From a virus, in IMG/VR virus record IMGVR_UViG_3300010885_011310, positions 1 through 62,795 of that record: 62,795 nt of DNA, one strand, 5' to 3'. The position numbers and the translations under genes are program-made. Below are positions 1 through 62,795 of this stretch, one piece after another (position 1 is the first letter of the stretch; every line of letters begins with the position of its first letter). A model generated the notes under the pieces. It was not told the origin of the DNA. It did no database searches and saw only the letters and a list, made by a program, of their open reading frames with translations.

Positions 1-123
1 CTACAACAAATAATGGTGTTACTTCTACTCTTATAACTTTAAATAATGCAGGCTCAGGGTCTTCTACAGGAACACAAATTCAATTTAATGTTACAGGTAA
101 TACTAAAGCATTAATTTCATCTA
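1..123. repeat. Terminal direct repeat, left copy (circular overlap)
   Basis: Bases 1-123 are identical to 62673-62795. The tail-fibre frame is continuous across the join, so this is most simply the overlap of a circular assembly of a circularly permuted or circular genome rather than a biological terminal repeat. Confidence 0.9.
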
Positions 124-3100
124 ATATTGATGCAAGTAATAATTCTAAAATTGGATTTAGTACAACAGCAACATCAGGTATAGTTGAAAATATTGTATTT
201 GGACATAATGGTGTAGTAAGATTTGCTGCATATAATAGTACATCTGCAGTTCCGGGTACTGTTGAAGGATATTTAGCATTTGATTCATCAGGTAATTTAT
301 TAACAAGTGCAGGTACAGTAGGTTCATCGGGAACATCAGGGTCATCAGGTACTTCAGGTACATCAGGAATAAACGGTACTAGTGGAATTAATGGAACTAG
401 TGGTACATCAGGAACAAATGGTACAGGTGGTACAAGTGGGTCATCGGGCACAGGAGGGACATCAGGAACAGATGGAACGTCAGGAATAAATGGCACAAGT
501 GGTAGTAGTGGGACTAGTGGATTAAATGGCACAAGTGGGACTAGTGGTTCTAATGGTACATCAGGTACATCAGGTTCGGGTGGTACGTCAGGTTCTAGTG
601 GAGTTTCAGGTACTAGTGGTACAGATGGTACATCGGGTATTAATGGCACATCAGGTACTACAGGAACTTCAGGTACAGCAGGGACTTCAGGTTCATCAGG
701 TACAGCAGGTCAATCAAATAGTTTATTTCGTTATAATGCAAGAACAAATATCACTTCAGGTAATCCGGGAGATACAAATATCATTTGGAATAATGCAACA
801 CAATCAAGTGCAACAGAAATTAATGTTTCGCACTTAGATAGAAACAATGATGATATAGATGTATTTTTATCATTAATACCATCAGGTACAACAATCATTG
901 TTCAAGACCAAAACGATTCAACTAATTTTCAAAAATGGATAGTAGGAACAGGTGTTGAAGCAGCACCAAATACTTATTGGACTTTTCCAATTACATTTGT
1001 TAGTGGTGGTCATCAATTTACAGGTGGAGAAAATATATTATTAATTATAGGACAATTACCATCAGGTACTAGTGGGACATCAGGTATTAATGGAACAAGT
1101 GGCTCGTCAGGGTCATCGGGTATTAATGGAACTAGTGGTTCTTCAGGAGTATCAGGTAGTTCAGGTACTACAGGAACATCAGGTACAAGTGGAATAAATG
1201 GTACTTCAGGATTAACAGGTAGTTCAGGTACAAGTGGAGTTAATGGAACATCAGGTTCTACAGGAACAAGTGGTTCTAGTGGAACATCAGGTATTAATGG
1301 TACATCAGGTTCTAGTGGAATAAATGGCACATCAGGCACATCGGGTATTGATGGAACGTCGGGATTAAATGGAACGTCAGGTTCAAGTGGTAGTTCAGGA
1401 ATAAACGGCACAAGTGGAGTTAATGGTACATCGGGAATAAATGGTACTTCGGGGACATCAGGAGTTAACGGAACAAATGGTACATCAGGAACAAATGGTT
1501 CTAATGGTACTAGTGGTAGCAGTGGTACATCTTCTAGTGCATCAGGAACAACTGATTATATACCTAAGTTTACAAGTTCATCAGCTATTGGCAACAGTAT
1601 TATGTTTAATGATACTGCAAATAGTAGAATAGGTTTAAATACAATAACGCCTGCTGCTGTTTTAGATGTTGCATCTGCAACAAATAGAGCATCAATGTAT
1701 ATATCTAACACTGCTACAGATAGTGGTGCAGATAACATAGCTGAATTTAGATTATTGGGATGGAATGGTGCATCTACATCAATTATAGGTCAAGTTGTTG
1801 GAACTGATAGTGCTGCTGGGTCTGTATCACCAAATGCTGTGATTGTAAGGGCTTCTCGTGCAACAGGTATATTAAGATTTGATTCAGGTGGTAATAATGA
1901 GCGTGTTAGAATTACAGCAGATGGTGTAACAGGTATATATAATCAACTTCAAATTCTTACAGCAGGTGTAGCACCTACAGCACTTGATACTTCTTATGCA
2001 ATACGTGTATTACAAGCAGTTTCAAATACAACAACTTATTTAGTATCATTAGAATCTACAATACCAAGTGGTATAACTACTCAAGTAAATGGTTTTAGAA
2101 CAAATCTTACAAAAACAGGTGCATCAACTTTAACAAACCTAAGACATTTTTATGCACAAGTAGCAAGCATTAGTAATACTGTAACAAATCATGCAGGTTT
2201 TGTAGTTGAGCCTTTAACAGCAGGAACAAACATATATGGGTTTAGAGGACAAATAGCAAGTACAGCTAACAGATGGAATATCTATATGGATGGAACAGCT
2301 AGCAACTATGTAGCAGGTTCATTAGGTATAGGCTCAACAAGTTTAACAGGATATAACTTAAGAGTAGGTAAAACTATAACAGGTGCTACAAATGCTTATG
2401 GAATTGTACAGGATGGTGTAATACAATCTGATGTTACATCTTTATCAAATGGATTTAGAAATGAGTTAAGTACACAAGCAACAGCATTTACTTTAACTAA
2501 TTATAATCATTATTCAGCAAATGAGGGAACAATAGGAGCAGGTAGTGCAATTACAACACAAACAGGATATTCTGTTGCAGCCCTTGTTACAGGAACAAAC
2601 ATTTATGGATTTAGAAGTTTAATTGCTTCAGGTTCTAATAAATGGAATTTATATATAGATGGTACTGCTTCCAATTATCTAAACGGAACTACATTAATAG
2701 GTTCTACAACAGATAATAGCAGTGGAGCAAAACTTCAAGCAACTAATACAAGTGCAGGTGCTATTACTACAGGAATATCATCAGCGAATGCAGGCTCAAC
2801 ACTTTCAACAGGTTCATCTGTAGATTACTATCTTAATGGTGTACAAGCAGCGAGAGCAATAGCACAAATTAGTTCAGCTACATTTACAGGTACTGATTAT
2901 ATTATACAAACAAGAGATGCAGGTGATGGTGCATTAAATGAAAAAATGCGTATTAACGCAAGTAGCAGGGTACTAATTGGTTCTGCAACAGATAATGGCA
3001 CAACTGCTAAACTTCAAGTAACAGGTGGTATTTCATATCAAAATATATTTAATCGCCAAACAGCATCTTATACTCTTGTCTTAACAGACCAAAGTAAAAT

Positions 3101-3347
3101 TGTTGAGATGAACGTGGCAGGTGCTAATAACTTAACAGTACCATTAAATAGTAGTGTTGCATTTCCAATAGGAACTGAGATTCAAGTTCTTCAGTATGGT
3201 GCAGGTCAAACAACAATTGTAGCAACAGGTGGAGTAACATTAAGAAGTAAATCAAGTCAGTTAAAAATTGGTAATCAATACACAGGTGTTACACTTGTTA
3301 AAGTTGGAACTGATGAGTGGTATGTAATTGGTAACGTATCTGCATAA
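1..3347 (+). CDS. Collagen-like tail fibre, C-terminal part (continues from 61229)
   Basis: This is the downstream part of a 1596-codon fibre gene that starts at 61229 and crosses the circular join; the frame opening at base 3 is the same frame. It holds two long Gly-X-Y tracts (about 321-710 and 1062-1540) built from Gly-Thr-Ser, Gly-Ser-Ser and Gly-Ile-Asn, with essentially no proline. A ~115-residue globular segment separates them. After the second tract come repeated modules containing WN-Y-DGTASNY followed by GST (near 2275 and 2643), then a beta-rich C-terminal domain ending at TAA 3345-3347, the likely receptor-binding tip. The next gene starts inside the stop (TAATG). The role as a trimeric fibre is inferred from the collagen-like repeats and position. 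Confidence 0.85.
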   Translation, partial: TTNNGVTSTLITLNNAGSGSSTGTQIQFNVTGNTKALISSNIDASNNSKIGFSTTATSGIVENIVFGHNGVVRFAAYNSTSAVPGTVEGYLAFDSSGNLLTSAGTVGSSGTSGSSGTSGTSGINGTSGINGTSGTSGTNGTGGTSGSSGTGGTSGTDGTSGINGTSGSSGTSGLNGTSGTSGSNGTSGTSGSGGTSGSSGVSGTSGTDGTSGINGTSGTTGTSGTAGTSGSSGTAGQSNSLFRYNARTNITSGNPGDTNIIWNNATQSSATEINVSHLDRNNDDIDVFLSLIPSGTTIIVQDQNDSTNFQKWIVGTGVEAAPNTYWTFPITFVSGGHQFTGGENILLIIGQLPSGTSGTSGINGTSGSSGSSGINGTSGSSGVSGSSGTTGTSGTSGINGTSGLTGSSGTSGVNGTSGSTGTSGSSGTSGINGTSGSSGINGTSGTSGIDGTSGLNGTSGSSGSSGINGTSGVNGTSGINGTSGTSGVNGTNGTSGTNGSNGTSGSSGTSSSASGTTDYIPKFTSSSAIGNSIMFNDTANSRIGLNTITPAAVLDVASATNRASMYISNTATDSGADNIAEFRLLGWNGASTSIIGQVVGTDSAAGSVSPNAVIVRASRATGILRFDSGGNNERVRITADGVTGIYNQLQILTAGVAPTALDTSYAIRVLQAVSNTTTYLVSLESTIPSGITTQVNGFRTNLTKTGASTLTNLRHFYAQVASISNTVTNHAGFVVEPLTAGTNIYGFRGQIASTANRWNIYMDGTASNYVAGSLGIGSTSLTGYNLRVGKTITGATNAYGIVQDGVIQSDVTSLSNGFRNELSTQATAFTLTNYNHYSANEGTIGAGSAITTQTGYSVAALVTGTNIYGFRSLIASGSNKWNLYIDGTASNYLNGTTLIGSTTDNSSGAKLQATNTSAGAITTGISSANAGSTLSTGSSVDYYLNGVQAARAIAQISSATFTGTDYIIQTRDAGDGALNEKMRINASSRVLIGSATDNGTTAKLQVTGGISYQNIFNRQTASYTLVLTDQSKIVEMNVAGANNLTVPLNSSVAFPIGTEIQVLQYGAGQTTIVATGGVTLRSKSSQLKIGNQYTGVTLVKVGTDEWYVIGNVSA

Positions 3348-3700
3348 TGGGACATTTATTATCTTCAGCAATTAAAATGCAAGGTGGTTCGGTTGTAAAT
3401 CCAACGCTAACTATAAATTGGATTGAATTATATCTTGGTGGTGCAGTAGAAGTTTATAAGAATGGTATATATTACGGAAGTCCTACAGCAGCAACTCCAT
3501 TCATTGTTCCAATAGTGGCAGGGGATACTTTTTATGTTGATATTATTCCAGCATTTGAAGGAGCTGCATCTTATAGTTATTACTTAAATGAAGTTTATGT
3601 AACGGGTGGTTTTTCATTTGCACCAACAACTTTAACAACAGCAACCTATACTGCAAGTGGTAGTAATGTTTATAGATTTGATTGTACTACTGAATTTTGA
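3347..3700 (+). CDS. Small virion-associated protein, beta-rich
   Basis: A 117-residue protein whose ATG overlaps the fibre stop codon, implying translational coupling. It has alternating hydrophobic and Gly/Thr-rich strands with several Tyr residues, suggesting an all-beta fold. No catalytic motif is visible. The position suggests a fibre-tip or fibre-associated component, but the family is not recognised. Confidence 0.7.
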   Translation: MGHLLSSAIKMQGGSVVNPTLTINWIELYLGGAVEVYKNGIYYGSPTAATPFIVPIVAGDTFYVDIIPAFEGAASYSYYLNEVYVTGGFSFAPTTLTTATYTASGSNVYRFDCTTEF

Positions 3701-3714
3701 TTATAAAATAGATT

Positions 3715-3951
3715 ATGGAAATCATAAATACATACACACTAAACGATAAAACAATAAACGTAGGAGACCAATTTACTATTGGAGAAGAATACTTATTGTA
3801 CGTTAATGAAATCTTCGATATTGATGGTTGCGTATATATAGCTACAAGCACAAACAAAGATGTAATAACAATACAAGGTGTTTCAATAAATAGAAACATA
3901 ACTTCTGCTGAATTATTTATAACCAAGAACTCACACTTATTTAATAATTAA
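3715..3951 (+). CDS. Hypothetical small protein
   Basis: A 78-residue protein between the fibre module and the next small gene, read in the same direction with gaps of 14 and 4 bases. The pattern looks all-beta (alternating Ile/Val/Tyr). No family or motif recognised. Confidence 0.6.
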   Translation: MEIINTYTLNDKTINVGDQFTIGEEYLLYVNEIFDIDGCVYIATSTNKDVITIQGVSINRNITSAELFITKNSHLFNN

Positions 3952-3955
3952 AAAT

Positions 3956-4279
3956 ATGACATACAATTGGATATTTAACAACCAAAGCTTTCAATGTGCT
4001 AAAACATTAGACGGATTAACAAATGTAATTGAAATGATTCATTGGCAATATGAAGCTACCGATGGTAACATTAGTGGTGTGATTGCAGGATGTAATGGAT
4101 TTGCAGCCCCTATAAGCGAAGATTTTATTCCTTATGAGGAATTAACCAAAGAGGAAATTATCTCTTGGCTAGAAGCAGCTAATGATATGGAGCAATTGAA
4201 TGCAGCAGCAGACCACGAGTACACCCAAATTAAAAATGCAGGTAACCAAGAAGTTTTACCTCCACCATTTGATATTTAA
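3956..4279 (+). CDS. Tail accessory protein with WxY / ISWLE pattern (DUF7936-like)
   Basis: A 107-residue protein with a N-terminal beta segment containing VIEMIHWQYEATDG, then a YEELTKEEIISWLEA helix, and a short C-terminal tail ending PPPFDI. This arrangement (HW..A/T with Gly, then LT-x-E-x-V-x-W, then a Pro-rich end) resembles a small phage family seen next to tail genes, which I recall as DUF7936. Function in that family is unknown. It lies directly downstream of the fibre cluster. Confidence 0.65.
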   Translation: MTYNWIFNNQSFQCAKTLDGLTNVIEMIHWQYEATDGNISGVIAGCNGFAAPISEDFIPYEELTKEEIISWLEAANDMEQLNAAADHEYTQIKNAGNQEVLPPPFDI

Positions 4280-4297
4280 AAAATATTTATATATTTG
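4269..4297 (+). promoter_or_regulatory. Bacteroidetes-type promoter
   Basis: TTG at 4269-4271, an 18-base spacer, then TATATTTG at 4290-4297. This matches the -33/-7 consensus for Bacteroidetes and lies 22 bases before the ATG at 4320. Confidence 0.6.
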
Positions 4298-4319
4298 CAA
4301 TAAATTAAATAACTATATT

Positions 4320-4472
4320 ATGAATCAAGAAAAAGCAATTAATGTTTTAATTCAAGGATGTTTGTTAGCACAATCTAAAGGTGTATTTACATTAGAAGAT
4401 GCTGTTATTGTTAAAGAAGCAATTGAGCATTTAGTCCCTAAACAGGAAGAAGTAGAAACTACTGAGAGTTAA
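4320..4472 (+). CDS. Hypothetical 50-aa protein
   Basis: The ATG at 4320 is preferred because it follows the promoter at 4269-4297; an upstream in-frame extension would overlap the previous gene. The product is helical and acidic at the C-terminus (EEVETTES), with a central FTLEDAVIVKEAIEHL helix. Its 3' end overlaps the convergent glycosyltransferase gene by 14 bases. Function unknown. Confidence 0.65.
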   Translation: MNQEKAINVLIQGCLLAQSKGVFTLEDAVIVKEAIEHLVPKQEEVETTES

Positions 4473-6582
4473 TTTTATCTATAACCATCTTTGCAGTAAT
4501 ACTAGTCTGACATTCAAATTGTTTGTCAGTACCTTTATTTATAGGACACCAATTCCAATCTCCTTTATCAAACTTGTATTCGGGTTTATTCCAACATCCG
4601 TTACATACATTTGAATTTGTAATTCTTATACATTCAAACTCGTGGTTTGATTCTGTAAAATTAGAAATCATTACAACATCTTTCTTCAATGCCCAAGCTA
4701 ACCAACTAAGTCCACTAGATAAACCTACAAATAACTTGCTATAGTGTATCACATTCATAGTATTCTCTATTGACTTATCATCTAATATCAAACAGTTATC
4801 AAATGGGTTATCTTCTAGTGATACATTAATTACTTTGTATCCTTCATTAGTATAATGATTAATTAACTCCTGCCAAGCTTCTCTTGTCCAAAACTTGCAT
4901 CCTGCTGTTGAGTTTGTAGCTATTGTTATATATTTCTTATGTGGTCTTTTATTTGGAGTAAAAGATACGTTTGGTACAATTTCTTTATATTCTAATCCAA
5001 GTATATTACTAGCTGTTTTTTGTAATGGTATTGTATTAGGTAACTCAGGTTCTTTATTACTATTATAAAACCAACCAAGATTATACATTGCATATAAATC
5101 ATTTACAACTGTACCTGATTCTACAAATTCTATTTCAGGATATACATCAACAAATAACTTATTCCAAAATGTACTTACAATAAGTTTACAATTATGTTTC
5201 TTTCTATACTCTTCGCAGTATGGAATCCAAGCTAGTGTATCTCCTAGCGATGAACTATCAAATGCTATGTATACTCTTTTATCTTCATCATTATATCTGT
5301 CAGAGAATAATAAATTATTATTACTATCTAAAACTTCTACAGCCCAATTAGAATAGTATTCACGATTAAGTCTAGTCCAACTATTAGATTTTATTTCAGT
5401 ATTATAAATTAAATTATCCTGAGTATAGTGACCATCAAACCATCTAACCTTAAATGTTTCATCGGACTCTCCTAGTATTTCTAAGAAGGGTTGTCCAACA
5501 AAATGCATATTTATAGTTAGCGTATTTTTTTGTGGTTTATTATTCATAATTGTTTTGTATAATTCTAAATGTTTAGATGCAAATTCTTCTTCTTGACCAA
5601 CAGGAATTTTATAATTAGTATAATATTTTTTTAAAGCTTTTTCTAATTGTTGCTTTAAATTAGGTGTATCTATCGGTGTTATGTAATCATCAAACATTCC
5701 ACAATATTGTGGTAAATTTCTAGCTAGTATTGTACATCCATAACTAATAGCTTCTCTTATAACTATTGGATTACATTCAAATGTACTATTAAACATAAAC
5801 ACATCAGCAGCTAATAAGAATTTCCATACATCATCACGCTCTCCCCATACCTTACAGTTACTTGGAAGTGTTTCCATGATTGGTTGCCAATACTCTTTAA
5901 AGTTTACAGCTTGATTGCCTACAAAATTAAAGTCTACATCAGGCATCTGTCTAGCTAACTCTACTGCTTCTATTTGATTCTTACCCTGAGTCCAAAGACC
6001 TATGTTTAATACCTGTGGTCTTAATGTATTATCTTTAAGTTCTATAATTGAATTTATTTTCCCCCAATCATCTTCATATCTTTTATCTGCTATTGGATAT
6101 TGAATAACAGATTTTAACGATGGCATATCTTTAAAAGTTTCTAAATGATATGGAGTACAAAATGCGTATGCATCAGGATGGAATCTTTTATTTCTATTTG
6201 GATTAAACCAAACATTATGACAGGTTTCTACTATACGCCAAGTTCTATCTTTAGCATATAAAGCTTTCATTAATTCTTCAGGTACTTGATTGTGGGAATC
6301 AAACCCTTCAATCATTTCATCTATATGTACAATGTCAATCTTTAAATTTTTAATTATATCAATTAACATCATCTTGTCTTCACCAAGAGTTATTATTGGT
6401 GTTAACTCATCAATTTTATTTTTATGTACAATATAATCATTGCTATAGTTTTGATACTCTACAACATAAATACTAGCGTCAGTATATTTCTGTAGTAATT
6501 CAACTCTTTTTAGCAAGAATGCAGGCATACCACCTGTAGATAGGTGTGGAGCAAGGAATAGTATTTTGATTTGATTATCCAT
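4459..6582 (-). CDS. Bifunctional glycosyltransferase: GT4-like plus autotransporter O-heptosyltransferase-like
   Basis: A 707-residue protein with two glycosyltransferase halves. Residues ~1-340 have a GT-B/GT4 pattern, with a N-terminal Gly-rich loop after LAPHLSTGG and the EX7E motif FECNPIVIRE. Residues ~430-707 match the Aah/TibC protein O-heptosyltransferase (BAHT) family: SSLGDTLAWIPY near the start, a WTREAW nucleotide-sugar region, VGLSSGLSWLAWAL, and four cysteines near residues 660, 663, 679 and 691 (C-x2-C-x15-C-x11-C) that fit the family's iron finger. Known members add heptose to Ser in repetitive surface proteins. It is the only leftward gene in the structural half and is convergent with the fibre module, so the fibre's Thr/Ser-rich collagen tracts are a plausible substrate. 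Modification of the host surface is the alternative. Confidence 0.85.
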   Translation of the reverse strand: MDNQIKILFLAPHLSTGGMPAFLLKRVELLQKYTDASIYVVEYQNYSNDYIVHKNKIDELTPIITLGEDKMMLIDIIKNLKIDIVHIDEMIEGFDSHNQVPEELMKALYAKDRTWRIVETCHNVWFNPNRNKRFHPDAYAFCTPYHLETFKDMPSLKSVIQYPIADKRYEDDWGKINSIIELKDNTLRPQVLNIGLWTQGKNQIEAVELARQMPDVDFNFVGNQAVNFKEYWQPIMETLPSNCKVWGERDDVWKFLLAADVFMFNSTFECNPIVIREAISYGCTILARNLPQYCGMFDDYITPIDTPNLKQQLEKALKKYYTNYKIPVGQEEEFASKHLELYKTIMNNKPQKNTLTINMHFVGQPFLEILGESDETFKVRWFDGHYTQDNLIYNTEIKSNSWTRLNREYYSNWAVEVLDSNNNLLFSDRYNDEDKRVYIAFDSSSLGDTLAWIPYCEEYRKKHNCKLIVSTFWNKLFVDVYPEIEFVESGTVVNDLYAMYNLGWFYNSNKEPELPNTIPLQKTASNILGLEYKEIVPNVSFTPNKRPHKKYITIATNSTAGCKFWTREAWQELINHYTNEGYKVINVSLEDNPFDNCLILDDKSIENTMNVIHYSKLFVGLSSGLSWLAWALKKDVVMISNFTESNHEFECIRITNSNVCNGCWNKPEYKFDKGDWNWCPINKGTDKQFECQTSITAKMVIDKINSQ

Positions 6583-6597
6583 TAATTCAATTATTAG

Positions 6598-6619
6598 TAT
6601 ATTTGCAGATACAAATTTA
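6598..6619. promoter_or_regulatory. Back-to-back divergent promoters
   Basis: TATATTTG at 6598-6605 on the plus strand reads toward the structural operon. CAAATTTA at 6612-6619 is TAAATTTG on the minus strand and reads toward the glycosyltransferase gene starting at 6582. Both match the Bacteroidetes -7 box, and they sit in the only gap between these divergent genes. Confidence 0.65.
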
Positions 6620-6641
6620 CGTATAATAAGAATAGAATCAA

Positions 6642-6869
6642 ATGATAATAAGAAAAATATCTATAGGACCTGATTATAAATCAGGGGCTATGCATTACAT
6701 AACAGGACAGAAAGTTCTAGGCGATAGCCACGTAATACATTTAATTAAGTACGATGATAGAAATTCTTCATTCCAAATATGGATTGAAGCAGATGATGAA
6801 ATTGTACTTTGGAAAGAGTTCACATCAACAATTCCTGTATCAGTAGAATATAATATAGATTTTAAATGA
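6642..6869 (+). CDS. Hypothetical conserved small phage protein
   Basis: A 75-residue protein opening the rightward structural operon, just after the divergent promoter. It carries the segment KISIGPDYKSGAMHYITGQ, then strands ending in an acidic W-K region. Its stop overlaps the next ATG (ATGA). I recognise the pattern from other Bacteroidetes phages upstream of terminase genes but know no function. Confidence 0.7.
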   Translation: MIIRKISIGPDYKSGAMHYITGQKVLGDSHVIHLIKYDDRNSSFQIWIEADDEIVLWKEFTSTIPVSVEYNIDFK

Positions 6870-7429
6870 AATCACCTTTCTTCTTTATCGCAAAGCCTGT
6901 AAAGGGTAAGCGATACGATAATACAAAGTCTATCGGTGGTATTGAATTTATAACTAGTACATCTGAGGAAGACCATAGGTATTCAAATAGGATGGCAGAA
7001 GTTATATCTGTTCCACTAGGATACGAAGGACCAATTAAAGAAGGCGATACTTTATTAGTTCATCATAATGTTTTTAAATATTATAATGATATGAAAGGTC
7101 GTCAGAAAAGTGGCAAGAGTTTCTTTAAAGATGATTTATTTTTTATAGAGTTTGACCAATTTTTTTTGTATAAGTCAAATGATGAATGGTTTTCACACGA
7201 TAGATATTGTTTTGTTAAACCAATTCCACCAACTGAATCTTATATAATGAAACCATTTAAGGAAGAGCCTTTAATGGGAGTAATGAAATATACCAATGAA
7301 GAACTATCTAGGCTTGGTGTAAACAATGGTGATAAGGTTTGCTTTCATCCTGAGAGTGAATATGAATTTAATGTTGATGGAGAAAAACTTTATAGAATGT
7401 TTACCCATCAAATAGCAATTGTATTATAG
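6866..7429 (+). CDS. Tandem GroES-like (co-chaperonin fold) protein
   Basis: A 187-residue protein. Residues ~8-100 follow the GroES plan: a mobile-loop-like segment TKSIGGIEF, then RMAEVISVP (compare RGEVLAVG), then IKEGDTLLVHHN (compare VKVGDIVIFND), then a strand ending IEFDQFFLY. Residues ~112-187 repeat the plan with GVNNGDKVCF, a VDGEKLYRM strand and a IAIVL terminus. It therefore appears to be two GroES-like barrels in one chain. It lies directly before the packaging genes and overlaps the previous gene by 4 bases. A separate canonical GroES is encoded at 54532. Whether this protein caps a chaperonin or is a structural barrel cannot be told from sequence. Confidence 0.6.
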   Translation: MKSPFFFIAKPVKGKRYDNTKSIGGIEFITSTSEEDHRYSNRMAEVISVPLGYEGPIKEGDTLLVHHNVFKYYNDMKGRQKSGKSFFKDDLFFIEFDQFFLYKSNDEWFSHDRYCFVKPIPPTESYIMKPFKEEPLMGVMKYTNEELSRLGVNNGDKVCFHPESEYEFNVDGEKLYRMFTHQIAIVL

Positions 7430-7430
7430 T

Positions 7431-7730
7431 ATGGAAGAGCAGAAGGATGTAAAAGATATTAAACTAAGAATTATAAAAGCAGGTCATCGTGCTGTAGAAG
7501 AACTCATTCGTGTTGCAGAGGAAAGTATCATAAAGAATGGTGAATCTTTAGATGGTGATTTGGCTGCTGACAAATTAAAGAATGCAGCAGCTACAAAGAA
7601 GCTAGCCATATTTGATGCGTTCGAGATTCTTACTAGAATAGAATCTGAGAAAGAAAGCATTGAGATGTCAGGGCGTGGTGTTAAACAAATAGATACTAAA
7701 CAAGGTTTTGCTGAACGGAGAAGTAAATAG
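7431..7730 (+). CDS. Candidate small terminase subunit
   Basis: The ATG at 7431 follows directly on the previous stop. The 99-residue product is almost wholly helical, with a long amphipathic stretch from KLRIIKAGHR through FDAFEILTRIE and a charged tail. Its 3' end overlaps the large terminase gene by 23 bases. TerS identity rests on position, size and helical character only. Confidence 0.5.
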   Translation: MEEQKDVKDIKLRIIKAGHRAVEELIRVAEESIIKNGESLDGDLAADKLKNAAATKKLAIFDAFEILTRIESEKESIEMSGRGVKQIDTKQGFAERRSK

Positions 7731-9966
7731 TTTATATAGGGTACTAGATAATTATGTTCCATCAAATGTAATCTCCAAAAAAAATGGAGCACGTACATGG
7801 ATATATGGATATGATGAAAAGTATGATATGGTTATTATATCCAAGACAGGTCAGATTGGAGAGATAATAAGTATAGAAGGTCTTGTTATTGCCTTACCTT
7901 TATTAACTAAAGATGTTATACGCAGAAGCGATAAACGCTCTGAACAATATTGGGAAAGAGAACTATTACCTACTCAGCTAGATAAGATACAATCTATATT
8001 TCAGTGGAATGATATGCCATCTGATTTTAAAAACAAATGGGTTGATTATATAGAGAGTGAGTTTGATAGACGTGAGTATGGGGCTTGGTTCATGAACAAT
8101 GGAGACCCTACCTATATTACAGGTTCTCACTATATGTACTTGCAATGGACAAGTATTGATGTTGGTTATCCTGACTATCGAGAAGCAAATAGAATATTCT
8201 TTATATTTTGGGAAGCTTGTAAGGCAGACCCTAGATGTTTTGGTATGACATATCTAAAGATACGTCGTTCAGGATTTTCTTTTATGGCTTCATCTGAGAC
8301 TGTAAACTTAGGAACAATATCTAAGAACAGAAGATTAGGTATTCTATCTAAGACAGGTGCTGATGCTAAGAAGATGTTTACCGATAAGGTTGTACCTATT
8401 GCAAATAGATTACCATTCTTTTTTAAACCTATTCAAGATGGTATGGATAAACCAAAGACTGAATTGGCATTTAGGATTCCTGCATCTAAGATTACAAAAA
8501 AGAATATGCATGAGTCTGATGATAATGAGATGGAGGGATTGGATACCACTATAGATTGGAAGAATACAGAAGACAACTCTTATGATGGTGAGAAACTTTT
8601 ACATCTTGTACATGATGAGAGTGGTAAGTGGACTAAGCCGAATAATATATTAAACAATTGGCGTGTTACAAAGACATGTCTTCGTTTAGGTAGTAAGATT
8701 ATTGGTAAGTGTATGATGGGTTCAACATCTAATGCACTTTCAAAAGGTGGTGATAATTACAAGAGTTTATATGAGGACTCTAATGTTATAAGAAGAAACT
8801 CAAACGGTCAAACTAAATCAGGACTATATGCATTGTTTATTCCAATGGAATGGAATATGGAAGGGTTTATAGATATACATGGTATGCCTGTGTTTAGGAA
8901 ACCTAATAATCCTGTAATGGGAGTTGATGGTGCGTGGATTAAAAATGGTGCTATAGATTATTGGGAAAATGAGGTAGACTCATTAAAGAGTGATGCAGAT
9001 GCACTTAATGAATTTTATCGTCAGTTCCCAAGAACTACATCTCATGCATTTCGTGATGAGAGTAAGTCATCTATATTTAATCTAACAAAGATATATCAAC
9101 AGATAGACCATAATGATGGACAGATAACTGCACACCATTTAACTAGAGGTAACTTTAATTGGAAAGATGGAATAAAAGATTCTACTGTTATATTTACTCC
9201 TGATACTAGGGGTAGATTTAACATTAGTTGGATTCCTGCTAAAGGATTACAGAATAGAATTGTTGTAAAGAATGGTGTTAAGTATCCTGCTAATGAACAT
9301 ATAGGTTCTTTTGGTTGTGACTCTTATGATATATCAGGGACTGTAGGTGGTGGTGGTTCAAATGGTGCATTGCATGGATTGACAAAGTTTAATATGGATG
9401 ATGCTCCTAGCAATGAGTTCTTTTTAGAATATGTAGCTAGACCACAGACAGCAGAGATATTCTTTGAAGAAGTATTGATGGCTTGTGTATTTTATGGCAT
9501 GCCAATACTAGCAGAGAATAACAAGCCTAGATTACTTTATCATTTTAAGAATAGAGGGTACAGGGGTTTCTGTATGAACAGACCTGATAAGCACTTCAAT
9601 AAACTCTCTCAGACGGAGCGAGAACTCGGAGGGATACCCAACTCATCTGAGGATGTAAAACAGTCTCACGCCTCAGCTATTGAGTCCTACATCGAAAAAT
9701 TTGTAGGGTATGATATGGAGGGTACATATAGAAGTCCTGATGAAATAGGAACTATGCCATTCACTAGAACGCTAGAAGATTGGGCAAAATTTGATATTAG
9801 TGATAGAACAAGATTTGATGCTTCGATTAGTTCAGGGTTAGCCATCATGGCTAATCAGAAACACATGTATTTACCTGAACAAAAACAATCAAAAATAAGC
9901 GTTAACTTTGCAAGGTATAATAACAAAGGTGATAGAAGCGAATTAATTACAATAGATGGAAGATAA
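7708..9966 (+). CDS. terL: Terminase large subunit
   Basis: The 752-residue packaging motor ATPase/nuclease. It has a deviant Walker A of the KxRRxGxS type (KIRRSGFSFM, near residue 185) and a Walker B ending in acidic residues (LLHLVHDES, near residue 300). A C-terminal RNase-H-like nuclease region starts near GSFGCDSYD, with further acidic residues downstream. This Walker A form and length are typical of crAss-like and flavobacterial podovirus terminases. It overlaps both neighbours, the start of the portal gene by 11 bases. Confidence 0.9.
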   Translation: MLNGEVNSLYRVLDNYVPSNVISKKNGARTWIYGYDEKYDMVIISKTGQIGEIISIEGLVIALPLLTKDVIRRSDKRSEQYWERELLPTQLDKIQSIFQWNDMPSDFKNKWVDYIESEFDRREYGAWFMNNGDPTYITGSHYMYLQWTSIDVGYPDYREANRIFFIFWEACKADPRCFGMTYLKIRRSGFSFMASSETVNLGTISKNRRLGILSKTGADAKKMFTDKVVPIANRLPFFFKPIQDGMDKPKTELAFRIPASKITKKNMHESDDNEMEGLDTTIDWKNTEDNSYDGEKLLHLVHDESGKWTKPNNILNNWRVTKTCLRLGSKIIGKCMMGSTSNALSKGGDNYKSLYEDSNVIRRNSNGQTKSGLYALFIPMEWNMEGFIDIHGMPVFRKPNNPVMGVDGAWIKNGAIDYWENEVDSLKSDADALNEFYRQFPRTTSHAFRDESKSSIFNLTKIYQQIDHNDGQITAHHLTRGNFNWKDGIKDSTVIFTPDTRGRFNISWIPAKGLQNRIVVKNGVKYPANEHIGSFGCDSYDISGTVGGGGSNGALHGLTKFNMDDAPSNEFFLEYVARPQTAEIFFEEVLMACVFYGMPILAENNKPRLLYHFKNRGYRGFCMNRPDKHFNKLSQTERELGGIPNSSEDVKQSHASAIESYIEKFVGYDMEGTYRSPDEIGTMPFTRTLEDWAKFDISDRTRFDASISSGLAIMANQKHMYLPEQKQSKISVNFARYNNKGDRSELITIDGR

Positions 9967-12394
9967 TATTAAGGTAAATATAAACGCCACAGGTTTCCCT
10001 TCACAGTTTGCTCCTGATTCCGTAAAGGATTCTAAGGAGTTTGGGTTACAAGTTGGTCAAGCTATTCAATACGAATGGTTTAGAAAAGACGGAACTCAAT
10101 GTAGGTATTACAATCAGTGGCGAGATATGAATCGTCTTCGATTGTATGCTCGTGGTGAACAGCCAATAGCTAAATATAAAAACGAATTAGCTATTGATGG
10201 TGACTTATCTTATCTTAATTTAGATTGGACACCTGTTCCTATCTTACCAAAGTTTGTTGACATTGTTGTTAATGGAATGTCTGATAGATTATTTAAAGTT
10301 AAGGCTTATGCACAAGATGCTATGTCTCAAGCTAAAAGAAATAAATATCAAGACATGGTTGAAGGGCAAATGGTTGCTAAAGACCTATTGCTTACTATAA
10401 AAGAAAATACAGGCGTAGACCCATTCACTGTAAATCCCGAAGAACTTCCTTCTACTGATGATGAGTTATCATTATACATGAACCTCAATTACAAACCTGC
10501 TATTGAAATTGCAGAAGAGGAAGCTATCAACACTCTATTTGATATTAATAAGTATGAGGATTTACGTAAAAGATATGATTACGATATAACTACTATTGGT
10601 ATTGCAATAGCTAAGCATGAGTTTTTGCCGGGTGCAGGAGTTAAAATATCTTATGTTGACCCTGCAAACGTAGTATATAGTTATACCGAAGACCCTAACT
10701 TCAAGGATTGTTTCTATTGGGGTGAGATTAAAGCTGTACCAATTAATGAGATAAGAAAAATTAAGCCTGATATTACTGATGCAGAAATGGAAGAGATTGC
10801 AAAGTATGGTCAGAGTTGGTACAACTATTTTAACGTAGCACAATTCTATAACAATAGTTTATTCTATAGAGATACTTGTACATTATTATATTTCAATTAT
10901 AAGAGTACAAAAACATTTACATACAAGAAGAAAGTAAATGAAAATGGTAATACTAAAGTAATAGAGAAAGACGATACGTTTAACCCACCACAAGAAATGA
11001 TGGAAGAAGGGGGTTTTGAAAAAATCTCTAAGACTATTGATGTTTGGTATAGTGGTGTTATGGTAATGGGAACAAACTTCTTATTGAAATGGGAAGTTGA
11101 AAAGAATATGGTTAGACCTAAGTCTGCTAGTCAACACGCTATTCCACAATTTGTAGCTGTTGCTCCTCGTATGTACAAAGGTGCTATTGAATCATTAGTT
11201 AGAAGAATGATTCCTTTTGCTGATTTAATTCAGTTAACACATTTAAAATTACAGCAGGTTATTGCACGTGTAGTACCCGATGGTGTATTCATTGATGCCG
11301 ATGGTCTTAATGAAGTAGACTTAGGTACAGGCAATGCATATAATCCTGAAGATGCTTTACGTTTATATTTCCAAACAGGTAGTGTAATTGGTAGAAGTTA
11401 TACTCAGGATGGAGATTATAATAATGCTAGAGTTCCTATTCAAGAGTTAAACTCTAACTCAGGTGCTAGTAAAACACAAATGCTTATTGCTAATATGAAT
11501 CACTACTTAGATATGATTCGTTCTGTAACAGGATTGAATGAAGCTAGAGATGGTTCTACACTAGACCCTAACTCTTTGGTTGGTGTTCAAAAGTTAGCAG
11601 CATTAAATTCTAATACAGCAACAAGACATATTCTTGATGGTAGTCTATATATTTATAGAACACTTGCAGAAGCATTGTCTTATCGTGTAGGAGATATATT
11701 AGAGTATGCAGATTTCAGAGATGAGTTTGCAAATCAAATAGGAAAATACAATACATCTATCCTTGAACAAATAAAGGATTTATATATTTATGATTTTGGT
11801 ATCTTCATAGAGGTAGCACCTGATGAGGAACAGAAAGCACAACTCGAAGGAAACATACAAATGGCTTTGTCGAAGGGTGACATCAATCTTGAAGATGCCA
11901 TTGATATTCGTGAGATTAAGAATCTTAAACTAGCTAATCAATTATTGAAACTTAAACGTCAACGTAAACAAGAGCGTGAGGATTCAATGGTTATGAAAAG
12001 AGATGCTATGGTTGCTCAACAGCAATTACAATCTCAGCAGATAGCAGCACAATCTGCTATGCAACAGATACAAGCAGAAACGCAATCTAAGATTCAAATT
12101 AAACAAGCAGAGATTTCATTTGAAATTGAAAAACTAAATAAAGAGGCTGAGTTGAAATCTTATTTAATGCGTGAAGAGTTTGATTATAGCATGCAGGTTA
12201 AGGGTCTTCAAGAAGCATCTATTAATGAAAGAGATACTGAGAAAGAGAAAGCTAAAGATAAAAGAATTAGCATTCAGAATACTCAACAATCTAAACTGAT
12301 AAACCAACGAAAAAATAATCTACCTCCAATGGATTTTGAATCCAATGAGGATAGCTTAGATGGTTTTGATATGGCAGAGTTTGAGCCTAGATAG
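9956..12394 (+). CDS. Portal protein
   Basis: An 812-residue protein encoded directly after terL, matching the ~800-residue portals of crAss-like phages. It has a tyrosine-rich N-terminal body (YEWFRKDGTQCRYYNQWR), the ARDGSTLDPNSLVGVQK segment near residue 540, and a Gln/Lys-rich coiled coil from about residue 650 to 780, as in podovirus portal barrels. It should form the dodecameric ring at the packaging vertex. Confidence 0.85.
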   Translation: MEDNIKVNINATGFPSQFAPDSVKDSKEFGLQVGQAIQYEWFRKDGTQCRYYNQWRDMNRLRLYARGEQPIAKYKNELAIDGDLSYLNLDWTPVPILPKFVDIVVNGMSDRLFKVKAYAQDAMSQAKRNKYQDMVEGQMVAKDLLLTIKENTGVDPFTVNPEELPSTDDELSLYMNLNYKPAIEIAEEEAINTLFDINKYEDLRKRYDYDITTIGIAIAKHEFLPGAGVKISYVDPANVVYSYTEDPNFKDCFYWGEIKAVPINEIRKIKPDITDAEMEEIAKYGQSWYNYFNVAQFYNNSLFYRDTCTLLYFNYKSTKTFTYKKKVNENGNTKVIEKDDTFNPPQEMMEEGGFEKISKTIDVWYSGVMVMGTNFLLKWEVEKNMVRPKSASQHAIPQFVAVAPRMYKGAIESLVRRMIPFADLIQLTHLKLQQVIARVVPDGVFIDADGLNEVDLGTGNAYNPEDALRLYFQTGSVIGRSYTQDGDYNNARVPIQELNSNSGASKTQMLIANMNHYLDMIRSVTGLNEARDGSTLDPNSLVGVQKLAALNSNTATRHILDGSLYIYRTLAEALSYRVGDILEYADFRDEFANQIGKYNTSILEQIKDLYIYDFGIFIEVAPDEEQKAQLEGNIQMALSKGDINLEDAIDIREIKNLKLANQLLKLKRQRKQEREDSMVMKRDAMVAQQQLQSQQIAAQSAMQQIQAETQSKIQIKQAEISFEIEKLNKEAELKSYLMREEFDYSMQVKGLQEASINERDTEKEKAKDKRISIQNTQQSKLINQRKNNLPPMDFESNEDSLDGFDMAEFEPR

Positions 12395-12420
12395 GCTTAA
12401 ATCTGTATTTATATTTTGTA

Positions 12421-12428
12421 TAACTTTG
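12421..12428 (+). promoter_or_regulatory. Bacteroidetes-type -7 box
   Basis: TAACTTTG lies 15 bases before the scaffold ATG at 12444, in the gap after the portal gene. No clear -33 TTG is seen at the usual distance. Confidence 0.5.
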
Positions 12429-12443
12429 TAAAAATTAAATCAA

Positions 12444-13562
12444 ATGGAAATGAAAGTAAAAGCTATTGATGGCATTGAAGCCAAATCAATACAAGAAGTG
12501 GAGAAAGAATTACTCCAAAAACATGATGAACAATTTAATGATGGTAATGATGAAGTTACTATTATTGAAGGTACATCACAACAGGAAGAGGTTGAAGTAA
12601 ATACAGATGCTGCGATAGTATCTGAGGCTAAGGCAGAGATGAGTGATGCTGACATCTTATCATACATTGGTAACAAGTATGGTAGACAAGTAGCATCAGT
12701 AGATGAATTACTTTCTAGTAAAGAAAGAGATGAGTTGCCATCTGATGTTGAAGCATTTTTGAAATACAAAAAAGAAACAGGGAGAGGGATTAATGACTTT
12801 GTTAAATTAAACAAAGACTTTGATTCAATGAACCCTGATGCTTTGCTAAGAGAATATCTATCTGTAACTGAAGAAGGTTTAGATGCAGATGATATTGAAG
12901 CTATGCTTGAAGAGTATTCATACGATGAAGATTTGGATGATGACTCAACAATCAAGAAAGCTAAATTAGCAAAGAAGAAAGTGATTGCACAGGCTAAAAA
13001 GTTTTTTACTGAGCAGAAGGAAGCATACAAACAACCACTTGAGTCAAGTACGGTTGGGACTTCCCAAGAAGCAAAGGAACAACTTGAAGCTTATCAGCAA
13101 TATATACAGGAATCTAAGACGTATCAAGAAGAGAGCGAACGTAAAGTACAATGGTTTCAGCAGAAGACCGATGAGGTTTTCTCAAACGAGTTCAAAGGTT
13201 TTGAGTTCGATTTAGATGGAAGCAAAGTAGTGTACACTCCCGGAGATGCATCAGAATTAAAGAAAGCACAATCAACTCCAATGAACTTTATTAATAAGTA
13301 TTTGGATGAGAGTGGTTTAATGAAGGATGCATCAGGATACCATAAAGCACTTTCTGTAGCAATGAATCCTGACAAGTTCGCCAAGTTCTTTTATGAACAA
13401 GGTAGAGCAACAGCAATTGATGAGGATATGCGTAAAGCCAAAAACATTGACATGGATATACGTAGAGCACCTGAGGTTATCAATAATGGAGGAATGCAAA
13501 TTAAAGCAGTTGATTCAGGCTCAGGTAGGAATCTAAAAATTAAAAGTAAAAGAAATAATTAA
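12444..13562 (+). CDS. Head scaffolding-like protein
   Basis: A 372-residue, strongly acidic, mostly helical protein between portal and major capsid genes, the usual place for a scaffold. It has a DADDIEAMLEEY segment, predicted coiled coils around residues 170-250, and a basic C-terminus (GRNLKIKSKRNN) of the sort that docks to capsid protein. No protease motif is evident. Confidence 0.7.
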   Translation: MEMKVKAIDGIEAKSIQEVEKELLQKHDEQFNDGNDEVTIIEGTSQQEEVEVNTDAAIVSEAKAEMSDADILSYIGNKYGRQVASVDELLSSKERDELPSDVEAFLKYKKETGRGINDFVKLNKDFDSMNPDALLREYLSVTEEGLDADDIEAMLEEYSYDEDLDDDSTIKKAKLAKKKVIAQAKKFFTEQKEAYKQPLESSTVGTSQEAKEQLEAYQQYIQESKTYQEESERKVQWFQQKTDEVFSNEFKGFEFDLDGSKVVYTPGDASELKKAQSTPMNFINKYLDESGLMKDASGYHKALSVAMNPDKFAKFFYEQGRATAIDEDMRKAKNIDMDIRRAPEVINNGGMQIKAVDSGSGRNLKIKSKRNN

Positions 13563-13582
13563 CAATTTAAAAATTTTAAAAA

Positions 13583-15013
13583 ATGGCAGGTTCAGTATTA
13601 AATACGCCCGGTTATCAATTACAACCGTCAGCAGAACAAGTGCCTTTGAGCACTAACTACATTACCAACTTCGATTTTATGAATCAGTATCTTCCTGATA
13701 CTTATGAAAAAGAATTCGAGCGTTATGGTAATCGTACAATCGCATCTTTCTTACGTTTAGTAGGAGCAGAGATGCCTTCAAACTCAGATTTAATTAAGTG
13801 GGCTGAGCAAGGACGTTTACACACAAAGTACACTTTATGTGAAACTAGTGGTGACATTGGTGATGACACAGCAACTATCACAGTTGACGATACCCTTATT
13901 CCGGGTAGTGGTGGTATTGCTATCCGTAAAGGTCAAACCGTTTACATTACTTCAAACACAGGTACAGGTGGAAACAAAGGTATCGTATTAGATGTTGATG
14001 TTGCAAATAACACTTTTGATGTAGCTTACTATGAAGCAGGTGGTCAAGTATTCGGTAACGTATACTTAACTGTATTTATTTATGGTTCTGAATTCAGAAA
14101 AGGTGTTAACGGAATGCAAGGTTCTTTAGAGTCTGATGACATCTTCTTAGAAAACTCTCCAATCATCATCAAAGATAAGTATGCAGTATCAGGTTCTGAT
14201 ATGGCTCAAATCGGATGGGTTGAAGTAACTACTGAGAATGGTGCAACAGGATACTTATGGTATCTTAAATCAGAGCACGAAACTCGTTTACGTTTTGAGG
14301 ATTACTTAGAAACTTCAATGATTGAAGCAGTTCCTGCTGAAGCAGGTTCAGGTGTAGCTACTCAGGCAGTTAACGACCAAGTAGGTAACAAAGGTTCTGA
14401 AGGTATCTTCTACGTAGTAGAAGAGCGTGGTAACGTATGGGGTGGTGGAAATCCAACTACATTAGTAGATTTTGATTCAATCATCTCTCGCTTGGACAAA
14501 CAAGGTTCAATCGAAGAAAACGTAATCTTCGTTAATCGTGACTTCGGTTTCGATATCGATGATATGTTAGCTTCATTAAACGGTTATGTATCAGGTGGTT
14601 CTTCTAACTCTGCATCTTTCGGTTTATTCGATAACGATGTTGAGATGGCTTTGAACTTAGGTTTCTCAGGATTCCGTCGTGGTTATGATTTCTACAAGTC
14701 AGATTGGAAATACCTTAACGACCCAACCATGCGTGGTGGTCTTACAGGTGCAGGCGTTGTTAAAAATGGTTTGTTAGTTCCTGCAGGTTCTACTACCGTT
14801 TATGACCAAATTCTTGGTAAAAACGCTAAGCGTCCATTCTTACACGTACGTTATCGTGCAACTGAAGTTGAGGACAGACGTTACAAAACTTGGATTACAG
14901 GTTCAGCAGGTGGTGCACAGACTAGCGATTTAGATGCTATGGAAGTGAACTTCTTGTCAGAAAGAGCAGTATGTACCTTAGGTGCAAACAACTTCTTCTT
15001 GTTCCAAGCGTAA
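13583..15013 (+). CDS. Major capsid protein (crAss-like)
   Basis: A 476-residue protein with the N-terminal pattern YITNFDFMNQYLPDTYEKEFERYGNRTIASFLRLVGAE spread over residues ~27-65, typical of crAss-like HK97-fold capsid proteins. It lies downstream of a scaffold-like gene and is followed by a strong terminator, fitting high expression. Its codons use more GGT, CGT and AAC than neighbouring genes, consistent with a highly translated message. Confidence 0.88.
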   Translation: MAGSVLNTPGYQLQPSAEQVPLSTNYITNFDFMNQYLPDTYEKEFERYGNRTIASFLRLVGAEMPSNSDLIKWAEQGRLHTKYTLCETSGDIGDDTATITVDDTLIPGSGGIAIRKGQTVYITSNTGTGGNKGIVLDVDVANNTFDVAYYEAGGQVFGNVYLTVFIYGSEFRKGVNGMQGSLESDDIFLENSPIIIKDKYAVSGSDMAQIGWVEVTTENGATGYLWYLKSEHETRLRFEDYLETSMIEAVPAEAGSGVATQAVNDQVGNKGSEGIFYVVEERGNVWGGGNPTTLVDFDSIISRLDKQGSIEENVIFVNRDFGFDIDDMLASLNGYVSGGSSNSASFGLFDNDVEMALNLGFSGFRRGYDFYKSDWKYLNDPTMRGGLTGAGVVKNGLLVPAGSTTVYDQILGKNAKRPFLHVRYRATEVEDRRYKTWITGSAGGAQTSDLDAMEVNFLSERAVCTLGANNFFLFQA

Positions 15014-15023
15014 GTTTATAATT

Positions 15024-15060
15024 AGGGGGGTGGAGTATTCTACTCCCCTTATTTTTTTTA
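15024..15060 (+). terminator. Rho-independent terminator after capsid gene
   Basis: An imperfect GC-rich hairpin (GGAGTA-TTC-TACTCC at the tip, with flanking G and C runs) is followed by a run of eight or more T at the end of the capsid gene. Confidence 0.8.
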
Positions 15061-15079
15061 ACAAATTAAATCATATCAA

Positions 15080-15832
15080 ATGTCAGTAAAAAATACCAAT
15101 GTAGACAAAGTCTACAGATTAACTAGGAATGCAGCACCATTATCTTTTATACTGCCTTCAAAAAACACTAAGCGTTTTTCTTTATTATATTTTGATGAGA
15201 CTACTAATAGTAATCGTCCATTAAGATATGCCATTAACCAAAAATCTCCATTCGAGGATGAGCAAGATGGTAATGCAATTTTAGAACCAATCATTTTTGA
15301 AGATGGTTTCTTGAGAGTTCCTCAAACTAATCCTGTATTACAACAATTCTTATATTATCATCCCGGAAATGGAACTACATTTATTGAAGTAAATGAAGAG
15401 AAGGATGCAGCTAAAGAAGTTGAAACTTTAACTGCTGAGGTTGATGCTTTAATTGAAGCAAGACAATTATCTATTGAGCAATTAGAAGTATTGGGTCGTG
15501 TATTATTTGGAAAGGATACCTCTAAGATTAGCACATCAGAATTAAAACGTGATATGCTTATCTATGCAAAGAGAAATCCAAAACAATTCCTGAATGCATT
15601 AGGAGACCCTATGGTTAAGTTACAATCAAACGTACATTTATTCTTTGATGCTAAGTTATTAGCATTTAGAAATAATAAAAAAGAAGTATTTTATAATACC
15701 ACTTCAAACAAAAAGAAAATGTTATCAATACCATTCGGAGAAGACCCGATGTACTTTGTTACATCGTACTTACAAAGCGATGATGGATTAGATGCACTTC
15801 GTATGTTAGAGGGTGAATTAGGTTTAGAATAA
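15080..15832 (+). CDS. Virion structural protein downstream of capsid
   Basis: A 250-residue protein that begins with a beta-rich region (YRLTRNAAPLSFILPSKNTKRF) and ends in a helical region with a Glu/Leu coiled coil. A gene of this size and start follows the capsid gene in crAss-like phages, where it is a virion component. Function not known beyond that; flanked by terminators on both sides. Confidence 0.65.
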   Translation: MSVKNTNVDKVYRLTRNAAPLSFILPSKNTKRFSLLYFDETTNSNRPLRYAINQKSPFEDEQDGNAILEPIIFEDGFLRVPQTNPVLQQFLYYHPGNGTTFIEVNEEKDAAKEVETLTAEVDALIEARQLSIEQLEVLGRVLFGKDTSKISTSELKRDMLIYAKRNPKQFLNALGDPMVKLQSNVHLFFDAKLLAFRNNKKEVFYNTTSNKKKMLSIPFGEDPMYFVTSYLQSDDGLDALRMLEGELGLE

Positions 15833-15857
15833 GTACAATTAAGTTTGTTTTATAGAG

Positions 15858-15889
15858 AGGGAGTTCGCAAGACTCCCTTTCTTTTTTTT
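15858..15889 (+). terminator. Rho-independent terminator
   Basis: AGGGAGT at 15858-15864 pairs with ACTCCCT at 15872-15878, followed by a T-rich run to 15889. Confidence 0.85.
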
Positions 15890-15891
15890 CT

Positions 15892-15899
15892 TATCTTTG
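15892..15899 (+). promoter_or_regulatory. Bacteroidetes-type -7 box
   Basis: TATCTTTG lies directly after the terminator and 15 bases before the ATG at 15915. The implied leader is about ten bases. Confidence 0.6.
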
Positions 15900-15914
15900 T
15901 GAAAACATTATATA

Positions 15915-16673
15915 ATGATTAACTCAGTAAGAAATACAGTATTGTCTGTTCTGAATAAGAACAACTACGGATATATATCTCCGTCTGATTTTAACCTGTA
16001 TGCTAAGCAGGCTCAGATGGAGTTGTTTGAGGAATATTTTTCTCAATATAATAAGGTTATTAATATGGAGAATGTACGTCAATCAGGAGTTGACTATGCA
16101 AATGTCCAAAAACCAATAGCAGAAACAATAGAATATTTTTCAGAAACAAAAACATTAACACAAGTAGGTGTTGACTTAAATCAATATTATTTACCAAGTC
16201 CTGCTACAACAGGAGATACATACTTTATGATTAATAAAGTATTATGCTATAAACTTATAGATGCTGAATTAGAATTTTTAGGACAAGCAGATAAGGTTAG
16301 TCTTAGTAGAATTACTATGCTTAATTTATCTTTACTCACAACTCCTAGTGAAACTTTTCCTGCGTGGGTTCAAGAAGGTGAGGTAATAAAATTATATCCA
16401 CCAACTATAAACTCAGAAGACTCTTTGGTAGCACAATACTTTAGACATCCTAAAGACCCTAAGTGGACTTATCAAACATTAATAAATGGTGAACCTGTGT
16501 TTGACCAATCTCAAAATGACTATCAAGATTTTGAATTACCATTAGAAGATGAATATAAATTAGCTATGAAGATTCTTCAATACTGTGGTGTATCTATTAG
16601 AGAGCAAGAAGTTGTTCAGTTTGGTATGGCTCAGGAACAACACGAACAACCAACATTTAGTCAACAACAATAA
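15915..16673 (+). CDS. Head-tail connector (ring protein 1-like)
   Basis: A 252-residue protein with the N-terminal helical pattern LNKNNYGYISPSDFNLYAKQAQ and a YFRHPKDPKWTY motif, as in the first ring/adaptor protein of crAss-like phages. It stands between the capsid-associated gene and the second ring protein. It probably binds the portal and extends the neck. Confidence 0.75.
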   Translation: MINSVRNTVLSVLNKNNYGYISPSDFNLYAKQAQMELFEEYFSQYNKVINMENVRQSGVDYANVQKPIAETIEYFSETKTLTQVGVDLNQYYLPSPATTGDTYFMINKVLCYKLIDAELEFLGQADKVSLSRITMLNLSLLTTPSETFPAWVQEGEVIKLYPPTINSEDSLVAQYFRHPKDPKWTYQTLINGEPVFDQSQNDYQDFELPLEDEYKLAMKILQYCGVSIREQEVVQFGMAQEQHEQPTFSQQQ

Positions 16674-16684
16674 AGAAATAGAAC

Positions 16685-17608
16685 ATGGCATATATATCTC
16701 AATATAAATATTACGAGAACGCAGGAGTTGCTCCTACAAATGAAAATTGGGGGTCTTACCAATATGTAAGTCTTTTTGATATTGTAAATAACTTTTTATT
16801 AATGTATAGTGGTAATCACTCATTAGTTAATAATGAAGAGCGTTACAAGATTTTGTTTCACGCTAAGCGTGCCATTCAAGAATTAAACTACGATGCATTT
16901 AAAGAGATTAAGGTATTACAGTTAGATGTTGATAGTTTACTTAGATTTATTTTACCATCTGATTATGTGAATTGGGTTCGTATATCTTATTACAAAGATG
17001 GTTGGATTAGACCACTTACTGAAAACATTCAGTTGAATAGTTCTCAGGAATATCTTCAAGACGAAACAGGAAAAATTTTATTTGATGAAGAAGGTAATAT
17101 ACTTAGACCTGAATTTTCTGAAATAGATTATGATAGAATAATTGGACAACAAAAAAGTATATACTTAAATTCTGGAAATCAGTTTGATGGTGTTGAAGGA
17201 TACAACTACGATGGTAGATGGTACTTTGAGCATTCTATTGGTGCTAGATATGGATTGAATACAGAGACTGCAAACTTTAACCCTACATTTAGAATTGATA
17301 ATAAGGCAGGTGTTATAAACTTCAGTTCAGATATGCAAGGTCAATCTGTTATAGTAGAGTATGTATCTGATGGTATGGAGCAGGGAGATGATTCAAAGAT
17401 TAGTGTTAATAAACTATTCGAGAAATATGTATATGCCTATATCCAATATGAAATATTAAATAGTAAACTTGGTGTTCAAGAATATATAGTAGCTAGAGCA
17501 AGAAAAGATAAATCTGCATTGCTTAGAAATGCAAAAATCAGAATGAGTAATATCCATCCGGGTAGATTGCTTATGAATTTGAGAGGTCAAGCTAAGTGGA
17601 TTAAATAA
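16685..17608 (+). CDS. Head-tail connector (ring protein 2-like)
   Basis: A 307-residue protein with an early helical segment (FHAKRAIQELNYDAFKE) followed by FILPSDYVNWVRIS, a pattern typical of the second neck protein in crAss-like and related podoviruses. It is followed after one base by the muzzle protein gene. Confidence 0.75.
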   Translation: MAYISQYKYYENAGVAPTNENWGSYQYVSLFDIVNNFLLMYSGNHSLVNNEERYKILFHAKRAIQELNYDAFKEIKVLQLDVDSLLRFILPSDYVNWVRISYYKDGWIRPLTENIQLNSSQEYLQDETGKILFDEEGNILRPEFSEIDYDRIIGQQKSIYLNSGNQFDGVEGYNYDGRWYFEHSIGARYGLNTETANFNPTFRIDNKAGVINFSSDMQGQSVIVEYVSDGMEQGDDSKISVNKLFEKYVYAYIQYEILNSKLGVQEYIVARARKDKSALLRNAKIRMSNIHPGRLLMNLRGQAKWIK

Positions 17609-17609
17609 T

Positions 17610-20600
17610 ATGGCAAACATTACTAGAAATTTTACAGCAGGGCGAATGAATAAAGTCGTTGATGAACGACTTATACCTAATGGAGAATATATTGATGCAC
17701 TTAATATTCGTATGGGTTCTACGGAATTATCTGAAGTTGGTGTTATTGAAAACTCAAAAGGTAATACTGTTTTAACTGCGTTACAATACGATGGTGCTAC
17801 TCTTAGTTCTGATGCTAAATGTATTGGGGCTTTAGAGGATGGCTCTAATGAAACTATATATTGGTTTGTTCATGATAGTAATTTTGCTACAAGTCCTACA
17901 GGTAAGTTAGATTTAATATGTTCTTTTGATACTAAGAGTAGTATTCTTACATACCATATAATTAGTATTAATGATGGAAGTAATGTAAATACTACATTAA
18001 ATTTTAATCCAACATATTTAATTACAGGAGTTGATTTAGTTGAAAACTTATTATTCTTTACAGATGATTACAATGCACCTAGAAGAATAAATATAGTTAA
18101 GAATTATGCTAATCCTTCAGGTGGTATAGATGGGTTTAGTAATGAATCTATTTTGGTTATTAAGAAACCACCTATCGAATCACCATCTATTTCACCTATT
18201 GCAACTAATGGTCAAGAAAATTTCTTAACAGATAATTTTATATGCTTTGCATATAGATATAAATATGAAGATGGTGAATATTCTGCAACATCTCAATGGT
18301 CAGAACCTGCATTTGTTCCTAAACAATTTAAGTTTAGTACAGAAAGTTACTTGAATGAAGGTATGACTAATCTTGCTAACTCAGTAAATGTAACATACAA
18401 TACAGGAGATTCTCTTGTTGTTGGTATTGACTTATTATTTAAGGAAGCAGGTGGTAATATAATTAAAGTAATTGAAAAATTAGATAAAGCTAATTTAGGT
18501 TTACTAGATAATACAGATTATAGTTATACATTTACTAATAGTAAAATATTTACAGTATTACCTGAGTCTGAAATTTTAAGGCTCTATGATAATGTACCTA
18601 GATTTGCTAAGGCTCAAACAATAATGGGCAATAGATTAATGTATGGTAATTATGTAGAAGGATATGACCTCATTGATTCAAATGGTAATCCAATAAAATT
18701 AGAATACACAGTAGATTTAATTACTGAAGATATAGGTCTTGCAGATATTACTACAACAAATGAAAATGGTGACTATACAATAGATGTACCACAAACTATT
18801 ACAGATTCAGTATTATCAATAGATTTAGATGGCGTTGAATTACTTCAAGGCTCATCAATAAATATTGATATTACACTTACACATGAGTCATTCTCAGGAG
18901 ATACACCATTTCCAACAGAAGTTACAGATAATGTAACAGAAGGTTTTACATTCTTCTTACCAAGAAATTATACTTCTGTATATGACTTAGCGAGTAGTGA
19001 TGAGTTTCAATTAGCTATAGGAACATCAGCAAATATTCAACCTGTTTCAACGGCATGTGATGGTGTAACATTTACAGATAGAATAAATTGTATACTTCCT
19101 AATAATTTAGATGCATTAGAAAAGACTGCAAGTGGTGTGTCTGCTGTAGGTCAAGGTATTGGTATTTTAACAACACCTGCAAGTAATAGTATTGGATTGC
19201 AGTTTGTTTCTATGAAATATGTAGATGATATTGTTACTCCTACGCAGTCTGTATATGAGTATTACTCAATAGTATTTGCAGATGTTACATTCCAAGAAGT
19301 AGGTAATACGCAAAGCTTACATAGTAATAGAGATTACGAAATAGGTATAGTTTATATGGATGATTTTAATCGTGCAACTACTGCATTGGTTAGTCCTAAT
19401 AATACTGTACATGTTCCATGTGGAAATTCAAGTACAAAAAATTATATAAAGGTTAATATACCTTCTACTCAACATCCACCATATTGGGCAACTAGATATA
19501 AGTTTGTAATTAAAGCTAATGCTGAAAATTACGAAACTATATATACAAATCTTTTCTTTAAGAATCCTGAAACAAATGAAGTATGGTTTTATTTAGAAGG
19601 GGAGAATGCTCGTAAGGTTCAAGTTGGAGACAGATATATAGTTAAAGCAGATACTGATGGACCTTTATTAACTTGTGCTAATGCAACAGTTTTAGCTAAA
19701 GAATCTCAAGCAGAAAATTTTATTACACCAATAGAGGACGTAGCAGTTCCTGCAGGTGTATATATGAAGATTAATCCTAATAGTTTTTCTGCTGTAACAA
19801 ACCCTGAAGCTGTAATAGCACCGGGTTCACAAACTGTAGGTGCATCAGCAGGTGGTAATTTTGCTAAGTTAAACTACCCAATGAATTTATATAGAGGAGC
19901 AGGTTTTGACCCTATGAATCCTTTATGGGAATATGAAGATTATACTGTTCCTGCAGGTAGTTTAATCAGAATGAATATTGATTGGAATAGAACAGGTGTA
20001 GGTAATAAATGTGAAGAAAGAGGATTTTTATTTAATAAAGACCTTACATCATTAAATAGTTATGAAAATTCTGAAGATTGGTTTAATGGAGAAAATGTAG
20101 CAGGATTATTACCTTCAGGATATTCAAAAGATGGAACTACTTCTATAGAATATATTGCTACTAATGGTATATTAAATACGTATAGTTTTGATATAAACTA
20201 TATGCAATTTTATAGAGACCCAACTACTAATCAACTTGTACTTCAAATGACAACAGGTAAGAGTTGTACAGGTGCAAAAACTCAACAAAGAGCATATACG
20301 GTTACTGCAGACATAGAAGTATTCAGAGCATTAAATACAATTATATTTGAAACAAAAGCTACTGAAACTTTACCTGATGTATTTTTTGAAAACAATTTAT
20401 CATTAGCTATTACAAATGGTAATCACGAAGGTAATATTCAAAACCAAAATATATCTACAGGAGTATCAGCAATTATAAATCCTGAGTTCTTTAACTGTTT
20501 TGCATTTGGTAATGGAGCAGAGAGTTACAAGATATTAGATTCAATAGTAGGTAAAACATTTAACTTAGGTAATAGAGTAACTACTACTTCTGCATTTAAC

Positions 20601-22199
20601 TATAAAGAATCAGATAGATTTGCTGACATTACATATAGTGGTGTATATAATAGCGAATCAAATACCAATAAGCTAAATGAATTTAACGCAGGTCTACTGA
20701 ACTATAAAAACTTAGAGGTATCATTTGGTCCAATTGCAATTTTGTTCGCTCGTGAGACAGATATACTAGCTTTACAGGAAGATAAAATATCTTATGTACT
20801 ATCGGGTAAGAATTTATTATCTGATGCAGCAGCAGGTGGTGCAATTACATCAGTACCTGAGGTATTAGGTACGCAGATTGCACGTATAGAAAACTATGGT
20901 ATAAGTAACAATCCTGAAAGCTTTGCTTCTTATGGTTATGAAAAATATTTTACTGATGCTAAGCGTGGAGCAGTGCTCCAACTTATTGGTAGTTCATATA
21001 ATAACGATAGACTAAAAGTTGTATCCGAAGCTAATATGCGTACTTGGTTCAGAGATTTATTTAATGACTCTTTTGGTACACAGAAACTTGGTGCTTACGA
21101 CCCTTTTATGAATGAATACGTTCTTTCATCTAATGATATTAGTTTACCAACACAAGATGATTGTATAGATTGTGGTATTTCACAAACAAGAATACTATTA
21201 TCTACAATAACACCTGTTACATACTGTGTCAACTTAGGTCAACTAGTTGGTGAATCTTATATTTATTATTCATTTCCTAATGAGGTTGATGCTGTAACTA
21301 TATCTGTTACATACGGAGAGATTACTGAAACAACAGGTCCTGTTACTGAAGGTGGAGTTTTAACATTTGATAAATCAAGTAACTCAATAAACCAAGCATT
21401 AATAACTATTACTACATCATCTGTAGACTTTATTGATATAACAGTTAATTGCCCACAAGTACAAACTCTTAATGTATTTAATATATGTTTAACAACTAAT
21501 AATGATGCAGGACAATTTATACATAATGAATACAGATATACAGATGGAGAATTTATATCTCCACTTTCATCTGAATTAGTTGAGTTTGTTTCAGGAACAA
21601 CAAGTCCTTTAGTATCACAGTATAGTGAATTTTCAGGTGCTCAAGGATTTGGAAGTATACCTACTAATGGTTCTGACGTTACTGTGATTTGTAATAAGTT
21701 TGGATTTGATGATTTTACATTTGACCTTGCTCAGAATAAATTTAGATATTTAAGAAGCGATACATTATACGAGAATAACACTGCAGATATAAATACATTA
21801 TTATCTTTGTCTACAGATATAACACCAATAAATGATGCAAGTGCACCGAGTACATACTCTGCAGAATTTACAATGCCATCAACAACTGATGAATACTTAT
21901 ATTTGATTTGGGATTATAGACAATCTACAGAAATTGTATTATGTTATTCAGAAGAAGATACTTTAGATGCATGCTGTGGATGCGATGGTGGTTGCGAAGA
22001 CCCTTGTTGGAATTGGCAATACATTGATTCGGGTTCAGGCTCAACACTTGAGTATGAGGTTTGTGGTGGTAGTGTTACAGAAGTTGAAGTACCTGCATCT
22101 CAAGTATATTTTATGTGTGCTACTATAGATACAACACCAACTATTATATCAGGAACAGGAGAATTAATATTATACCAAGAGTGTGGATGTCCTGTATAA
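17610..22199 (+). CDS. Muzzle / tail stabilisation protein
   Basis: A 1529-residue protein whose N-terminus (FTAGRMNKVVDERLIPNGEY, then DALNIRMGSTE) is the hallmark of proteins annotated as stabilisation proteins in Bacteroidetes phages and identified as the muzzle in crAss-like virions. The middle is beta-rich, and the C-terminus has a cysteine cluster (ACCGCDGGCEDPCWNW). It should form the long nozzle below the ring proteins. Confidence 0.82.
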   Translation: MANITRNFTAGRMNKVVDERLIPNGEYIDALNIRMGSTELSEVGVIENSKGNTVLTALQYDGATLSSDAKCIGALEDGSNETIYWFVHDSNFATSPTGKLDLICSFDTKSSILTYHIISINDGSNVNTTLNFNPTYLITGVDLVENLLFFTDDYNAPRRINIVKNYANPSGGIDGFSNESILVIKKPPIESPSISPIATNGQENFLTDNFICFAYRYKYEDGEYSATSQWSEPAFVPKQFKFSTESYLNEGMTNLANSVNVTYNTGDSLVVGIDLLFKEAGGNIIKVIEKLDKANLGLLDNTDYSYTFTNSKIFTVLPESEILRLYDNVPRFAKAQTIMGNRLMYGNYVEGYDLIDSNGNPIKLEYTVDLITEDIGLADITTTNENGDYTIDVPQTITDSVLSIDLDGVELLQGSSINIDITLTHESFSGDTPFPTEVTDNVTEGFTFFLPRNYTSVYDLASSDEFQLAIGTSANIQPVSTACDGVTFTDRINCILPNNLDALEKTASGVSAVGQGIGILTTPASNSIGLQFVSMKYVDDIVTPTQSVYEYYSIVFADVTFQEVGNTQSLHSNRDYEIGIVYMDDFNRATTALVSPNNTVHVPCGNSSTKNYIKVNIPSTQHPPYWATRYKFVIKANAENYETIYTNLFFKNPETNEVWFYLEGENARKVQVGDRYIVKADTDGPLLTCANATVLAKESQAENFITPIEDVAVPAGVYMKINPNSFSAVTNPEAVIAPGSQTVGASAGGNFAKLNYPMNLYRGAGFDPMNPLWEYEDYTVPAGSLIRMNIDWNRTGVGNKCEERGFLFNKDLTSLNSYENSEDWFNGENVAGLLPSGYSKDGTTSIEYIATNGILNTYSFDINYMQFYRDPTTNQLVLQMTTGKSCTGAKTQQRAYTVTADIEVFRALNTIIFETKATETLPDVFFENNLSLAITNGNHEGNIQNQNISTGVSAIINPEFFNCFAFGNGAESYKILDSIVGKTFNLGNRVTTTSAFNYKESDRFADITYSGVYNSESNTNKLNEFNAGLLNYKNLEVSFGPIAILFARETDILALQEDKISYVLSGKNLLSDAAAGGAITSVPEVLGTQIARIENYGISNNPESFASYGYEKYFTDAKRGAVLQLIGSSYNNDRLKVVSEANMRTWFRDLFNDSFGTQKLGAYDPFMNEYVLSSNDISLPTQDDCIDCGISQTRILLSTITPVTYCVNLGQLVGESYIYYSFPNEVDAVTISVTYGEITETTGPVTEGGVLTFDKSSNSINQALITITTSSVDFIDITVNCPQVQTLNVFNICLTTNNDAGQFIHNEYRYTDGEFISPLSSELVEFVSGTTSPLVSQYSEFSGAQGFGSIPTNGSDVTVICNKFGFDDFTFDLAQNKFRYLRSDTLYENNTADINTLLSLSTDITPINDASAPSTYSAEFTMPSTTDEYLYLIWDYRQSTEIVLCYSEEDTLDACCGCDGGCEDPCWNWQYIDSGSGSTLEYEVCGGSVTEVEVPASQVYFMCATIDTTPTIISGTGELILYQECGCPV

Positions 22200-22218
22200 T
22201 TTAATTAAAAAATAAAAA

Positions 22219-22851
22219 ATGGCAACAAGTGGAACATATTATTTAAACGGACCTTCATTAGGAAGTTCAACAGCTATATTCTCAGATGCTTCTTTAACAA
22301 CATTAGCAGATGATGGATTCTATTCAGATGGTCTAATTGTTAGAGAACAAGTGTTAGGGGTATTACTACCACAACAAACTTGTGATGGATGTATTCCTGA
22401 ATCATACAATTGTGTGGAAGGCTCATGTGTAAATCCCGGAGATGGAACAGGAATTTATCCTACATTAGGGGAATGTGAAGCAGATTGTTCTGCTACTACA
22501 GTTATTTTATCTTGGTCTTTAAATAATCAAATTGGTGGTAGATTAATTGTTTATAATAACTCAATGGTAGAATTACTAAACGTAACAACAACTACTAGTG
22601 CTCAGAGTGGAACTATATATCCACTAATAACAGAACTACCATATACAATCAGAGGGCAATGGCAATCAGGTTCAGGTAATATTGTTCAATATAGAGTATG
22701 TGATATATCTGCAGGTGGTGAAATATATTATAGTGGTCCTATAGATAATCTTACAGGAAATATAGATTATGAAGTAACACCAACACCAAATCATGCCTCA
22801 GTTTTCTTAACTTCAGGAAATGTTACACCTCCAACTTGCCCTATACCATGA
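22219..22851 (+). CDS. Virion protein with Cys-rich module
   Basis: A 210-residue beta-rich protein. Residues ~50-95 hold a cysteine module (CDGC, YNCVEGSCVNPGDGTG, ECEADC) seen repeatedly in secreted and phage proteins of Bacteroidetes. Its last codons overlap the next ATG (ATGA). Likely a tail appendage component; exact role unknown. Confidence 0.65.
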   Translation: MATSGTYYLNGPSLGSSTAIFSDASLTTLADDGFYSDGLIVREQVLGVLLPQQTCDGCIPESYNCVEGSCVNPGDGTGIYPTLGECEADCSATTVILSWSLNNQIGGRLIVYNNSMVELLNVTTTTSAQSGTIYPLITELPYTIRGQWQSGSGNIVQYRVCDISAGGEIYYSGPIDNLTGNIDYEVTPTPNHASVFLTSGNVTPPTCPIP

Positions 22852-23651
22852 GTGAATATACTTTAACATACGCAGAGAATGTAGAGGGATGGGTATCCTT
22901 CTACTCATTCATACCTGACTATATGATTGGGATGAATAATAAACTATATAGTTTTAAGGGTGGCAATCTATATTTGCATAACTCAAATAGTAACAGAAAC
23001 TTTTTTTATGGAGAAACATATCCATCAATAGTTAAGACTGTGCTTAATGATGCACCACTAGAAAATAAATTATACAAAACATTAAGTCTTCAAGGAGATG
23101 ACAAGTGGAGTGCAGAAGTTATAACTGATTTACAAATATCAGGATACGTTGAATACAATTGGTTTGAAAAGAAAGAACAGGTATACTTTGCATATATAAG
23201 AAATGATGGCTCAGTGCCTGCAATACCCGATGAATATGCATTCCGTTCTACTAGTGGTATAGGAAGAACTATATCAGTTGATGATGGAGTTATATCTGCT
23301 ATAGAATTAAACTTCTCAGTATCCCCACCAATATATATTGATAGCCTTATTAGTGTAGGTGATATAGTATATTTCCTAGAAGGTGCATCAGTTACACCAA
23401 CATTAGCAGGTGAAGTAACTCAGGTAGATGTAGATTTGCCTAACGATATAAACCAATTGGTAATAGATGGTACTATATTAGGTGCTCAGCCTATCACTAC
23501 ACAGACACCATTTATAATGTTCATCAAGAACTCTGTTGCTGAATCTCATGGATTATTAGGTCACTACGCTGTAGTAACGCTTGAAAACTCATCTTCGAGT
23601 AAGATAGAGTTATTTCAATTAGGTTCTGATGTAATGAAAAGTTATCCTTGA
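22848..23651 (+). CDS. Tail structural protein
   Basis: The start at 22848 is chosen because it overlaps the preceding stop as ATGA. The 267-residue product has aromatic-rich beta segments (AENVEGWVSFYSFIPDYMIG) found in proteins next to stabilisation genes of crAss-like phages. Role in the tail is inferred. Confidence 0.7.
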   Translation: MSEYTLTYAENVEGWVSFYSFIPDYMIGMNNKLYSFKGGNLYLHNSNSNRNFFYGETYPSIVKTVLNDAPLENKLYKTLSLQGDDKWSAEVITDLQISGYVEYNWFEKKEQVYFAYIRNDGSVPAIPDEYAFRSTSGIGRTISVDDGVISAIELNFSVSPPIYIDSLISVGDIVYFLEGASVTPTLAGEVTQVDVDLPNDINQLVIDGTILGAQPITTQTPFIMFIKNSVAESHGLLGHYAVVTLENSSSSKIELFQLGSDVMKSYP

Positions 23652-23657
23652 TTTTAG

Positions 23658-23665
23658 TATCTTTG
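23658..23665 (+). promoter_or_regulatory. Bacteroidetes-type -7 box
   Basis: TATCTTTG ends seven bases before the ATG at 23673, so a transcript from it would be almost leaderless. Confidence 0.5.
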
Positions 23666-23672
23666 TAACTAA

Positions 23673-24080
23673 ATGGAATTTAATATAAAGAAATTAGAAG
23701 AAACTGATTTTGATACTTTGTTAGGGTGGTGGAATGATTGGGGATGGACAGTACCACCAAAAGATTTCCTACCTGAAAATGGTACAGGTGGTATACTTAT
23801 TTTGGATGGTGATGTACCTGTATGTGCAGGATTTGTATACATAACAAACTCAGCAATTGGTTGGGTAGATTTTATTGTATCAAGTAAGACATATAGAAAA
23901 AAACCACACCGTAAAGATGCACTAGAACTATTAATAAATACGCTAACAAATATTGCAAGAAATTCAGGATGTAAATACTCTTATTCGTTATTAAAGAATA
24001 GTAGTCTTATAAGTATATATGAAAGTCAAGGTTATTTCAAAGGAGATAACAATATTAGTGAAATGATAAAAATATTATAA
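23673..24080 (+). CDS. GNAT-family N-acetyltransferase
   Basis: A 135-residue protein with the GNAT plan: a N-terminal strand and helix, a central GWVDFIVSSKTYRKKP strand-loop in the acetyl-CoA site position, a helix DALELLINTLTNIAR, and the closing SLISIYESQGYFK motif. It has its own promoter within the virion operon. The substrate is unknown; a phage or host protein is possible. Confidence 0.75.
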   Translation: MEFNIKKLEETDFDTLLGWWNDWGWTVPPKDFLPENGTGGILILDGDVPVCAGFVYITNSAIGWVDFIVSSKTYRKKPHRKDALELLINTLTNIARNSGCKYSYSLLKNSSLISIYESQGYFKGDNNISEMIKIL

Positions 24081-24081
24081 T

Positions 24082-24981
24082 ATGCCAATCACAACAGCAA
24101 TAGCATTATCAGCAGCAGGATTAGCACTTAGTGCAGGTAGTACAGCAGCATCGTTTGCCCAAGCAGGTAAACAAAGACAGTTACAAAAGAAAGCAGAAGC
24201 AGAAGCAGAAAGAGCAATGGCTGATGCTAAAAAAGAATTAAGTATTAACTATTCTGCAGGATTAGGTATTCAAAAAGAGCCATATCAGCAAGAGCGTGAG
24301 GCTTTAATATCTGCAGGAGCACAAGCAATTGAAGCAGGCAGAGAAGGTGAAAGAGGTGCAGCAGAAACAGCAGGTCGTGTATATGCTTTACAGCAAGAAG
24401 GTCAACAGCAGATTGCAAAAGAAATGGGTGCAGAACTTACAGCATTGGATAAAGCTACAGCAACAGAGGCTGCAAATCTTAGAACTCAACGTGCTAATTT
24501 AAACTTAGAAGAAGTAGCAGGTGCACAAGTTGCAGCAGCCAATGCAGAACAAATGGGTAATGCATATACAAAAGATGCATTTGCAGGTGCTGCTAGTACA
24601 ATACAGCAAGGTCTTGATTTCATACCTTTATATTCTAAATCACAATCAGCTAGTGCATATAATAAAGCTTCACAAAATTATGGAACAAAGTTAGCATCGG
24701 GTAAATCTTTCCAACAAGCGATAACAGACCCATTAGTTATGGATTCTTTAAATAGACAATACGGTATAGATTTATCTAAAGCACCAACAGACCCTGTTAA
24801 GTTTCAAGATTTTATTACAACTAACTTTACAAAAGACCAAATAAAAAAAATAAATGAAACTGCTATGGGTGGTATTCAAAAATTAAATACAGGTGCAGGT
24901 GTAACATATAGTGGTGGTATGCCAAATACTCCTAATCCATTTTTAAATATGGGTGCTTACGGAGTGGGATTAGTTAAATAA
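24082..24981 (+). CDS. Internal virion protein, Ala/Gln-rich
   Basis: A 299-residue protein with an Ala/Ser/Gly-rich hydrophobic N-terminus (residues ~1-28), followed by long Ala/Glu/Gln-rich coiled-coil helices to about residue 160. This composition and its place before two large virion genes fit an ejected internal protein of a podovirus. No enzymatic motif seen. Confidence 0.65.
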   Translation: MPITTAIALSAAGLALSAGSTAASFAQAGKQRQLQKKAEAEAERAMADAKKELSINYSAGLGIQKEPYQQEREALISAGAQAIEAGREGERGAAETAGRVYALQQEGQQQIAKEMGAELTALDKATATEAANLRTQRANLNLEEVAGAQVAAANAEQMGNAYTKDAFAGAASTIQQGLDFIPLYSKSQSASAYNKASQNYGTKLASGKSFQQAITDPLVMDSLNRQYGIDLSKAPTDPVKFQDFITTNFTKDQIKKINETAMGGIQKLNTGAGVTYSGGMPNTPNPFLNMGAYGVGLVK

Positions 24982-24990
24982 TAATTAAGT

Positions 24991-26781
24991 ATGTCGACAT
25001 TTTATAAATACGCTGAAAGGAATGTAGCTGATAGAGTAGATTGGTCTACCATTGGTAAAAACTTTACAGGCATGCTTCAAGAAGAGGCTGACCTTCGTGA
25101 GAAGAAAAAAGCTGATATTCGAAAAGCCACAGAAGAAACTCTTAAATCATTATCAGAAGTTCCAACAGGATTAGACAGGGGTGCTAATGAGAATATACTT
25201 AACTTCTCAGCACAAGGTCAAGACTATCTTTTGATGATGAATAGATTATTAAAGTCAGGTCAACTAGACCCTAAAGACTATAGTATATATACACAGAATT
25301 TAAAATCAAGTACAGGTAAATTATTTTCTGCAGCAAAAGTTTATCAAGAAAATTATGCTAAGAATATAGAGAGAGCAAATGCTAAAGGTTTAAAGCGTGC
25401 ATCTGCAGAAGAATTATGGAATAGAACACAAGCTGAGAATGCTGCTAATTTTAGTAAATCTCAATATTATATAAATCAAAATGGCAATGTTACAGTTGGT
25501 ACTCCAACAAAAGACCCTACTACAGGTCAGTATGTTTTAAACAATGACCCTAATACATATAAAAATCCTGAGCAATTATATTATGCTTCTACAGTAGACA
25601 TTGACCCTTTCGATGTTGATGGTGCTGTTAAGGGTATTGTAAATACATTTGGTAAGAATATAATAGGTGAGGCAAAATTGGAAGGTAGATTTGAAGTATC
25701 TGTAGAGGATATAACGAAAAGACCCGGATGGAAAGAAATTGAAGATAATTTTATAAAAGGTACTCTTGCAGGTAATTCAAGTAATGGTGCTAGTATATTA
25801 ACCGATTGGATAAATTCAGAACAAGGTAAAGAATATGGTTATACTAGTAACCCGAATGACCCTCAAATAAAAACAGGTGAAAAAATATTAATGATTGCAG
25901 ACCCTGCTAATCCTACTAGTGGTAGGATGATTCCTCAGTTAACCCCTGAGCAGGAAAAAAGAGCAGAAGAATTTATGAGACAAAGACTTTCTGCTGCATT
26001 AGATTATGAACTTAAAACACAATATAATGCACCACCACAACCAAGAGCACCAACAGATGCTGAAATTGCAGAAAAGAATAAAAAATCAGATGCTAAAAAC
26101 TTAGGTATACAGTTAGCAAATATACTAACAGGTAATGGGGCAGCTTCATCAGCAGGTGGTAACTATGTTACTAATATACCGGGATTTGGAAGTATTAAAA
26201 AACAAGGAGGTATTTTAACTATAACAAGAGAAGGTGAGGATGGTAAACCTCTAGTATTAACTAATGATATTAGAGGTAAAACTCCTGAACAAGTTATCAG
26301 GCAAGTTAGTTCTGTATTTTCTAAACCATTAAAAGTAAATGAGGAAGATGTAATTAAAGCTGCTTTAGGAGCAGCAGGTAAAACTGTAAATACAACTTCT
26401 ACATTTGATTATAAAGTAGGTACGACACAAAGTGGAGAAACTCCATTAGTAAAGTTTAAAAAGTATGTTGATAATAATATAAATAAAGATATTGTACAAA
26501 AAAACCAAGACAAAACTAGTGCTAATTTAGAAGCTAAATATGGTAAATTTGGATACACATTTGAAGCAACAGGAACACCTACTATAATGGGTGTGAAAAA
26601 TCCATTATCAGACCACTATGTTACTGTAACTGCACCTGATGGTAAAACTAAAAAAGAATATAAAGTAGATTCAACATTAGCAGGTAATATATCAGCATTT
26701 ATGAAAAAATATGCTAACCCTAAACAAATAGCTACAGTTGGTGCAATGGGAGATATTTCATCAGGAGGAGAACTAGACTAA
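24991..26781 (+). CDS. Putative virion/ejection protein
   Basis: A 596-residue protein, mostly helical in its first 150 residues, then mixed with Gly/Pro/Thr-rich segments. It lies between two probable internal virion proteins, 9 bases from each neighbour. Family not recognised. Confidence 0.6.
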   Translation: MSTFYKYAERNVADRVDWSTIGKNFTGMLQEEADLREKKKADIRKATEETLKSLSEVPTGLDRGANENILNFSAQGQDYLLMMNRLLKSGQLDPKDYSIYTQNLKSSTGKLFSAAKVYQENYAKNIERANAKGLKRASAEELWNRTQAENAANFSKSQYYINQNGNVTVGTPTKDPTTGQYVLNNDPNTYKNPEQLYYASTVDIDPFDVDGAVKGIVNTFGKNIIGEAKLEGRFEVSVEDITKRPGWKEIEDNFIKGTLAGNSSNGASILTDWINSEQGKEYGYTSNPNDPQIKTGEKILMIADPANPTSGRMIPQLTPEQEKRAEEFMRQRLSAALDYELKTQYNAPPQPRAPTDAEIAEKNKKSDAKNLGIQLANILTGNGAASSAGGNYVTNIPGFGSIKKQGGILTITREGEDGKPLVLTNDIRGKTPEQVIRQVSSVFSKPLKVNEEDVIKAALGAAGKTVNTTSTFDYKVGTTQSGETPLVKFKKYVDNNINKDIVQKNQDKTSANLEAKYGKFGYTFEATGTPTIMGVKNPLSDHYVTVTAPDGKTKKEYKVDSTLAGNISAFMKKYANPKQIATVGAMGDISSGGELD

Positions 26782-26790
26782 AAATATAAC

Positions 26791-29700
26791 ATGGACGAAT
26801 TACAAAAACTATACGACGTATTAGTTAGAGAAGGTAAGTATACCAAATCTTTTGAGGAGTTTAAGAATAAATGGTCTAGTGATACCGACTATCAAAACCA
26901 AGTGTTTGATGTAGTATCTCGTGATGGTCTTTACACAAAAGACAAGCAATCTTTCTTTCAAAAGTATTCAGGTGCTGCACCTGTGTTCCAAGAACAACAA
27001 GCTATTGCACAACCTCAGGTAAAAAAAAAAGAACCGACTATGGCATCCAAATCGGGTGTTACTTCATCGGTATCTCCAAAACCTGCTGACCAAAATCAAG
27101 AGTTACTTGGTCTAAAACAATTACAAAAAATAGCATCAGAACCAATTGTTTCAAAACGAGATGCTATTCCGTCTAAGCCTCAGATAGTAACTAGTACACC
27201 TAGTCAGGCGTTACGAGCAGAAGAAGCTATAAAACCAATAGCAAAGACGACAACATACGAATCAGAAAGACAAAGACCTACATCTATAATTGAGGTTGCT
27301 CCTGTAAAACTTGAGAAGCCTATTACAGTAGCTGAGTTTCATGAACAGCTAAAAGAAAAAGAAGCACAGTATAAGTTAAATAGAAAACCTGAAGACCAAT
27401 ATTTTACAGGTGAGTTTGGTGATATATTAAATAGCATACCTATACTAGGAGAACGTATAGATGATTTTGGTCGTGCAGTAAATGCAGGTTTAAATAATGG
27501 CGACATCGTTATGCCTACATCTATGGTCATGACAAATGGTAAGAAAGCTTCTTCTGAAGAAATAAATAAATATATTGAAGTTACTAAGAAGGCACAATCA
27601 TTTGCACCTTCAGATGAGATGCAAGATTTCTCAAGAATATATCAAGAGGGTGGTAGTAATGTATTTAGTTTTCTTAAAGGATTAGCTACTCACCCAAGTA
27701 TAGCACCCGAATTAGTAATATCATCATTTACAGGATTATTTAATCCTGCATCTGCTGCTGCTGCAGGAACTGTAGTAGGTGGTGCTGCAGCTTATGGTGC
27801 ATTAGCTACACCTGAATTTGGTGGAGTAGGTGCTGTACCTGCTGCTGCTGCATCAATACCTTATGCTATGGGTGCTGCAAATACTCTTATTGAAACTAGC
27901 CTTACATTTAGTGAGTTACTTCAGGATGAATTAAAAAAAAGAAATTTAGATTTTACTGAAGAAAATGTTAGAAAAATATTGGAAGATGATAAAACATTAA
28001 ACAGTATAAGAAATAAATCTATTTCAAGAGGTATGACTATTGGTGCTATTGATGCATTGACAGGTAGGGTTGCAGGTAAGGTAGGTGCTAAGTTAATTGG
28101 TAATACACCGGCATCAAGAATAAAAGCAGGATTAGCAGCAGGTGGTATAGAGTCAGGTGGTGGTATGTTTGGCGAAGCAGCAGGTCGTGCAGTAGCAGGA
28201 CAAGAAATGGATGTAGCTGAAATTGGTTTAGAGGGTATTGCTGAAGGTCCGACTGCAGTGATTAGTATTGCATCTGAATTAATTCAGAAACCTACATATA
28301 AGGTAAATGGAGAGATAACTACAGAAGATAATATAAAAAACATTATAGATACTGCAACACCTGAAGAAATATCTAAGATTAAGATAGATATAAAAAATGA
28401 TAAGAAGGGATACGGTGCTCAGATACAAGACAAGGTATTAACTTATTCAATAAAGGAACAAGTTAGAAGTGCCAATCCTGATTTGAATGAACCTAGTTTA
28501 AATGCCATTACTGATTTAGAAAAACAATTACAAAAATTAGAAGGTAATAAAACACAGACAGGTAAAGACAAAGCTGCTGCAATCAGAACACAAATAAAAG
28601 ATATTCAAGAGAATCAATTACAGGAAGAAGCAGTTGTAGAAACTGTTGTTGCAGAAGCTAAGCCAACACAAGAAGTAGTAACTACTCAAGTTAATGTTGC
28701 ACCATACTTTAATACTAAAATAGAAACAATAGAAGATGCTGAGAAGTTACGAAGTAACGAAGGGTATCAAAAACATAAAGAGAATCTTTTAACATTAGCA
28801 AAAGATTTAGGTATAAAGAATGCAAAAGTAGATGATGTTATTGGTGGGTATTATAATGACGAAACAAAGGAAGACTTTATTGAAATATCAAATGTTGTTA
28901 CATTAGAAGATGCAACAATAGACCAAGCTGAAATATTTGCAGCATTAGCAGCAGTAACATCTCCTGAAGTACAGCAAGCAACAATTGCTGCTCAGTATAC
29001 TGATAAAGGCTCAGGAACACATAATGCAAACGAATACACAATCAAGGTAAGTGACGTAAATGGTGCAATGAAATCATTAAAAGAAGCAGGTATATCTGAC
29101 TTCACTGTTAATGAAAGGAATGGAACTATATCATTTATTGATATAATTGAATTTGAAGATGCTGAATTTGAAAGAAGAATTACTAAATTTGTAGACTCAT
29201 TAGAAAATAAAGGAATAAATTATGAAGAATCAGAATATCGTCCCATCGAATCAAGATATGTTGACAAGGGAAAAAGGAAGGAAATTCTTACAGGAATTAA
29301 AAGCGAAAGGACCAACGCTCGACAGGGTGGGGAAAACCTTTATACAAAAATCGACGAAGCGATAGCTAGAGATGCTGAGTTTAATGGTATATCTATTGAA
29401 GAATATTTAGGTATACCTAAAACTAAAACAGTAGAGCAAGAGGTTGCTGAATTGAATAGTATTCTACAGGAAAAGAAACCATTAAAGGCTCAGAGTCAAG
29501 AGATATTTGACAATGTAGTTAAGTCTGTTAAGACTGCATTCCCTGATTTGTTTATCCAATCATTTGATACTGTAGCAGAGATGAAAGACTTTGCTCAAAG
29601 AGAATATGGGAATACAGTATCTGAAGTTATTCTTGGTGGGGAAGGTGGTATTATTATATATAATAGAAGAAACCAACCTATTGCTATATTAACAAACCTT

Positions 29701-32700
29701 GAAGGGGGTGATGTGACAACTATGCCACACGAGGCATGGCACGCTATACTAGTAAGAGCGTTTGGTGATAATCAAAAACTATTTACCGAGTTCAGAGATT
29801 CAGTAAATAATATACTTAGAGAAAATGGCTACGGTCAAATAGCAGATGACTTAGAAACATTTGCAAATAATAAAGAGTATATTGAATCTAATACACAAGC
29901 TGAAGAATGGTTGGTTCAATTGGGTGGTATGCTAACTGCATCAGGTATCAAATCTGATTCTCTAAATAAAAAATCAAAAACATTATTAACTAAGTTAAAG
30001 GATTTAATAAACCAATTTGCTGAAAGAATATTAGGCGAGCCTGTGTTCTTAGCAAACGCAACTCCTGAAGATGTATTAGATTTTATGGTTGCTATCTCTG
30101 ATAGAATGTCTAGGGGAGAAAGCATAGCTGACTTCTTTGAAAAGCAAGAGTTTAAGAAACCTACTAATGAGTTTAAGAAACCTACCAATGAGTTCGGTAA
30201 AATAAATAAACAAATCATCAGTGCTAATGCTAACCTATCTGCTGTAGTTAGAAAGTATTTAGAAAAAGCACAAGCTATGGAGAAAGATGGTACAAGTGAA
30301 ACTGATATTAAGATTGCTACAGGATGGGAGAGAGGTGCAGATAATAAATGGAGATATGAAATACCTGATGGAGAAATTAAGGATATTGATTTAGAAGATT
30401 TAAAAGATAATTACTATGATGCTACATCACGTAAAAATTTACCTTCAGCTAAATTATCTGATATATATGTAGCACCTGATTTATACCAAGCATACCCTGA
30501 AGCAGCAAATATATTAGTTGTATTTAAAGATTTGCAACCAAGTAACTATGGTTCTTTTAATCCTTATTTTAAACGAATAACAATTAATAAAGAAAAGTTT
30601 ATTAATGATAAACAAAAAATGCAACTTACTCTTATACATGAAATTCAACATTATGTACAGGAAATGGATGGTCTTGAACAAGGAAGCAGTTCAGGTATAA
30701 TTAAGGGGGAAGTTAAAAAAAGACTTGATAATTTACGTGGTTCTATAAAAGCATTAAAAATAAATTATGATGCTGCTAAAAAACTAAATCCTGATGATAA
30801 AAAGTTTCTTAAAGAAACTAAAGATTTAATAGATAGAGCAACAAACGCATATAAAGAATTTAAAAAAACAACTGAATTTGAATCAGGTAAAATAATATAT
30901 GATAAAGGTAGAATTTCAGAATATGAAAAGGTTTATGATTTATATATAAGAACTGCAGGAGAGGTTGAAGCACGCAATGCTGCATTAAGAAGTCAAATTC
31001 CATATAAGGATAGACGTTTTGATTTAATAAAAAATACTCAAGAGGTAGCATCAGAAGACCAAATATTCTTTAAGGATAAAGAAGAAGTTCAGAATCTTAA
31101 AGCTAAGTTGCAGAGAAATACAGACCTTACAGAAAAAGATATTATTAAAGTTGGCTTAGCTAATGGGTTCTCTGATGAAGCTATCAGAACTGTATTACAG
31201 AGTCGTGGATTTACTGAAGAGCAAATCAACGCTGCATTCGGTACTACAAAAGAGGCTGCTAAAAAAGTAGAGGTAACTCCTGAGTTTGCTAAAGGATATA
31301 AAGAACTTAAAGCAAAGTTAGAGAAGGAGTTTAATAGTTACATAAAGTTGATTGATGATAAAGATAAGGGTCTTAAATTTATCATGACACAACTAAAGAA
31401 AAGCGATGTATACAGGAATGCAACTGATGTGCAGAAAGAGAAAATGGTTCGTGACATCAGGGCTATTGCAGGAAAGAAAGAAAAGCCTGCTCCTAGTGTA
31501 AATAAATTGTTTGGTAATATTAAAGATGTTACCAAAATAACAATGACTGAGAAGCAAGCTTTTGCTCAGCAGATGAAGAGTGAGAATAGAGGTGGCAAGG
31601 ATGCCAAGAAACTTTGGATGCAAAAAAGTGCACAGTTAACTAAGGATATAAAAGAGTTAGCTGATTCAGGAAAGATAACAGCTAAGCAAGCTGCTGCTGT
31701 ACTACGTAAGTTTAGTGGTGTAAATTTATTTGATGATGCATCAATAGATAGATTCATTGAATATATGTCTAAGGTATTTGAAAAGGCAGAGTATGCTGAA
31801 AGTATTAGCAAAGCATTTGCAAAATTACCTACTGCTAAAAGGAATGCTAAAACAAAATTAGGTATTGCAGAAAGCTTAATGCCTTCTTTGAATAGATTAC
31901 TAAGTATTAAACCAACACTAATACCTGATGCTGTACTAGATTCATATCTTGATATTATAGATATGATTGGTGCTAAAGCTGAGGTGTTAACTCTTGAGGA
32001 AATAAACTCGTTGACTAAAAGAGTTGATGAAATATTAGATGCTGTCAATACGGAAGTTTCTTTGGCAGATGAGTTGTCTGAAAGATTCAATGATTACCAA
32101 GACAAGGTATTTGACGAGGATGGTAAATTAGATTATGCTGCTACAATCAAAGCAATGCTTAAAGATAATACAATATCTGAAGATGAAGCTGAGATTATGC
32201 GTAAGTATAAATCATCTATAGTTCCTCCTGTAGAAAGAGTAAAGAAGACAGAAGCAGAGTTAGCTGTAGAAAAAGAACAACTTATTAAAGCAGTTCAATC
32301 TTTAGATGTAGATGCAGAGAATCTACCCACTAGAGATGAGCGTGGTTTAGCCACAGAGTTATCTGAACTTATTAAGACTGATGCAATAAAAGAGTTGACA
32401 AATAACCAATTAAAAAATCTATTTAAGACAATAGATAATATTAATAATGGTTACTTGCCACACTATGCACAGCTAATGGTTGAAAGACTCAATGCTATTA
32501 ATAATGCTAAGCAGTTAGCTAGTGGTGTACAGAAAGCATCACTACTACCATTCAGTAAACTGTATGCTAATTTAAAAGCAGCTATACTTAATATAGGTAA
32601 GAAGAGAACTAGTGGTGTTCTTGAAATGATTAGAAGAAACCCATTGTCTGCTATAGACCAATTGCTTGGTAACTATAAAGATAACACTGTGTTCAAGGCT

Positions 32701-35115
32701 ATGTTTGAAAAGTCTGCAGAAGCAGAACAGAAATACAAATCAGCAGTGAGCAATGTTTTGAAGAAGCTTACAGACGCACAAGAGAAGGTATCTAAATCAT
32801 TTAACAATGATGGTAATAAAACATTACTATCTAGTTTTAAGATGATGACATACATGGTACAACTTGAGCATGATTCTAATATTGGAAGCAAGCAAGTTAA
32901 TCAAGCAGCAGATTATTTAAAAGCTACAATCAAGCATATTGATGAAGGTAAGTCTGAGTTTGGCGAGAGAGATGCTACTATACTTCAAAGTATTTTAGAT
33001 GATTATACCAATGAAGAAGGTCAGATTGATATAGATAAATTATACAAGTCATTCAATAATGCAGAGAAGGATGCTATTAAAACAGTTAGAGAAATAAATG
33101 AATCTCTTACAGATAAAGCTGTATACACTGCATCTATTATTCGTGGTGATAAAATAAACCCACTAAATAACTATGTGCATTTGAATGTACTAACTGATGT
33201 ATCCCCTACTGATAACTTAGCAGGAGTTAGTTCGATGGAACAGTACAACCAATCAATCATGCCATCAAGCAAAGCTAAGTCTTTGATTGAACGTACCGGT
33301 AAAGTATCTCCATTAAACTTTGATGTGTTTACTTCTGCTATGCGTGGTGCTAATTATGTATTGATGGATTACAATCTTACAGAGCCTATAAGAACAGCAC
33401 GTAAGACAATCAATGAAGCTAAAGCATTGATGGAGAAGGATGGTAGAATGCCAAAGAAAGATAGAGATTTATTGAATGCTATCAGTAATGCATACGAAGA
33501 AGTAGTATCTAATATTCTTACAAATAATTTTATCGAATCATCTATTGCAGAAGAGGTTCTGAACTTTATAACTAAGCAGGGGTATCGTGCAATACTAGCT
33601 AGTGCTCCTAGATTTATAGCAGAATTATCTTCTAACGTATCTTATGCATTAATTGCAGAGCCTAAAGCATTTTCAGTTGGTGTAGGATTAAGAAATTTTA
33701 TTCTATCTCCTAGTTCAGTTGATGTAATGAATAATGTAGGTAGTAAGGAAACAACAAGGGTATACCCTGAAGGTACACTATCGGGTAGATTAGTTGACAC
33801 ATCTTTAATCAATCAAGTAAGTGGTATCAAAGGTGGTAAATCTAAATCGGATGTTGCAAATAAAGCAAAACAGATATACAACAACTCATTAAAGAAATAT
33901 AAAAACTTTGTTGAGTTAACTGCAGATGCTTTAATATCTACTCCCGATAAGATGGTTATGAGACCTATATGGTTCGGGTCATTCGTTAATGAATTTGAAA
34001 ATATCACAGGAAAGAAACCTGACCTTGATAAGATAGCAGCGAATGATGAGGCTTACATGAATGAGAATAAAGAAGCTTTGGATAAGGCTAGAGATGTAGC
34101 AGATGATAAGGCTGTTCGTGCAGGTGCTACAGATAACGCATTCATGGGGATATTAAAAGGTACTGTGAAGCCAAATCAAAACGGATGGGTTCGAGGATTT
34201 AATACCTTTAATAGTTTTATGACTAAGTTCATGATGTATGAATATGTTACAGCACGTACAGGGATTAACGCTGCTATGGGTAACGGTTCTATATCAAGAA
34301 AACAAGGAGTAGCTTTGATAGCAGGTGTTACATCTAGGATGTTAGTATATGGTATCATGACTCAGATGTTAGGTTCTTTAATGACAAGTTTAATTCTAGG
34401 TGATGATGATGAGGAAGATGATAAAACATTCTTACAAAAAGTTGGTCAATATTTTGTGTCAACAGTAACAGGTTTAATCTTTGGTCGTGACTTTGGTAAC
34501 GCTACAAGAAGTGTAGTAAACTTTGGGTTAGAAAAAGTAAACGAGAAATATTTGGATGCATTAAGAGAGGGAGACTATGACCCATATCAGGATGCAATAC
34601 AATATAGTATTCTACCAAATGACCCTAAGAAAAATAATACAGATTTAGGTGATATTATAATGAAGCTTGGTGGTTCAACAGGTCCTGCTATGAAAACTGC
34701 AAACTTGATTATCAAGAAAGCTACAGAAGAACCTAAGAAAGAAGCTGAAGCTATTGAAAGAAGTGATAGAGAAATATATCAGAGAATACCTTTGGAAGTA
34801 TTAGGCAATGCAGGATTCATCCCACTATACAAAGATGTCCGTAAAGTTTTATTAGCTGATATGTATAAAGGTTTGAGGCAATCTAAAGGTCCTACTAAGA
34901 AAGATGCAGAAAAAGAATTGCTACAGGGATATGATAATCGTACAGATATGAAACGATACGACCCTGCATTATACGAGCAGACTTTCGGAAAGGGTTCTCC
35001 TACTTATGAAGTTGATAAGATGATTAAGGATATGGAGAAACAACAGAAGGAGATGGAACAGCAGATAAAGGATATGACCTACGGATATACAGGTGAGACT
35101 AAAAAGAAAAAGTAG
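26791..35115 (+). CDS. Giant polyvalent virion protein with two HExxH metallopeptidase-like domains
   Basis: A 2774-residue protein. It starts with two ~28-residue repeats (LYDVLVREGKYTKSFEEF; VFDVVSRDGLYTKDKQSF), a common N-terminus of large phage ejection proteins. An Ala/Gly-rich hydrophobic stretch lies near residues 320-370. HEAWH at residue 980, with a later AEEW glutamate, fits a gluzincin. HEIQH at residue 1283 is preceded by TGWERGADNKWRYE and followed by GEVEARNAALR, as in a domain of polyvalent proteins (LPD23-like, by recollection). Long helical regions follow, and a C-terminal segment (GNAGFIPLYKDVRKVLL) resembles LPD38. It is probably ejected with the DNA. The stop codon lies inside a 24-bp palindrome. 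Confidence 0.8.
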   Translation: MDELQKLYDVLVREGKYTKSFEEFKNKWSSDTDYQNQVFDVVSRDGLYTKDKQSFFQKYSGAAPVFQEQQAIAQPQVKKKEPTMASKSGVTSSVSPKPADQNQELLGLKQLQKIASEPIVSKRDAIPSKPQIVTSTPSQALRAEEAIKPIAKTTTYESERQRPTSIIEVAPVKLEKPITVAEFHEQLKEKEAQYKLNRKPEDQYFTGEFGDILNSIPILGERIDDFGRAVNAGLNNGDIVMPTSMVMTNGKKASSEEINKYIEVTKKAQSFAPSDEMQDFSRIYQEGGSNVFSFLKGLATHPSIAPELVISSFTGLFNPASAAAAGTVVGGAAAYGALATPEFGGVGAVPAAAASIPYAMGAANTLIETSLTFSELLQDELKKRNLDFTEENVRKILEDDKTLNSIRNKSISRGMTIGAIDALTGRVAGKVGAKLIGNTPASRIKAGLAAGGIESGGGMFGEAAGRAVAGQEMDVAEIGLEGIAEGPTAVISIASELIQKPTYKVNGEITTEDNIKNIIDTATPEEISKIKIDIKNDKKGYGAQIQDKVLTYSIKEQVRSANPDLNEPSLNAITDLEKQLQKLEGNKTQTGKDKAAAIRTQIKDIQENQLQEEAVVETVVAEAKPTQEVVTTQVNVAPYFNTKIETIEDAEKLRSNEGYQKHKENLLTLAKDLGIKNAKVDDVIGGYYNDETKEDFIEISNVVTLEDATIDQAEIFAALAAVTSPEVQQATIAAQYTDKGSGTHNANEYTIKVSDVNGAMKSLKEAGISDFTVNERNGTISFIDIIEFEDAEFERRITKFVDSLENKGINYEESEYRPIESRYVDKGKRKEILTGIKSERTNARQGGENLYTKIDEAIARDAEFNGISIEEYLGIPKTKTVEQEVAELNSILQEKKPLKAQSQEIFDNVVKSVKTAFPDLFIQSFDTVAEMKDFAQREYGNTVSEVILGGEGGIIIYNRRNQPIAILTNLEGGDVTTMPHEAWHAILVRAFGDNQKLFTEFRDSVNNILRENGYGQIADDLETFANNKEYIESNTQAEEWLVQLGGMLTASGIKSDSLNKKSKTLLTKLKDLINQFAERILGEPVFLANATPEDVLDFMVAISDRMSRGESIADFFEKQEFKKPTNEFKKPTNEFGKINKQIISANANLSAVVRKYLEKAQAMEKDGTSETDIKIATGWERGADNKWRYEIPDGEIKDIDLEDLKDNYYDATSRKNLPSAKLSDIYVAPDLYQAYPEAANILVVFKDLQPSNYGSFNPYFKRITINKEKFINDKQKMQLTLIHEIQHYVQEMDGLEQGSSSGIIKGEVKKRLDNLRGSIKALKINYDAAKKLNPDDKKFLKETKDLIDRATNAYKEFKKTTEFESGKIIYDKGRISEYEKVYDLYIRTAGEVEARNAALRSQIPYKDRRFDLIKNTQEVASEDQIFFKDKEEVQNLKAKLQRNTDLTEKDIIKVGLANGFSDEAIRTVLQSRGFTEEQINAAFGTTKEAAKKVEVTPEFAKGYKELKAKLEKEFNSYIKLIDDKDKGLKFIMTQLKKSDVYRNATDVQKEKMVRDIRAIAGKKEKPAPSVNKLFGNIKDVTKITMTEKQAFAQQMKSENRGGKDAKKLWMQKSAQLTKDIKELADSGKITAKQAAAVLRKFSGVNLFDDASIDRFIEYMSKVFEKAEYAESISKAFAKLPTAKRNAKTKLGIAESLMPSLNRLLSIKPTLIPDAVLDSYLDIIDMIGAKAEVLTLEEINSLTKRVDEILDAVNTEVSLADELSERFNDYQDKVFDEDGKLDYAATIKAMLKDNTISEDEAEIMRKYKSSIVPPVERVKKTEAELAVEKEQLIKAVQSLDVDAENLPTRDERGLATELSELIKTDAIKELTNNQLKNLFKTIDNINNGYLPHYAQLMVERLNAINNAKQLASGVQKASLLPFSKLYANLKAAILNIGKKRTSGVLEMIRRNPLSAIDQLLGNYKDNTVFKAMFEKSAEAEQKYKSAVSNVLKKLTDAQEKVSKSFNNDGNKTLLSSFKMMTYMVQLEHDSNIGSKQVNQAADYLKATIKHIDEGKSEFGERDATILQSILDDYTNEEGQIDIDKLYKSFNNAEKDAIKTVREINESLTDKAVYTASIIRGDKINPLNNYVHLNVLTDVSPTDNLAGVSSMEQYNQSIMPSSKAKSLIERTGKVSPLNFDVFTSAMRGANYVLMDYNLTEPIRTARKTINEAKALMEKDGRMPKKDRDLLNAISNAYEEVVSNILTNNFIESSIAEEVLNFITKQGYRAILASAPRFIAELSSNVSYALIAEPKAFSVGVGLRNFILSPSSVDVMNNVGSKETTRVYPEGTLSGRLVDTSLINQVSGIKGGKSKSDVANKAKQIYNNSLKKYKNFVELTADALISTPDKMVMRPIWFGSFVNEFENITGKKPDLDKIAANDEAYMNENKEALDKARDVADDKAVRAGATDNAFMGILKGTVKPNQNGWVRGFNTFNSFMTKFMMYEYVTARTGINAAMGNGSISRKQGVALIAGVTSRMLVYGIMTQMLGSLMTSLILGDDDEEDDKTFLQKVGQYFVSTVTGLIFGRDFGNATRSVVNFGLEKVNEKYLDALREGDYDPYQDAIQYSILPNDPKKNNTDLGDIIMKLGGSTGPAMKTANLIIKKATEEPKKEAEAIERSDREIYQRIPLEVLGNAGFIPLYKDVRKVLLADMYKGLRQSKGPTKKDAEKELLQGYDNRTDMKRYDPALYEQTFGKGSPTYEVDKMIKDMEKQQKEMEQQIKDMTYGYTGETKKKK

Positions 35116-35134
35116 TGTCTTTAAAGACACTACT
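35111..35134 (-). terminator. 24-bp palindrome acting as leftward terminator; member of GTGTCTTTAAAGACAC family
   Basis: A perfect 24-bp inverted repeat centred on TTTAAA, containing the 16-bp family core GTGTCTTTAAAGACAC. On the minus strand it is followed by a T-rich run (complement of 35101-35110), so it fits a rho-independent terminator for the leftward operon. It also overlaps the stop codon of the giant rightward gene. Confidence 0.7.
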
Positions 35135-35167
35135 AGTTCTAGTCTACTACATGAAAGATTTAATTGT

Positions 35168-35305
35168 TTATCGTTTTTGAATTGTTATTCTTAGTGCGTA
35201 CCGAATTTCTTTTAACTCGGCTTCCTTTTGTTTTTTTAATTTCATTAAGGCATCAATCTTTTTTTGCCTGCATATTTCTTCTGCTAGTGCTTCCAATACT
35301 CTCAT
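35168..35305 (-). CDS. 45-aa basic helical protein
   Basis: An ATG at 35303-35305 opens a 45-residue frame ending at TAA 35168-35170. The product is a single charged helix with many Lys/Glu residues (KKIDALMKLKKQKEAELKE), likely a coiled coil. It follows the metallophosphoesterase stop by 9 bases and is the last gene of the leftward operon. Confidence 0.55.
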   Translation of the reverse strand: MRVLEALAEEICRQKKIDALMKLKKQKEAELKEIRYALRITIQKR

Positions 35306-35314
35306 TGTTTTAAT

Positions 35315-36346
35315 TTAAAATGTGTGTGTTATTCTTGCTACCTGACCATGTATCTTATGGTGGATGAAACCTTCAATAGCACGAGGGGAATGCTGATAGC
35401 CATTGCGATGATGCCAACTGTCAGCCTCGCTAGGAGAACGCATACCCTCTAGTGTTACATTCATAATATCCTTCGACCATTTGTGGTGTTTGTGGTGTAT
35501 GTATATATACTTGTGCTTTGTTTCAGACCATCCCTTAGATGCTTCGTTAGCCATCAATAAAGGCAAATCATTTTCTTTAGCCCCATCCCCATGCGTAGTA
35601 CCAATTAAGTTGTTGTGGTATTGGTAATACTTTCTGTGGCTTATTGATACGTCAAAGGTAACATCCTCAGCGTTTCTAAACCAAGCAGATATAGCGTCAG
35701 CTAAGAAGAACCCATTGGTGTAATCGTGGTTAGATGGATTGAACACTACGTGTACAGGTGCAACCTGCATAAGAAGTTCAATACAATCTACGTACAACTG
35801 CTTAGCTAATAAGAAGTTTGTGTACCACATCCCATCTGTATCCTGTGGTGTACCACTTGTTGTCATTCTCTTTGGCGTGTCGATATGTAGAATATCATTA
35901 CCAATAACAAACATTATCTTATCTACATCAAATCCTTTAGACTTGTTTAATATACCATGCACCCCATCTAGTACACGCTGTACTGCAATTTGAGAATTAT
36001 AATCCTCTCCTACCTCAAATGAAGAAGCTAGTTTCCCTATGTGAATATCAGCAGGGTCGACAACTAATAAGTGAGAGTCATCGAATGCTTCATACTTTAC
36101 TTTAGGATACTTAGGAGAATACTTACCCATCTGTGAGATGAGTTCGTCCCTAATATCTTCGTAAGATTTTTGATTAATATCATTTACTACATTAAGACTG
36201 AAGTGTTTTGACTTAGTCCAATAATGTTTTACATTTTCGATAGGGACACCTTTAGTATCACATTCTTCTGCTAATGCCCGATGTCTATCTCGATATTGTT
36301 GGATGAGTTCAAACTCATCGTCTTTTAATCGAAGTCTATATGTCAT
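35315..36346 (-). CDS. Calcineurin-like metallophosphoesterase
   Basis: A 343-residue protein with the full dinuclear metal-site series: DIH near residue 100, VIGND near 148, NPSNHD near 205, a THGD, and a C-terminal IYIHHKHH region. This family includes nucleases and phosphodiesterases; phage members accompany replication genes. The substrate is not predictable. Its start overlaps the upstream gene by 11 bases. Confidence 0.85.
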   Translation of the reverse strand: MTYRLRLKDDEFELIQQYRDRHRALAEECDTKGVPIENVKHYWTKSKHFSLNVVNDINQKSYEDIRDELISQMGKYSPKYPKVKYEAFDDSHLLVVDPADIHIGKLASSFEVGEDYNSQIAVQRVLDGVHGILNKSKGFDVDKIMFVIGNDILHIDTPKRMTTSGTPQDTDGMWYTNFLLAKQLYVDCIELLMQVAPVHVVFNPSNHDYTNGFFLADAISAWFRNAEDVTFDVSISHRKYYQYHNNLIGTTHGDGAKENDLPLLMANEASKGWSETKHKYIYIHHKHHKWSKDIMNVTLEGMRSPSEADSWHHRNGYQHSPRAIEGFIHHKIHGQVARITHTF

Positions 36347-36527
36347 CTTCTAATGAGTCAAGTAATTGTTTGAGTTGCTTGATTTGATTATTTATCTCCA
36401 ACTTTAACTCCTCGTATTCTCTATCAACGAGGCGTTCATAAATTTCGTTTGAAGAATCGTGTATGTCATCCATAATCCTATTGATATAGTTGAGTCTTTC
36501 TAGTTCAAGTGAAGATAAATTTTTCAT
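36336..36527 (-). CDS. Hypothetical coiled-coil protein
   Basis: A 63-residue all-helical, Glu/Leu/Ile-rich protein with heptad-like spacing. It overlaps the metallophosphoesterase start by 11 bases and follows the DnaA-like gene by one base. Function unknown. Confidence 0.6.
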   Translation of the reverse strand: MKNLSSLELERLNYINRIMDDIHDSSNEIYERLVDREYEELKLEINNQIKQLKQLLDSLEDDI

Positions 36528-36528
36528 G

Positions 36529-37077
36529 CTATTGATGAAGTGTGTTTAATATCTGATTAACTTTTCTTTCTACCATATATAGATAACTATCCTTGCATCT
36601 TGTACTTATCATCTGATAAATGTATTCATACTTTGAATGTTTCTTAGCATCTATATCATATTTATTACTTAGTTCATCATAGCTATCTGCTAAGTCTCTT
36701 AATTCTAATCTTAGCTTTATAATTTCCTTCTTCAGTTGGTACTCAGACAAGTCTGATAGCGTATCTAATTCAGTAATTCCTAGTGCTTGATGAAACCTAC
36801 TAAGACAAATGTAATACTTTTGTTTAATATTTTTATCATGCTCGATAAAAAATTCAGTATTGTTCAAACAATTTATAATTGTTGAATGGTCTTTGTTCAA
36901 TGATTGTCCAATAAAAACTAGCGTAAAGCCTTTATCTTTGAGGATTTTTGAATAAACTCCTCTTGCGTCTACAACTTTTCTAATTCTACGTGTATCTAAG
37001 ATGTCCACATCGAATACCTCACTAACGATTTGTTTTAATATAATTGTCTGCGTTTCTTTGTTGATTAAATTCTTCAT
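36529..37077 (-). CDS. Stand-alone DnaA domain-IV-like DNA-binding protein
   Basis: A 182-residue protein. Residues ~15-70 resemble the DnaA C-terminal DNA-binding domain: VSEVFDVDILDTRRIRKVVDAR, then IGQSLNKDHSTIINCL, which matches the GRDHTTVLHA signature helix. There is no AAA+ ATPase; the rest is a helical, coiled-coil region. It likely recognises phage or host origin sequence and could load the primase-helicase encoded upstream in the same operon. The gene overlaps the VRR-NUC stop by 4 bases. Confidence 0.7.
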   Translation of the reverse strand: MKNLINKETQTIILKQIVSEVFDVDILDTRRIRKVVDARGVYSKILKDKGFTLVFIGQSLNKDHSTIINCLNNTEFFIEHDKNIKQKYYICLSRFHQALGITELDTLSDLSEYQLKKEIIKLRLELRDLADSYDELSNKYDIDAKKHSKYEYIYQMISTRCKDSYLYMVERKVNQILNTLHQ

Positions 37078-37313
37078 CCTTTATAAATTTCTACGTTAAA
37101 ACCTTTGTCTTTTAATTCCTTGTGTCTAAACTCTTGAAGCTTTGATACCTTTCCTGTTGGTGTCTTAACTTCAGAGAATAATACATTTGCGTTTGGTGGT
37201 ATGGCAAGCAAGTCAGGTATCCCATTCTTGTTTGTCTTGATTAGTTTGATTACATAGTAACCATCATCTTCAAGTTCCTTAATCCTTTTGGATTGTATTT
37301 GCTGTTCAGTCAT
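37074..37313 (-). CDS. VRR-NUC domain nuclease
   Basis: The ATG at 37313, preceded by GGGAG, is preferred over an upstream in-frame start inside the previous gene. The 79-residue product is a minimal VRR-NUC (PD-(D/E)XK) nuclease: a N-terminal helix with QSKRIKELE, GIPDLLAI holding the catalytic Asp, and SEVK with the Glu and Lys. The family cleaves branched DNA such as Holliday junctions and flaps, consistent with the recombination and replication neighbours. Confidence 0.82.
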   Translation of the reverse strand: MTEQQIQSKRIKELEDDGYYVIKLIKTNKNGIPDLLAIPPNANVLFSEVKTPTGKVSKLQEFRHKELKDKGFNVEIYKG

Positions 37314-37327
37314 TACTCCCAAATCTT

Positions 37328-37636
37328 TTAATTTATAAATCCTTGATAAGTGTTTATGAATATTGGAGTATACTCTCCAACATAAACACCGAAACAATTA
37401 TGTTCTAAAAATTCTAAAGCATCCTCTTCATTTAAGTTGGTACTATCGGATTCCATTAATAGTTTAATCATCCATTCTTTTGAATATACAAGCTGACCAC
37501 TATCAGCAATTCCAACTATTGCTTTATCATACCAATCAGGGTCGCCATTAAAACCTATTGGCTTTAGTGACTCATAATCTTTTGCTATCTCATTGACGAT
37601 AGTCAAATCTACCTCATGTAAATTAATTTGTTCCAT
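37328..37636 (-). CDS. Hypothetical 102-aa protein
   Basis: An acidic protein of mixed alpha/beta character in the replication operon, 14 bases before the nuclease start. It has no recognised motif. Confidence 0.6.
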   Translation of the reverse strand: MEQINLHEVDLTIVNEIAKDYESLKPIGFNGDPDWYDKAIVGIADSGQLVYSKEWMIKLLMESDSTNLNEEDALEFLEHNCFGVYVGEYTPIFINTYQGFIN

Positions 37637-37639
37637 AAC

Positions 37640-38287
37640 TTATTCCGTTTCGTTTATTTCGTTTATATCATAATAGAAAGAATCGCCATTCGCACTAACC
37701 CATCTATCACTCTTAGATTCCACGCATTCAAGTGTAGTGTCTACCTTAAAGTCTTTTGGGTTCACAGGGAAATTATTGGTTATAAAATTAGAGTCCTTCC
37801 AATATATTCTATTGTTAGGTTGGCACAGTAAGTAACCATCGTCAGCTAATAGTATGTGACCACACTTGTAATCACTAGGTTCATCTGAGTATGGGTTATT
37901 AAACCAATCCACTGTAAACAAATATGTAGCCCAAACAAAAGATTTGTCTTTTAGAATAACCTGACATCTCTTCTCTGCTAAGTATAGGTACTCAATCACA
38001 CTGACATTCTCACTGAAGCAATCCCATAATTGTTTGTAGTCAGCAGGTATATCCTTCGTAGGAGCAATATCAAATAACTCTGAGATAGGTACTCTGCTTC
38101 TTAGCATCCCATAGTCTGTCATAATATGAAATGTCAATATCTTACCTGCTATACTCTGTATAGCAAAGGCGTAGCAATCATCGAAGATAAGTTTATCATC
38201 TTCATTCTTAGTTAACCAACTCCGTCTTACTTTTATTTTCAGGTTTGGTATGTTCGTGTTCAACACGTTTGATTCCATTGTTATCAT
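37640..38287 (-). CDS. Hypothetical 215-aa protein
   Basis: The ATG at 38287 overlaps the helicase stop as ATGA, which supports this start. The protein is beta-rich and aromatic with several Trp and Tyr residues (FVWATYLFTVDWFNNPY). No domain recognised. The tight operon context suggests a replication-associated accessory role. Confidence 0.65.
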   Translation of the reverse strand: MITMESNVLNTNIPNLKIKVRRSWLTKNEDDKLIFDDCYAFAIQSIAGKILTFHIMTDYGMLRSRVPISELFDIAPTKDIPADYKQLWDCFSENVSVIEYLYLAEKRCQVILKDKSFVWATYLFTVDWFNNPYSDEPSDYKCGHILLADDGYLLCQPNNRIYWKDSNFITNNFPVNPKDFKVDTTLECVESKSDRWVSANGDSFYYDINEINETE

Positions 38288-39747
38288 AAGCTAAATAAAT
38301 CTTTTTTAAAGTGACTAATTGTGTAATCTTTTTTCTTACTTACTGCTTGGTATATCTTATCCTCTATTCCGTCCTTAGTAAATACCCAATATACTTTGTT
38401 GTGCATCCTGTCCTTAGTTGTCATACGGTCTCGTGACTGCCAATAACTTGTAGCACTGAAGTCTATGTTGTAATACACTAGAAAGTCTGCCATGCGTAAG
38501 CTAATGCCTTCCCTCCCCGATACAATCTGCAAAGCTATAGACTTGTCTGTGTCTTCAAAGACACTAAGTTCTGTTGTAAGTTCATCACCGAACACCTGCT
38601 TGAGTGCATCTAGTTCTGCCTTAAACTTATAGAAGATACCAATCTTATTGCCTGCAAATCTCGCCTTGATAAACTCTGCCTTTGTTAAATCTAAAACCTT
38701 GCTGTTACCACTCTCAAACTTTATAGTTCCTGAGTATAACTGATGAAGCTTCATCATTAATTTGACTGACGTATCTGCAAGTATGGTCTCTTCCTTTCCT
38801 TCGATAACTAAATCACGTTGTAGTTTCTTAGTTAGTGAATGAGTCAGTTCACTCATCGGTACATAAAGAATCTCCTCGTCAATCGTAGACGTAAAGCCTG
38901 CCTCCTTTTGAGTGTACGTAATCATGTACGGTTTCATCTTCTCTAAGATACTATCTTTACCATTTGAGTAATCCCTAATTGTCAAACCATTTATACGTTT
39001 CTCTTTAACATCCACATATTCATCACAAAATCTATAGAAATTTTTGTATCCTGAGAATGGGTTGTTAGGTATCATATAAACCTGATGGTACATCTGAGAG
39101 TAAGATTCAGGCGTTGGTGTCCCCGATAATAGTATCACTTCGCATCTGCTACGTTGTACAATATTACGTACAACAAGAGACCTATTACTTGGCTTGGGGA
39201 ATGCACCCATACTGTGTGCCTCATCGCATATAACTAAATCCCAAACCTCAGAATCATCTAGCGTATGCAGGCTCTCATAGTTTATCACATTGATAAAGAA
39301 CGTCGGGTCTAGTGCATTATAATCTTTCATGATGCTGCTAATAGCTTTCTTCTTGGTAACAAACAGCACGTTGTTGATGTCTGCCCTATTGTTTGCTATC
39401 CCTAGACTAGTCAAAGTCTTACCTGTCCGAACCTCCATCGCTAAGTAAAGGAATTTATTTTTCTTTAGCAAATCTTTTCCTCTATTAATGATGTCTATTT
39501 GGTAGTCTCTAAATTCTATTTCATTATCCATTTGATTCTCGGTGTTTGAATAATACTCAATGCTCCTTAGTATAACCTCCATAGTCGGCTCATCCTTCGG
39601 ATACTTTCGTATCATTTCTGTTCTTAAATTCTTACCACTACCTTTAGTAACGCTCTTGCTAGACTCAAGTATACTCATCAAGCTATTGCAATACTTTAGC
39701 ATAGCTTCATTATTGTACCCTGATTTTCTTTCTATAATATTACTCAT
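38284..39747 (-). CDS. SNF2/SF2-type DNA helicase
   Basis: A 487-residue superfamily 2 helicase. Motifs in order: Walker A EVRTGKTLT (near residue 107), motif Ia region VLFVTKK, DEAH box in VICDEAHSMG (near 175), SGTP motif III (near 210), and a C-terminal motif V/VI region with GREGISLRMADFLVYYN and SRDRM. The compact form resembles phage SNF2-like helicases used for fork remodelling or replication restart. A variant of the palindrome family lies inside it at 38549-38564. Confidence 0.88.
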   Translation of the reverse strand: MSNIIERKSGYNNEAMLKYCNSLMSILESSKSVTKGSGKNLRTEMIRKYPKDEPTMEVILRSIEYYSNTENQMDNEIEFRDYQIDIINRGKDLLKKNKFLYLAMEVRTGKTLTSLGIANNRADINNVLFVTKKKAISSIMKDYNALDPTFFINVINYESLHTLDDSEVWDLVICDEAHSMGAFPKPSNRSLVVRNIVQRSRCEVILLSGTPTPESYSQMYHQVYMIPNNPFSGYKNFYRFCDEYVDVKEKRINGLTIRDYSNGKDSILEKMKPYMITYTQKEAGFTSTIDEEILYVPMSELTHSLTKKLQRDLVIEGKEETILADTSVKLMMKLHQLYSGTIKFESGNSKVLDLTKAEFIKARFAGNKIGIFYKFKAELDALKQVFGDELTTELSVFEDTDKSIALQIVSGREGISLRMADFLVYYNIDFSATSYWQSRDRMTTKDRMHNKVYWVFTKDGIEDKIYQAVSKKKDYTISHFKKDLFSL

Positions 39748-40000
39748 CAGGGAATGACCTTAAAATACAATCAAGCTTTACACATCTCTCATACTCCTCA
39801 ATCTCCACAAAGTAATCTATGAGACTTGATACGTCATACTTCTCTAGTGGTCTGTCAAAGTCATGGGCAAATAATCCAATGCCATTCTGCTCAACTATAA
39901 TACCTTCAGGCGATAAGTTATTTACGATAACATCGTATGAATTTATCATAGCTACGTGAAGCTTTTCTATGTCGGTCATTTGTTCTATTGAAACTCTCAT
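39740..40000 (-). CDS. Hypothetical 86-aa acidic protein
   Basis: Its ATG overlaps the primase stop (TAATG) and its own stop overlaps the helicase start, so it is translationally coupled on both sides. Acidic, with a C-terminal EIEEYERCVKLDCIL helix. No family recognised; a small replisome adaptor is possible from context only. Confidence 0.6.
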   Translation of the reverse strand: MRVSIEQMTDIEKLHVAMINSYDVIVNNLSPEGIIVEQNGIGLFAHDFDRPLEKYDVSSLIDYFVEIEEYERCVKLDCILRSFPDE

Positions 40001-42423
40001 TATAAATCGTTTAATTCATCTATAGATTCTTGTTCTAATCTGCCTTTAAATATAATCCATCTGCCATGTACATCTCGTCCATCTTCTGCAGGTGTACCAT
40101 TCTTAAACATTGAATAGTAATGCAACCATTTGTAGAATTTAGTTCTTGATATAGTCATCTTGGCTTTAGGTGCGTAGTCAGGAAACTCATTAATGAAATC
40201 CAAATATAAATCATCTTTGTATAACCTCATACCTATTTGCAACACAGGGTTCGGATGCAATCCATCTAGCAATCCACACCATTCGATAAAATCGTGGCAA
40301 GTTTCTGCTGATAACTGACGTACCTTTAAGTTCACAAACTTGGACCTTACTAAACCTGTGTTCATATAACCTTGCAGGCAACTAATCATATAGTTATCAA
40401 ACTGACACCAATCATCATCGTCCCAATCGCTGAACATTAACTTACCAAATTCATCTAGTGGTGTAAAGTTCTTGGTATAATGCTGATGAAGTTCTAGTTC
40501 CCACTTGCGTCGTGCGAATGAATTACCTGCACCCTTGATAGCATAGTTCGTAGTGATGGCAATCTTCGGAGACTTAGAGAAAGGAATCTTAATAGCATCC
40601 TTGTTCTTCTTCTCTAATGTCAAACCTTCAGTAACAACACTGAAGAGTCGCTCGAAGTCAAAGTATTTTTTCACATCATCAAAGCATAGTATCTGCGTGT
40701 CTGCTGACACCAACTGATACGCAAAGCTTCTCTCGAATGCAAAAGACTTACCATCAATTACCACTAGCTTCTTCATATTGGATAATGCATTCATTAGCAA
40801 TCCCTTTCCTGTTCCACCCTCAGGGTTATCGCTGATAACCTCATCGTTCAGGATAACTGCAGGGCAGTATGATAAGTTCTTATGTGCGTGCATTAGGAAT
40901 CCTAACGTGCTGTCCATAGACCTTACTCTGCTTTCATCTTTACCACATATATTAAATATAAATCTCTTGAAGTAAAAATCATTCTCCACATTACACAATA
41001 TAAAGTTCCTATCTATCACGTGGTCCTTCCAAACGTAACCACCCAAATCTAAATAGTCAATCGGGATGATGTCATTGTTTGTTATCTTAACTGCACAGTT
41101 CCGATAGTATAAGTACGCTGTGTTCCTTGTATCCTCGATAAAGTATATGTCAATCGTGGATAGCAATGTAAGAAACTCTTCTCTGAAGTAACGTGTGTTA
41201 TCTGCAAAGTAATTGTAGATTGACGTGTCATCTAGTTCAAGAAGATAGTCCAACACATAATCCTTAATCTCCTTCTCTGATGTATGGTCAATCAAGTTGT
41301 TCGTTACACGAACGAAGATGTAGTTGCGACTACCTTCGGGACAAAACTTATAGAAGCCATTGTCCTCTAGGAATTGCTTGAATAAAACGTGGATGATTTT
41401 AATAGCACCCTTCTCGCTCTTCACCCAAAATGTTTGCTTGGAGTTCTCTTCCTCTACTCTGTTCAGTACAGCATCAATTGTCTCGCTATCTAAGTGTGAC
41501 TCCTCTAACTGATAGCGAATCTCCTTTTTTGATACGCCCCTCCGTAGCTTCACTCTGATTTGGTTTACCCTCTCTTCGTCCTCGTAGTATTTAGTTCCGA
41601 AGTTCTGAGTACGCTCATAGGCTGAGTCTATAGTTCTTTGAATCTCCGATAAGGTAAAGTCCTCATTTGCATACTGAGACATTACGTAAGATGCTAGACT
41701 CTTGTTGATGCCATAGTCATTGAACGCTGCTGCTAGTATGTATGTGTTGTGGTTACGTTGCCCATCAACCATCGGATACTTTTTAGTCCACCACTTAGTG
41801 AGTATCTCCACAATTTTATTCTCATCTGTTATAGGAATAGTTGGTGGGTCTTTATGTACGATTACCTCATTGTACTCAGGCTCTTCAATCTTATCCCATA
41901 CTGATGAGTTGTCATTGATGTGAATCAATGGGTCATAAGAGTCATAGCAAACTCTACTTAAATTCTTTGTAGCCTTATCAAAGAAAGGTGAGTCAAAGTA
42001 TTTGTCTAGTGAGTTAAAGTAGTTGATGTGGTTCTCTGCATCTGCAGGAATCTTAACCAATACTTTTAAGCCATTGCCTGATGGGGAAATAAAAACTGAG
42101 AACACATACTTGTTCTCTGATAATGTTTGTTTGTCTTGTAGTAGTTCTTTCTGCTTGGTATATCCATCAAAGTCTAAACAAATCAATCCACTGTGTTTGA
42201 TTAGTGATGAGTCTGTTCTTTTGTTGAATGTTCCTGAGAAACAAATAGCAGGTAGTTGCTTTTTTAGTTCGTTACGTTCAGGCTTTCTTTTTTCTGAGCG
42301 AATCTTCTTAACCAATTCTTTGGTCGCTCCTTCCTTGATACGATTGAGTATCGTATACACGTCTCGATAGAACGGAGTCGCAGTCTCCTTGATATTTTTG
42401 AATATCGTTATTTCTGATGTCAT
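40000..42423 (-). CDS. Primase-helicase (BT4734/VirE-like N-terminus, SF3-like helicase)
   Basis: An 807-residue multidomain replication protein. Residues ~30-190 match the BT4734/VirE N-terminal domain common in Bacteroidetes elements (SGLICLDFDGY, VFISPSGNGLKVLVK), which resembles primase-polymerase folds. Residues ~200-290 look like a primase C-terminal helical domain. Around residue 535 a Walker A (GGTGKG) starts an SF3/DUF5906-like ATPase with a following CFDDVKKYF and an arginine-rich FARRKWELELH. It is probably the main replication protein. The candidate origin region at 42424-42600 lies directly upstream. Confidence 0.82.
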   Translation of the reverse strand: MTSEITIFKNIKETATPFYRDVYTILNRIKEGATKELVKKIRSEKRKPERNELKKQLPAICFSGTFNKRTDSSLIKHSGLICLDFDGYTKQKELLQDKQTLSENKYVFSVFISPSGNGLKVLVKIPADAENHINYFNSLDKYFDSPFFDKATKNLSRVCYDSYDPLIHINDNSSVWDKIEEPEYNEVIVHKDPPTIPITDENKIVEILTKWWTKKYPMVDGQRNHNTYILAAAFNDYGINKSLASYVMSQYANEDFTLSEIQRTIDSAYERTQNFGTKYYEDEERVNQIRVKLRRGVSKKEIRYQLEESHLDSETIDAVLNRVEEENSKQTFWVKSEKGAIKIIHVLFKQFLEDNGFYKFCPEGSRNYIFVRVTNNLIDHTSEKEIKDYVLDYLLELDDTSIYNYFADNTRYFREEFLTLLSTIDIYFIEDTRNTAYLYYRNCAVKITNNDIIPIDYLDLGGYVWKDHVIDRNFILCNVENDFYFKRFIFNICGKDESRVRSMDSTLGFLMHAHKNLSYCPAVILNDEVISDNPEGGTGKGLLMNALSNMKKLVVIDGKSFAFERSFAYQLVSADTQILCFDDVKKYFDFERLFSVVTEGLTLEKKNKDAIKIPFSKSPKIAITTNYAIKGAGNSFARRKWELELHQHYTKNFTPLDEFGKLMFSDWDDDDWCQFDNYMISCLQGYMNTGLVRSKFVNLKVRQLSAETCHDFIEWCGLLDGLHPNPVLQIGMRLYKDDLYLDFINEFPDYAPKAKMTISRTKFYKWLHYYSMFKNGTPAEDGRDVHGRWIIFKGRLEQESIDELNDL

Positions 42424-42600
42424 AATAATGTTGATTTGATGTCGATTAAATTAGCCTCTTTATATCTTATTCTAACTAATGTCGAAAATGTCGATTTTGA
42501 AACTGAAATGTAAAGGTAAAAAATAATTGTAGATAAAGAAATATATATAGAGAATATAGAAATATATTTCTGACATTTTCGTCATAGCTTAGAGAAGAAA
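42424..42600. promoter_or_regulatory. Candidate origin or control region 1 (TGTCGA repeats and AT-rich tract)
   Basis: The gap before the primase gene holds TGTCGA at 42440, 42480 and 42489 (the last two 9 bases apart), then ~80 bases of AT-rich sequence with ATATAT runs, then TGACATTTTCGTCA. The same order of a 9-base-spaced TGTCGA pair and AT-rich tract occurs at 52311-52492. This fits origin iterons plus an unwinding element, or an operator set. Confidence 0.5.
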
Positions 42601-42625
42601 AAAGGGAAACAATTTGCTTCCCTTT
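42590..42625 (-). terminator. Leftward rho-independent terminator after SSB gene
   Basis: AAAGGGAA (42601-42608) pairs with TTCCCTTT (42618-42625). On the minus strand the hairpin is followed by TTTTTTCTTCTCT. Confidence 0.8.
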
Positions 42626-42647
42626 CTCTCATCTCTATTGGTATAGA

Positions 42648-42944
42648 TTAGAATGGCAAGTCCTCATCTACAGGCTCTTGTGTTACAGGAGCAGGTGCTT
42701 TGGCTACAGCAGGTGCTGTTGCTTGGGCATTACCTTTAGGCTCGAATGTATCTAACTCTACATAAGCCTTGCCCGATTGGGAATAGTTTACATTAAGATT
42801 TACCCAACCATTCTTGGTGTGGTTCTTAATGAATGCGATAGCCTCATCTGCTTTGATAGATAAGTTACCTACTACCCACTCAGGGGCATTGTCTCTTCTT
42901 TTGAAAGAGAATCCGTCTGCGAAAATTTTTTCTTTCTGTGACAT
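42648..42944 (-). CDS. Single-stranded DNA-binding protein analogue
   Basis: The ATG at 42944 (MSQKEKIF) is preferred; a longer frame has an unlikely N-terminus. The 98-residue product has a short beta-rich core (EWVVGNLSIKADE, GWVNLNVNYSQSGKAYVEL), an Ala/Pro-rich linker, and ends DEDLPF, the classic acidic SSB tail that recruits replication proteins. It lies after the exonuclease and annealase genes and before a terminator. The core is shorter than E. coli SSB. Confidence 0.75.
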   Translation of the reverse strand: MSQKEKIFADGFSFKRRDNAPEWVVGNLSIKADEAIAFIKNHTKNGWVNLNVNYSQSGKAYVELDTFEPKGNAQATAPAVAKAPAPVTQEPVDEDLPF

Positions 42945-43019
42945 ATTACTTTTTTTTAGTGCCCCAATCTTTGATGCATCCGATGTGACGCTTGGGGCAT
43001 ACCCCACACCGAATGTTTA

Positions 43020-43754
43020 TTAATCTAATACTTCTTCTATGAAGTAGTCAGACAAATCTCTAGTTGGATTCTCTCCAAAGAATGTGTGGTAGACTTCGAT
43101 GGCTCTATATACTTTATCCTCGCCTCTCTTAACAAACTCTTCTGAGGGTCTGAATATACCCATCTGACCTGTTCCTTTGTCAATAACGTAGAATACCAAT
43201 GGTCTGTTGAAGAGTTGCTGATAAATGTAACACTGACTATCATAATTATATTTACGTGCTGAATATTTAAAATCGTGTATGCTACTCGTTGTCTTTAAGT
43301 CAATCAACATATCGTCGCATACAATGTCTGCTTTGCCTTTCCACATGAGACCTTTAATCTCTGCTACTGCAGGCACTTCATACTGATTACCTTCCTTGTA
43401 AATGTTATCAAACATATATAAGTTTGATTTCATTTGGCTAACTAGGTTCTCAATCTCTAGCTTCTCCTTTAGTAGCATTGCGATAGGCAAGTCATTGTCA
43501 ATTAAGAATTGTTTATACTCCTTCGTTGTGCGTGTAGATGTATCAACAAACCTCATATCCTTAGCCTTGTCAGGCTCTATTAATAGTTGGTGGAAATACC
43601 TACCATCCAAAAAGTTTTTGTTGTCCTCTCTGCTTACGCCAAACATCTTAGGATTGGTAAGCAATGTTCCTATGTCAGAGTTAGAAAGATAGTTCTTCCC
43701 AACCCCTTCATAGTAATTGCTATCGTCCTTTAAGAGTTCGATTATATTCTCCAT
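43020..43754 (-). CDS. RecE-like PD-(D/E)XK exonuclease (DUF3799-like)
   Basis: A 244-residue protein with the N-terminal YLSNSDI pattern, a GRYFHQLL helix, the catalytic GKADIV and LIDLKTT segments near residues 136-150, and a YDSQCYIYQQL (QxxxY) motif. This is the exonuclease VIII/lambda-exo-like family. It should digest one strand from double-strand ends and hand ssDNA to the annealing protein encoded directly upstream (1-base overlap). Confidence 0.85.
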   Translation of the reverse strand: MENIIELLKDDSNYYEGVGKNYLSNSDIGTLLTNPKMFGVSREDNKNFLDGRYFHQLLIEPDKAKDMRFVDTSTRTTKEYKQFLIDNDLPIAMLLKEKLEIENLVSQMKSNLYMFDNIYKEGNQYEVPAVAEIKGLMWKGKADIVCDDMLIDLKTTSSIHDFKYSARKYNYDSQCYIYQQLFNRPLVFYVIDKGTGQMGIFRPSEEFVKRGEDKVYRAIEVYHTFFGENPTRDLSDYFIEEVLD

Positions 43755-44347
43755 TACTTCAATAATGATTTAAGTTCCGTCTTAACCTCTGCTGATAGCT
43801 TGTACTTCTTCTCCAAGTTCTTGATGATTGTAGCACTACCTAGTTCCTTGTTGGATACTGCATAGTTCTTAACCTTCTCCCAATTACCATCACCTATTAC
43901 TAGTTCGGTCTTCTCAACCATCATTGGTCTTGCAGGTGTAGCTACCACTAACTCAGGTAAGTCCTCGCCTGTCCATAGTTGGATACCCAAGCCATGCATA
44001 GCGATTGCTTTAACTGTTGAACGCTGAATAGTTTTGTTCACGTCGAACGATGTAACTGATTCCACAGGTATAGCTTTGTTTCTAAAGTCCATGATTGGAA
44101 GGTAGTCGATGTGCTCTAGTTCTCCGATTGTAATGCCAACCTTTACATAGGCTGTGTTACCATCTGTGAAATAGTTCATCCCTGTGAATGGGCTTTCGTA
44201 TACGTTACGTTGTGCCTCAGGATACTCGTGCTTTAGAATGCTCCAAGCGTATGCCCAAGATAAATAATCTTGATTACCCTTGCGTTCTACTTTGTCTCTG
44301 ACATTGATTGCGTTTAGCTTTGCAAACGCTGATTGATTGTTACTCAT
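43754..44347 (-). CDS. Single-strand annealing protein (DUF1071/Sak3-like)
   Basis: A 197-residue protein with the DUF1071 pattern: KVERKGNQDYLSWAYAWSILK at the start, then YVKVGITIG, LPIMDFRNKAIPVESVTSFDVNKTIQRSTVKAIAMHGLG in the middle, and a variable C-terminus. The family is grouped with Rad52-like annealases. Paired with the adjacent exonuclease it makes a two-component recombinase for replication by recombination or end repair. Confidence 0.83.
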   Translation of the reverse strand: MSNNQSAFAKLNAINVRDKVERKGNQDYLSWAYAWSILKHEYPEAQRNVYESPFTGMNYFTDGNTAYVKVGITIGELEHIDYLPIMDFRNKAIPVESVTSFDVNKTIQRSTVKAIAMHGLGIQLWTGEDLPELVVATPARPMMVEKTELVIGDGNWEKVKNYAVSNKELGSATIIKNLEKKYKLSAEVKTELKSLLK

Positions 44348-44753
44348 AATTTAATTGATTTAGTTTAACTGCTAATTGATTGTATCTGTCCATTATCATA
44401 TCTCTCTGCTCTCTGAGTTTCTGCATTTGCTTCTCACTCCTAGAGTTGTTTACGATGTCCCTCATTTTAGACTGAATGACATCTAGCTTTCTACGATAAT
44501 TAGACAAAGATATAGTGTACACTCCACACTTCCAACCTTTATTTAAAAATAATTCATACTGCTCTGCAGTTATCTCATCATAAAAATCTCCGTTCGCTGC
44601 AGTGTTGTATATGTACACCTGTTTGGTCCTGTCATCTGATACTATCTTGATGCCATAAGATAGATAGCCCTTGTACATATCTCCATTTGCTTCTGTTGAA
44701 TTGAAGTCTTTTGATGCTTGCTCGAAGACATCCTTTAATCTATTGTCACGCAT
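44340..44753 (-). CDS. Hypothetical protein with C-terminal coiled coil
   Basis: A 137-residue protein with a N-terminal mixed domain ending near VYTISLS and a long basic/acidic coiled coil (residues ~90-137, RKLDVIQSKMRDIV and QKLREQRDMIMD). It overlaps both neighbours. Family unknown. Confidence 0.6.
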   Translation of the reverse strand: MRDNRLKDVFEQASKDFNSTEANGDMYKGYLSYGIKIVSDDRTKQVYIYNTAANGDFYDEITAEQYELFLNKGWKCGVYTISLSNYRRKLDVIQSKMRDIVNNSRSEKQMQKLREQRDMIMDRYNQLAVKLNQLNYE

Positions 44754-45040
44754 TCCTCGATTGATTTAACTACCGTCTTGTAGTCCCTATCCTCCTGCAT
44801 TCTGTCTGTTGCTGATGATATGCCATAGATGATAGCTGAATGATTGATTGCGTATCCGTTCTCATTCATATAGTCCTGAATGTATTTGATACGCATTGGT
44901 CTAGTGTAACATAGGTAGTAAAGCATGTGCCTAGCATCTACGCACTCACGCTTCTTTGATTTACTGAATAGTTCTTCCTTGCTTAGATTGAATCGGCTCG
45001 TGACCTTGTCTACGTACTGATTAAAAATGTCTGTTTTCAT
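44735..45040 (-). CDS. Second stand-alone DnaA domain-IV-like protein
   Basis: A 101-residue protein that is little more than a DnaA C-terminal domain: FNLSKEELFSKSKKRECVDARHMLYYL (compare the R-x2-x-ARQ-xAMYL pattern), then IQDYMNENGYAINHSAIIYGI, matching the DHSTVLHAI recognition helix. It has no ATPase. The first member is at 36529; the two are diverged. Either could bind the TGTCGA clusters or host DnaA boxes. Confidence 0.72.
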   Translation of the reverse strand: MKTDIFNQYVDKVTSRFNLSKEELFSKSKKRECVDARHMLYYLCYTRPMRIKYIQDYMNENGYAINHSAIIYGISSATDRMQEDRDYKTVVKSIEECVTID

Positions 45041-45221
45041 CTGATTGATTTAGTTCTTTGGCAAATCTGATTGCCTCTCCGAATGATTTGAATAAATTAG
45101 TTAATTGGTTTGTGTCTTTGAAGACACTCTCTTTGTACTGCTGATGTTGATAGTCATCATCATCCATTGTATCTTGAATATGCTCCTGCATCTCCAAGAA
45201 GTGTTGCTTAGTTTTCGACAT
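45021..45221 (-). CDS. Hypothetical 66-aa protein
   Basis: A small charged, helical protein with His/Gln clusters. A near-perfect copy of the palindrome family (GTGTCTTTGAAGACAC, 45112-45127) lies within it. The minihelix RNA at 45240-45292 lies directly upstream. Function unknown. Confidence 0.55.
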   Translation of the reverse strand: MSKTKQHFLEMQEHIQDTMDDDDYQHQQYKESVFKDTNQLTNLFKSFGEAIRFAKELNQSDENRHF

Positions 45222-45239
45222 GTTTATTTGATTTAAGTT

Positions 45240-45292
45240 TGGTAGTCAGGATAGGAATCGAACCTACACATCGCCATTACTACGACCTGACT
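45240..45292 (-). ncRNA. tRNA-like minihelix: acceptor stem, D-loop-like linker, T-arm and CCA, no anticodon arm
   Basis: On the minus strand AGTCAGG (45292-45286) pairs perfectly with CCTGACT near the 3' end, giving a 7-bp acceptor. Next to it is a 5-bp T-stem (GTAGG/CCTAT, one G-U) with a canonical TTCGATT loop, and the 3' end is ACCA. The two stems stack to 12 bp as in a tRNA. Only 18 bases separate acceptor and T-arm, and they contain TAATGG, which resembles a D-loop GG that could meet the T-loop. There is no room for an anticodon arm. It lies 15 bases after a stop codon inside the leftward operon. Confidence 0.7.
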
Positions 45293-45307
45293 ATGAACAA
45301 GAAGGTG

Positions 45308-45589
45308 TTACCCTTCCTGTTCTGTTTGTTTCTCCCCATCCATTGCTATCATTAGCAGGATTAGGTATCCACACAAGTCCATTAGCGTATCCTCCGTCTC
45401 ATCACTCACTCCTCTGTTCTTGATACGTGCTAGCTTGTCATCAATGCGTGCACACAAAGACTCTGACGCTGTGCCCTTACTAAATATATTTAGTGGTGTC
45501 AATGCTGAATCTCCGTATGCTTCATTCTTCTCTGACAGAAGTTTATATATCCTGCCACAGGTGTCCTTAATCTTCTGCTTGCTCTCCAT
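45308..45589 (-). CDS. DUF1599 / nucleotide-modification-associated domain 1 protein
   Basis: A 93-residue protein with the family pattern: C-x4-YKLLSEKNEAYGDSALTP, a conserved RIDDKLARIKN helix, and EDTLMDLCGYLILL. DUF1599 proteins are compact all-alpha proteins found in phages, sometimes near nucleotide-metabolism genes, and are suspected to act on nucleotides. The gene overlaps its upstream neighbour. Confidence 0.75.
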   Translation of the reverse strand: MESKQKIKDTCGRIYKLLSEKNEAYGDSALTPLNIFSKGTASESLCARIDDKLARIKNRGVSDETEDTLMDLCGYLILLMIAMDGEKQTEQEG

Positions 45590-45947
45590 AAAACGTAGGT
45601 TTAATGTAACTCTCCCATAACACTTTCTCTGCCTCGAATAATTGTGCCGAACCGAATCTCACAAGCGTGCCTTCTACATCAAATTGTGTGTAGAATTTTC
45701 CATCGCTTTGAATCTCAATATAGTTCTGCCCAATGTAAGACACAACATCTCTTGTGTCTTCCATGAATAGTGCTGTTTGGTCTTCCTTCATCACAACCTC
45801 TTTAGGTGTAATGCGTCCTGTGTCTATGAAGTCATTGAACGTCATAGGGTTTTTCTTATCTAGCATAGTTCTCAACTTTGCTAAATAGAATTTATCGGGC
45901 TTGCCTTTGGCATTCTCGATGTCGATTTCTCTTTTAATTATATCCAT
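45567..45947 (-). CDS. Hypothetical 126-aa protein
   Basis: A small alpha/beta protein (residues ~70-110 beta-rich with YIGQNYIEIQ and FYTQFDVEG). It is the first gene after the promoter at 45969-45998. No family recognised. Confidence 0.6.
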   Translation of the reverse strand: MDIIKREIDIENAKGKPDKFYLAKLRTMLDKKNPMTFNDFIDTGRITPKEVVMKEDQTALFMEDTRDVVSYIGQNYIEIQSDGKFYTQFDVEGTLVRFGSAQLFEAEKVLWESYIKPTFYGEQAED

Positions 45948-45968
45948 TTGATTTTAATTTAAGTTAGA

Positions 45969-45998
45969 CAAAGATAAGACAAACTACTCACAAAACAA
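45969..45998 (-). promoter_or_regulatory. Leftward Bacteroidetes-type promoter
   Basis: CAAAGATA at 45969-45976 is TATCTTTG on the minus strand, with a TTG (complement of 45996-45998) 19 bases upstream. It reads into the gene starting at 45947. Confidence 0.65.
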
Positions 45999-46280
45999 AA
46001 TATCCGTCGATTTTATATACACAAAACCATCAATGATTTTCTTGTCTGCTGTTTCCCAATCTACCTTGCCTTTTATTTTCTGTTCAACATATCCAATCTC
46101 AATAGCAATGTCCATTCCATTGCTAAGGGCTTCCTCTATGTCGGCTATGGTTTCAACCATAGCCTCTGTACCTTCATCGTACAATACATATAGTGGGTAC
46201 AAACCCAACTCCCAAATATCAACTGCTTTGTCTGTTACAACTCCCCATAGAAAGCCTTCTTCTGTCTGTAAAATTTTCAT
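45984..46280 (-). CDS. Hypothetical 98-aa protein
   Basis: A small acidic alpha/beta protein with DIEEALSNGMDIAIEIGY. Its ATG overlaps the stop of the upstream 33-aa membrane protein (ATGA). The promoter at 45969-45998 overlaps its 3' end. Function unknown. Confidence 0.6.
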   Translation of the reverse strand: MKILQTEEGFLWGVVTDKAVDIWELGLYPLYVLYDEGTEAMVETIADIEEALSNGMDIAIEIGYVEQKIKGKVDWETADKKIIDGFVYIKSTDILFCE

Positions 46281-46378
46281 GATTTTTCCTGTTCTTTAGT
46301 TATTAATATTAATATTAATGTTCCGATTCCGTAGCCTGCTAATAAGCCAACGAAAAATAATATAAATTCTCTGTCCAT
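46277..46378 (-). CDS. 33-aa single-pass membrane peptide
   Basis: ATG at 46376-46378, stop TGA at 46277-46279, overlapping the next start. The product has one hydrophobic segment (FILFFVGLLAGYGIGTLILILI) flanked by charged ends. It is one of three tiny membrane proteins in this operon (others at 49536 and 49690). Confidence 0.55.
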   Translation of the reverse strand: MDREFILFFVGLLAGYGIGTLILILITKEQEKS

Positions 46379-46382
46379 CATA

Positions 46383-46775
46383 TTATGCGTATACAACCTC
46401 GCCCATAGTTAGGTATTGAAAAACTACATCGCTACTTATAGCATCTCCTTCCTCATCTAACTCAGCAAATAAAGCCCATCTGTACCCCTCATCTTTGAAT
46501 AGGTTATCTAGTCGCTCGAACATACTGCGTATGCTTAGCGTACCTATCTTCTCCTCTGTGTCCTCAATATCGTGTACGTCAATGTCCAATGCCTCATCGT
46601 ACACTGCCCTGAATAGTGCAACTGAAAAGCACTGCTCCTTCTCGGAAGGTACTGCACGTCTAATCTTCTCGTGGTTCTCTTCGTTAATAAAATACCAATA
46701 GTTACTGCCTCCTTCGATAGCTGTAACAAAAATGTTCTCTAAGATTTCTCTTGTAATGATTTCTCTTGCTTTCAT
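46383..46775 (-). CDS. Hypothetical 130-aa acidic protein
   Basis: Acidic alpha/beta protein with a GGSNYWYFINEENHEKIRR segment, a pattern I have seen in small phage accessory proteins without known function. It lies 1 base after the upstream gene. Confidence 0.6.
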   Translation of the reverse strand: MKAREIITREILENIFVTAIEGGSNYWYFINEENHEKIRRAVPSEKEQCFSVALFRAVYDEALDIDVHDIEDTEEKIGTLSIRSMFERLDNLFKDEGYRWALFAELDEEGDAISSDVVFQYLTMGEVVYA

Positions 46776-46776
46776 A

Positions 46777-47004
46777 TTATAATTTATTAAATTCTAAATA
46801 GTTTTCAATTCTTTCTAGCACCTCGTCAAACTCCTGCTGTACTTTATCTGTATAGCACATCTCATCGTCTTCATCTTTGATATTATAGATAGGCACATTC
46901 TGCCCCTCGTACTTCATCTCTATGAATAACTCTGCTAACTCGTTTGCCAATTCGTTTGTGTAGAAGGTAGCCTTTGGCGTACCGAAAATGATTTGATTTC
47001 CCAT
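46777..47004 (-). CDS. Hypothetical 75-aa acidic protein
   Basis: Small acidic protein with ELANELAELFIEMK and a C-terminal helix. No family recognised. Tight spacing to both neighbours. Confidence 0.55.
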   Translation of the reverse strand: MGNQIIFGTPKATFYTNELANELAELFIEMKYEGQNVPIYNIKDEDDEMCYTDKVQQEFDEVLERIENYLEFNKL

Positions 47005-47010
47005 CTTGAT

Positions 47011-47187
47011 TTAATTTAATTGTTCTGAATAAAATACTTCGTAGTCAGCACCTGAATCGTAATCGAATACTTCATCAGGGGCTTGCTCTAATGCAATAGC
47101 CTCTGCTTCTTCGATTGTCTCTGCCTCTACAATAAATTTTTTACCTTGATACGTAGTTCTAGTTACGTCAATTACAAATTTCTTCAT
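47011..47187 (-). CDS. 58-aa acidic protein
   Basis: A frame from ATG 47185-47187 to TAA 47011-47013. It has a N-terminal strand (KKFVIDVTRTTYQ) then an Ala/Glu helix (IEEAEAIALEQ), resembling small beta-alpha phage proteins with an 'A-x-E-A-x-x-A' helix. Spacing of 6 bases on both sides supports it as a gene. Confidence 0.6.
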   Translation of the reverse strand: MKKFVIDVTRTTYQGKKFIVEAETIEEAEAIALEQAPDEVFDYDSGADYEVFYSEQLN

Positions 47188-47193
47188 ATCGGT

Positions 47194-47475
47194 TTAATTT
47201 AATAAGCTGTTATCAGGTGGCATAACTCCACCCAATGCATGCTCGAACATACTTTGGTTAATTGTGCTGTGTATCTTTTGTACACACATGTAAAGGATTT
47301 CTTCGTCGGTCATCTGTTCAATTACCAACTCGCACAACTCACTAATCTTGTGCTTGTCGCTTTTTAAATACTCTACACTAATTGATGCTAACTTGTTAGC
47401 CAAGTCATCAACACTGCTTTTAGACCCGATAGCTTTCAGTGTGCTCTCGCAGTCGTGGTTAAATTTGATTTTCAT
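47194..47475 (-). CDS. Hypothetical 93-aa protein
   Basis: An all-helical protein. It is the first gene downstream of the hammerhead ribozyme at 47500-47552, so cleavage would leave it with a 70-base leader. Function unknown. Confidence 0.58.
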   Translation of the reverse strand: MKIKFNHDCESTLKAIGSKSSVDDLANKLASISVEYLKSDKHKISELCELVIEQMTDEEILYMCVQKIHSTINQSMFEHALGGVMPPDNSLLN

Positions 47476-47499
47476 TTGTTAAATGATTTAGGTTTACGA

Positions 47500-47552
47500 T
47501 TCCGTTTCGTCCTTTTGGACTCATCAGTCAGGGCACTCACCCCAAGACGGAA
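47500..47552 (-). ncRNA. Hammerhead ribozyme, type III (open stem III)
   Basis: On the minus strand the full catalytic core is present: CTGATGA (47527-47521 region), stem II GTCC-AAAA-GGAC, then GAA. Stem III pairs TTCCGT (5') with ACGGAA (3'), 6 perfect bp. Stem I is TTGGGG...CCCTGA with two wobbles and a 6-base loop. The cleavage triplet is GTC; C17 is the complement of 47546. It lies 40 bases downstream of the amidotransferase-cyclotransferase stop and 24 bases before the next start, with a palindrome just upstream. Confidence 0.9.
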
Positions 47553-47556
47553 GGGC

Positions 47557-47574
47557 TGTGTCTTTAAAGACACA
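47557..47574. repeat. Palindrome family copy (18 bp perfect)
   Basis: TGTGTCTTTAAAGACACA between the hammerhead and the upstream stop codon. Flanking AAGGG and CCCTT can extend the stem, giving a longer hairpin. Confidence 0.75.
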
Positions 47575-47592
47575 AACCCTTTCGCAGGAAAG

Positions 47593-48684
47593 TTACGGAT
47601 TAAACACAGCAACCTCACTCTCCTTGAACCAAGCCCCACAGCTTTGGCAATGGTAATTTGAAAACCCATCGTGCTCCAAGTCATTATAACAATCAATGCA
47701 CAAAGGTATCTCATTCTCTATATTAAAGTCCTCTTCTATCGCATCTTCAAACTCATCGTACTCGTATGGCAATGTCTTCCAAGTACCCAACTCAAAGTTA
47801 CTAAACCCATATTTATTATAGCCATAGTTTTTAGGCTGTGGCTCATAGGTTTCGTGCAATACATCTGTCGGCTTTATGTCTTTAGGATTGAAGTATATCC
47901 AACACATCAACTCACTACCACTTTTATCTAGCTTAATAGGTATCTGCTTACGCACGTACCAATTTGGATGTCCCTCCAAGCCATCCAAGTCCTTCAGCGT
48001 GCTGTCGGATACCTTGAACACATCGACTACCACATTGTGCCCCAATCCTTTCTTCTCAACCAAGTAAGGTAGCCCCTGAACCAACAGGGGATACTTGTCT
48101 TTGGTCTTGCCTGAACCTACGTGCTTAGATGAAGTCAGGTACGAATAATAATTGCTCTTGCCCTTCTTTAGCGTGCCATATACAGCAATCAAGTTATCCT
48201 GTAACACGTTGTCCTTGCTGTACCACACTCCGTCCTTGTAAGTAAATAAATGTCTGTTGTAGATTTGAAATGTACGATTACGCACATTGATACTCACGAA
48301 CCGAACCAAGTGCTTTGCTAACTCCTGCTTCCATAGATGTCTCTGAATTGAACCTAGACTCTGTGCCAATACTTTGGTGTCACAGTGGTCCTTGCAACCA
48401 AGCCCCTGAATAGTACCGTTCATCATCAGGTACTCGTGCTTCTGCACGCCACATCTAAATGGGTGTGTGTTATCCAAGCCTATCTTCCCGACGGTAGCAT
48501 ACCTGAAGTGGGCAATAAAGGGACGACTAGTTTCTAGCACATTGTACTCGCTTGATTTGTGATACGTTATCTCGAACGTATCTAGCCATACAACCCCCAA
48601 GCCATGAGGATTAATAAAGCCTGCTGTTTTTGCTACGCCTGCAGGTAGCCTGTTGTTTTTTTGTTTTACAATAATTAAACACAT
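47593..48684 (-). CDS. Class II glutamine amidotransferase fused to gamma-glutamylcyclotransferase and zinc ribbon
   Basis: A 363-residue three-part protein. Residues 1-~150 are an Ntn-type class II glutaminase: Cys2 directly after Met, HFRYAT near residue 60, and MMNGTI. Residues ~165-270 are a gamma-glutamylcyclotransferase (AIG2-like): AVYGTLKKGKSN for the glutamyl-binding loop and LDGLEGHPNWYVR with the acidic active region. The C-terminus has a zinc ribbon (C-x2-C, C-x2-C near residues 330-350). An amidoligase is encoded upstream in the operon at 49902; these three activities are known to cluster in phage and bacterial peptide-modification loci. It would release ammonia from Gln and open or close gamma-glutamyl links. 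Confidence 0.85.
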   Translation of the reverse strand: MCLIIVKQKNNRLPAGVAKTAGFINPHGLGVVWLDTFEITYHKSSEYNVLETSRPFIAHFRYATVGKIGLDNTHPFRCGVQKHEYLMMNGTIQGLGCKDHCDTKVLAQSLGSIQRHLWKQELAKHLVRFVSINVRNRTFQIYNRHLFTYKDGVWYSKDNVLQDNLIAVYGTLKKGKSNYYSYLTSSKHVGSGKTKDKYPLLVQGLPYLVEKKGLGHNVVVDVFKVSDSTLKDLDGLEGHPNWYVRKQIPIKLDKSGSELMCWIYFNPKDIKPTDVLHETYEPQPKNYGYNKYGFSNFELGTWKTLPYEYDEFEDAIEEDFNIENEIPLCIDCYNDLEHDGFSNYHCQSCGAWFKESEVAVFNP

Positions 48685-48706
48685 AATTTGATTTGATTTA
48701 TGGGTA

Positions 48707-48722
48707 GTGTCTTCAAAGACAC
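48707..48722. repeat. Palindrome family copy in the 5' leader of the amidotransferase-cyclotransferase gene
   Basis: GTGTCTTCAAAGACAC, one centre mismatch, flanked by GGGT and ACCC that lengthen the stem. It lies between the promoter at 48749 and the ATG at 48684. Confidence 0.7.
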
Positions 48723-48748
48723 AGAACCCTAGTTAAACATAATTTAGA

Positions 48749-48779
48749 CAAAGATACGTAATAAGTTAGACAAACACAA
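48749..48779 (-). promoter_or_regulatory. Leftward Bacteroidetes-type promoter
   Basis: CAAAGATA (48749-48756) is TATCTTTG on the minus strand; a TTG complement lies at 48777-48779, 20 bases upstream. It overlaps the end of the 54-aa gene and reads into the gene starting at 48684, with a ~60-base leader. Confidence 0.6.
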
Positions 48780-48930
48780 CTTTTGCTAAAAATTTATTTC
48801 TTTCCCTGTCAGGATAAATACTTGCAACCCTAGAAAATACTCTCTCGATTGCTTCCCATTTTGTGCATGCGTATATCTTACACATGAACTCGCCACCATA
48901 GTAGATAGCGTACATTGTTTGCTGTTCCAT
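48766..48930 (-). CDS. 54-aa small protein downstream of hammerhead
   Basis: ATG at 48928-48930, TAA at 48766-48768. The N-terminus MEQQTMYAIYYGGEF, with a strand, then an amphipathic WEAIERVFSRV helix, gives a coherent small alpha/beta protein. Hammerhead cleavage would leave a 19-base leader. Function unknown. Confidence 0.6.
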   Translation of the reverse strand: MEQQTMYAIYYGGEFMCKIYACTKWEAIERVFSRVASIYPDRERNKFLAKVVFV

Positions 48931-48943
48931 AACTTTTTAATTT

Positions 48944-49013
48944 GGTTAAGACGCACGTGGTACATTCGTTGCACTCACGTACGTTTCGGGTATTAAACCC
49001 TCATCAGTTAACC
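48944..49013 (-). ncRNA. Hammerhead ribozyme, type I (open stem I)
   Basis: On the minus strand: stem I GGTTAA (49013-49008) pairs with TTAACC (48949-48944), 6 perfect bp. The core CTGATGA follows, then stem II GGGT-TTAAT-ACCC, then GAA. Stem III is 9 bp (ACGTACGTG with CACGTGCGT, one G-U) closed by a 16-base loop. The triplet GTC ends at C17, the complement of 48950. The TAA stop of the upstream gene lies inside stem I, so translation to the end would melt that stem. Cleavage separates this gene from the next start at 48930. Confidence 0.9.
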
Positions 49014-49250
49014 TTCGTCTGTACTATACAAGTCCTCCCAACCATCGGCTGCATACCTTGAGTACCTCCTGCGTTCTTTCTGTCTTTCGACGAACACGAA
49101 AGGCTCTATCGTGTAGAAATTATTAGGGAAATACTCCCCCATTTTCTTAACAAATTCGTGTGCCTCCTGTAGCGTTAATTTTTCGCCACCATTTTCTAAT
49201 TCGAAATAGCCATTGCAGTCCACCATTACGTTATAAAATTTTTGTTCCAT
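49008..49250 (-). CDS. Hypothetical 80-aa protein, stop codon inside ribozyme
   Basis: The start at 49250 (MEQKFYN) is preferred by similarity of start context to neighbours; an in-frame ATG at 49277 is possible. The protein has a central helix LTLQEAHEFVKKM and a basic RQKERRRYSRY tail. Its TAA forms part of hammerhead stem I. Function unknown. Confidence 0.6.
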   Translation of the reverse strand: MEQKFYNVMVDCNGYFELENGGEKLTLQEAHEFVKKMGEYFPNNFYTIEPFVFVERQKERRRYSRYAADGWEDLYSTDEG

Positions 49251-49299
49251 CTGTGGGTATCCGGTTAACCTGTACACCGGAAGGTTTTAGGGTTTATGT

Positions 49300-49506
49300 T
49301 TAAAATTGTTCGTTATAAAATGCGTCGCACTCCTCATCAAAGTCTCCACCTGCATAGTCATTGTTATACTCTGTTACTTTGAATACGTGTAAATACGTTC
49401 CGTTACTTAGCTTCATAGGGGCACGCTCTCTAATTACATACTTGTATGCCCAACCTGAAACGTCCACCACTTTGGCTGACGTTTGAATAGTGATAATTTT
49501 TGCCAT
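49300..49506 (-). CDS. Hypothetical 68-aa beta-rich protein
   Basis: Begins with a strand (KIITIQTSAKVVDVSGWAYK) and ends acidic (DFDEECDAFYNEQF). No family recognised. Confidence 0.55.
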   Translation of the reverse strand: MAKIITIQTSAKVVDVSGWAYKYVIRERAPMKLSNGTYLHVFKVTEYNNDYAGGDFDEECDAFYNEQF

Positions 49507-49535
49507 GATTTTTTCTGTTCGTAGTCAGTGCTACT

Positions 49536-49688
49536 TTAAAATTGATTAATTCTGTCCTGTCTCTCTTGATTGCGTTTGCGTTCGGCACGTCGCTCCATTC
49601 GTTCGCCTATGGTCGTAGCAATAAATGTAATTGCTAGAATTACGGATACAACCAATAGCAAAGCCTGTGAAATTTCTATCAAGTCCAT
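49536..49688 (-). CDS. 50-aa single-pass membrane protein
   Basis: The start at 49688 directly follows the stop of the 34-aa membrane peptide. One hydrophobic segment (ISQALLLVVSVILAITFI) is followed by a strongly basic tail (ERMERRAERKRNQERQDR), so the C-terminus should be cytoplasmic. It forms a tandem pair with the next gene upstream, like small holin/antiholin or membrane-exclusion peptides, but the function is unknown. Confidence 0.6.
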   Translation of the reverse strand: MDLIEISQALLLVVSVILAITFIATTIGERMERRAERKRNQERQDRINQF

Positions 49689-49689
49689 A

Positions 49690-49794
49690 CTATTTCGCTC
49701 TAAATGATTGAATAATGATTGATACAAACGTGCCAACAAATAAGGCTACATTAAGCCAAAAGAACGCTGTTAAAATTGTTACTAAGATTTCCAT
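49690..49794 (-). CDS. 34-aa membrane peptide
   Basis: ATG at 49792-49794, TAG at 49690-49692. Almost the whole peptide is one hydrophobic segment (ILVTILTAFFWLNVALFVG, then TFVSIII) with a short basic tail. The next start follows after one base, indicating coupling. Confidence 0.55.
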   Translation of the reverse strand: MEILVTILTAFFWLNVALFVGTFVSIIIQSFRAK

Positions 49795-49825
49795 AATGAT
49801 TTTGATTTAGTTACGCACCATTGCG

Positions 49826-49870
49826 TAGTGCCCCTGTGCTGACTCGAACAACACTACAACCATTAGGGGC
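49826..49870 (-). ncRNA. Possible second tRNA-like minihelix (T-arm plus acceptor-like stem)
   Basis: On the minus strand GCCCCT (49870-49865) pairs with AGGGGC near the 3' end, enclosing a 6-bp stem with a T-loop-like TTCGAGT loop (GTGTTG/CAGCAC). Stacked, the stems give 12 bp, as in the element at 45240, and the linker also starts TAATGG. The 3' end is ACTA rather than ACCA, and an alternative GTAGTG/CACTAC pairing exists, so this is less certain. Confidence 0.4.
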
Positions 49871-49888
49871 TGTGTCTTTAAAGACACA
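49871..49888. repeat. Palindrome family copy (18 bp perfect)
   Basis: TGTGTCTTTAAAGACACA, directly 5' (leftward sense) of the T-loop element and 13 bases after the amidoligase stop. The flank toward the T-loop element (AGCCC) matches the copy at 47557. Confidence 0.75.
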
Positions 49889-49901
49889 AACGTGTAGGGG
49901 C

Positions 49902-50855
49902 TTATAGCCCCAATTCACGTCTCAATTCTGCATCGTACCAAGATGTCCTGTATCCGTTCGGGTCAACCCACTGACGTACCACCTTATTTACTTTGCCTGT
50001 GTTTATAAATTTCTGCATGCCCTCAGCTATTTTAAAGACCTCTGCAACCTTATCGGCATTGCCATCGTACATACTTAGCACTATGGGTTTAACTTTGTTT
50101 AGAAAGCCTTTAAACGTGCCTGTGTTTCTGTTTATGCTGTAGTCCAATAACTCGTAGAATAACTCATAACGTCTCATCATTTGCTTAACTGATTGAAACC
50201 TGCTAACTACACGAAATTCTAATAAGTCCCCTTTAGCTAGTGCTAACTGATAACGTCCACCTGACCCGTTGAACATTTCACTGCTATTTGCGTCCCTGTC
50301 TAACATGTTTAAATTGCCATTGCAGTAGCCATTTGTTAGCCTGTTTTTGAACATAGCTAGAATAAGCCCTGAATACTTTCTGACGTGAGACTTAATTTCT
50401 TCACCATCCATGCCCCTAACTGCAATAGTCACGTGACCACCACAATTTTGTGATGATGGGCTGTACCTGTCATCGATTATCTTTGTGGCTTTGTGCATCA
50501 TATCGTATACCTTAGTACGCCATAGCCCTGCAGGTAGCAAAGGCAGGATATGAGTCACAGCCTCATAGCCACAGCTAGAGTCACGTTCAAAGCCACAGAA
50601 TAATTCGTATTCCTTTACAGCCCCTCTGTGTAGGGCATTTTTTTCCACCTCAAAGCCGATAGTAAATTTCGTTTCCTGTTCGCCATCGTAATTGGTAAAC
50701 AGGACTGAGTCCCTTTGTACCTGCTTAAGCCCTGCAACATCAACCCTATGAGGGGTTTTGTTCAATTTAAGGGGCTGTGGCTTAGCGTGGTAATTTTGTA
50801 CTGAACCTCTGTATGGGTTACCTGTAATTTCGTATTTTATGCCTGTGTGTGCCAT
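49902..50855 (-). CDS. Amidoligase (COOH-NH2 ligase, amidoligase_2-like)
   Basis: A 317-residue protein with the family landmarks: TIGFEVE near residue 66 (G-x-E-x-E), ERDSSCGYEAVTHILPL near 95, NCGGHVTIAVRG near 138, and LLEFRVVSRF near 213. This family belongs to the glutamine-synthetase/GCS-like superfamily and forms amide bonds between carboxyl and amino groups using ATP. In phages it is linked with gamma-glutamylcyclotransferases and class II amidotransferases, as here at 47593. Likely targets are a peptide, a cell-wall precursor or a protein side chain. Confidence 0.82.
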   Translation of the reverse strand: MAHTGIKYEITGNPYRGSVQNYHAKPQPLKLNKTPHRVDVAGLKQVQRDSVLFTNYDGEQETKFTIGFEVEKNALHRGAVKEYELFCGFERDSSCGYEAVTHILPLLPAGLWRTKVYDMMHKATKIIDDRYSPSSQNCGGHVTIAVRGMDGEEIKSHVRKYSGLILAMFKNRLTNGYCNGNLNMLDRDANSSEMFNGSGGRYQLALAKGDLLEFRVVSRFQSVKQMMRRYELFYELLDYSINRNTGTFKGFLNKVKPIVLSMYDGNADKVAEVFKIAEGMQKFINTGKVNKVVRQWVDPNGYRTSWYDAELRRELGL

Positions 50856-50874
50856 AATTTTGTGGGTTTTGGTA

Positions 50875-50890
50875 GTGTCTTTAAAGACAC
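50875..50890. repeat. Palindrome family copy (16 bp perfect)
   Basis: GTGTCTTTAAAGACAC in the 39-base gap between the first gene of the leftward operon and the amidoligase gene. Confidence 0.75.
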
Positions 50891-50894
50891 AATG

Positions 50895-51509
50895 TTATTT
50901 GATTGCTTGTTTAAGTAAATTAATAGCCTCTAGTATTTCGGCTGTGCTGTTTTCTGTTTTAACTAAACCTCTAGTGTCTACCTTCACGCTAACTTTTGAG
51001 CCGTCAGGGGCTTTGTACGTGAACGTGATTAGGTTCGTAGGGGCTGTGCTTGTTTCTGTGCCTTCGCCTTCGCCTTCACCTTCGCCATCGTTTTCGCCTT
51101 CGGCTGTGGCGTTCGTTTCGCCTGTTCTATCAAATTTCAATAGCCCCTCTATGGTTCTATTTTCGGGTTCGGCTGTTTTGTAGGCTTCTACCTGTTCGGC
51201 TGTCACTTTGCCTGCTTTCACCAATTTGTAGAAAAAAGACTTTTGATAGCCATACACCTTCAGGGCAAAGTCATCGGCTGTCCATGATATGCCCTCATTT
51301 GCCATCGTAGTGCGTCCACACTCAGACTTGAACCACTCATAGCCTTCGGCTACAATTTGGCTTAGCTGTAAGCTAGTCTCAAATTTTTTCTTTTGTGCGT
51401 TCACGTCGGCTGTGGTTAAACGACGTAAGTCACGCAATTTTAGTCCTTCAATAGCATTTGCTGTACTTAGGAAATGCTGTTCGATTGTTAGTAAATTGTT
51501 CATTTTCAA
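50895..51509 (-). CDS. Putative DNA-binding protein with acidic Gly-Glu linker
   Basis: A 204-residue protein, first of the leftward operon. Residues ~75-110 have a helix-turn-helix-like pattern (SWTADDFALKVYGYQKSFFY, then KLVKAGKVT). A low-complexity acidic linker (ENDGEGEGEGEGTE) separates it from a C-terminal beta/alpha domain ending in an AEILEAINLLKQAIK helix. Its position beside the G-rich region and candidate origin suggests an early regulator or initiator. Family not recognised. Confidence 0.6.
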   Translation of the reverse strand: MKMNNLLTIEQHFLSTANAIEGLKLRDLRRLTTADVNAQKKKFETSLQLSQIVAEGYEWFKSECGRTTMANEGISWTADDFALKVYGYQKSFFYKLVKAGKVTAEQVEAYKTAEPENRTIEGLLKFDRTGETNATAEGENDGEGEGEGEGTETSTAPTNLITFTYKAPDGSKVSVKVDTRGLVKTENSTAEILEAINLLKQAIK

Positions 51510-51998
51510 TGTTTTAAGTTAAATTTATGGCTATGCTTCGTGCATTGCCTGACCAAATATCGTTAAATACTTTGTATTTGCAAATTATTTTCAACTTTTT
51601 TTTTCGTGTATGCATTTTTTTTTCTGTGGCTGTTAAGATTCAGGCTGTTAGCTGTTAGCTTTTCCCTGTGTTTTGTTTAGGCTTGTATGCTTTGTGGCTG
51701 TGGTAAAGTCCTTCTTTAGTGTCTTTAAAGACACATTTAAGACGTGCAGGCAGGGGCTATGCAGGGGCAAAGGGCAGGCAGGCAGGGGCGTGGTGGTGCG
51801 TGGCGTGGCGTGGGGGCTGTGGTGGTGTGGTATCCTGTGGCTATGGGGCTGTTTGTTCTATAGGAAAAGGCTAAAAAAGTGGGCACGTTGGACTGAAATG
51901 CACCCCCCACCCCTTCGAAAAAAGTCACTTTCTTTTTTTAGGACCTTGCGTGAAATTTTAGGGTTATCTAAACACTACTATTATCTAATAATTTTTTG
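51510..51998. other. Non-coding control region with G-rich island
   Basis: About 490 bases between the divergent operons without a convincing gene; the two overlapping frames here look like chance products of base composition. It contains a palindrome copy at 51719-51734, a G-rich plus-strand island at 51745-51855 (many GGGG and GTGG runs in an otherwise AT-rich genome, with spacing that could form a G-quadruplex), and a C-run at 51902-51914. Confidence 0.6.
51719..51734. repeat. Palindrome family copy (16 bp perfect)
   Basis: GTGTCTTTAAAGACAC just left of the G-rich island in the divergent control region. Confidence 0.75.
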
Positions 51999-52006
51999 TA
52001 CCTTTG
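51999..52006 (+). promoter_or_regulatory. Bacteroidetes-type -7 box, leaderless arrangement
   Basis: TACCTTTG ends four bases before the ATG at 52011, so transcription would start at or very near the start codon. Confidence 0.6.
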
Positions 52007-52010
52007 TCCT

Positions 52011-52184
52011 ATGAACGGTTTAAAAGTAAAAAACGGAAGACTTATCAACGATGCTCCTGATGGAATTACAGGTATCGCTCAAGCTGCACAGATTCGTAAG
52101 ACTATGAAGCAAGCTAAGAAGGTAGCTATGATTGCAGAAGGAATAGAACTTGCTGAGTTGAAGAAAAATCTTATGTCTCGATAG
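52011..52184 (+). CDS. 57-aa basic protein
   Basis: The ATG at 52011 is chosen because it directly follows the -7 box. The product is Lys-rich and helical in its second half (IRKTMKQAKKVAMIAEGIEL). It sits alone between a promoter and a terminator. Function unknown; a small early regulator is possible. Confidence 0.6.
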   Translation: MNGLKVKNGRLINDAPDGITGIAQAAQIRKTMKQAKKVAMIAEGIELAELKKNLMSR

Positions 52185-52210
52185 TCATAATTTTTGATTT
52201 AGGTTGAGTT

Positions 52211-52245
52211 GGGGTGTTCATTAATTTGTTCACCCCTTCTTTTTT
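52211..52245 (+). terminator. Rho-independent terminator
   Basis: GGGGTG (52211-52216) pairs with CACCCC (52231-52236), followed by a T-rich run. Confidence 0.8.
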
Positions 52246-52310
52246 ACGAAACCCTATAATTTTTGTTATAGTTCGTATAAACTTTTGTCATAGAATTGTA
52301 ATGATGATAG

Positions 52311-52492
52311 ATAATCGACATTATTATTCTTTTTTATGTCGATTTTTATGTCGAAAATAATAGTCTAAAGTATAATTAAATAAAGAAATGTCGATAATGT
52401 CGATTTTAAAGTGAAATTTTAGTGAGAAAAAAAAATATATAAACACAAATTATATATATATATATAGGAGAAAATAAATTCGACATTCGACA
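52311..52492. promoter_or_regulatory. Candidate origin region 2 (seven TGTCGA/TCGACA repeats plus AT-rich tract)
   Basis: TCGACA at 52315; TGTCGA at 52337, 52349, 52389 and 52398; then an AT-rich tract with a long TATATA run (52451-52466); then TCGACA at 52480 and 52487. The 9-base-spaced pair followed by GATTTT and an AT-rich stretch closely parallels 42480-42570. Such direct and inverted iterons around an AT tract are typical of replication origins. Confidence 0.6.
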
Positions 52493-52503
52493 TGGCACAC
52501 TTA

Positions 52504-52534
52504 TTGATAGTATTGATATAATTAATTATATTTG
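52504..52534 (+). promoter_or_regulatory. Promoter of the chaperonin operon
   Basis: TTG at 52504-52506, 20-base spacer, TATATTTG at 52527-52534, then the GroEL ATG at 52556. A good match to the Bacteroidetes consensus. Confidence 0.7.
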
Positions 52535-52555
52535 CAAACAATCAAATTAAATTAT

Positions 52556-54184
52556 ATGAATATAGAAGGAGGCTACTCGCCTAAACAATTAAAGTTCGGT
52601 GATGAGGGAAGAGAGAAACTCATCAACGGTATCACCACGATTGCTAACGCAGTCAAGAGTACATTAGGACCAAGAGGTAACACTGTACTAATTGAATCAC
52701 CCAATCACACACATGGAATTACAGTAACTAAGGATGGTGTGACAGTTGCTAAGGCTGTCGACCTACTAGACCCTGTAGAAAATCTTGCTGTCAAGATGAT
52801 GAAGGAAGCTGCTGACCGTACTGCTACATTGGCAGGTGACGGAACAACGACTGCCATTGTTTTAACTGAAGCATTAGTTAAAGCAGGGAGTGAATTACTA
52901 GCTGACCCAAACATTAATCGTACTGAGGTGCTAAAGCATTTGGTTACGGAGACCAATAAGATTATTGAGTTCCTAGCTGAGAACTCTACACCTGTGAGTG
53001 ATAAAACATTGAACGATGTGGCTATCATCTCTGCTAACAACGACAAGGTTGTAGGCGATATTATTGCTAAGGTATATGGAGAGGTTGGTAAGGATGGGAT
53101 AGTTACTCTTGAGCGTTCGCAGAATGCAGAGACGTACTATGAGACTACCAAAGGTATCAAGGTTGATAGGGGATACCAATCACCATTGTTCATCAACAAC
53201 CAAAAGAAAGACGAGTGTATCTTAGAGGACACATACATATTAGTATGCGACAGCGAGATTAACAATATATTATCGCTAGAGAATATACTAAGACCAATCA
53301 TTGCAGAGAACAAGAAGTTACTTATCATTGCACCATGCTCAACTAATGTGATAAACACACTAGCAGCTAACGTGCTAAAAAATAACTTAAAGATATGTGC
53401 AGTGCCACCACCGTCGTTTGGTTATAAGCAGCATGAGTTGATGCAGGATATTGCTATTGCTGTTGGTGCTAACTATTTCTCAGAGAAAACAGGCGATGAC
53501 TTGTCACTTATCTCATTTAGCGACTTAGGTCACGCTGAGAAAGTAATTGTCGATAGAGACAAGACTGTCATCATTAAAGATGACGAGGACGTTGATACCA
53601 ATCTAATTGACGAGCGTGTTGCTCAACTATGGGATGCACATGAGATAGCAAACAAGAAGGCTGACAAAGATTTCATTAAGAGTCGCATCGCTTCACTATC
53701 AGGAGGCATCGGTGTCATCTATGTTGGTGGCAACACAGACTTAGAGCAGAAAGAATTATACGATAGAGTAGATGATGCTATCTGTGCTGTGCGTTCAGCA
53801 TTGCTAGAAGGTATCTTACCCGGAGGTGGTGCAGCATTAAAGTATATGTCGTTCATCTATGACAATGTATTTGAGAAGTCTGACTTTGAGAGTAAAGAAT
53901 TAAAGGTTGCTGCTCAGATATTACATAAGTCTTTAATCGCTCCTTGTAGACAGATACTTGAGAACGGTGGGTTAAAGATTGAGGATGTGTATACAGATGG
54001 TATCATTACATTCGGTCAAGGGTATGACCTGAAGAACCATAAGTTCGGAGACCTGATTGAGATGGGTGTCATCGACCCAATGAAAGTAACAAAGAGTGCA
54101 CTGCAAAATGCAGTGTCAGTAGCAGTAACTATATTAAGCACAAATGCAATCATCACATTGGCAAGGTCATACGACAGTGAATAG
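52556..54184 (+). CDS. groEL: Phage-encoded chaperonin GroEL
   Basis: The ATG at 52556 follows the promoter; a start eight codons earlier overlaps the promoter spacing. The 542-residue product is full length with all three GroEL domains: nucleotide site LGPRGNTV, KDGVTVAKA, LAGDGTTTAIVL, the VDDA catalytic aspartate region, and EGILPGGGAAL. The C-terminal GGM-repeat tail is missing (ends LARSYDSE), which would change the cavity floor. It starts an operon ending in a GroES gene. It probably folds phage virion proteins or serves when host chaperonin is limiting. Confidence 0.93.
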   Translation: MNIEGGYSPKQLKFGDEGREKLINGITTIANAVKSTLGPRGNTVLIESPNHTHGITVTKDGVTVAKAVDLLDPVENLAVKMMKEAADRTATLAGDGTTTAIVLTEALVKAGSELLADPNINRTEVLKHLVTETNKIIEFLAENSTPVSDKTLNDVAIISANNDKVVGDIIAKVYGEVGKDGIVTLERSQNAETYYETTKGIKVDRGYQSPLFINNQKKDECILEDTYILVCDSEINNILSLENILRPIIAENKKLLIIAPCSTNVINTLAANVLKNNLKICAVPPPSFGYKQHELMQDIAIAVGANYFSEKTGDDLSLISFSDLGHAEKVIVDRDKTVIIKDDEDVDTNLIDERVAQLWDAHEIANKKADKDFIKSRIASLSGGIGVIYVGGNTDLEQKELYDRVDDAICAVRSALLEGILPGGGAALKYMSFIYDNVFEKSDFESKELKVAAQILHKSLIAPCRQILENGGLKIEDVYTDGIITFGQGYDLKNHKFGDLIEMGVIDPMKVTKSALQNAVSVAVTILSTNAIITLARSYDSE

Positions 54185-54203
54185 TGGATACGAGACAGTA
54201 CCG

Positions 54204-54347
54204 ATGTCTTGTGAAGTCTGCGAAAAGAGATGGATAGACATCCTACGCACATCTATTATTAGATGGGCTAATGGTACAGAGGAAGTAAAAGTTATTGATG
54301 AAACGCATTGCCCTGTATGTGGTCATACAAATCAAATCAAAAGATAA
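54204..54347 (+). CDS. 47-aa zinc-ribbon protein
   Basis: The start at 54204 gives MSCEVCEKRW at the N-terminus and CPVCGHTN near the C-terminus, a four-Cys zinc ribbon. It lies between GroEL and GroES genes. Role unknown. Confidence 0.6.
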   Translation: MSCEVCEKRWIDILRTSIIRWANGTEEVKVIDETHCPVCGHTNQIKR

Positions 54348-54535
54348 TTAAATTTATCAAGTTCACAATTGTGTGGGTGGCGTGTAACCTTTCTGTTCCA
54401 TTTTGGATAGTGGGTCACGTCCACCTTACACTAAATGTATATGAAGACATAGTAGAGATACTAGCATCCATGAGTATGAATATAGTAGTAGCTATAGGAT
54501 TTTGGATTAATTGGAAAGAAGAATCAAATAAATGA
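54308..54535 (+). CDS. Small two-segment membrane protein
   Basis: A 75-residue protein with hydrophobic segments near residues 17-40 (FTIVWVACNLSVPFWIVG) and 52-68 (MSMNIVVAIGFWI) and a charged tail. It overlaps the zinc-ribbon gene by 40 bases, so the true start may be internal, and overlaps the GroES start as ATGA. Function unknown. Confidence 0.5.
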   Translation: MPCMWSYKSNQKIIKFIKFTIVWVACNLSVPFWIVGHVHLTLNVYEDIVEILASMSMNIVVAIGFWINWKEESNK

Positions 54536-54789
54536 AACCAATAGGAAAACACATTGTAATCGAATCTAAAGAAGAAAAGATTAAAACAGACTCAGGTCTA
54601 TTGTTATCAGCAGCAGATGCAAGCGACCTACGTTACAAACGAGGTAAGGTTGTTAAACCCGGAACGGAAGTAGAGGTCATCAAAGAAGGTGACGAGATAT
54701 ACTACGACAAGCGTGCAGGATTCACCATGATTATTGAAGACAGACACCTCACTGTTATTCTTGAGCGTGATGTCGTGATTGTCTTATAG
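54532..54789 (+). CDS. groES: Phage-encoded co-chaperonin GroES
   Basis: An 85-residue protein with the GroES plan: KPIGKHIVIE first strand, mobile loop KIKTDSGLLLSAADASDLR, RGKVVKPG, IKEGDEIYYD, and a terminal strand VILERDVVIVL. Together with GroEL in the same operon it gives a complete phage chaperonin system. It ends in a 35-base overlap with the convergent regulator gene. Confidence 0.88.
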   Translation: MKPIGKHIVIESKEEKIKTDSGLLLSAADASDLRYKRGKVVKPGTEVEVIKEGDEIYYDKRAGFTMIIEDRHLTVILERDVVIVL

Positions 54790-55210
54790 AAGCATTCATT
54801 TGCTTGACCATGTTACGATATACCTTATCGGTATATGAGACGTTCTTAAAAAAGATAGGGTTGGATGTAAGGCTTTCAGGAATCTCTTCCCCACTAAGCT
54901 TCTTATAGATTGACCCTATCATACGTCTTCCTTTGTACGAGATTTCGTACAATGCCTTTTTGTTCTTATCTCGTTTACGGAAGACGACTATCCATCCATC
55001 TCGTAATAGCTTATCAAATCTATTTACGTCCCAACTAATAAGTTCATCGAACTCATCGAACTTATCTTTATCAAAATACTTTTCTGAATATAGGAATAGC
55101 AGCACATCTAGTTCTGCAGTTGAGAGTCCATACTTGGCTTTTACAAAATATCTTATGACCCTCCAATACTTCAAGTAGTCATTGCTTGGCGTTCTCTTCT
55201 GATTATACAT
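54755..55210 (-). CDS. Winged-helix (MarR-like) regulator
   Basis: A 151-residue protein with a wHTH pattern: LSTAELDVLLFLYSE as the first helices, WDVNRFDKLLRDGWIVVFRK as recognition helix and wing, and a strand YEISYKGRRMI. It is transcribed from the minus-strand promoter at 55236-55243, back-to-back with the rightward promoter for the small-protein cluster, so it probably controls this divergent pair. Confidence 0.72.
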   Translation of the reverse strand: MYNQKRTPSNDYLKYWRVIRYFVKAKYGLSTAELDVLLFLYSEKYFDKDKFDEFDELISWDVNRFDKLLRDGWIVVFRKRDKNKKALYEISYKGRRMIGSIYKKLSGEEIPESLTSNPIFFKNVSYTDKVYRNMVKQMNASIRQSRHHAQE

Positions 55211-55225
55211 TAAATTAAATTTTCT

Positions 55226-55243
55226 TATTTTTGTACAAAGTTA
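55226..55243. promoter_or_regulatory. Overlapping divergent promoters
   Basis: TATTTTTG at 55226-55233 (plus) faces the gene at 55254. CAAAGTTA at 55236-55243 is TAACTTTG on the minus strand and serves the regulator starting at 55210. The two -7 boxes are 2 bases apart, so the two polymerases should compete. Confidence 0.65.
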
Positions 55244-55253
55244 AACAATAATT

Positions 55254-55655
55254 ATGGCAAAGAAAATTAAATACCCCGACATCCCTATGAGAGATTCGGT
55301 AGTAGATAGATTAAAGAACTCTCCAACTGCTGCTAAAGGAACTGTTGAAGTTAGTTCTGATAATAGTAGTATTGCTAGTGAAACTACTAAAGGAAATAAT
55401 AAAGGAGAGAGAACAAAGTATAAAAGTAAGTTTCAATCTATCGGGACTGTATCAAATGATGATGGTTCAAAGGTACTTAGTTATGATGTACAAAAAGGTA
55501 AAAATAATAAACTAAAAGAAAGTAGTTATTTTCTTGAAATGAAACAAGGAACACGTTCTAAGTTAAATGTACAAAAAGGAAATAGAGAAAGAAACATTTC
55601 GGGTAATCGTGCTGAGAAGAAAGTAGATAGGGTAATTAGAAGAAACAATAAATAA
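55254..55655 (+). CDS. Lys-rich small protein, tandem paralogue 1
   Basis: A 133-residue, highly basic, low-complexity protein starting MAKKIKYPDIPMRDSVVDRL and ending with a basic RAEKKVDRVIRRNNK helix. The next gene is a clear paralogue (KYP-IPM-D-V-DRLKNS at the start, S-YFL-MK-G, and the same basic helix). Possibly a DNA- or virion-packaged protein. Confidence 0.65.
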   Translation: MAKKIKYPDIPMRDSVVDRLKNSPTAAKGTVEVSSDNSSIASETTKGNNKGERTKYKSKFQSIGTVSNDDGSKVLSYDVQKGKNNKLKESSYFLEMKQGTRSKLNVQKGNRERNISGNRAEKKVDRVIRRNNK

Positions 55656-55657
55656 TT

Positions 55658-56071
55658 ATGGCAAAGAAACCAAAGTACCCTAGTATTCCTATGAAGGATA
55701 CTGTAATTGATAGATTGAAAAACTCTTCAACTCCTTCAAAAGATGTAACTGATATTACTTCTGATAGTGTTAGCTATCGTGAGCAAAATAAAAAAGGGAC
55801 AAAATATAAATCAACAACTGTATTTCAAAATCTAGGAACTACATCAGATTCTAGTGGTACTAAGGCTGCAACATTTAGAAATAGTAAAGCTGATTATAAA
55901 GAATCAAAATTACCAAAAACAAAATCTAGTAATTACTTCTTACAAATGAAAGAAGGAGAGGATTCTAAATTAAGAATAGAAAAAAATAAATCAGGTAAAG
56001 ATACTAGAGTTAGAAAAATTTCAGGTGAACGTGCTGAAAGAAAATTTCAAAGAGTATTAAAGAGGTCATAA
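55658..56071 (+). CDS. Lys-rich small protein, tandem paralogue 2
   Basis: A 137-residue paralogue of the preceding gene; the start (KYPSIPMKDTVIDRLKNS), the SSNYFLQMKEGE segment and the C-terminal GERAERKFQRVLKR helix align. The middles have diverged. The start is 2 bases after the previous stop. Confidence 0.65.
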   Translation: MAKKPKYPSIPMKDTVIDRLKNSSTPSKDVTDITSDSVSYREQNKKGTKYKSTTVFQNLGTTSDSSGTKAATFRNSKADYKESKLPKTKSSNYFLQMKEGEDSKLRIEKNKSGKDTRVRKISGERAERKFQRVLKRS

Positions 56072-56077
56072 ATAATT

Positions 56078-56314
56078 ATGAAGCAATCTGATTATTTAAG
56101 TAAACGGAGTATTGATGATAATGGGAATCCATTACCTATGGTATCTGCTGAAGAGAAGATGGCTAGGAAGGATACTATTGATTCTATATTAAAGAAAGCT
56201 AAAGAAGAAGCAGAAGCTAATATAATTGAGAAGCCTGTTAAGGAAAAGAGAACAGCACCAAAGAAAAAGAAAATAACTAAACTAATCATACCAACAACAA
56301 TTATTAAAAAATAA
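56078..56314 (+). CDS. Lys-rich small protein
   Basis: A 78-residue basic protein with an EEKMARKDTIDSILKKAKEEAE helix and a Lys/Pro tail (KRTAPKKKK). Part of the basic protein cluster. Confidence 0.6.
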   Translation: MKQSDYLSKRSIDDNGNPLPMVSAEEKMARKDTIDSILKKAKEEAEANIIEKPVKEKRTAPKKKKITKLIIPTTIIKK

Positions 56315-56318
56315 AAAG

Positions 56319-56696
56319 ATGGCTAAGAAGAATAAAAAAAATGGGAATAAATATCCTGATATTACTTTTAGAGATAAGGATGTAGATAAGATAACTGCAG
56401 GTAGCGATACAACTGTAATAAAAAAACCTTATAGAGTTACAAGTGCAGAACTTAATTCAAAATCAGGTCTTGCAAGTTCTAATACACAGGATTCTACAAG
56501 AAAAAAAATAGCATATAATCTTAATGAAGTTGTTCCTAGCTACCTTAAAAGAAATGCAGAGAGAAAAAAAGAAGGTAAAAAATATATTACTTATCAATCA
56601 ATAACAGGTCAAGGTCCTTCTGAAGACTTATCATACGGATTTAGTAATATTGGAAAATCATTTAGCAGTTCACCAATTAAAAATAAAAAAAAATAA
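56319..56696 (+). CDS. Lys-rich small protein, related start to 55254 pair
   Basis: A 125-residue basic protein. Its N-terminal KYPDITFRDKDVDKI resembles the KYPDIPMRD start of the tandem pair, suggesting a shared short motif. Low complexity and hydrophilic; function unknown. Confidence 0.6.
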   Translation: MAKKNKKNGNKYPDITFRDKDVDKITAGSDTTVIKKPYRVTSAELNSKSGLASSNTQDSTRKKIAYNLNEVVPSYLKRNAERKKEGKKYITYQSITGQGPSEDLSYGFSNIGKSFSSSPIKNKKK

Positions 56697-56700
56697 AGTC

Positions 56701-56874
56701 ATGAAAAAAGAAGTAACAAAAAAACTTATGAAAAAAGCTGCAGGTAAAGCTGTAGAGAATGCAGTTAAGAAAGTTGGAATGAAAACAGTAGCAAAAAAAG
56801 CTATGGGTAAAGCAGCAATCGGAGCAGCAACAAAGAAATCAGTTGCAAATATGTCACCTAAAGGTAAATACTAA
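56701..56874 (+). CDS. 57-aa Lys/Ala-rich, histone-like basic peptide
   Basis: The ATG at 56701 follows the previous stop. The product is an almost pure Lys/Ala helix (KKLMKKAAGKAVENAVKKVG), resembling H1- or HU-tail-like DNA-binding peptides. The stop overlaps the next start (TAATG). Confidence 0.6.
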   Translation: MKKEVTKKLMKKAAGKAVENAVKKVGMKTVAKKAMGKAAIGAATKKSVANMSPKGKY

Positions 56875-57038
56875 TGGTAGGCAAATCAATTTATGAATAT
56901 GGTGGCAAGGAAGTTTATTCTTCTAAGCCTGCAATGATTAAGCATGAGAAATCTGAATCACCTAAAATGGAGAAAGCAGAAAAGAAAATGACTAAGTCAA
57001 AGCCAAAAAACTTAATGTCTAAAAGAGTAAAGAAGTAA
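56874..57038 (+). CDS. 54-aa basic protein
   Basis: The ATG overlaps the previous stop, and TAA is at 57036-57038. The N-terminus SIYEYGGKEVYSSKPAM is followed by a Lys/Met/Glu-rich tail. Coupled translation supports it as a gene. Function unknown. Confidence 0.55.
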   Translation: MVGKSIYEYGGKEVYSSKPAMIKHEKSESPKMEKAEKKMTKSKPKNLMSKRVKK

Positions 57039-57039
57039 T

Positions 57040-57330
57040 ATGGCAAATAAGTCTAGTATGAAATGCAATCGTGTTGTTGCATCAGATAGAGCAGGTAAAA
57101 AAAAAATGGTTAAAGCCTGCGAAAGTGGCAAGGAGAAATTAATTCACTTTGGTGCTGAAGGCTATGGTAATAATTATTCTACTGCTGCACGTAAATCATT
57201 TCGTGCTAGACATAAATGCGATACAGCTAAATCAAAACTTACTGCTAGGCATTGGGCATGTTCTTATTTATGGGCAGGTAAAGGTGGTGCTACAACTAGT
57301 AATCCAAAAGGAAGACAAGGTAAATACTAA
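57040..57330 (+). CDS. Basic HFG/RHKC-motif protein (giant-virus-like family)
   Basis: A 96-residue basic protein with KLIHFGAEGYGNNYSTAARK, then FRARHKCDTAKSKLTARHWACSYLW. The combined IHFG, RHKC and W-x-LW pattern resembles small capsid-region proteins of algal and other large DNA viruses. A structural or DNA-linked role is possible; the conserved Cys/His might bind zinc. Confidence 0.6.
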   Translation: MANKSSMKCNRVVASDRAGKKKMVKACESGKEKLIHFGAEGYGNNYSTAARKSFRARHKCDTAKSKLTARHWACSYLWAGKGGATTSNPKGRQGKY

Positions 57331-57593
57331 TGGCAAGTCAAAAGTTTTTAGGTAGAGGTCAATTGATAAATAGATTGGCAGTACAAGTTGGAGATAAAGC
57401 AACAGCAATAGCTATACTTAAAAAACGTGGTCATCTTAAAGCTGATGGTAAAACTCTTACTGCTCTAGGTCAAAAGAGAAATGCAATGACAGCAGAAGAG
57501 CGTGCAAAAGATAGAGCATCTAAAAAGTTTAATAGACCTGTTAGTGATTTTTCTTACAATCCAAAAACAAATAGTACAAGAATAAAAAAATAA
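57330..57593 (+). CDS. Basic small protein
   Basis: An 87-residue protein with a helix pattern around ATAIAILKKRGHLKADGK and a basic tail, overlapping the previous stop (TAATG). I have seen this pattern in Bacteroidetes phages but know no function. Confidence 0.6.
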   Translation: MASQKFLGRGQLINRLAVQVGDKATAIAILKKRGHLKADGKTLTALGQKRNAMTAEERAKDRASKKFNRPVSDFSYNPKTNSTRIKK

Positions 57594-57597
57594 AACC

Positions 57598-57930
57598 ATG
57601 AAAAAAGAACCAACAAAAAAAACTATGGGTAGAGATTATCCATTGTCACCAACTCCTAGTCCTCAAGATAGTATAGGTTTTTTTCAATCAAAAGCTGCAG
57701 AGTTCTCAAAAAAAGATAATGCTAGAAAAGATTTTGCTAAAAAATTCTCTTCTCTTACTGATTCTACTGAAAAGTATACTGATAAAGTATTTAATGCTGC
57801 TAGAACAATGAGCAAAGAAGATTTAAAAAAAAATAATATTTCAAAAACTCTAACTAATAAAGGTGATACTGTTTATAATTTTAAAAAAAATGGTATGGGT
57901 TTTTCAAGAAAAGTATTTAAAGGAAATTAA
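57598..57930 (+). CDS. Basic low-complexity protein
   Basis: A 110-residue Lys-rich protein with a PLSPTPSPQDSIGFF segment and a C-terminal YNFKKNGMGFSRKV strand. Function unknown; part of the basic cluster. Confidence 0.58.
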   Translation: MKKEPTKKTMGRDYPLSPTPSPQDSIGFFQSKAAEFSKKDNARKDFAKKFSSLTDSTEKYTDKVFNAARTMSKEDLKKNNISKTLTNKGDTVYNFKKNGMGFSRKVFKGN

Positions 57931-57933
57931 ATA

Positions 57934-58122
57934 ATGAAAAAAGTAATTAAAAAAGCAGCGAAGTTTGAATCAAAGAAATCATTGGATGGACCTATGAAAT
58001 TTCTTAAAGGCAATGTAAGTAAGACCACTAAGAAAAAATTTCCTGATGTAAGTGGAGACGGTAAAGTAACAAAGAAAGATGTATTAATTGCTAAGGGAGT
58101 TATAGCTAAGAAAAAGAAGTAG
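57934..58122 (+). CDS. 62-aa basic protein with dockerin/EF-hand-like loop
   Basis: Basic N-terminus followed by FPDVSGDGKVTKKDVLIAKG, whose D-x-S-x-D-G-x-V-x-x-x-D spacing fits a calcium-binding EF-hand/dockerin loop. Seen in other phages as a single loop; function unknown. Confidence 0.65.
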   Translation: MKKVIKKAAKFESKKSLDGPMKFLKGNVSKTTKKKFPDVSGDGKVTKKDVLIAKGVIAKKKK

Positions 58123-58123
58123 T

Positions 58124-58471
58124 ATGCCAAAGGACGCTTGTTATAGAAAAATTAAAGCATCTTATGATGTGTTCCCATCTGCTAGGGCTTCTCAGGCTAT
58201 TGCTAAATGTCGTAAGGCATCAGGCAATGTTAAAAAAACTGAGAAGGGTTCTAGTTTGAAAAGATGGGAGAGTGAGAAATGGCAAGACATTAAAAGTGGT
58301 AAAGCTTGTGGAGCAGGAGGAAAGAATGAATACTGTAGACCAACTAAAAGAGTGTCAGCAAAAACTCCTGTTACTAAATCAGAGATGAGTGCATCTACTT
58401 TGGCAAAGAAGAAATTAGAGAAATCTAAAGTAGGAATGGGTGCTCGTGTTAAATCTATCAAAAAAAAATAA
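58124..58471 (+). CDS. DUF5872-like basic protein
   Basis: A 115-residue basic protein. An N-terminal helix (CYRKIKASYDVFPSARASQA) is followed by SLKRWESEKWQDI, CGAGGKNEYCRPTKRVSAKTP, which matches the DUF5872 pattern (W-x-x-E-x-W, C-x5-8-CRP, SxKTP). The family also occurs in large DNA viruses. Function unknown. Confidence 0.65.
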   Translation: MPKDACYRKIKASYDVFPSARASQAIAKCRKASGNVKKTEKGSSLKRWESEKWQDIKSGKACGAGGKNEYCRPTKRVSAKTPVTKSEMSASTLAKKKLEKSKVGMGARVKSIKKK

Positions 58472-58474
58472 TTG

Positions 58475-58482
58475 TATCTTTG
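58475..58482 (+). promoter_or_regulatory. Bacteroidetes-type -7 box, leaderless arrangement
   Basis: TATCTTTG ends four bases before the ATG at 58487. Confidence 0.6.
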
Positions 58483-58486
58483 CATT

Positions 58487-58636
58487 ATGACAAAATTTCA
58501 AAAATTAAGTAGCAGTATTCAGAAGAAACAGGGATTATCAAAAGCTTCGGCTAATGCTATTGCAGCATCTATTGGTCGCAAGAAGTATGGTAATGTTGCG
58601 TTTCAAAAGAAAGCTATGGCAGGTAAAAAAAAATAA
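58487..58636 (+). CDS. 49-aa basic protein
   Basis: ATG 58487-58489, TAA 58634-58636. The product contains IQKKQGLSKASANAIAASIG and a Lys-rich tail; the KQG-x-S-x-x-x-A-x-A-I-A-x-x-I pattern recurs in phage proteins. It directly follows a promoter. Confidence 0.62.
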   Translation: MTKFQKLSSSIQKKQGLSKASANAIAASIGRKKYGNVAFQKKAMAGKKK

Positions 58637-58637
58637 G

Positions 58638-58796
58638 ATGAAATCAAAAGGACTAGGAGATACTGTTGAAAAAATAACAACAGCAACAGGAATTAAGAAA
58701 GTAGTAGAAACAGTTTCAAAAGCAACAGGTAAAGATTGTGGTTGTGGCAAACGTAAAGATGCACTAAACAGAATCTTTCCATATAAAACAAATTAA
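58638..58796 (+). CDS. 52-aa protein with CxCGKRKDALNRIFP motif
   Basis: The ATG at 58638 is preferred. The C-terminal DCGCGKRKDALNRIFPY motif is common at the end of small Bacteroidetes phage proteins, preceded by a TGIKKVVETVSKATG helix. Possibly a metal-binding end; function unknown. Confidence 0.62.
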   Translation: MKSKGLGDTVEKITTATGIKKVVETVSKATGKDCGCGKRKDALNRIFPYKTN

Positions 58797-58798
58797 AA

Positions 58799-59065
58799 AT
58801 GGCATATCCAAAATTACAAGCAGGTAGAGCAGCAGCAGTTACTCCATCTAACACAGTAAACATTCCAAACGTAGCTACCCAAGATGGTAGTGGAAATAAT
58901 GGTTGTGTTCTTTATGTAGGTGGAGCAGGTACATTAAAAGTTACAACTGTAGGTGGAGACGAAGTTACATTTGTTGGAGTTACTGCAGGTTCTTTTATAC
59001 CTGTTCAGGTACTTAAAGTATTTTCAACAGGAACTTCAGCAACAAATATTATAGCACTTTGGTAA
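58799..59065 (+). CDS. Capsid spike-base-like protein (RCAP_Rcc01079-like)
   Basis: An 88-residue beta-rich protein with SNTVNIPN, GCVLYVGGAGTLKVTT, DEVTFVGVTAGSFIPVQVLKVFSTGTSATNIIALW order. This matches the small spike-base family first noted in a gene transfer agent head. It probably decorates the head or forms the base of a head fibre. Confidence 0.75.
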   Translation: MAYPKLQAGRAAAVTPSNTVNIPNVATQDGSGNNGCVLYVGGAGTLKVTTVGGDEVTFVGVTAGSFIPVQVLKVFSTGTSATNIIALW

Positions 59066-59102
59066 TGGATAATTTAATAATTGGGATTACTATTAGTATA
59101 TA

Positions 59103-59390
59103 ATGACTGTCCACGAGAAGAATAAGTTAGAGTCTATGGCTAATGAAATAGAAGGCATCAAGGCAGATATGTCTGAATTGAAGGTTATGATAAAAGACGT
59201 TCATACTTTATTAGCAGGCAATGCTTCATTCCCTGACCAACGTGGACTTGTTGAAGATTACAACCAAACAAAACAAAAAGTTGAGTCATTAGAGGGTGAT
59301 GTTAAAAAATATAAATCATACTTCTATGCTCTAGTTACGCTAGTAGGATTGGGTATATTAAATTTTATAAAAGATTTATTAGGTAGATGA
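59103..59390 (+). CDS. Holin-like protein with C-terminal membrane segment
   Basis: A 95-residue protein: a coiled coil (residues ~1-70) then one hydrophobic segment (FYALVTLVGLGILNFI) and a short basic end. Its stop overlaps the next ATG (ATGA), and the next gene is a probable endolysin, so a holin or lysis-accessory role is inferred. Confidence 0.6.
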   Translation: MTVHEKNKLESMANEIEGIKADMSELKVMIKDVHTLLAGNASFPDQRGLVEDYNQTKQKVESLEGDVKKYKSYFYALVTLVGLGILNFIKDLLGR

Positions 59391-59845
59391 AAATTAAACT
59401 TATACGTGAGTTCTTTACACCAACAGAAACATTAGGTTCATTATTTATTGATGATAAATTTTTCTGCTATACATTGGAAGATGTTGACAGAGGATTAACT
59501 CAATCAATGGCTTTGGCTGATATTAAATCAAAAAAAGTTAAAGCACAAACTGCCATTCCTTATGGTAAGTATAAAATGATTTTAAATCATTCTAATAGAT
59601 TAAAAAGAATTATGCCATTGGTCCTTGATGTAAAAGGATTTGAGGGTATTAGATTTCATGGTGGTAATACCCATTTTGATAGTGAAGGATGTGTTCTTGT
59701 TGCTAAGCAACGTAATGTAAATAAAGTTCATCCTACTATTAAAAAAATTACAAATTGGATTTACGGTTCAACCTCTGAACAATTTATTGCAAAGATTAAA
59801 GGTCAGCAAAATGTTGAACTAGAGATTATACGGAAAGATGGCTAA
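59387..59845 (+). CDS. DUF5675 protein, probable lysis enzyme
   Basis: A 152-residue protein matching DUF5675: LGSLFIDDKFFCYTLED at the start, AIPYGKYKM in the middle, and FHGGNTHFDSEGCVLVAK, which resembles the H...GC catalytic motif of YkuD L,D-transpeptidases. In phages it sits in lysis cassettes, as here between a holin-like and a spanin-like gene, so a peptidoglycan-active enzyme is likely though unproven. Confidence 0.72.
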   Translation: MKIKLIREFFTPTETLGSLFIDDKFFCYTLEDVDRGLTQSMALADIKSKKVKAQTAIPYGKYKMILNHSNRLKRIMPLVLDVKGFEGIRFHGGNTHFDSEGCVLVAKQRNVNKVHPTIKKITNWIYGSTSEQFIAKIKGQQNVELEIIRKDG

Positions 59846-59981
59846 GTCTAAAGTAGCAGAAGTAAAAGCATTTAAACCTAATAATAAGGTTAGACGCAAG
59901 GGAGTTCACTCTAAGAAGAGTACGAGCAAGTTGGTAACAAGTAAACTCTATACAAAGAAGTATAGAGGTCAGGGAAAATAA
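59838..59981 (+). CDS. 47-aa basic protein
   Basis: ATG 59838 overlaps the end of the DUF5675 gene; TAA 59979-59981. Highly basic (KSKVAEVKAFKPNNKVRRKG), similar in character to the Lys-rich cluster. The next gene starts 2 bases later. Confidence 0.55.
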   Translation: MAKSKVAEVKAFKPNNKVRRKGVHSKKSTSKLVTSKLYTKKYRGQGK

Positions 59982-59983
59982 TT

Positions 59984-60607
59984 ATGAACTTCAAGAATTG
60001 GAAACATTGGAAGACATCTACATTAGGTGTCATTATTATTATTGCAGCTATTGTTAGTGTATTTATTAATACTAATTGGACTGATGCTATTGTAGGGATA
60101 TCGGCAGGCTTAATGTTAATCTTTGCTCCCGATACTATCCTTGATAAGATAACAACTCTTATCAAAATATTATTTGTGATGTTTGTTTTACAATCGTGTA
60201 TGACAAATAAAAAGTTAGCACAGAAGTGTGCAGATAAATTCCCAATTAAAGATAGTACAGTAATAGTAGAAAGAGTAGACACAACTTATATTATAACAAA
60301 AGGAGACACTATTAGAGTTCCTTTTAAATCAGGAGATTCAATCGTGTATAAATTAGTTCAATGTCCACCAAAGAAGTTGGCACAAGTAGTTAAGTATAAA
60401 GAGAAGTTAGTATACAGAGAGAATACTGCAAAGGTTACTATATTAAATATATTAAATGATTCGCTTAAAGTTCAGAATGCATTGCATAAAGAGAAGATAG
60501 CTGAATTGCAGGAGAAAAAAGATAAAGCTGTAGAGCGTAATTGGTACTTGATAGGAATCATAGGTCTATTTGTAGCTTACAAGTTAGTATCATGGCGATT
60601 CTTGTAA
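59984..60607 (+). CDS. Possible holin-spanin fusion: membrane segments plus lipoprotein-like coiled coil
   Basis: A 207-residue protein. Residues ~12-30 (STLGVIIIIAAIVSVFI) and ~37-52 are hydrophobic, followed by a second signal-like stretch IKILFVMFVLQSC (residues ~60-73), whose C-terminal LQSC looks like a lipobox. Residues ~75-180 are charged and include a coiled coil, and a last membrane segment (WYLIGIIGLFVAYKLVS) closes the chain. This looks like a holin-like unit joined to a Rz/Rz1-type spanin unit; an internal start for a lipoprotein near the LQSC segment is possible. Confidence 0.6.
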   Translation: MNFKNWKHWKTSTLGVIIIIAAIVSVFINTNWTDAIVGISAGLMLIFAPDTILDKITTLIKILFVMFVLQSCMTNKKLAQKCADKFPIKDSTVIVERVDTTYIITKGDTIRVPFKSGDSIVYKLVQCPPKKLAQVVKYKEKLVYRENTAKVTILNILNDSLKVQNALHKEKIAELQEKKDKAVERNWYLIGIIGLFVAYKLVSWRFL

Positions 60608-60630
60608 GAAAATCAGTCATAAGTTTTTAG

Positions 60631-60638
60631 TATTTTTG
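60631..60638 (+). promoter_or_regulatory. Bacteroidetes-type -7 box
   Basis: TATTTTTG, 16 bases before the ATG at 60655. It may drive the fibre module. Confidence 0.55.
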
Positions 60639-60654
60639 TATAAATTAAATTAAA

Positions 60655-60891
60655 ATGAAATTAGAAGAACAAGAATTTGAGAAATTAAAGGAACTTAACA
60701 CGACGTTAATTCATTTAAAGTTGGCTATTGCTGATGTTGAGATAAGAAAACATGCTCTACTTAAAGAGAGTGATGGTCTTAGAACTTTAATGCTTGAACA
60801 AGAACAAGAGTTAATTAATAAATACGGACCTGACTCTGTAATTAATATGCAGACAGGCGAGGTAACACAAAAAACAAATGAAAGCACCTAA
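60655..60891 (+). CDS. Coiled-coil protein upstream of fibre
   Basis: A 78-residue helical protein with heptad-like Leu/Ile spacing (FEKLKELNTTLIHLKLAIADVEI) and a hydrophilic tail. It overlaps the next gene by 14 bases. Probably a fibre-module accessory; function unknown. Confidence 0.6.
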   Translation: MKLEEQEFEKLKELNTTLIHLKLAIADVEIRKHALLKESDGLRTLMLEQEQELINKYGPDSVINMQTGEVTQKTNEST

Positions 60892-61222
60892 TGAATTAAT
60901 TGGTTTGTTTTTTCATTCGAGAGATGCAATGCATCTTACTCATTTGAATACAACTTCTTTTGCAGAGCATAAGGCTCTTGGTCAATATTATGATGATATT
61001 CTTGATTTAACAGACAAGTTTATTGAAGTTTACTTTGGTCGTTACAAAAGATTGGCTATTACTATCCCTGAAGCTAAAGTTGAGGGAGCAGTAGAACACT
61101 TAAAGGGTCTACAACAAATTATTGATGCAGAGCGTGGTCAATATAGTTCTGAATTACAGAACATTTTAGATGAAATGCTTGCAGTAATTAACAGAACTTT
61201 ATACCTTTTAACTTTAGTTTAA
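60878..61222 (+). CDS. Hypothetical helical protein upstream of fibre
   Basis: A 114-residue protein, helical throughout, with AMHLTHLNTTSFAEHKALGQYYDDILDL in its first third and a His-rich start. The pattern (HFRDAMHLTHL...HKAL-YY) is reminiscent of small ferritin-like/DUF5856-type phage proteins, but the family is not certain. It ends 6 bases before the fibre ATG. Confidence 0.6.
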   Translation: MKAPNELIGLFFHSRDAMHLTHLNTTSFAEHKALGQYYDDILDLTDKFIEVYFGRYKRLAITIPEAKVEGAVEHLKGLQQIIDAERGQYSSELQNILDEMLAVINRTLYLLTLV

Positions 61223-61228
61223 CAACTA

Positions 61229-62795
61229 ATGGCTAGAATTAGTACATATCCCATAGATGCTTCTCCTAGTGTCGAAGATAAACTTATTGGTACTGAGGTT
61301 AATAACGAAAATGAGACTAAGAATTTTACTATAGGTGATATTCTTAGTCTTATTATTGTAACTACACCAACCTTAGACGAAGTCCTACAAGCAGGTGGAA
61401 CATTAGAGGGTGATAGGGTTATTGATACCAATGGATATGACTTAAACTTTATTGGCAATGTAAATATGGAGCAACTTGTTGTTTCAAATAGCATATTTGC
61501 CAATGCATTCGTAAAAGAAAACGGATTACCAACACAAATATTAGCAGCAGATGGTACAATAATCACTGCAGGAACAAATATATCCATAGCAGGTGGAACA
61601 ATATCTGCTATAGGTCAAGATGGTACGTCAGGTACGTCGGGAACATCGGGTTCAAATGGTTCTTCAGGAACATCAGGTATTACAGGTACATCGGGTACTA
61701 ATGGTAGTAACGGAACATCAGGAAGTAATGGTAGTAATGGTACTAACGGCACATCGGGAATAAACGGTACAAGTGGGACTAGTGGAACAGCAGGAACTAG
61801 TGGTACAAACGGAACAGGTGGTACATCGGGAACAGGTGGGACTAGTGGTACATCTGTATCTGTATCAGGTACAAATAACACTGTTACTAAATTTACTAGT
61901 GCATCTACAATAGGTAATTCTAACATAACAGATGATGGTTCTTTAATATCATTAAACTCAAATAGTAATGTTACAGGAACATTAGGTATTAATTCATCAT
62001 TACCATATACTCAATTTAGATTTCAATCATCTGAGAGCGATGGTACTGCTTCATTGTTAATTCAATATTTTGGTAATAATAGTATATACAATACTTTAGG
62101 TGGATTTGCAAGTGGTGTTGATGGTGTTTCTGATATAGCATTTTTTGCTAATAAAATTAATTCATCTAGTTCTGTTAACGCAGTAAAAATTAATAGTATT
62201 TCAGATACTGAAATTTTAAATCTTTCTGAGTTTGGCTCTCCATTTTTTTATAGTAGAGTAGGAGTAGGTGGTGCTGCTTCTAATACCGGTACTACTATGT
62301 TTTCAGTAGTAAATAATACTACTAACTCAATAGTGTCAAATATTTCAGGACCTTTTAGTATTACAGGAACTAAATATTTAAACATAACATCAAGTAGAAC
62401 AACAAGTGGAACTCTTGCTAATTTATATTATTTATACATTTCTCAAGGTTCTTTTACAGGTACAACTACAAACCAATTTGGTGTATATGTTGATAGTACA
62501 TTAACAGGTGCTACAAACAATTATGGTGTATATTCAAATATATCAAGTGGTGCTACTCGTTGGAATTTATATGCAAATGGTACTGCAAAAAATTATCTCA
62601 ATGGAAATTTATTACTAGGTTCTACAACTGATAACACTGCAAAATTACAAGTAACAGGTGCAGGTACTTTCACTACAACAAATAATGGTGTTACTTCTAC
62701 TCTTATAACTTTAAATAATGCAGGCTCAGGGTCTTCTACAGGAACACAAATTCAATTTAATGTTACAGGTAATACTAAAGCATTAATTTCATCTA
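61229..62795 (+). CDS. Collagen-like tail fibre, N-terminal part (continues at 1)
   Basis: The ATG at 61229 begins MARISTYPIDASPSVEDKLIGTE, a typical N-terminus for Bacteroidetes phage fibres that attach to the baseplate. A first collagen-like tract lies at about 61620-61855 (Gly-Thr-Ser, Gly-Ser-Asn, Gly-Thr-Asn triplets, no Pro). It is followed by a segment with the repeated WNLY-NGTAKNYLNG-LLLGSTTDN module near 62560. The frame is open to the window end and continues in frame from base 3, giving 1596 residues in all. Confidence 0.87.
   Translation, partial: MARISTYPIDASPSVEDKLIGTEVNNENETKNFTIGDILSLIIVTTPTLDEVLQAGGTLEGDRVIDTNGYDLNFIGNVNMEQLVVSNSIFANAFVKENGLPTQILAADGTIITAGTNISIAGGTISAIGQDGTSGTSGTSGSNGSSGTSGITGTSGTNGSNGTSGSNGSNGTNGTSGINGTSGTSGTAGTSGTNGTGGTSGTGGTSGTSVSVSGTNNTVTKFTSASTIGNSNITDDGSLISLNSNSNVTGTLGINSSLPYTQFRFQSSESDGTASLLIQYFGNNSIYNTLGGFASGVDGVSDIAFFANKINSSSSVNAVKINSISDTEILNLSEFGSPFFYSRVGVGGAASNTGTTMFSVVNNTTNSIVSNISGPFSITGTKYLNITSSRTTSGTLANLYYLYISQGSFTGTTTNQFGVYVDSTLTGATNNYGVYSNISSGATRWNLYANGTAKNYLNGNLLLGSTTDNTAKLQVTGAGTFTTTNNGVTSTLITLNNAGSGSSTGTQIQFNVTGNTKALISS
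62673..62795. repeat. Terminal direct repeat, right copy
   Basis: Identical to bases 1-123; see the left copy. Counting it once gives a 62,672-bp circle. Confidence 0.9.

Follow-up and report, generated by a model that had tools for sequence, protein, structure and literature searches.

A type I hammerhead ribozyme as probable self-cleaving punctuation between early genes of a Bacteroidota-type phage

A hammerhead ribozyme that spans a gene junction, with the stop codon of the upstream gene built into one of its stems, raises the question of what a self-cleaving RNA does at such a position and whether translation has a part in it. Such an element lies on the minus strand of a virus record from IMG/VR, a 62.8-kb stretch of DNA (62,795 nucleotides) that was analyzed in full and is here called the window. 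Terminase, portal, and virion genes are encoded on the plus strand; the minus strand has mostly small genes and genes of replication type. The terminase is 78% identical to that of the uncultured podovirus MW202828, 46% identical to those of cultured Flavobacterium elemo phages, and 32 to 38% identical to those of Cellulophaga and Tenacibaculum phages. Given that these terminase relatives come from phages of Flavobacterium, Cellulophaga, and Tenacibaculum, the host is most likely a Bacteroidota bacterium. Two related loci belong to metagenome-assembled genomes that carry the labels Cytophagales and Flavobacteriales.

That hammerheads occur between phage genes is already known from a 2011 survey by Perreault and colleagues (PMC3088659), and what is said of it here refers to the accessible part of its text. 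Several prophage hammerheads in that survey flank single genes or short blocks, they are active in vitro and in Escherichia coli, and the authors proposed that long transcripts are thereby cut to gene-length mRNAs. The HHphage hammerhead of haloviruses HF1 and HF2 lies among early genes, 13 nt before a start codon, and a transcript 5' end maps to its cleavage site (PMC3088659). The same text left open what hammerheads do in phages.

Anatomy and neighbors of the type I hammerhead

Read on the minus strand from 49013 to 48944, the element runs GGTTAA CTGATGA GGGT TTAAT ACCC GAA ACGTACGTG ... CACGTGCGT C TTAACC. The structural scan gave a stem I of 6 bp (GGTTAA/TTAACC), a stem II of 4 bp, and a stem III of 9 bp, with every core base in place, namely, CUGANGA ... 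GAA ... UH together with the A15.1-U16.1 and 10.1-11.1 pairs. In both the scan and RNAfold, stem I is open and stems II and III are closed by loops, which is the layout of type I. The minimum-free-energy and centroid structures from RNAfold are both the hammerhead fold (-28.4 kcal/mol, z = -5.07), and 0 of 200 shuffled sequences folded as well. C17 is position 48950, with cleavage predicted between 48950 and 48949. As a control for chance, the identical scan was run on 4.9 Mb of simulated order-2 Markov sequence and returned two matches, neither of them type I. By its sequence, then, the element at 48944 to 49013 is a complete type I hammerhead, and the full core and the three stem lengths reported in the initial annotation agree with the scan and with RNAfold alike.

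That annotation had also proposed a covariance search with the Rfam type I model as a check and the lack of a match as grounds for rejection. RF00163 gave no match at 48944 to 49013, and RF00008 gave only 14 bits; two other phage members of the class reach 29 to 30 bits against RF00163, for which the cutoff is 34, and a match to that model is a curated score that carries no biochemical criterion. The miss is a failure of sensitivity. Since Rfam is insensitive to the type I class found here, the search proved a poor test. Comparison with relatives was more informative. All core positions are intact in the 18 aligned type I members, and the stem pairs are formed in 100% of cells; because these members were found with a pairing-based scan, the covariation is informative and the 100% pairing is not. 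The alignment holds 63 double-change cells, against 17 in shuffles, and 10 of the 12 pairs change on both sides. Loss of pairing in related phages, which had been put forward as evidence against the ribozyme, was thus not what was found: pairing is kept in 18 of 18, with covariation. The loop UNAAU and an A on either side of stem I are conserved as well. A pseudoknot in which loop II pairs with the 3' tail is perfect in the window (UUAAU/AUUAA), yet across 161 members it occurs in 20%, against 24% with swapped tails, and was rejected.

The gene upstream is an open reading frame of 89 amino acids on the minus strand (80 from the first ATG, 49008 to 49250), and a search of IMG/VR for close relatives of the 80-residue protein returned none. 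Its TAA at 49010 to 49008 forms the last three bases of GGTTAA and so makes up the second half of stem I on its 5' side. On the other side, the predicted cut leaves a 19-nt A-rich leader (UUAACCAAAUUAAAAAGUU, 48931 to 48949, minus strand) on the downstream mRNA, ahead of the ATG at 48930 that opens a small reading frame of 54 amino acids (48766 to 48930, minus strand). Both of these features, the upstream stop within stem I and a cut that parts two genes 19 nt ahead of the next ATG, had been pointed out at the start; the type I hammerhead, the stop in stem I, and the separating cut recur at more than 100 other junctions.

A second hammerhead, overlooked in the initial annotation, follows in the same window. 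It is of type III (47499 to 47553, minus strand), with a predicted cut at 47546/47545 and its 3' edge about 24 nt before an ATG at 47475. Against RF00008 it scores 44.4 bits (E = 1.9e-6), under the 48.5-bit gathering score, and its core is intact. A hairpin, GGGTTTGTGTCTTTAAAGACACAGCCC (47553 to 47579, minus strand), adjoins it and is predicted to form the 3' end of the upstream mRNA. Between the two hammerheads lies a 363-amino-acid gene (47593 to 48684, minus strand) whose product has a gamma-glutamyl cyclotransferase domain and in part matches class-II glutamine amidotransferase. By eye, a Bacteroidota-like promoter motif (TTTG ... TATCTTTG) was seen near 48745, within 48740 to 48770 on the minus strand, a position between the two hammerheads and upstream of the cyclotransferase gene; not all expression would therefore hang on processing.

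Relatives and the geometry of their junctions

The 363-amino-acid cyclotransferase gene, used as a query, brought up 90 related loci. Covariance models built in this analysis were run over 92 related loci, and, counting sound E-values, they gave 171 type III and 29 type I hammerheads, all 200 of which lie on the gene strand. Type III is present in 39 and type I in 11 of 45 records, almost all of which are about 60 kb long. A strict DNA pattern describing the type I class matched at least 120 stretches of IMG/VR, with at least 137 distinct complete ribozymes and more than 130 further junctions. The terminases of these pattern-matched records, among the matches listed, are 27 to 77% identical to that of the window or are unmatched. 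In three related phages (L151, L153, and L135; records G072, G074, and G064), the terminase gene contains one in-frame TAG, for which recoding of TAG or an insertion is possible.

Both types of hammerhead are also found in a cultured phage, Flavobacterium phage elemoA_7-9A (MT497017.1). Its type I hammerhead is at 17280 to 17350 on the minus strand (61.8 bits), where a TAG at the edge of stem I closes a reading frame of 21 amino acids and the next annotated coding sequence starts at 17267; its type III hammerhead is at 19085 to 19137 on the minus strand (42 bits). The hypothetical protein annotated opposite the type I hammerhead (17275 to 17382, plus strand) is probably spurious. The Cellulophaga and Tenacibaculum stretches that were searched for hammerheads gave no match.

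To count junctions independently, we grouped them into clusters by the C terminus of the upstream protein. In 113 of 125 type I clusters among the matches listed, the stop codon ends between -6 and +10 relative to the ribozyme edge, most commonly at 0, +1, +6, or +10. Where stem I is GGTTAA, its TAA is often the stop; where stem I lacks TAA, as in GGCATA and GGTTTA, a TAG straddles the ribozyme edge. The offset of +10, seen in 21 type I clusters among the matches listed, makes the UGA of the catalytic CUGA the stop codon. Frames are used unevenly (63:44:18 among the matches listed, p = 5e-6), and the one frame without an early stop in the type I ribozyme is either avoided or closed just before the ribozyme. 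From the biased frame use and the early stops it follows that ribosomes would be kept from translating through the type I core.

The type III junctions are built differently. There the stop codon lies 7 to 75 nt upstream of the ribozyme (median by cluster, 34 nt), with overlap in 0 of 90 clusters, and the gap holds a hairpin, typically GTGTCTTCAAAGACAC with further pairs, adjoining the ribozyme. The median minimum free energy of the gaps is -15.4 kcal/mol, against -6.1 kcal/mol for shuffled sequences, and a stem of at least 6 bp lies within 3 nt of the ribozyme in 88 of 102 cases, versus 18% at random positions. Stem III itself has the same hairpin sequence in several type I members, so that, together with the type III hairpin, the 3' end of the upstream mRNA would carry a hairpin in both types. 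The 16-nt hairpin GTGTCTTCAAAGACAC is in addition repeated at very many junctions in most loci, also at junctions without a ribozyme, with both its sequence and its pairing kept. Because the sequence is kept, and not only the pairing, a protein or RNase may recognize it.

Downstream, the arrangement is much the same in both types. The median distance from the 3' edge of the ribozyme to the next ATG is 16 nt in type I and 22 nt in type III, and the leaders are 88% and 82% A+T, respectively, with 2% G. Shine-Dalgarno-like motifs occur in 4 of 189 leaders. Leaders of this kind are the type favored by initiation in Flavobacterium johnsoniae (PMC6847099).

Other elements in the same slot

The sequence after the 317-amino-acid gene of the window was considered as another ribozyme, and this was rejected: Rfam has no match there, and the sequence is a tRNA-like minihelix (49830 to 49870, minus strand), made of an acceptor stem, a linker with AUGGU, and a T-arm. 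It is preceded by the usual hairpin, which contains GTGTCTTTAAAGACAC and lies immediately 5' of it (49871 to 49892, minus strand). The gene itself gave no match in Pfam; by eye it is amidoligase-like, an identity that we do not claim. A second tRNA-like element (45244 to 45292, minus strand) has a 7-bp acceptor stem, an 18-nt linker, and a T-arm, with an ATG 22 nt past its 3' edge. Neither element has an anticodon arm.

In general, the minihelices have an acceptor stem of 6 to 7 bp, a linker of 9 to 12 nt with AUGGU, and a T-arm loop of the form TTCGANT. They thus have the acceptor stem stacked on a T-arm with a TTCRANY loop, a property for which the scan partly selected. A model of the element gave 38 matches (E up to 0.5) in the 92 loci, 36 of them on the gene strand in their own loci, plus that of the window itself; a scan match in locus L012 was left out as the 3' half of a real tRNA-Arg. 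The elements are not ordinary tRNAs, in that ARAGORN calls none in the loci tested. Longer tRNA-like relics, ranging from near-complete to minihelix, lie at the same junctions (L027, L026, L050, L014, and L059). The material suggests that the minihelices derive from tRNAs through loss of arms, and they are possibly an undescribed class of RNA. The GG in the linker would imitate the GG of the tRNA D-loop, which contacts the T-loop, and, judging from their build, the minihelices are probably substrates of RNase P, cut by the enzyme of the host. A fourth kind of element is the twister-P1 ribozyme, found in two phages that also have type I hammerheads (L141, 1247 to 1308, plus strand; L098, 7657 to 7721, minus strand), in each case about 20 nt before an ATG.

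These elements replace one another at orthologous junctions. After a 204-amino-acid gene, there are 4 type I hammerheads, 7 type III hammerheads, and 3 minihelices, and 60 of 74 junctions have a bare hairpin or nothing. The junction after the 317-amino-acid gene has type III in 69 cases and type I in 1, with the minihelix in the window; that after the cyclotransferase gene has type III in 45, type I in 1, and a minihelix in 4. Since many orthologous junctions have a hairpin only or nothing, cutting would be dispensable at any given junction. That unrelated elements, each with a known or likely RNA cut, share one slot is the best reason to regard cutting as their function.

A proposed role in mRNA end formation and its alternatives

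We consider it probable, at roughly 0.77, that the type I hammerhead serves as self-cleaving punctuation at gene junctions of an early operon, splitting a polycistronic RNA into separate mRNAs. As judged by sequence, the element at 48944 to 49013 and its relatives are one recurring system. That its geometry is fixed, and that different elements take each other's place at a given junction, points to a single definite job, mRNA end formation. The ribozymes are likely to be active, since comparable hammerheads of phages cleave in vitro and in E. coli and, in the halovirus, a transcript 5' end coincides with the cleavage site, as far as the accessible text of the survey goes (PMC3088659).

From the ribozyme anatomy, covariation, strand bias, geometry, and exchange of elements, we infer the following course of events in the cell. 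The ribozyme would fold once RNA polymerase leaves the gene and would cut after C17. The upstream mRNA would then end in the closed stems II and III of the ribozyme and be protected by a hairpin, and the downstream mRNA would have a 5'-OH at its start, followed by an unstructured, A-rich leader of standard form and about 20 nt in length, which would suit translation by ribosomes that do not use Shine-Dalgarno pairing. At type III junctions, a separate hairpin ahead of the ribozyme would give the same outcome, and elsewhere the slot would be taken by twister ribozymes or by tRNA-like minihelices, the latter probably processed by the RNase P of the host. Because the type I stop codon lies within or next to stem I, elongating ribosomes would be kept out of the ribozyme, and folding and termination would be mutually exclusive at any moment.

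The initial annotation had gone further and made cleavage depend on translation. A ribosome at the stop in stem I would block folding, cleavage would occur only if the upstream gene is not heavily translated, and cutting would report translation status and set downstream expression. The type I geometry speaks for such a switch: among the matches listed, the stop ends between -6 and +10 of the edge in 113 of 125 clusters and is the UGA of the CUGA core in the 21 at +10, and with a ribosome on such a stop, stem I and the core would both lie beneath it, so that folding would have to wait for its release. There is a measured analogue in the 3' untranslated region of turnip yellow mosaic virus (TYMV), where a ribosome at a stop codon inside a fold unfolds it, and about 16 nt downstream of the stop falls within the ribosome footprint (PMC6265322). 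The TYMV sensor resembles type I in having the stop codon built into the fold, but it belongs to a plant RNA virus and does not cleave itself. A steric clash between the type I ribozyme and a terminating ribosome is likely; any regulatory role for it is hypothetical. Type III hammerheads sit at the same kinds of junction with overlap in 0 of 90 clusters and swap with type I at orthologous junctions, and, because 7 to 75 nt separate them from the stop, coupling to translation is not needed by the system overall. Overlap is in any case expected if compact genomes end a reading frame as late as the core allows, and the frame bias fits exclusion of ribosomes from the ribozyme equally well as it fits coupling. 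The type III data thus argue that translation coupling is not the common purpose of the system, and we regard the switch as rather doubtful. As a tentative proposal, the two ideas may be combined, with interchangeable punctuation parts in a large group of Bacteroidota phages (hammerhead types I and III, twister-P1, and RNase P-cut minihelices) and a ribosome-gated cut in type I, which would pack stop codon, 3' hairpin, cut site, and leader start into about 70 nt.

The type I ribozymes might instead be mobile or selfish inserts, their stops merely closing the frame in which they landed and their place at junctions a by-product. The class found by pattern is near-constant in sequence (GGTTAA stem I), follows many unrelated genes, and supplies the stop codon at most junctions, as such inserts might, but we find this unlikely: the frames are nonrandom (63:44:18 among the matches listed, p = 5e-6), all 200 hammerheads in the 92 loci lie on the gene strand, and neither the distance of 12 to 23 nt to the ATG, nor the type III hairpin rule, nor replacement by unrelated tRNA-like and twister elements would be expected. 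Retrozymes have a pair of hammerheads flanking a segment. Hammerhead pairs also flank one or a few genes in phages, and the accessible part of the 2011 survey considered an outcome in which the RNAs give rise to circular RNAs, ligation products, or freed small RNAs instead of separate mRNAs (PMC3088659). Here the flanked segments are ordinary reading frames with start codons at a fixed distance, and Perreault and colleagues, in the same text, sought spliced or circular products and found none; this outcome is improbable, and circular RNA from hammerhead pairs found no support. Least probable of all, and very much so, is that the hammerheads are decayed or inactive relics. The Rfam type I model does give no match, but the core is intact, the stems are paired in 18 of 18 aligned members, there is covariation, and more than 130 further members have the same core.

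Punctuation of transcripts by RNA folds has parallels elsewhere. In mitochondrial transcripts, tRNA-like folds between genes are signals for processing by RNase P; here the elements are truncated minihelices, and they have their slot in common with self-cleaving ribozymes. In insulators of the RiboJ type, an engineered hammerhead before the ribosome-binding region gives a standard 5' leader whatever lies upstream. RiboJ is engineered and has a downstream hairpin, whereas the phage hammerheads are natural and would also form the 3' end of the upstream mRNA. Like the prophage hammerheads of the 2011 survey, several of those found here enclose one gene or a short block of genes in a phage genome; unlike them, as far as the accessible text describes them, the present class recurs systematically throughout a broad range of phages and combines a stop in or beside the type I stem I, a hairpin before type III, a fixed leader of 16 to 22 nt, and exchange with tRNA-like and twister elements (PMC3088659). 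The HF1 and HF2 hammerhead differs in its archaeal host, compared with the presumed Bacteroidota host here, and in that a relation to an upstream stop is not described in that part of the source. In the literature searched, which covered few subscription journals and preprints, we found no report of the stop-overlap rule, the hairpin rule, the constant leader, or the exchange of hammerheads for tRNA-like and twister elements.

The analysis provides a model sensitive to a class missed by Rfam, and it puts more than 100 ribozymes on hand for the study of competition between ribosomes and ribozyme folding. A job in mRNA end formation is testable in a cultured pair, Flavobacterium phage elemoA on strain BAL314. 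The phage system would be a natural counterpart to engineered ribozyme insulators: in Bacteroidota-type phages, one long transcript probably cuts itself into single-gene messages with standard ends.
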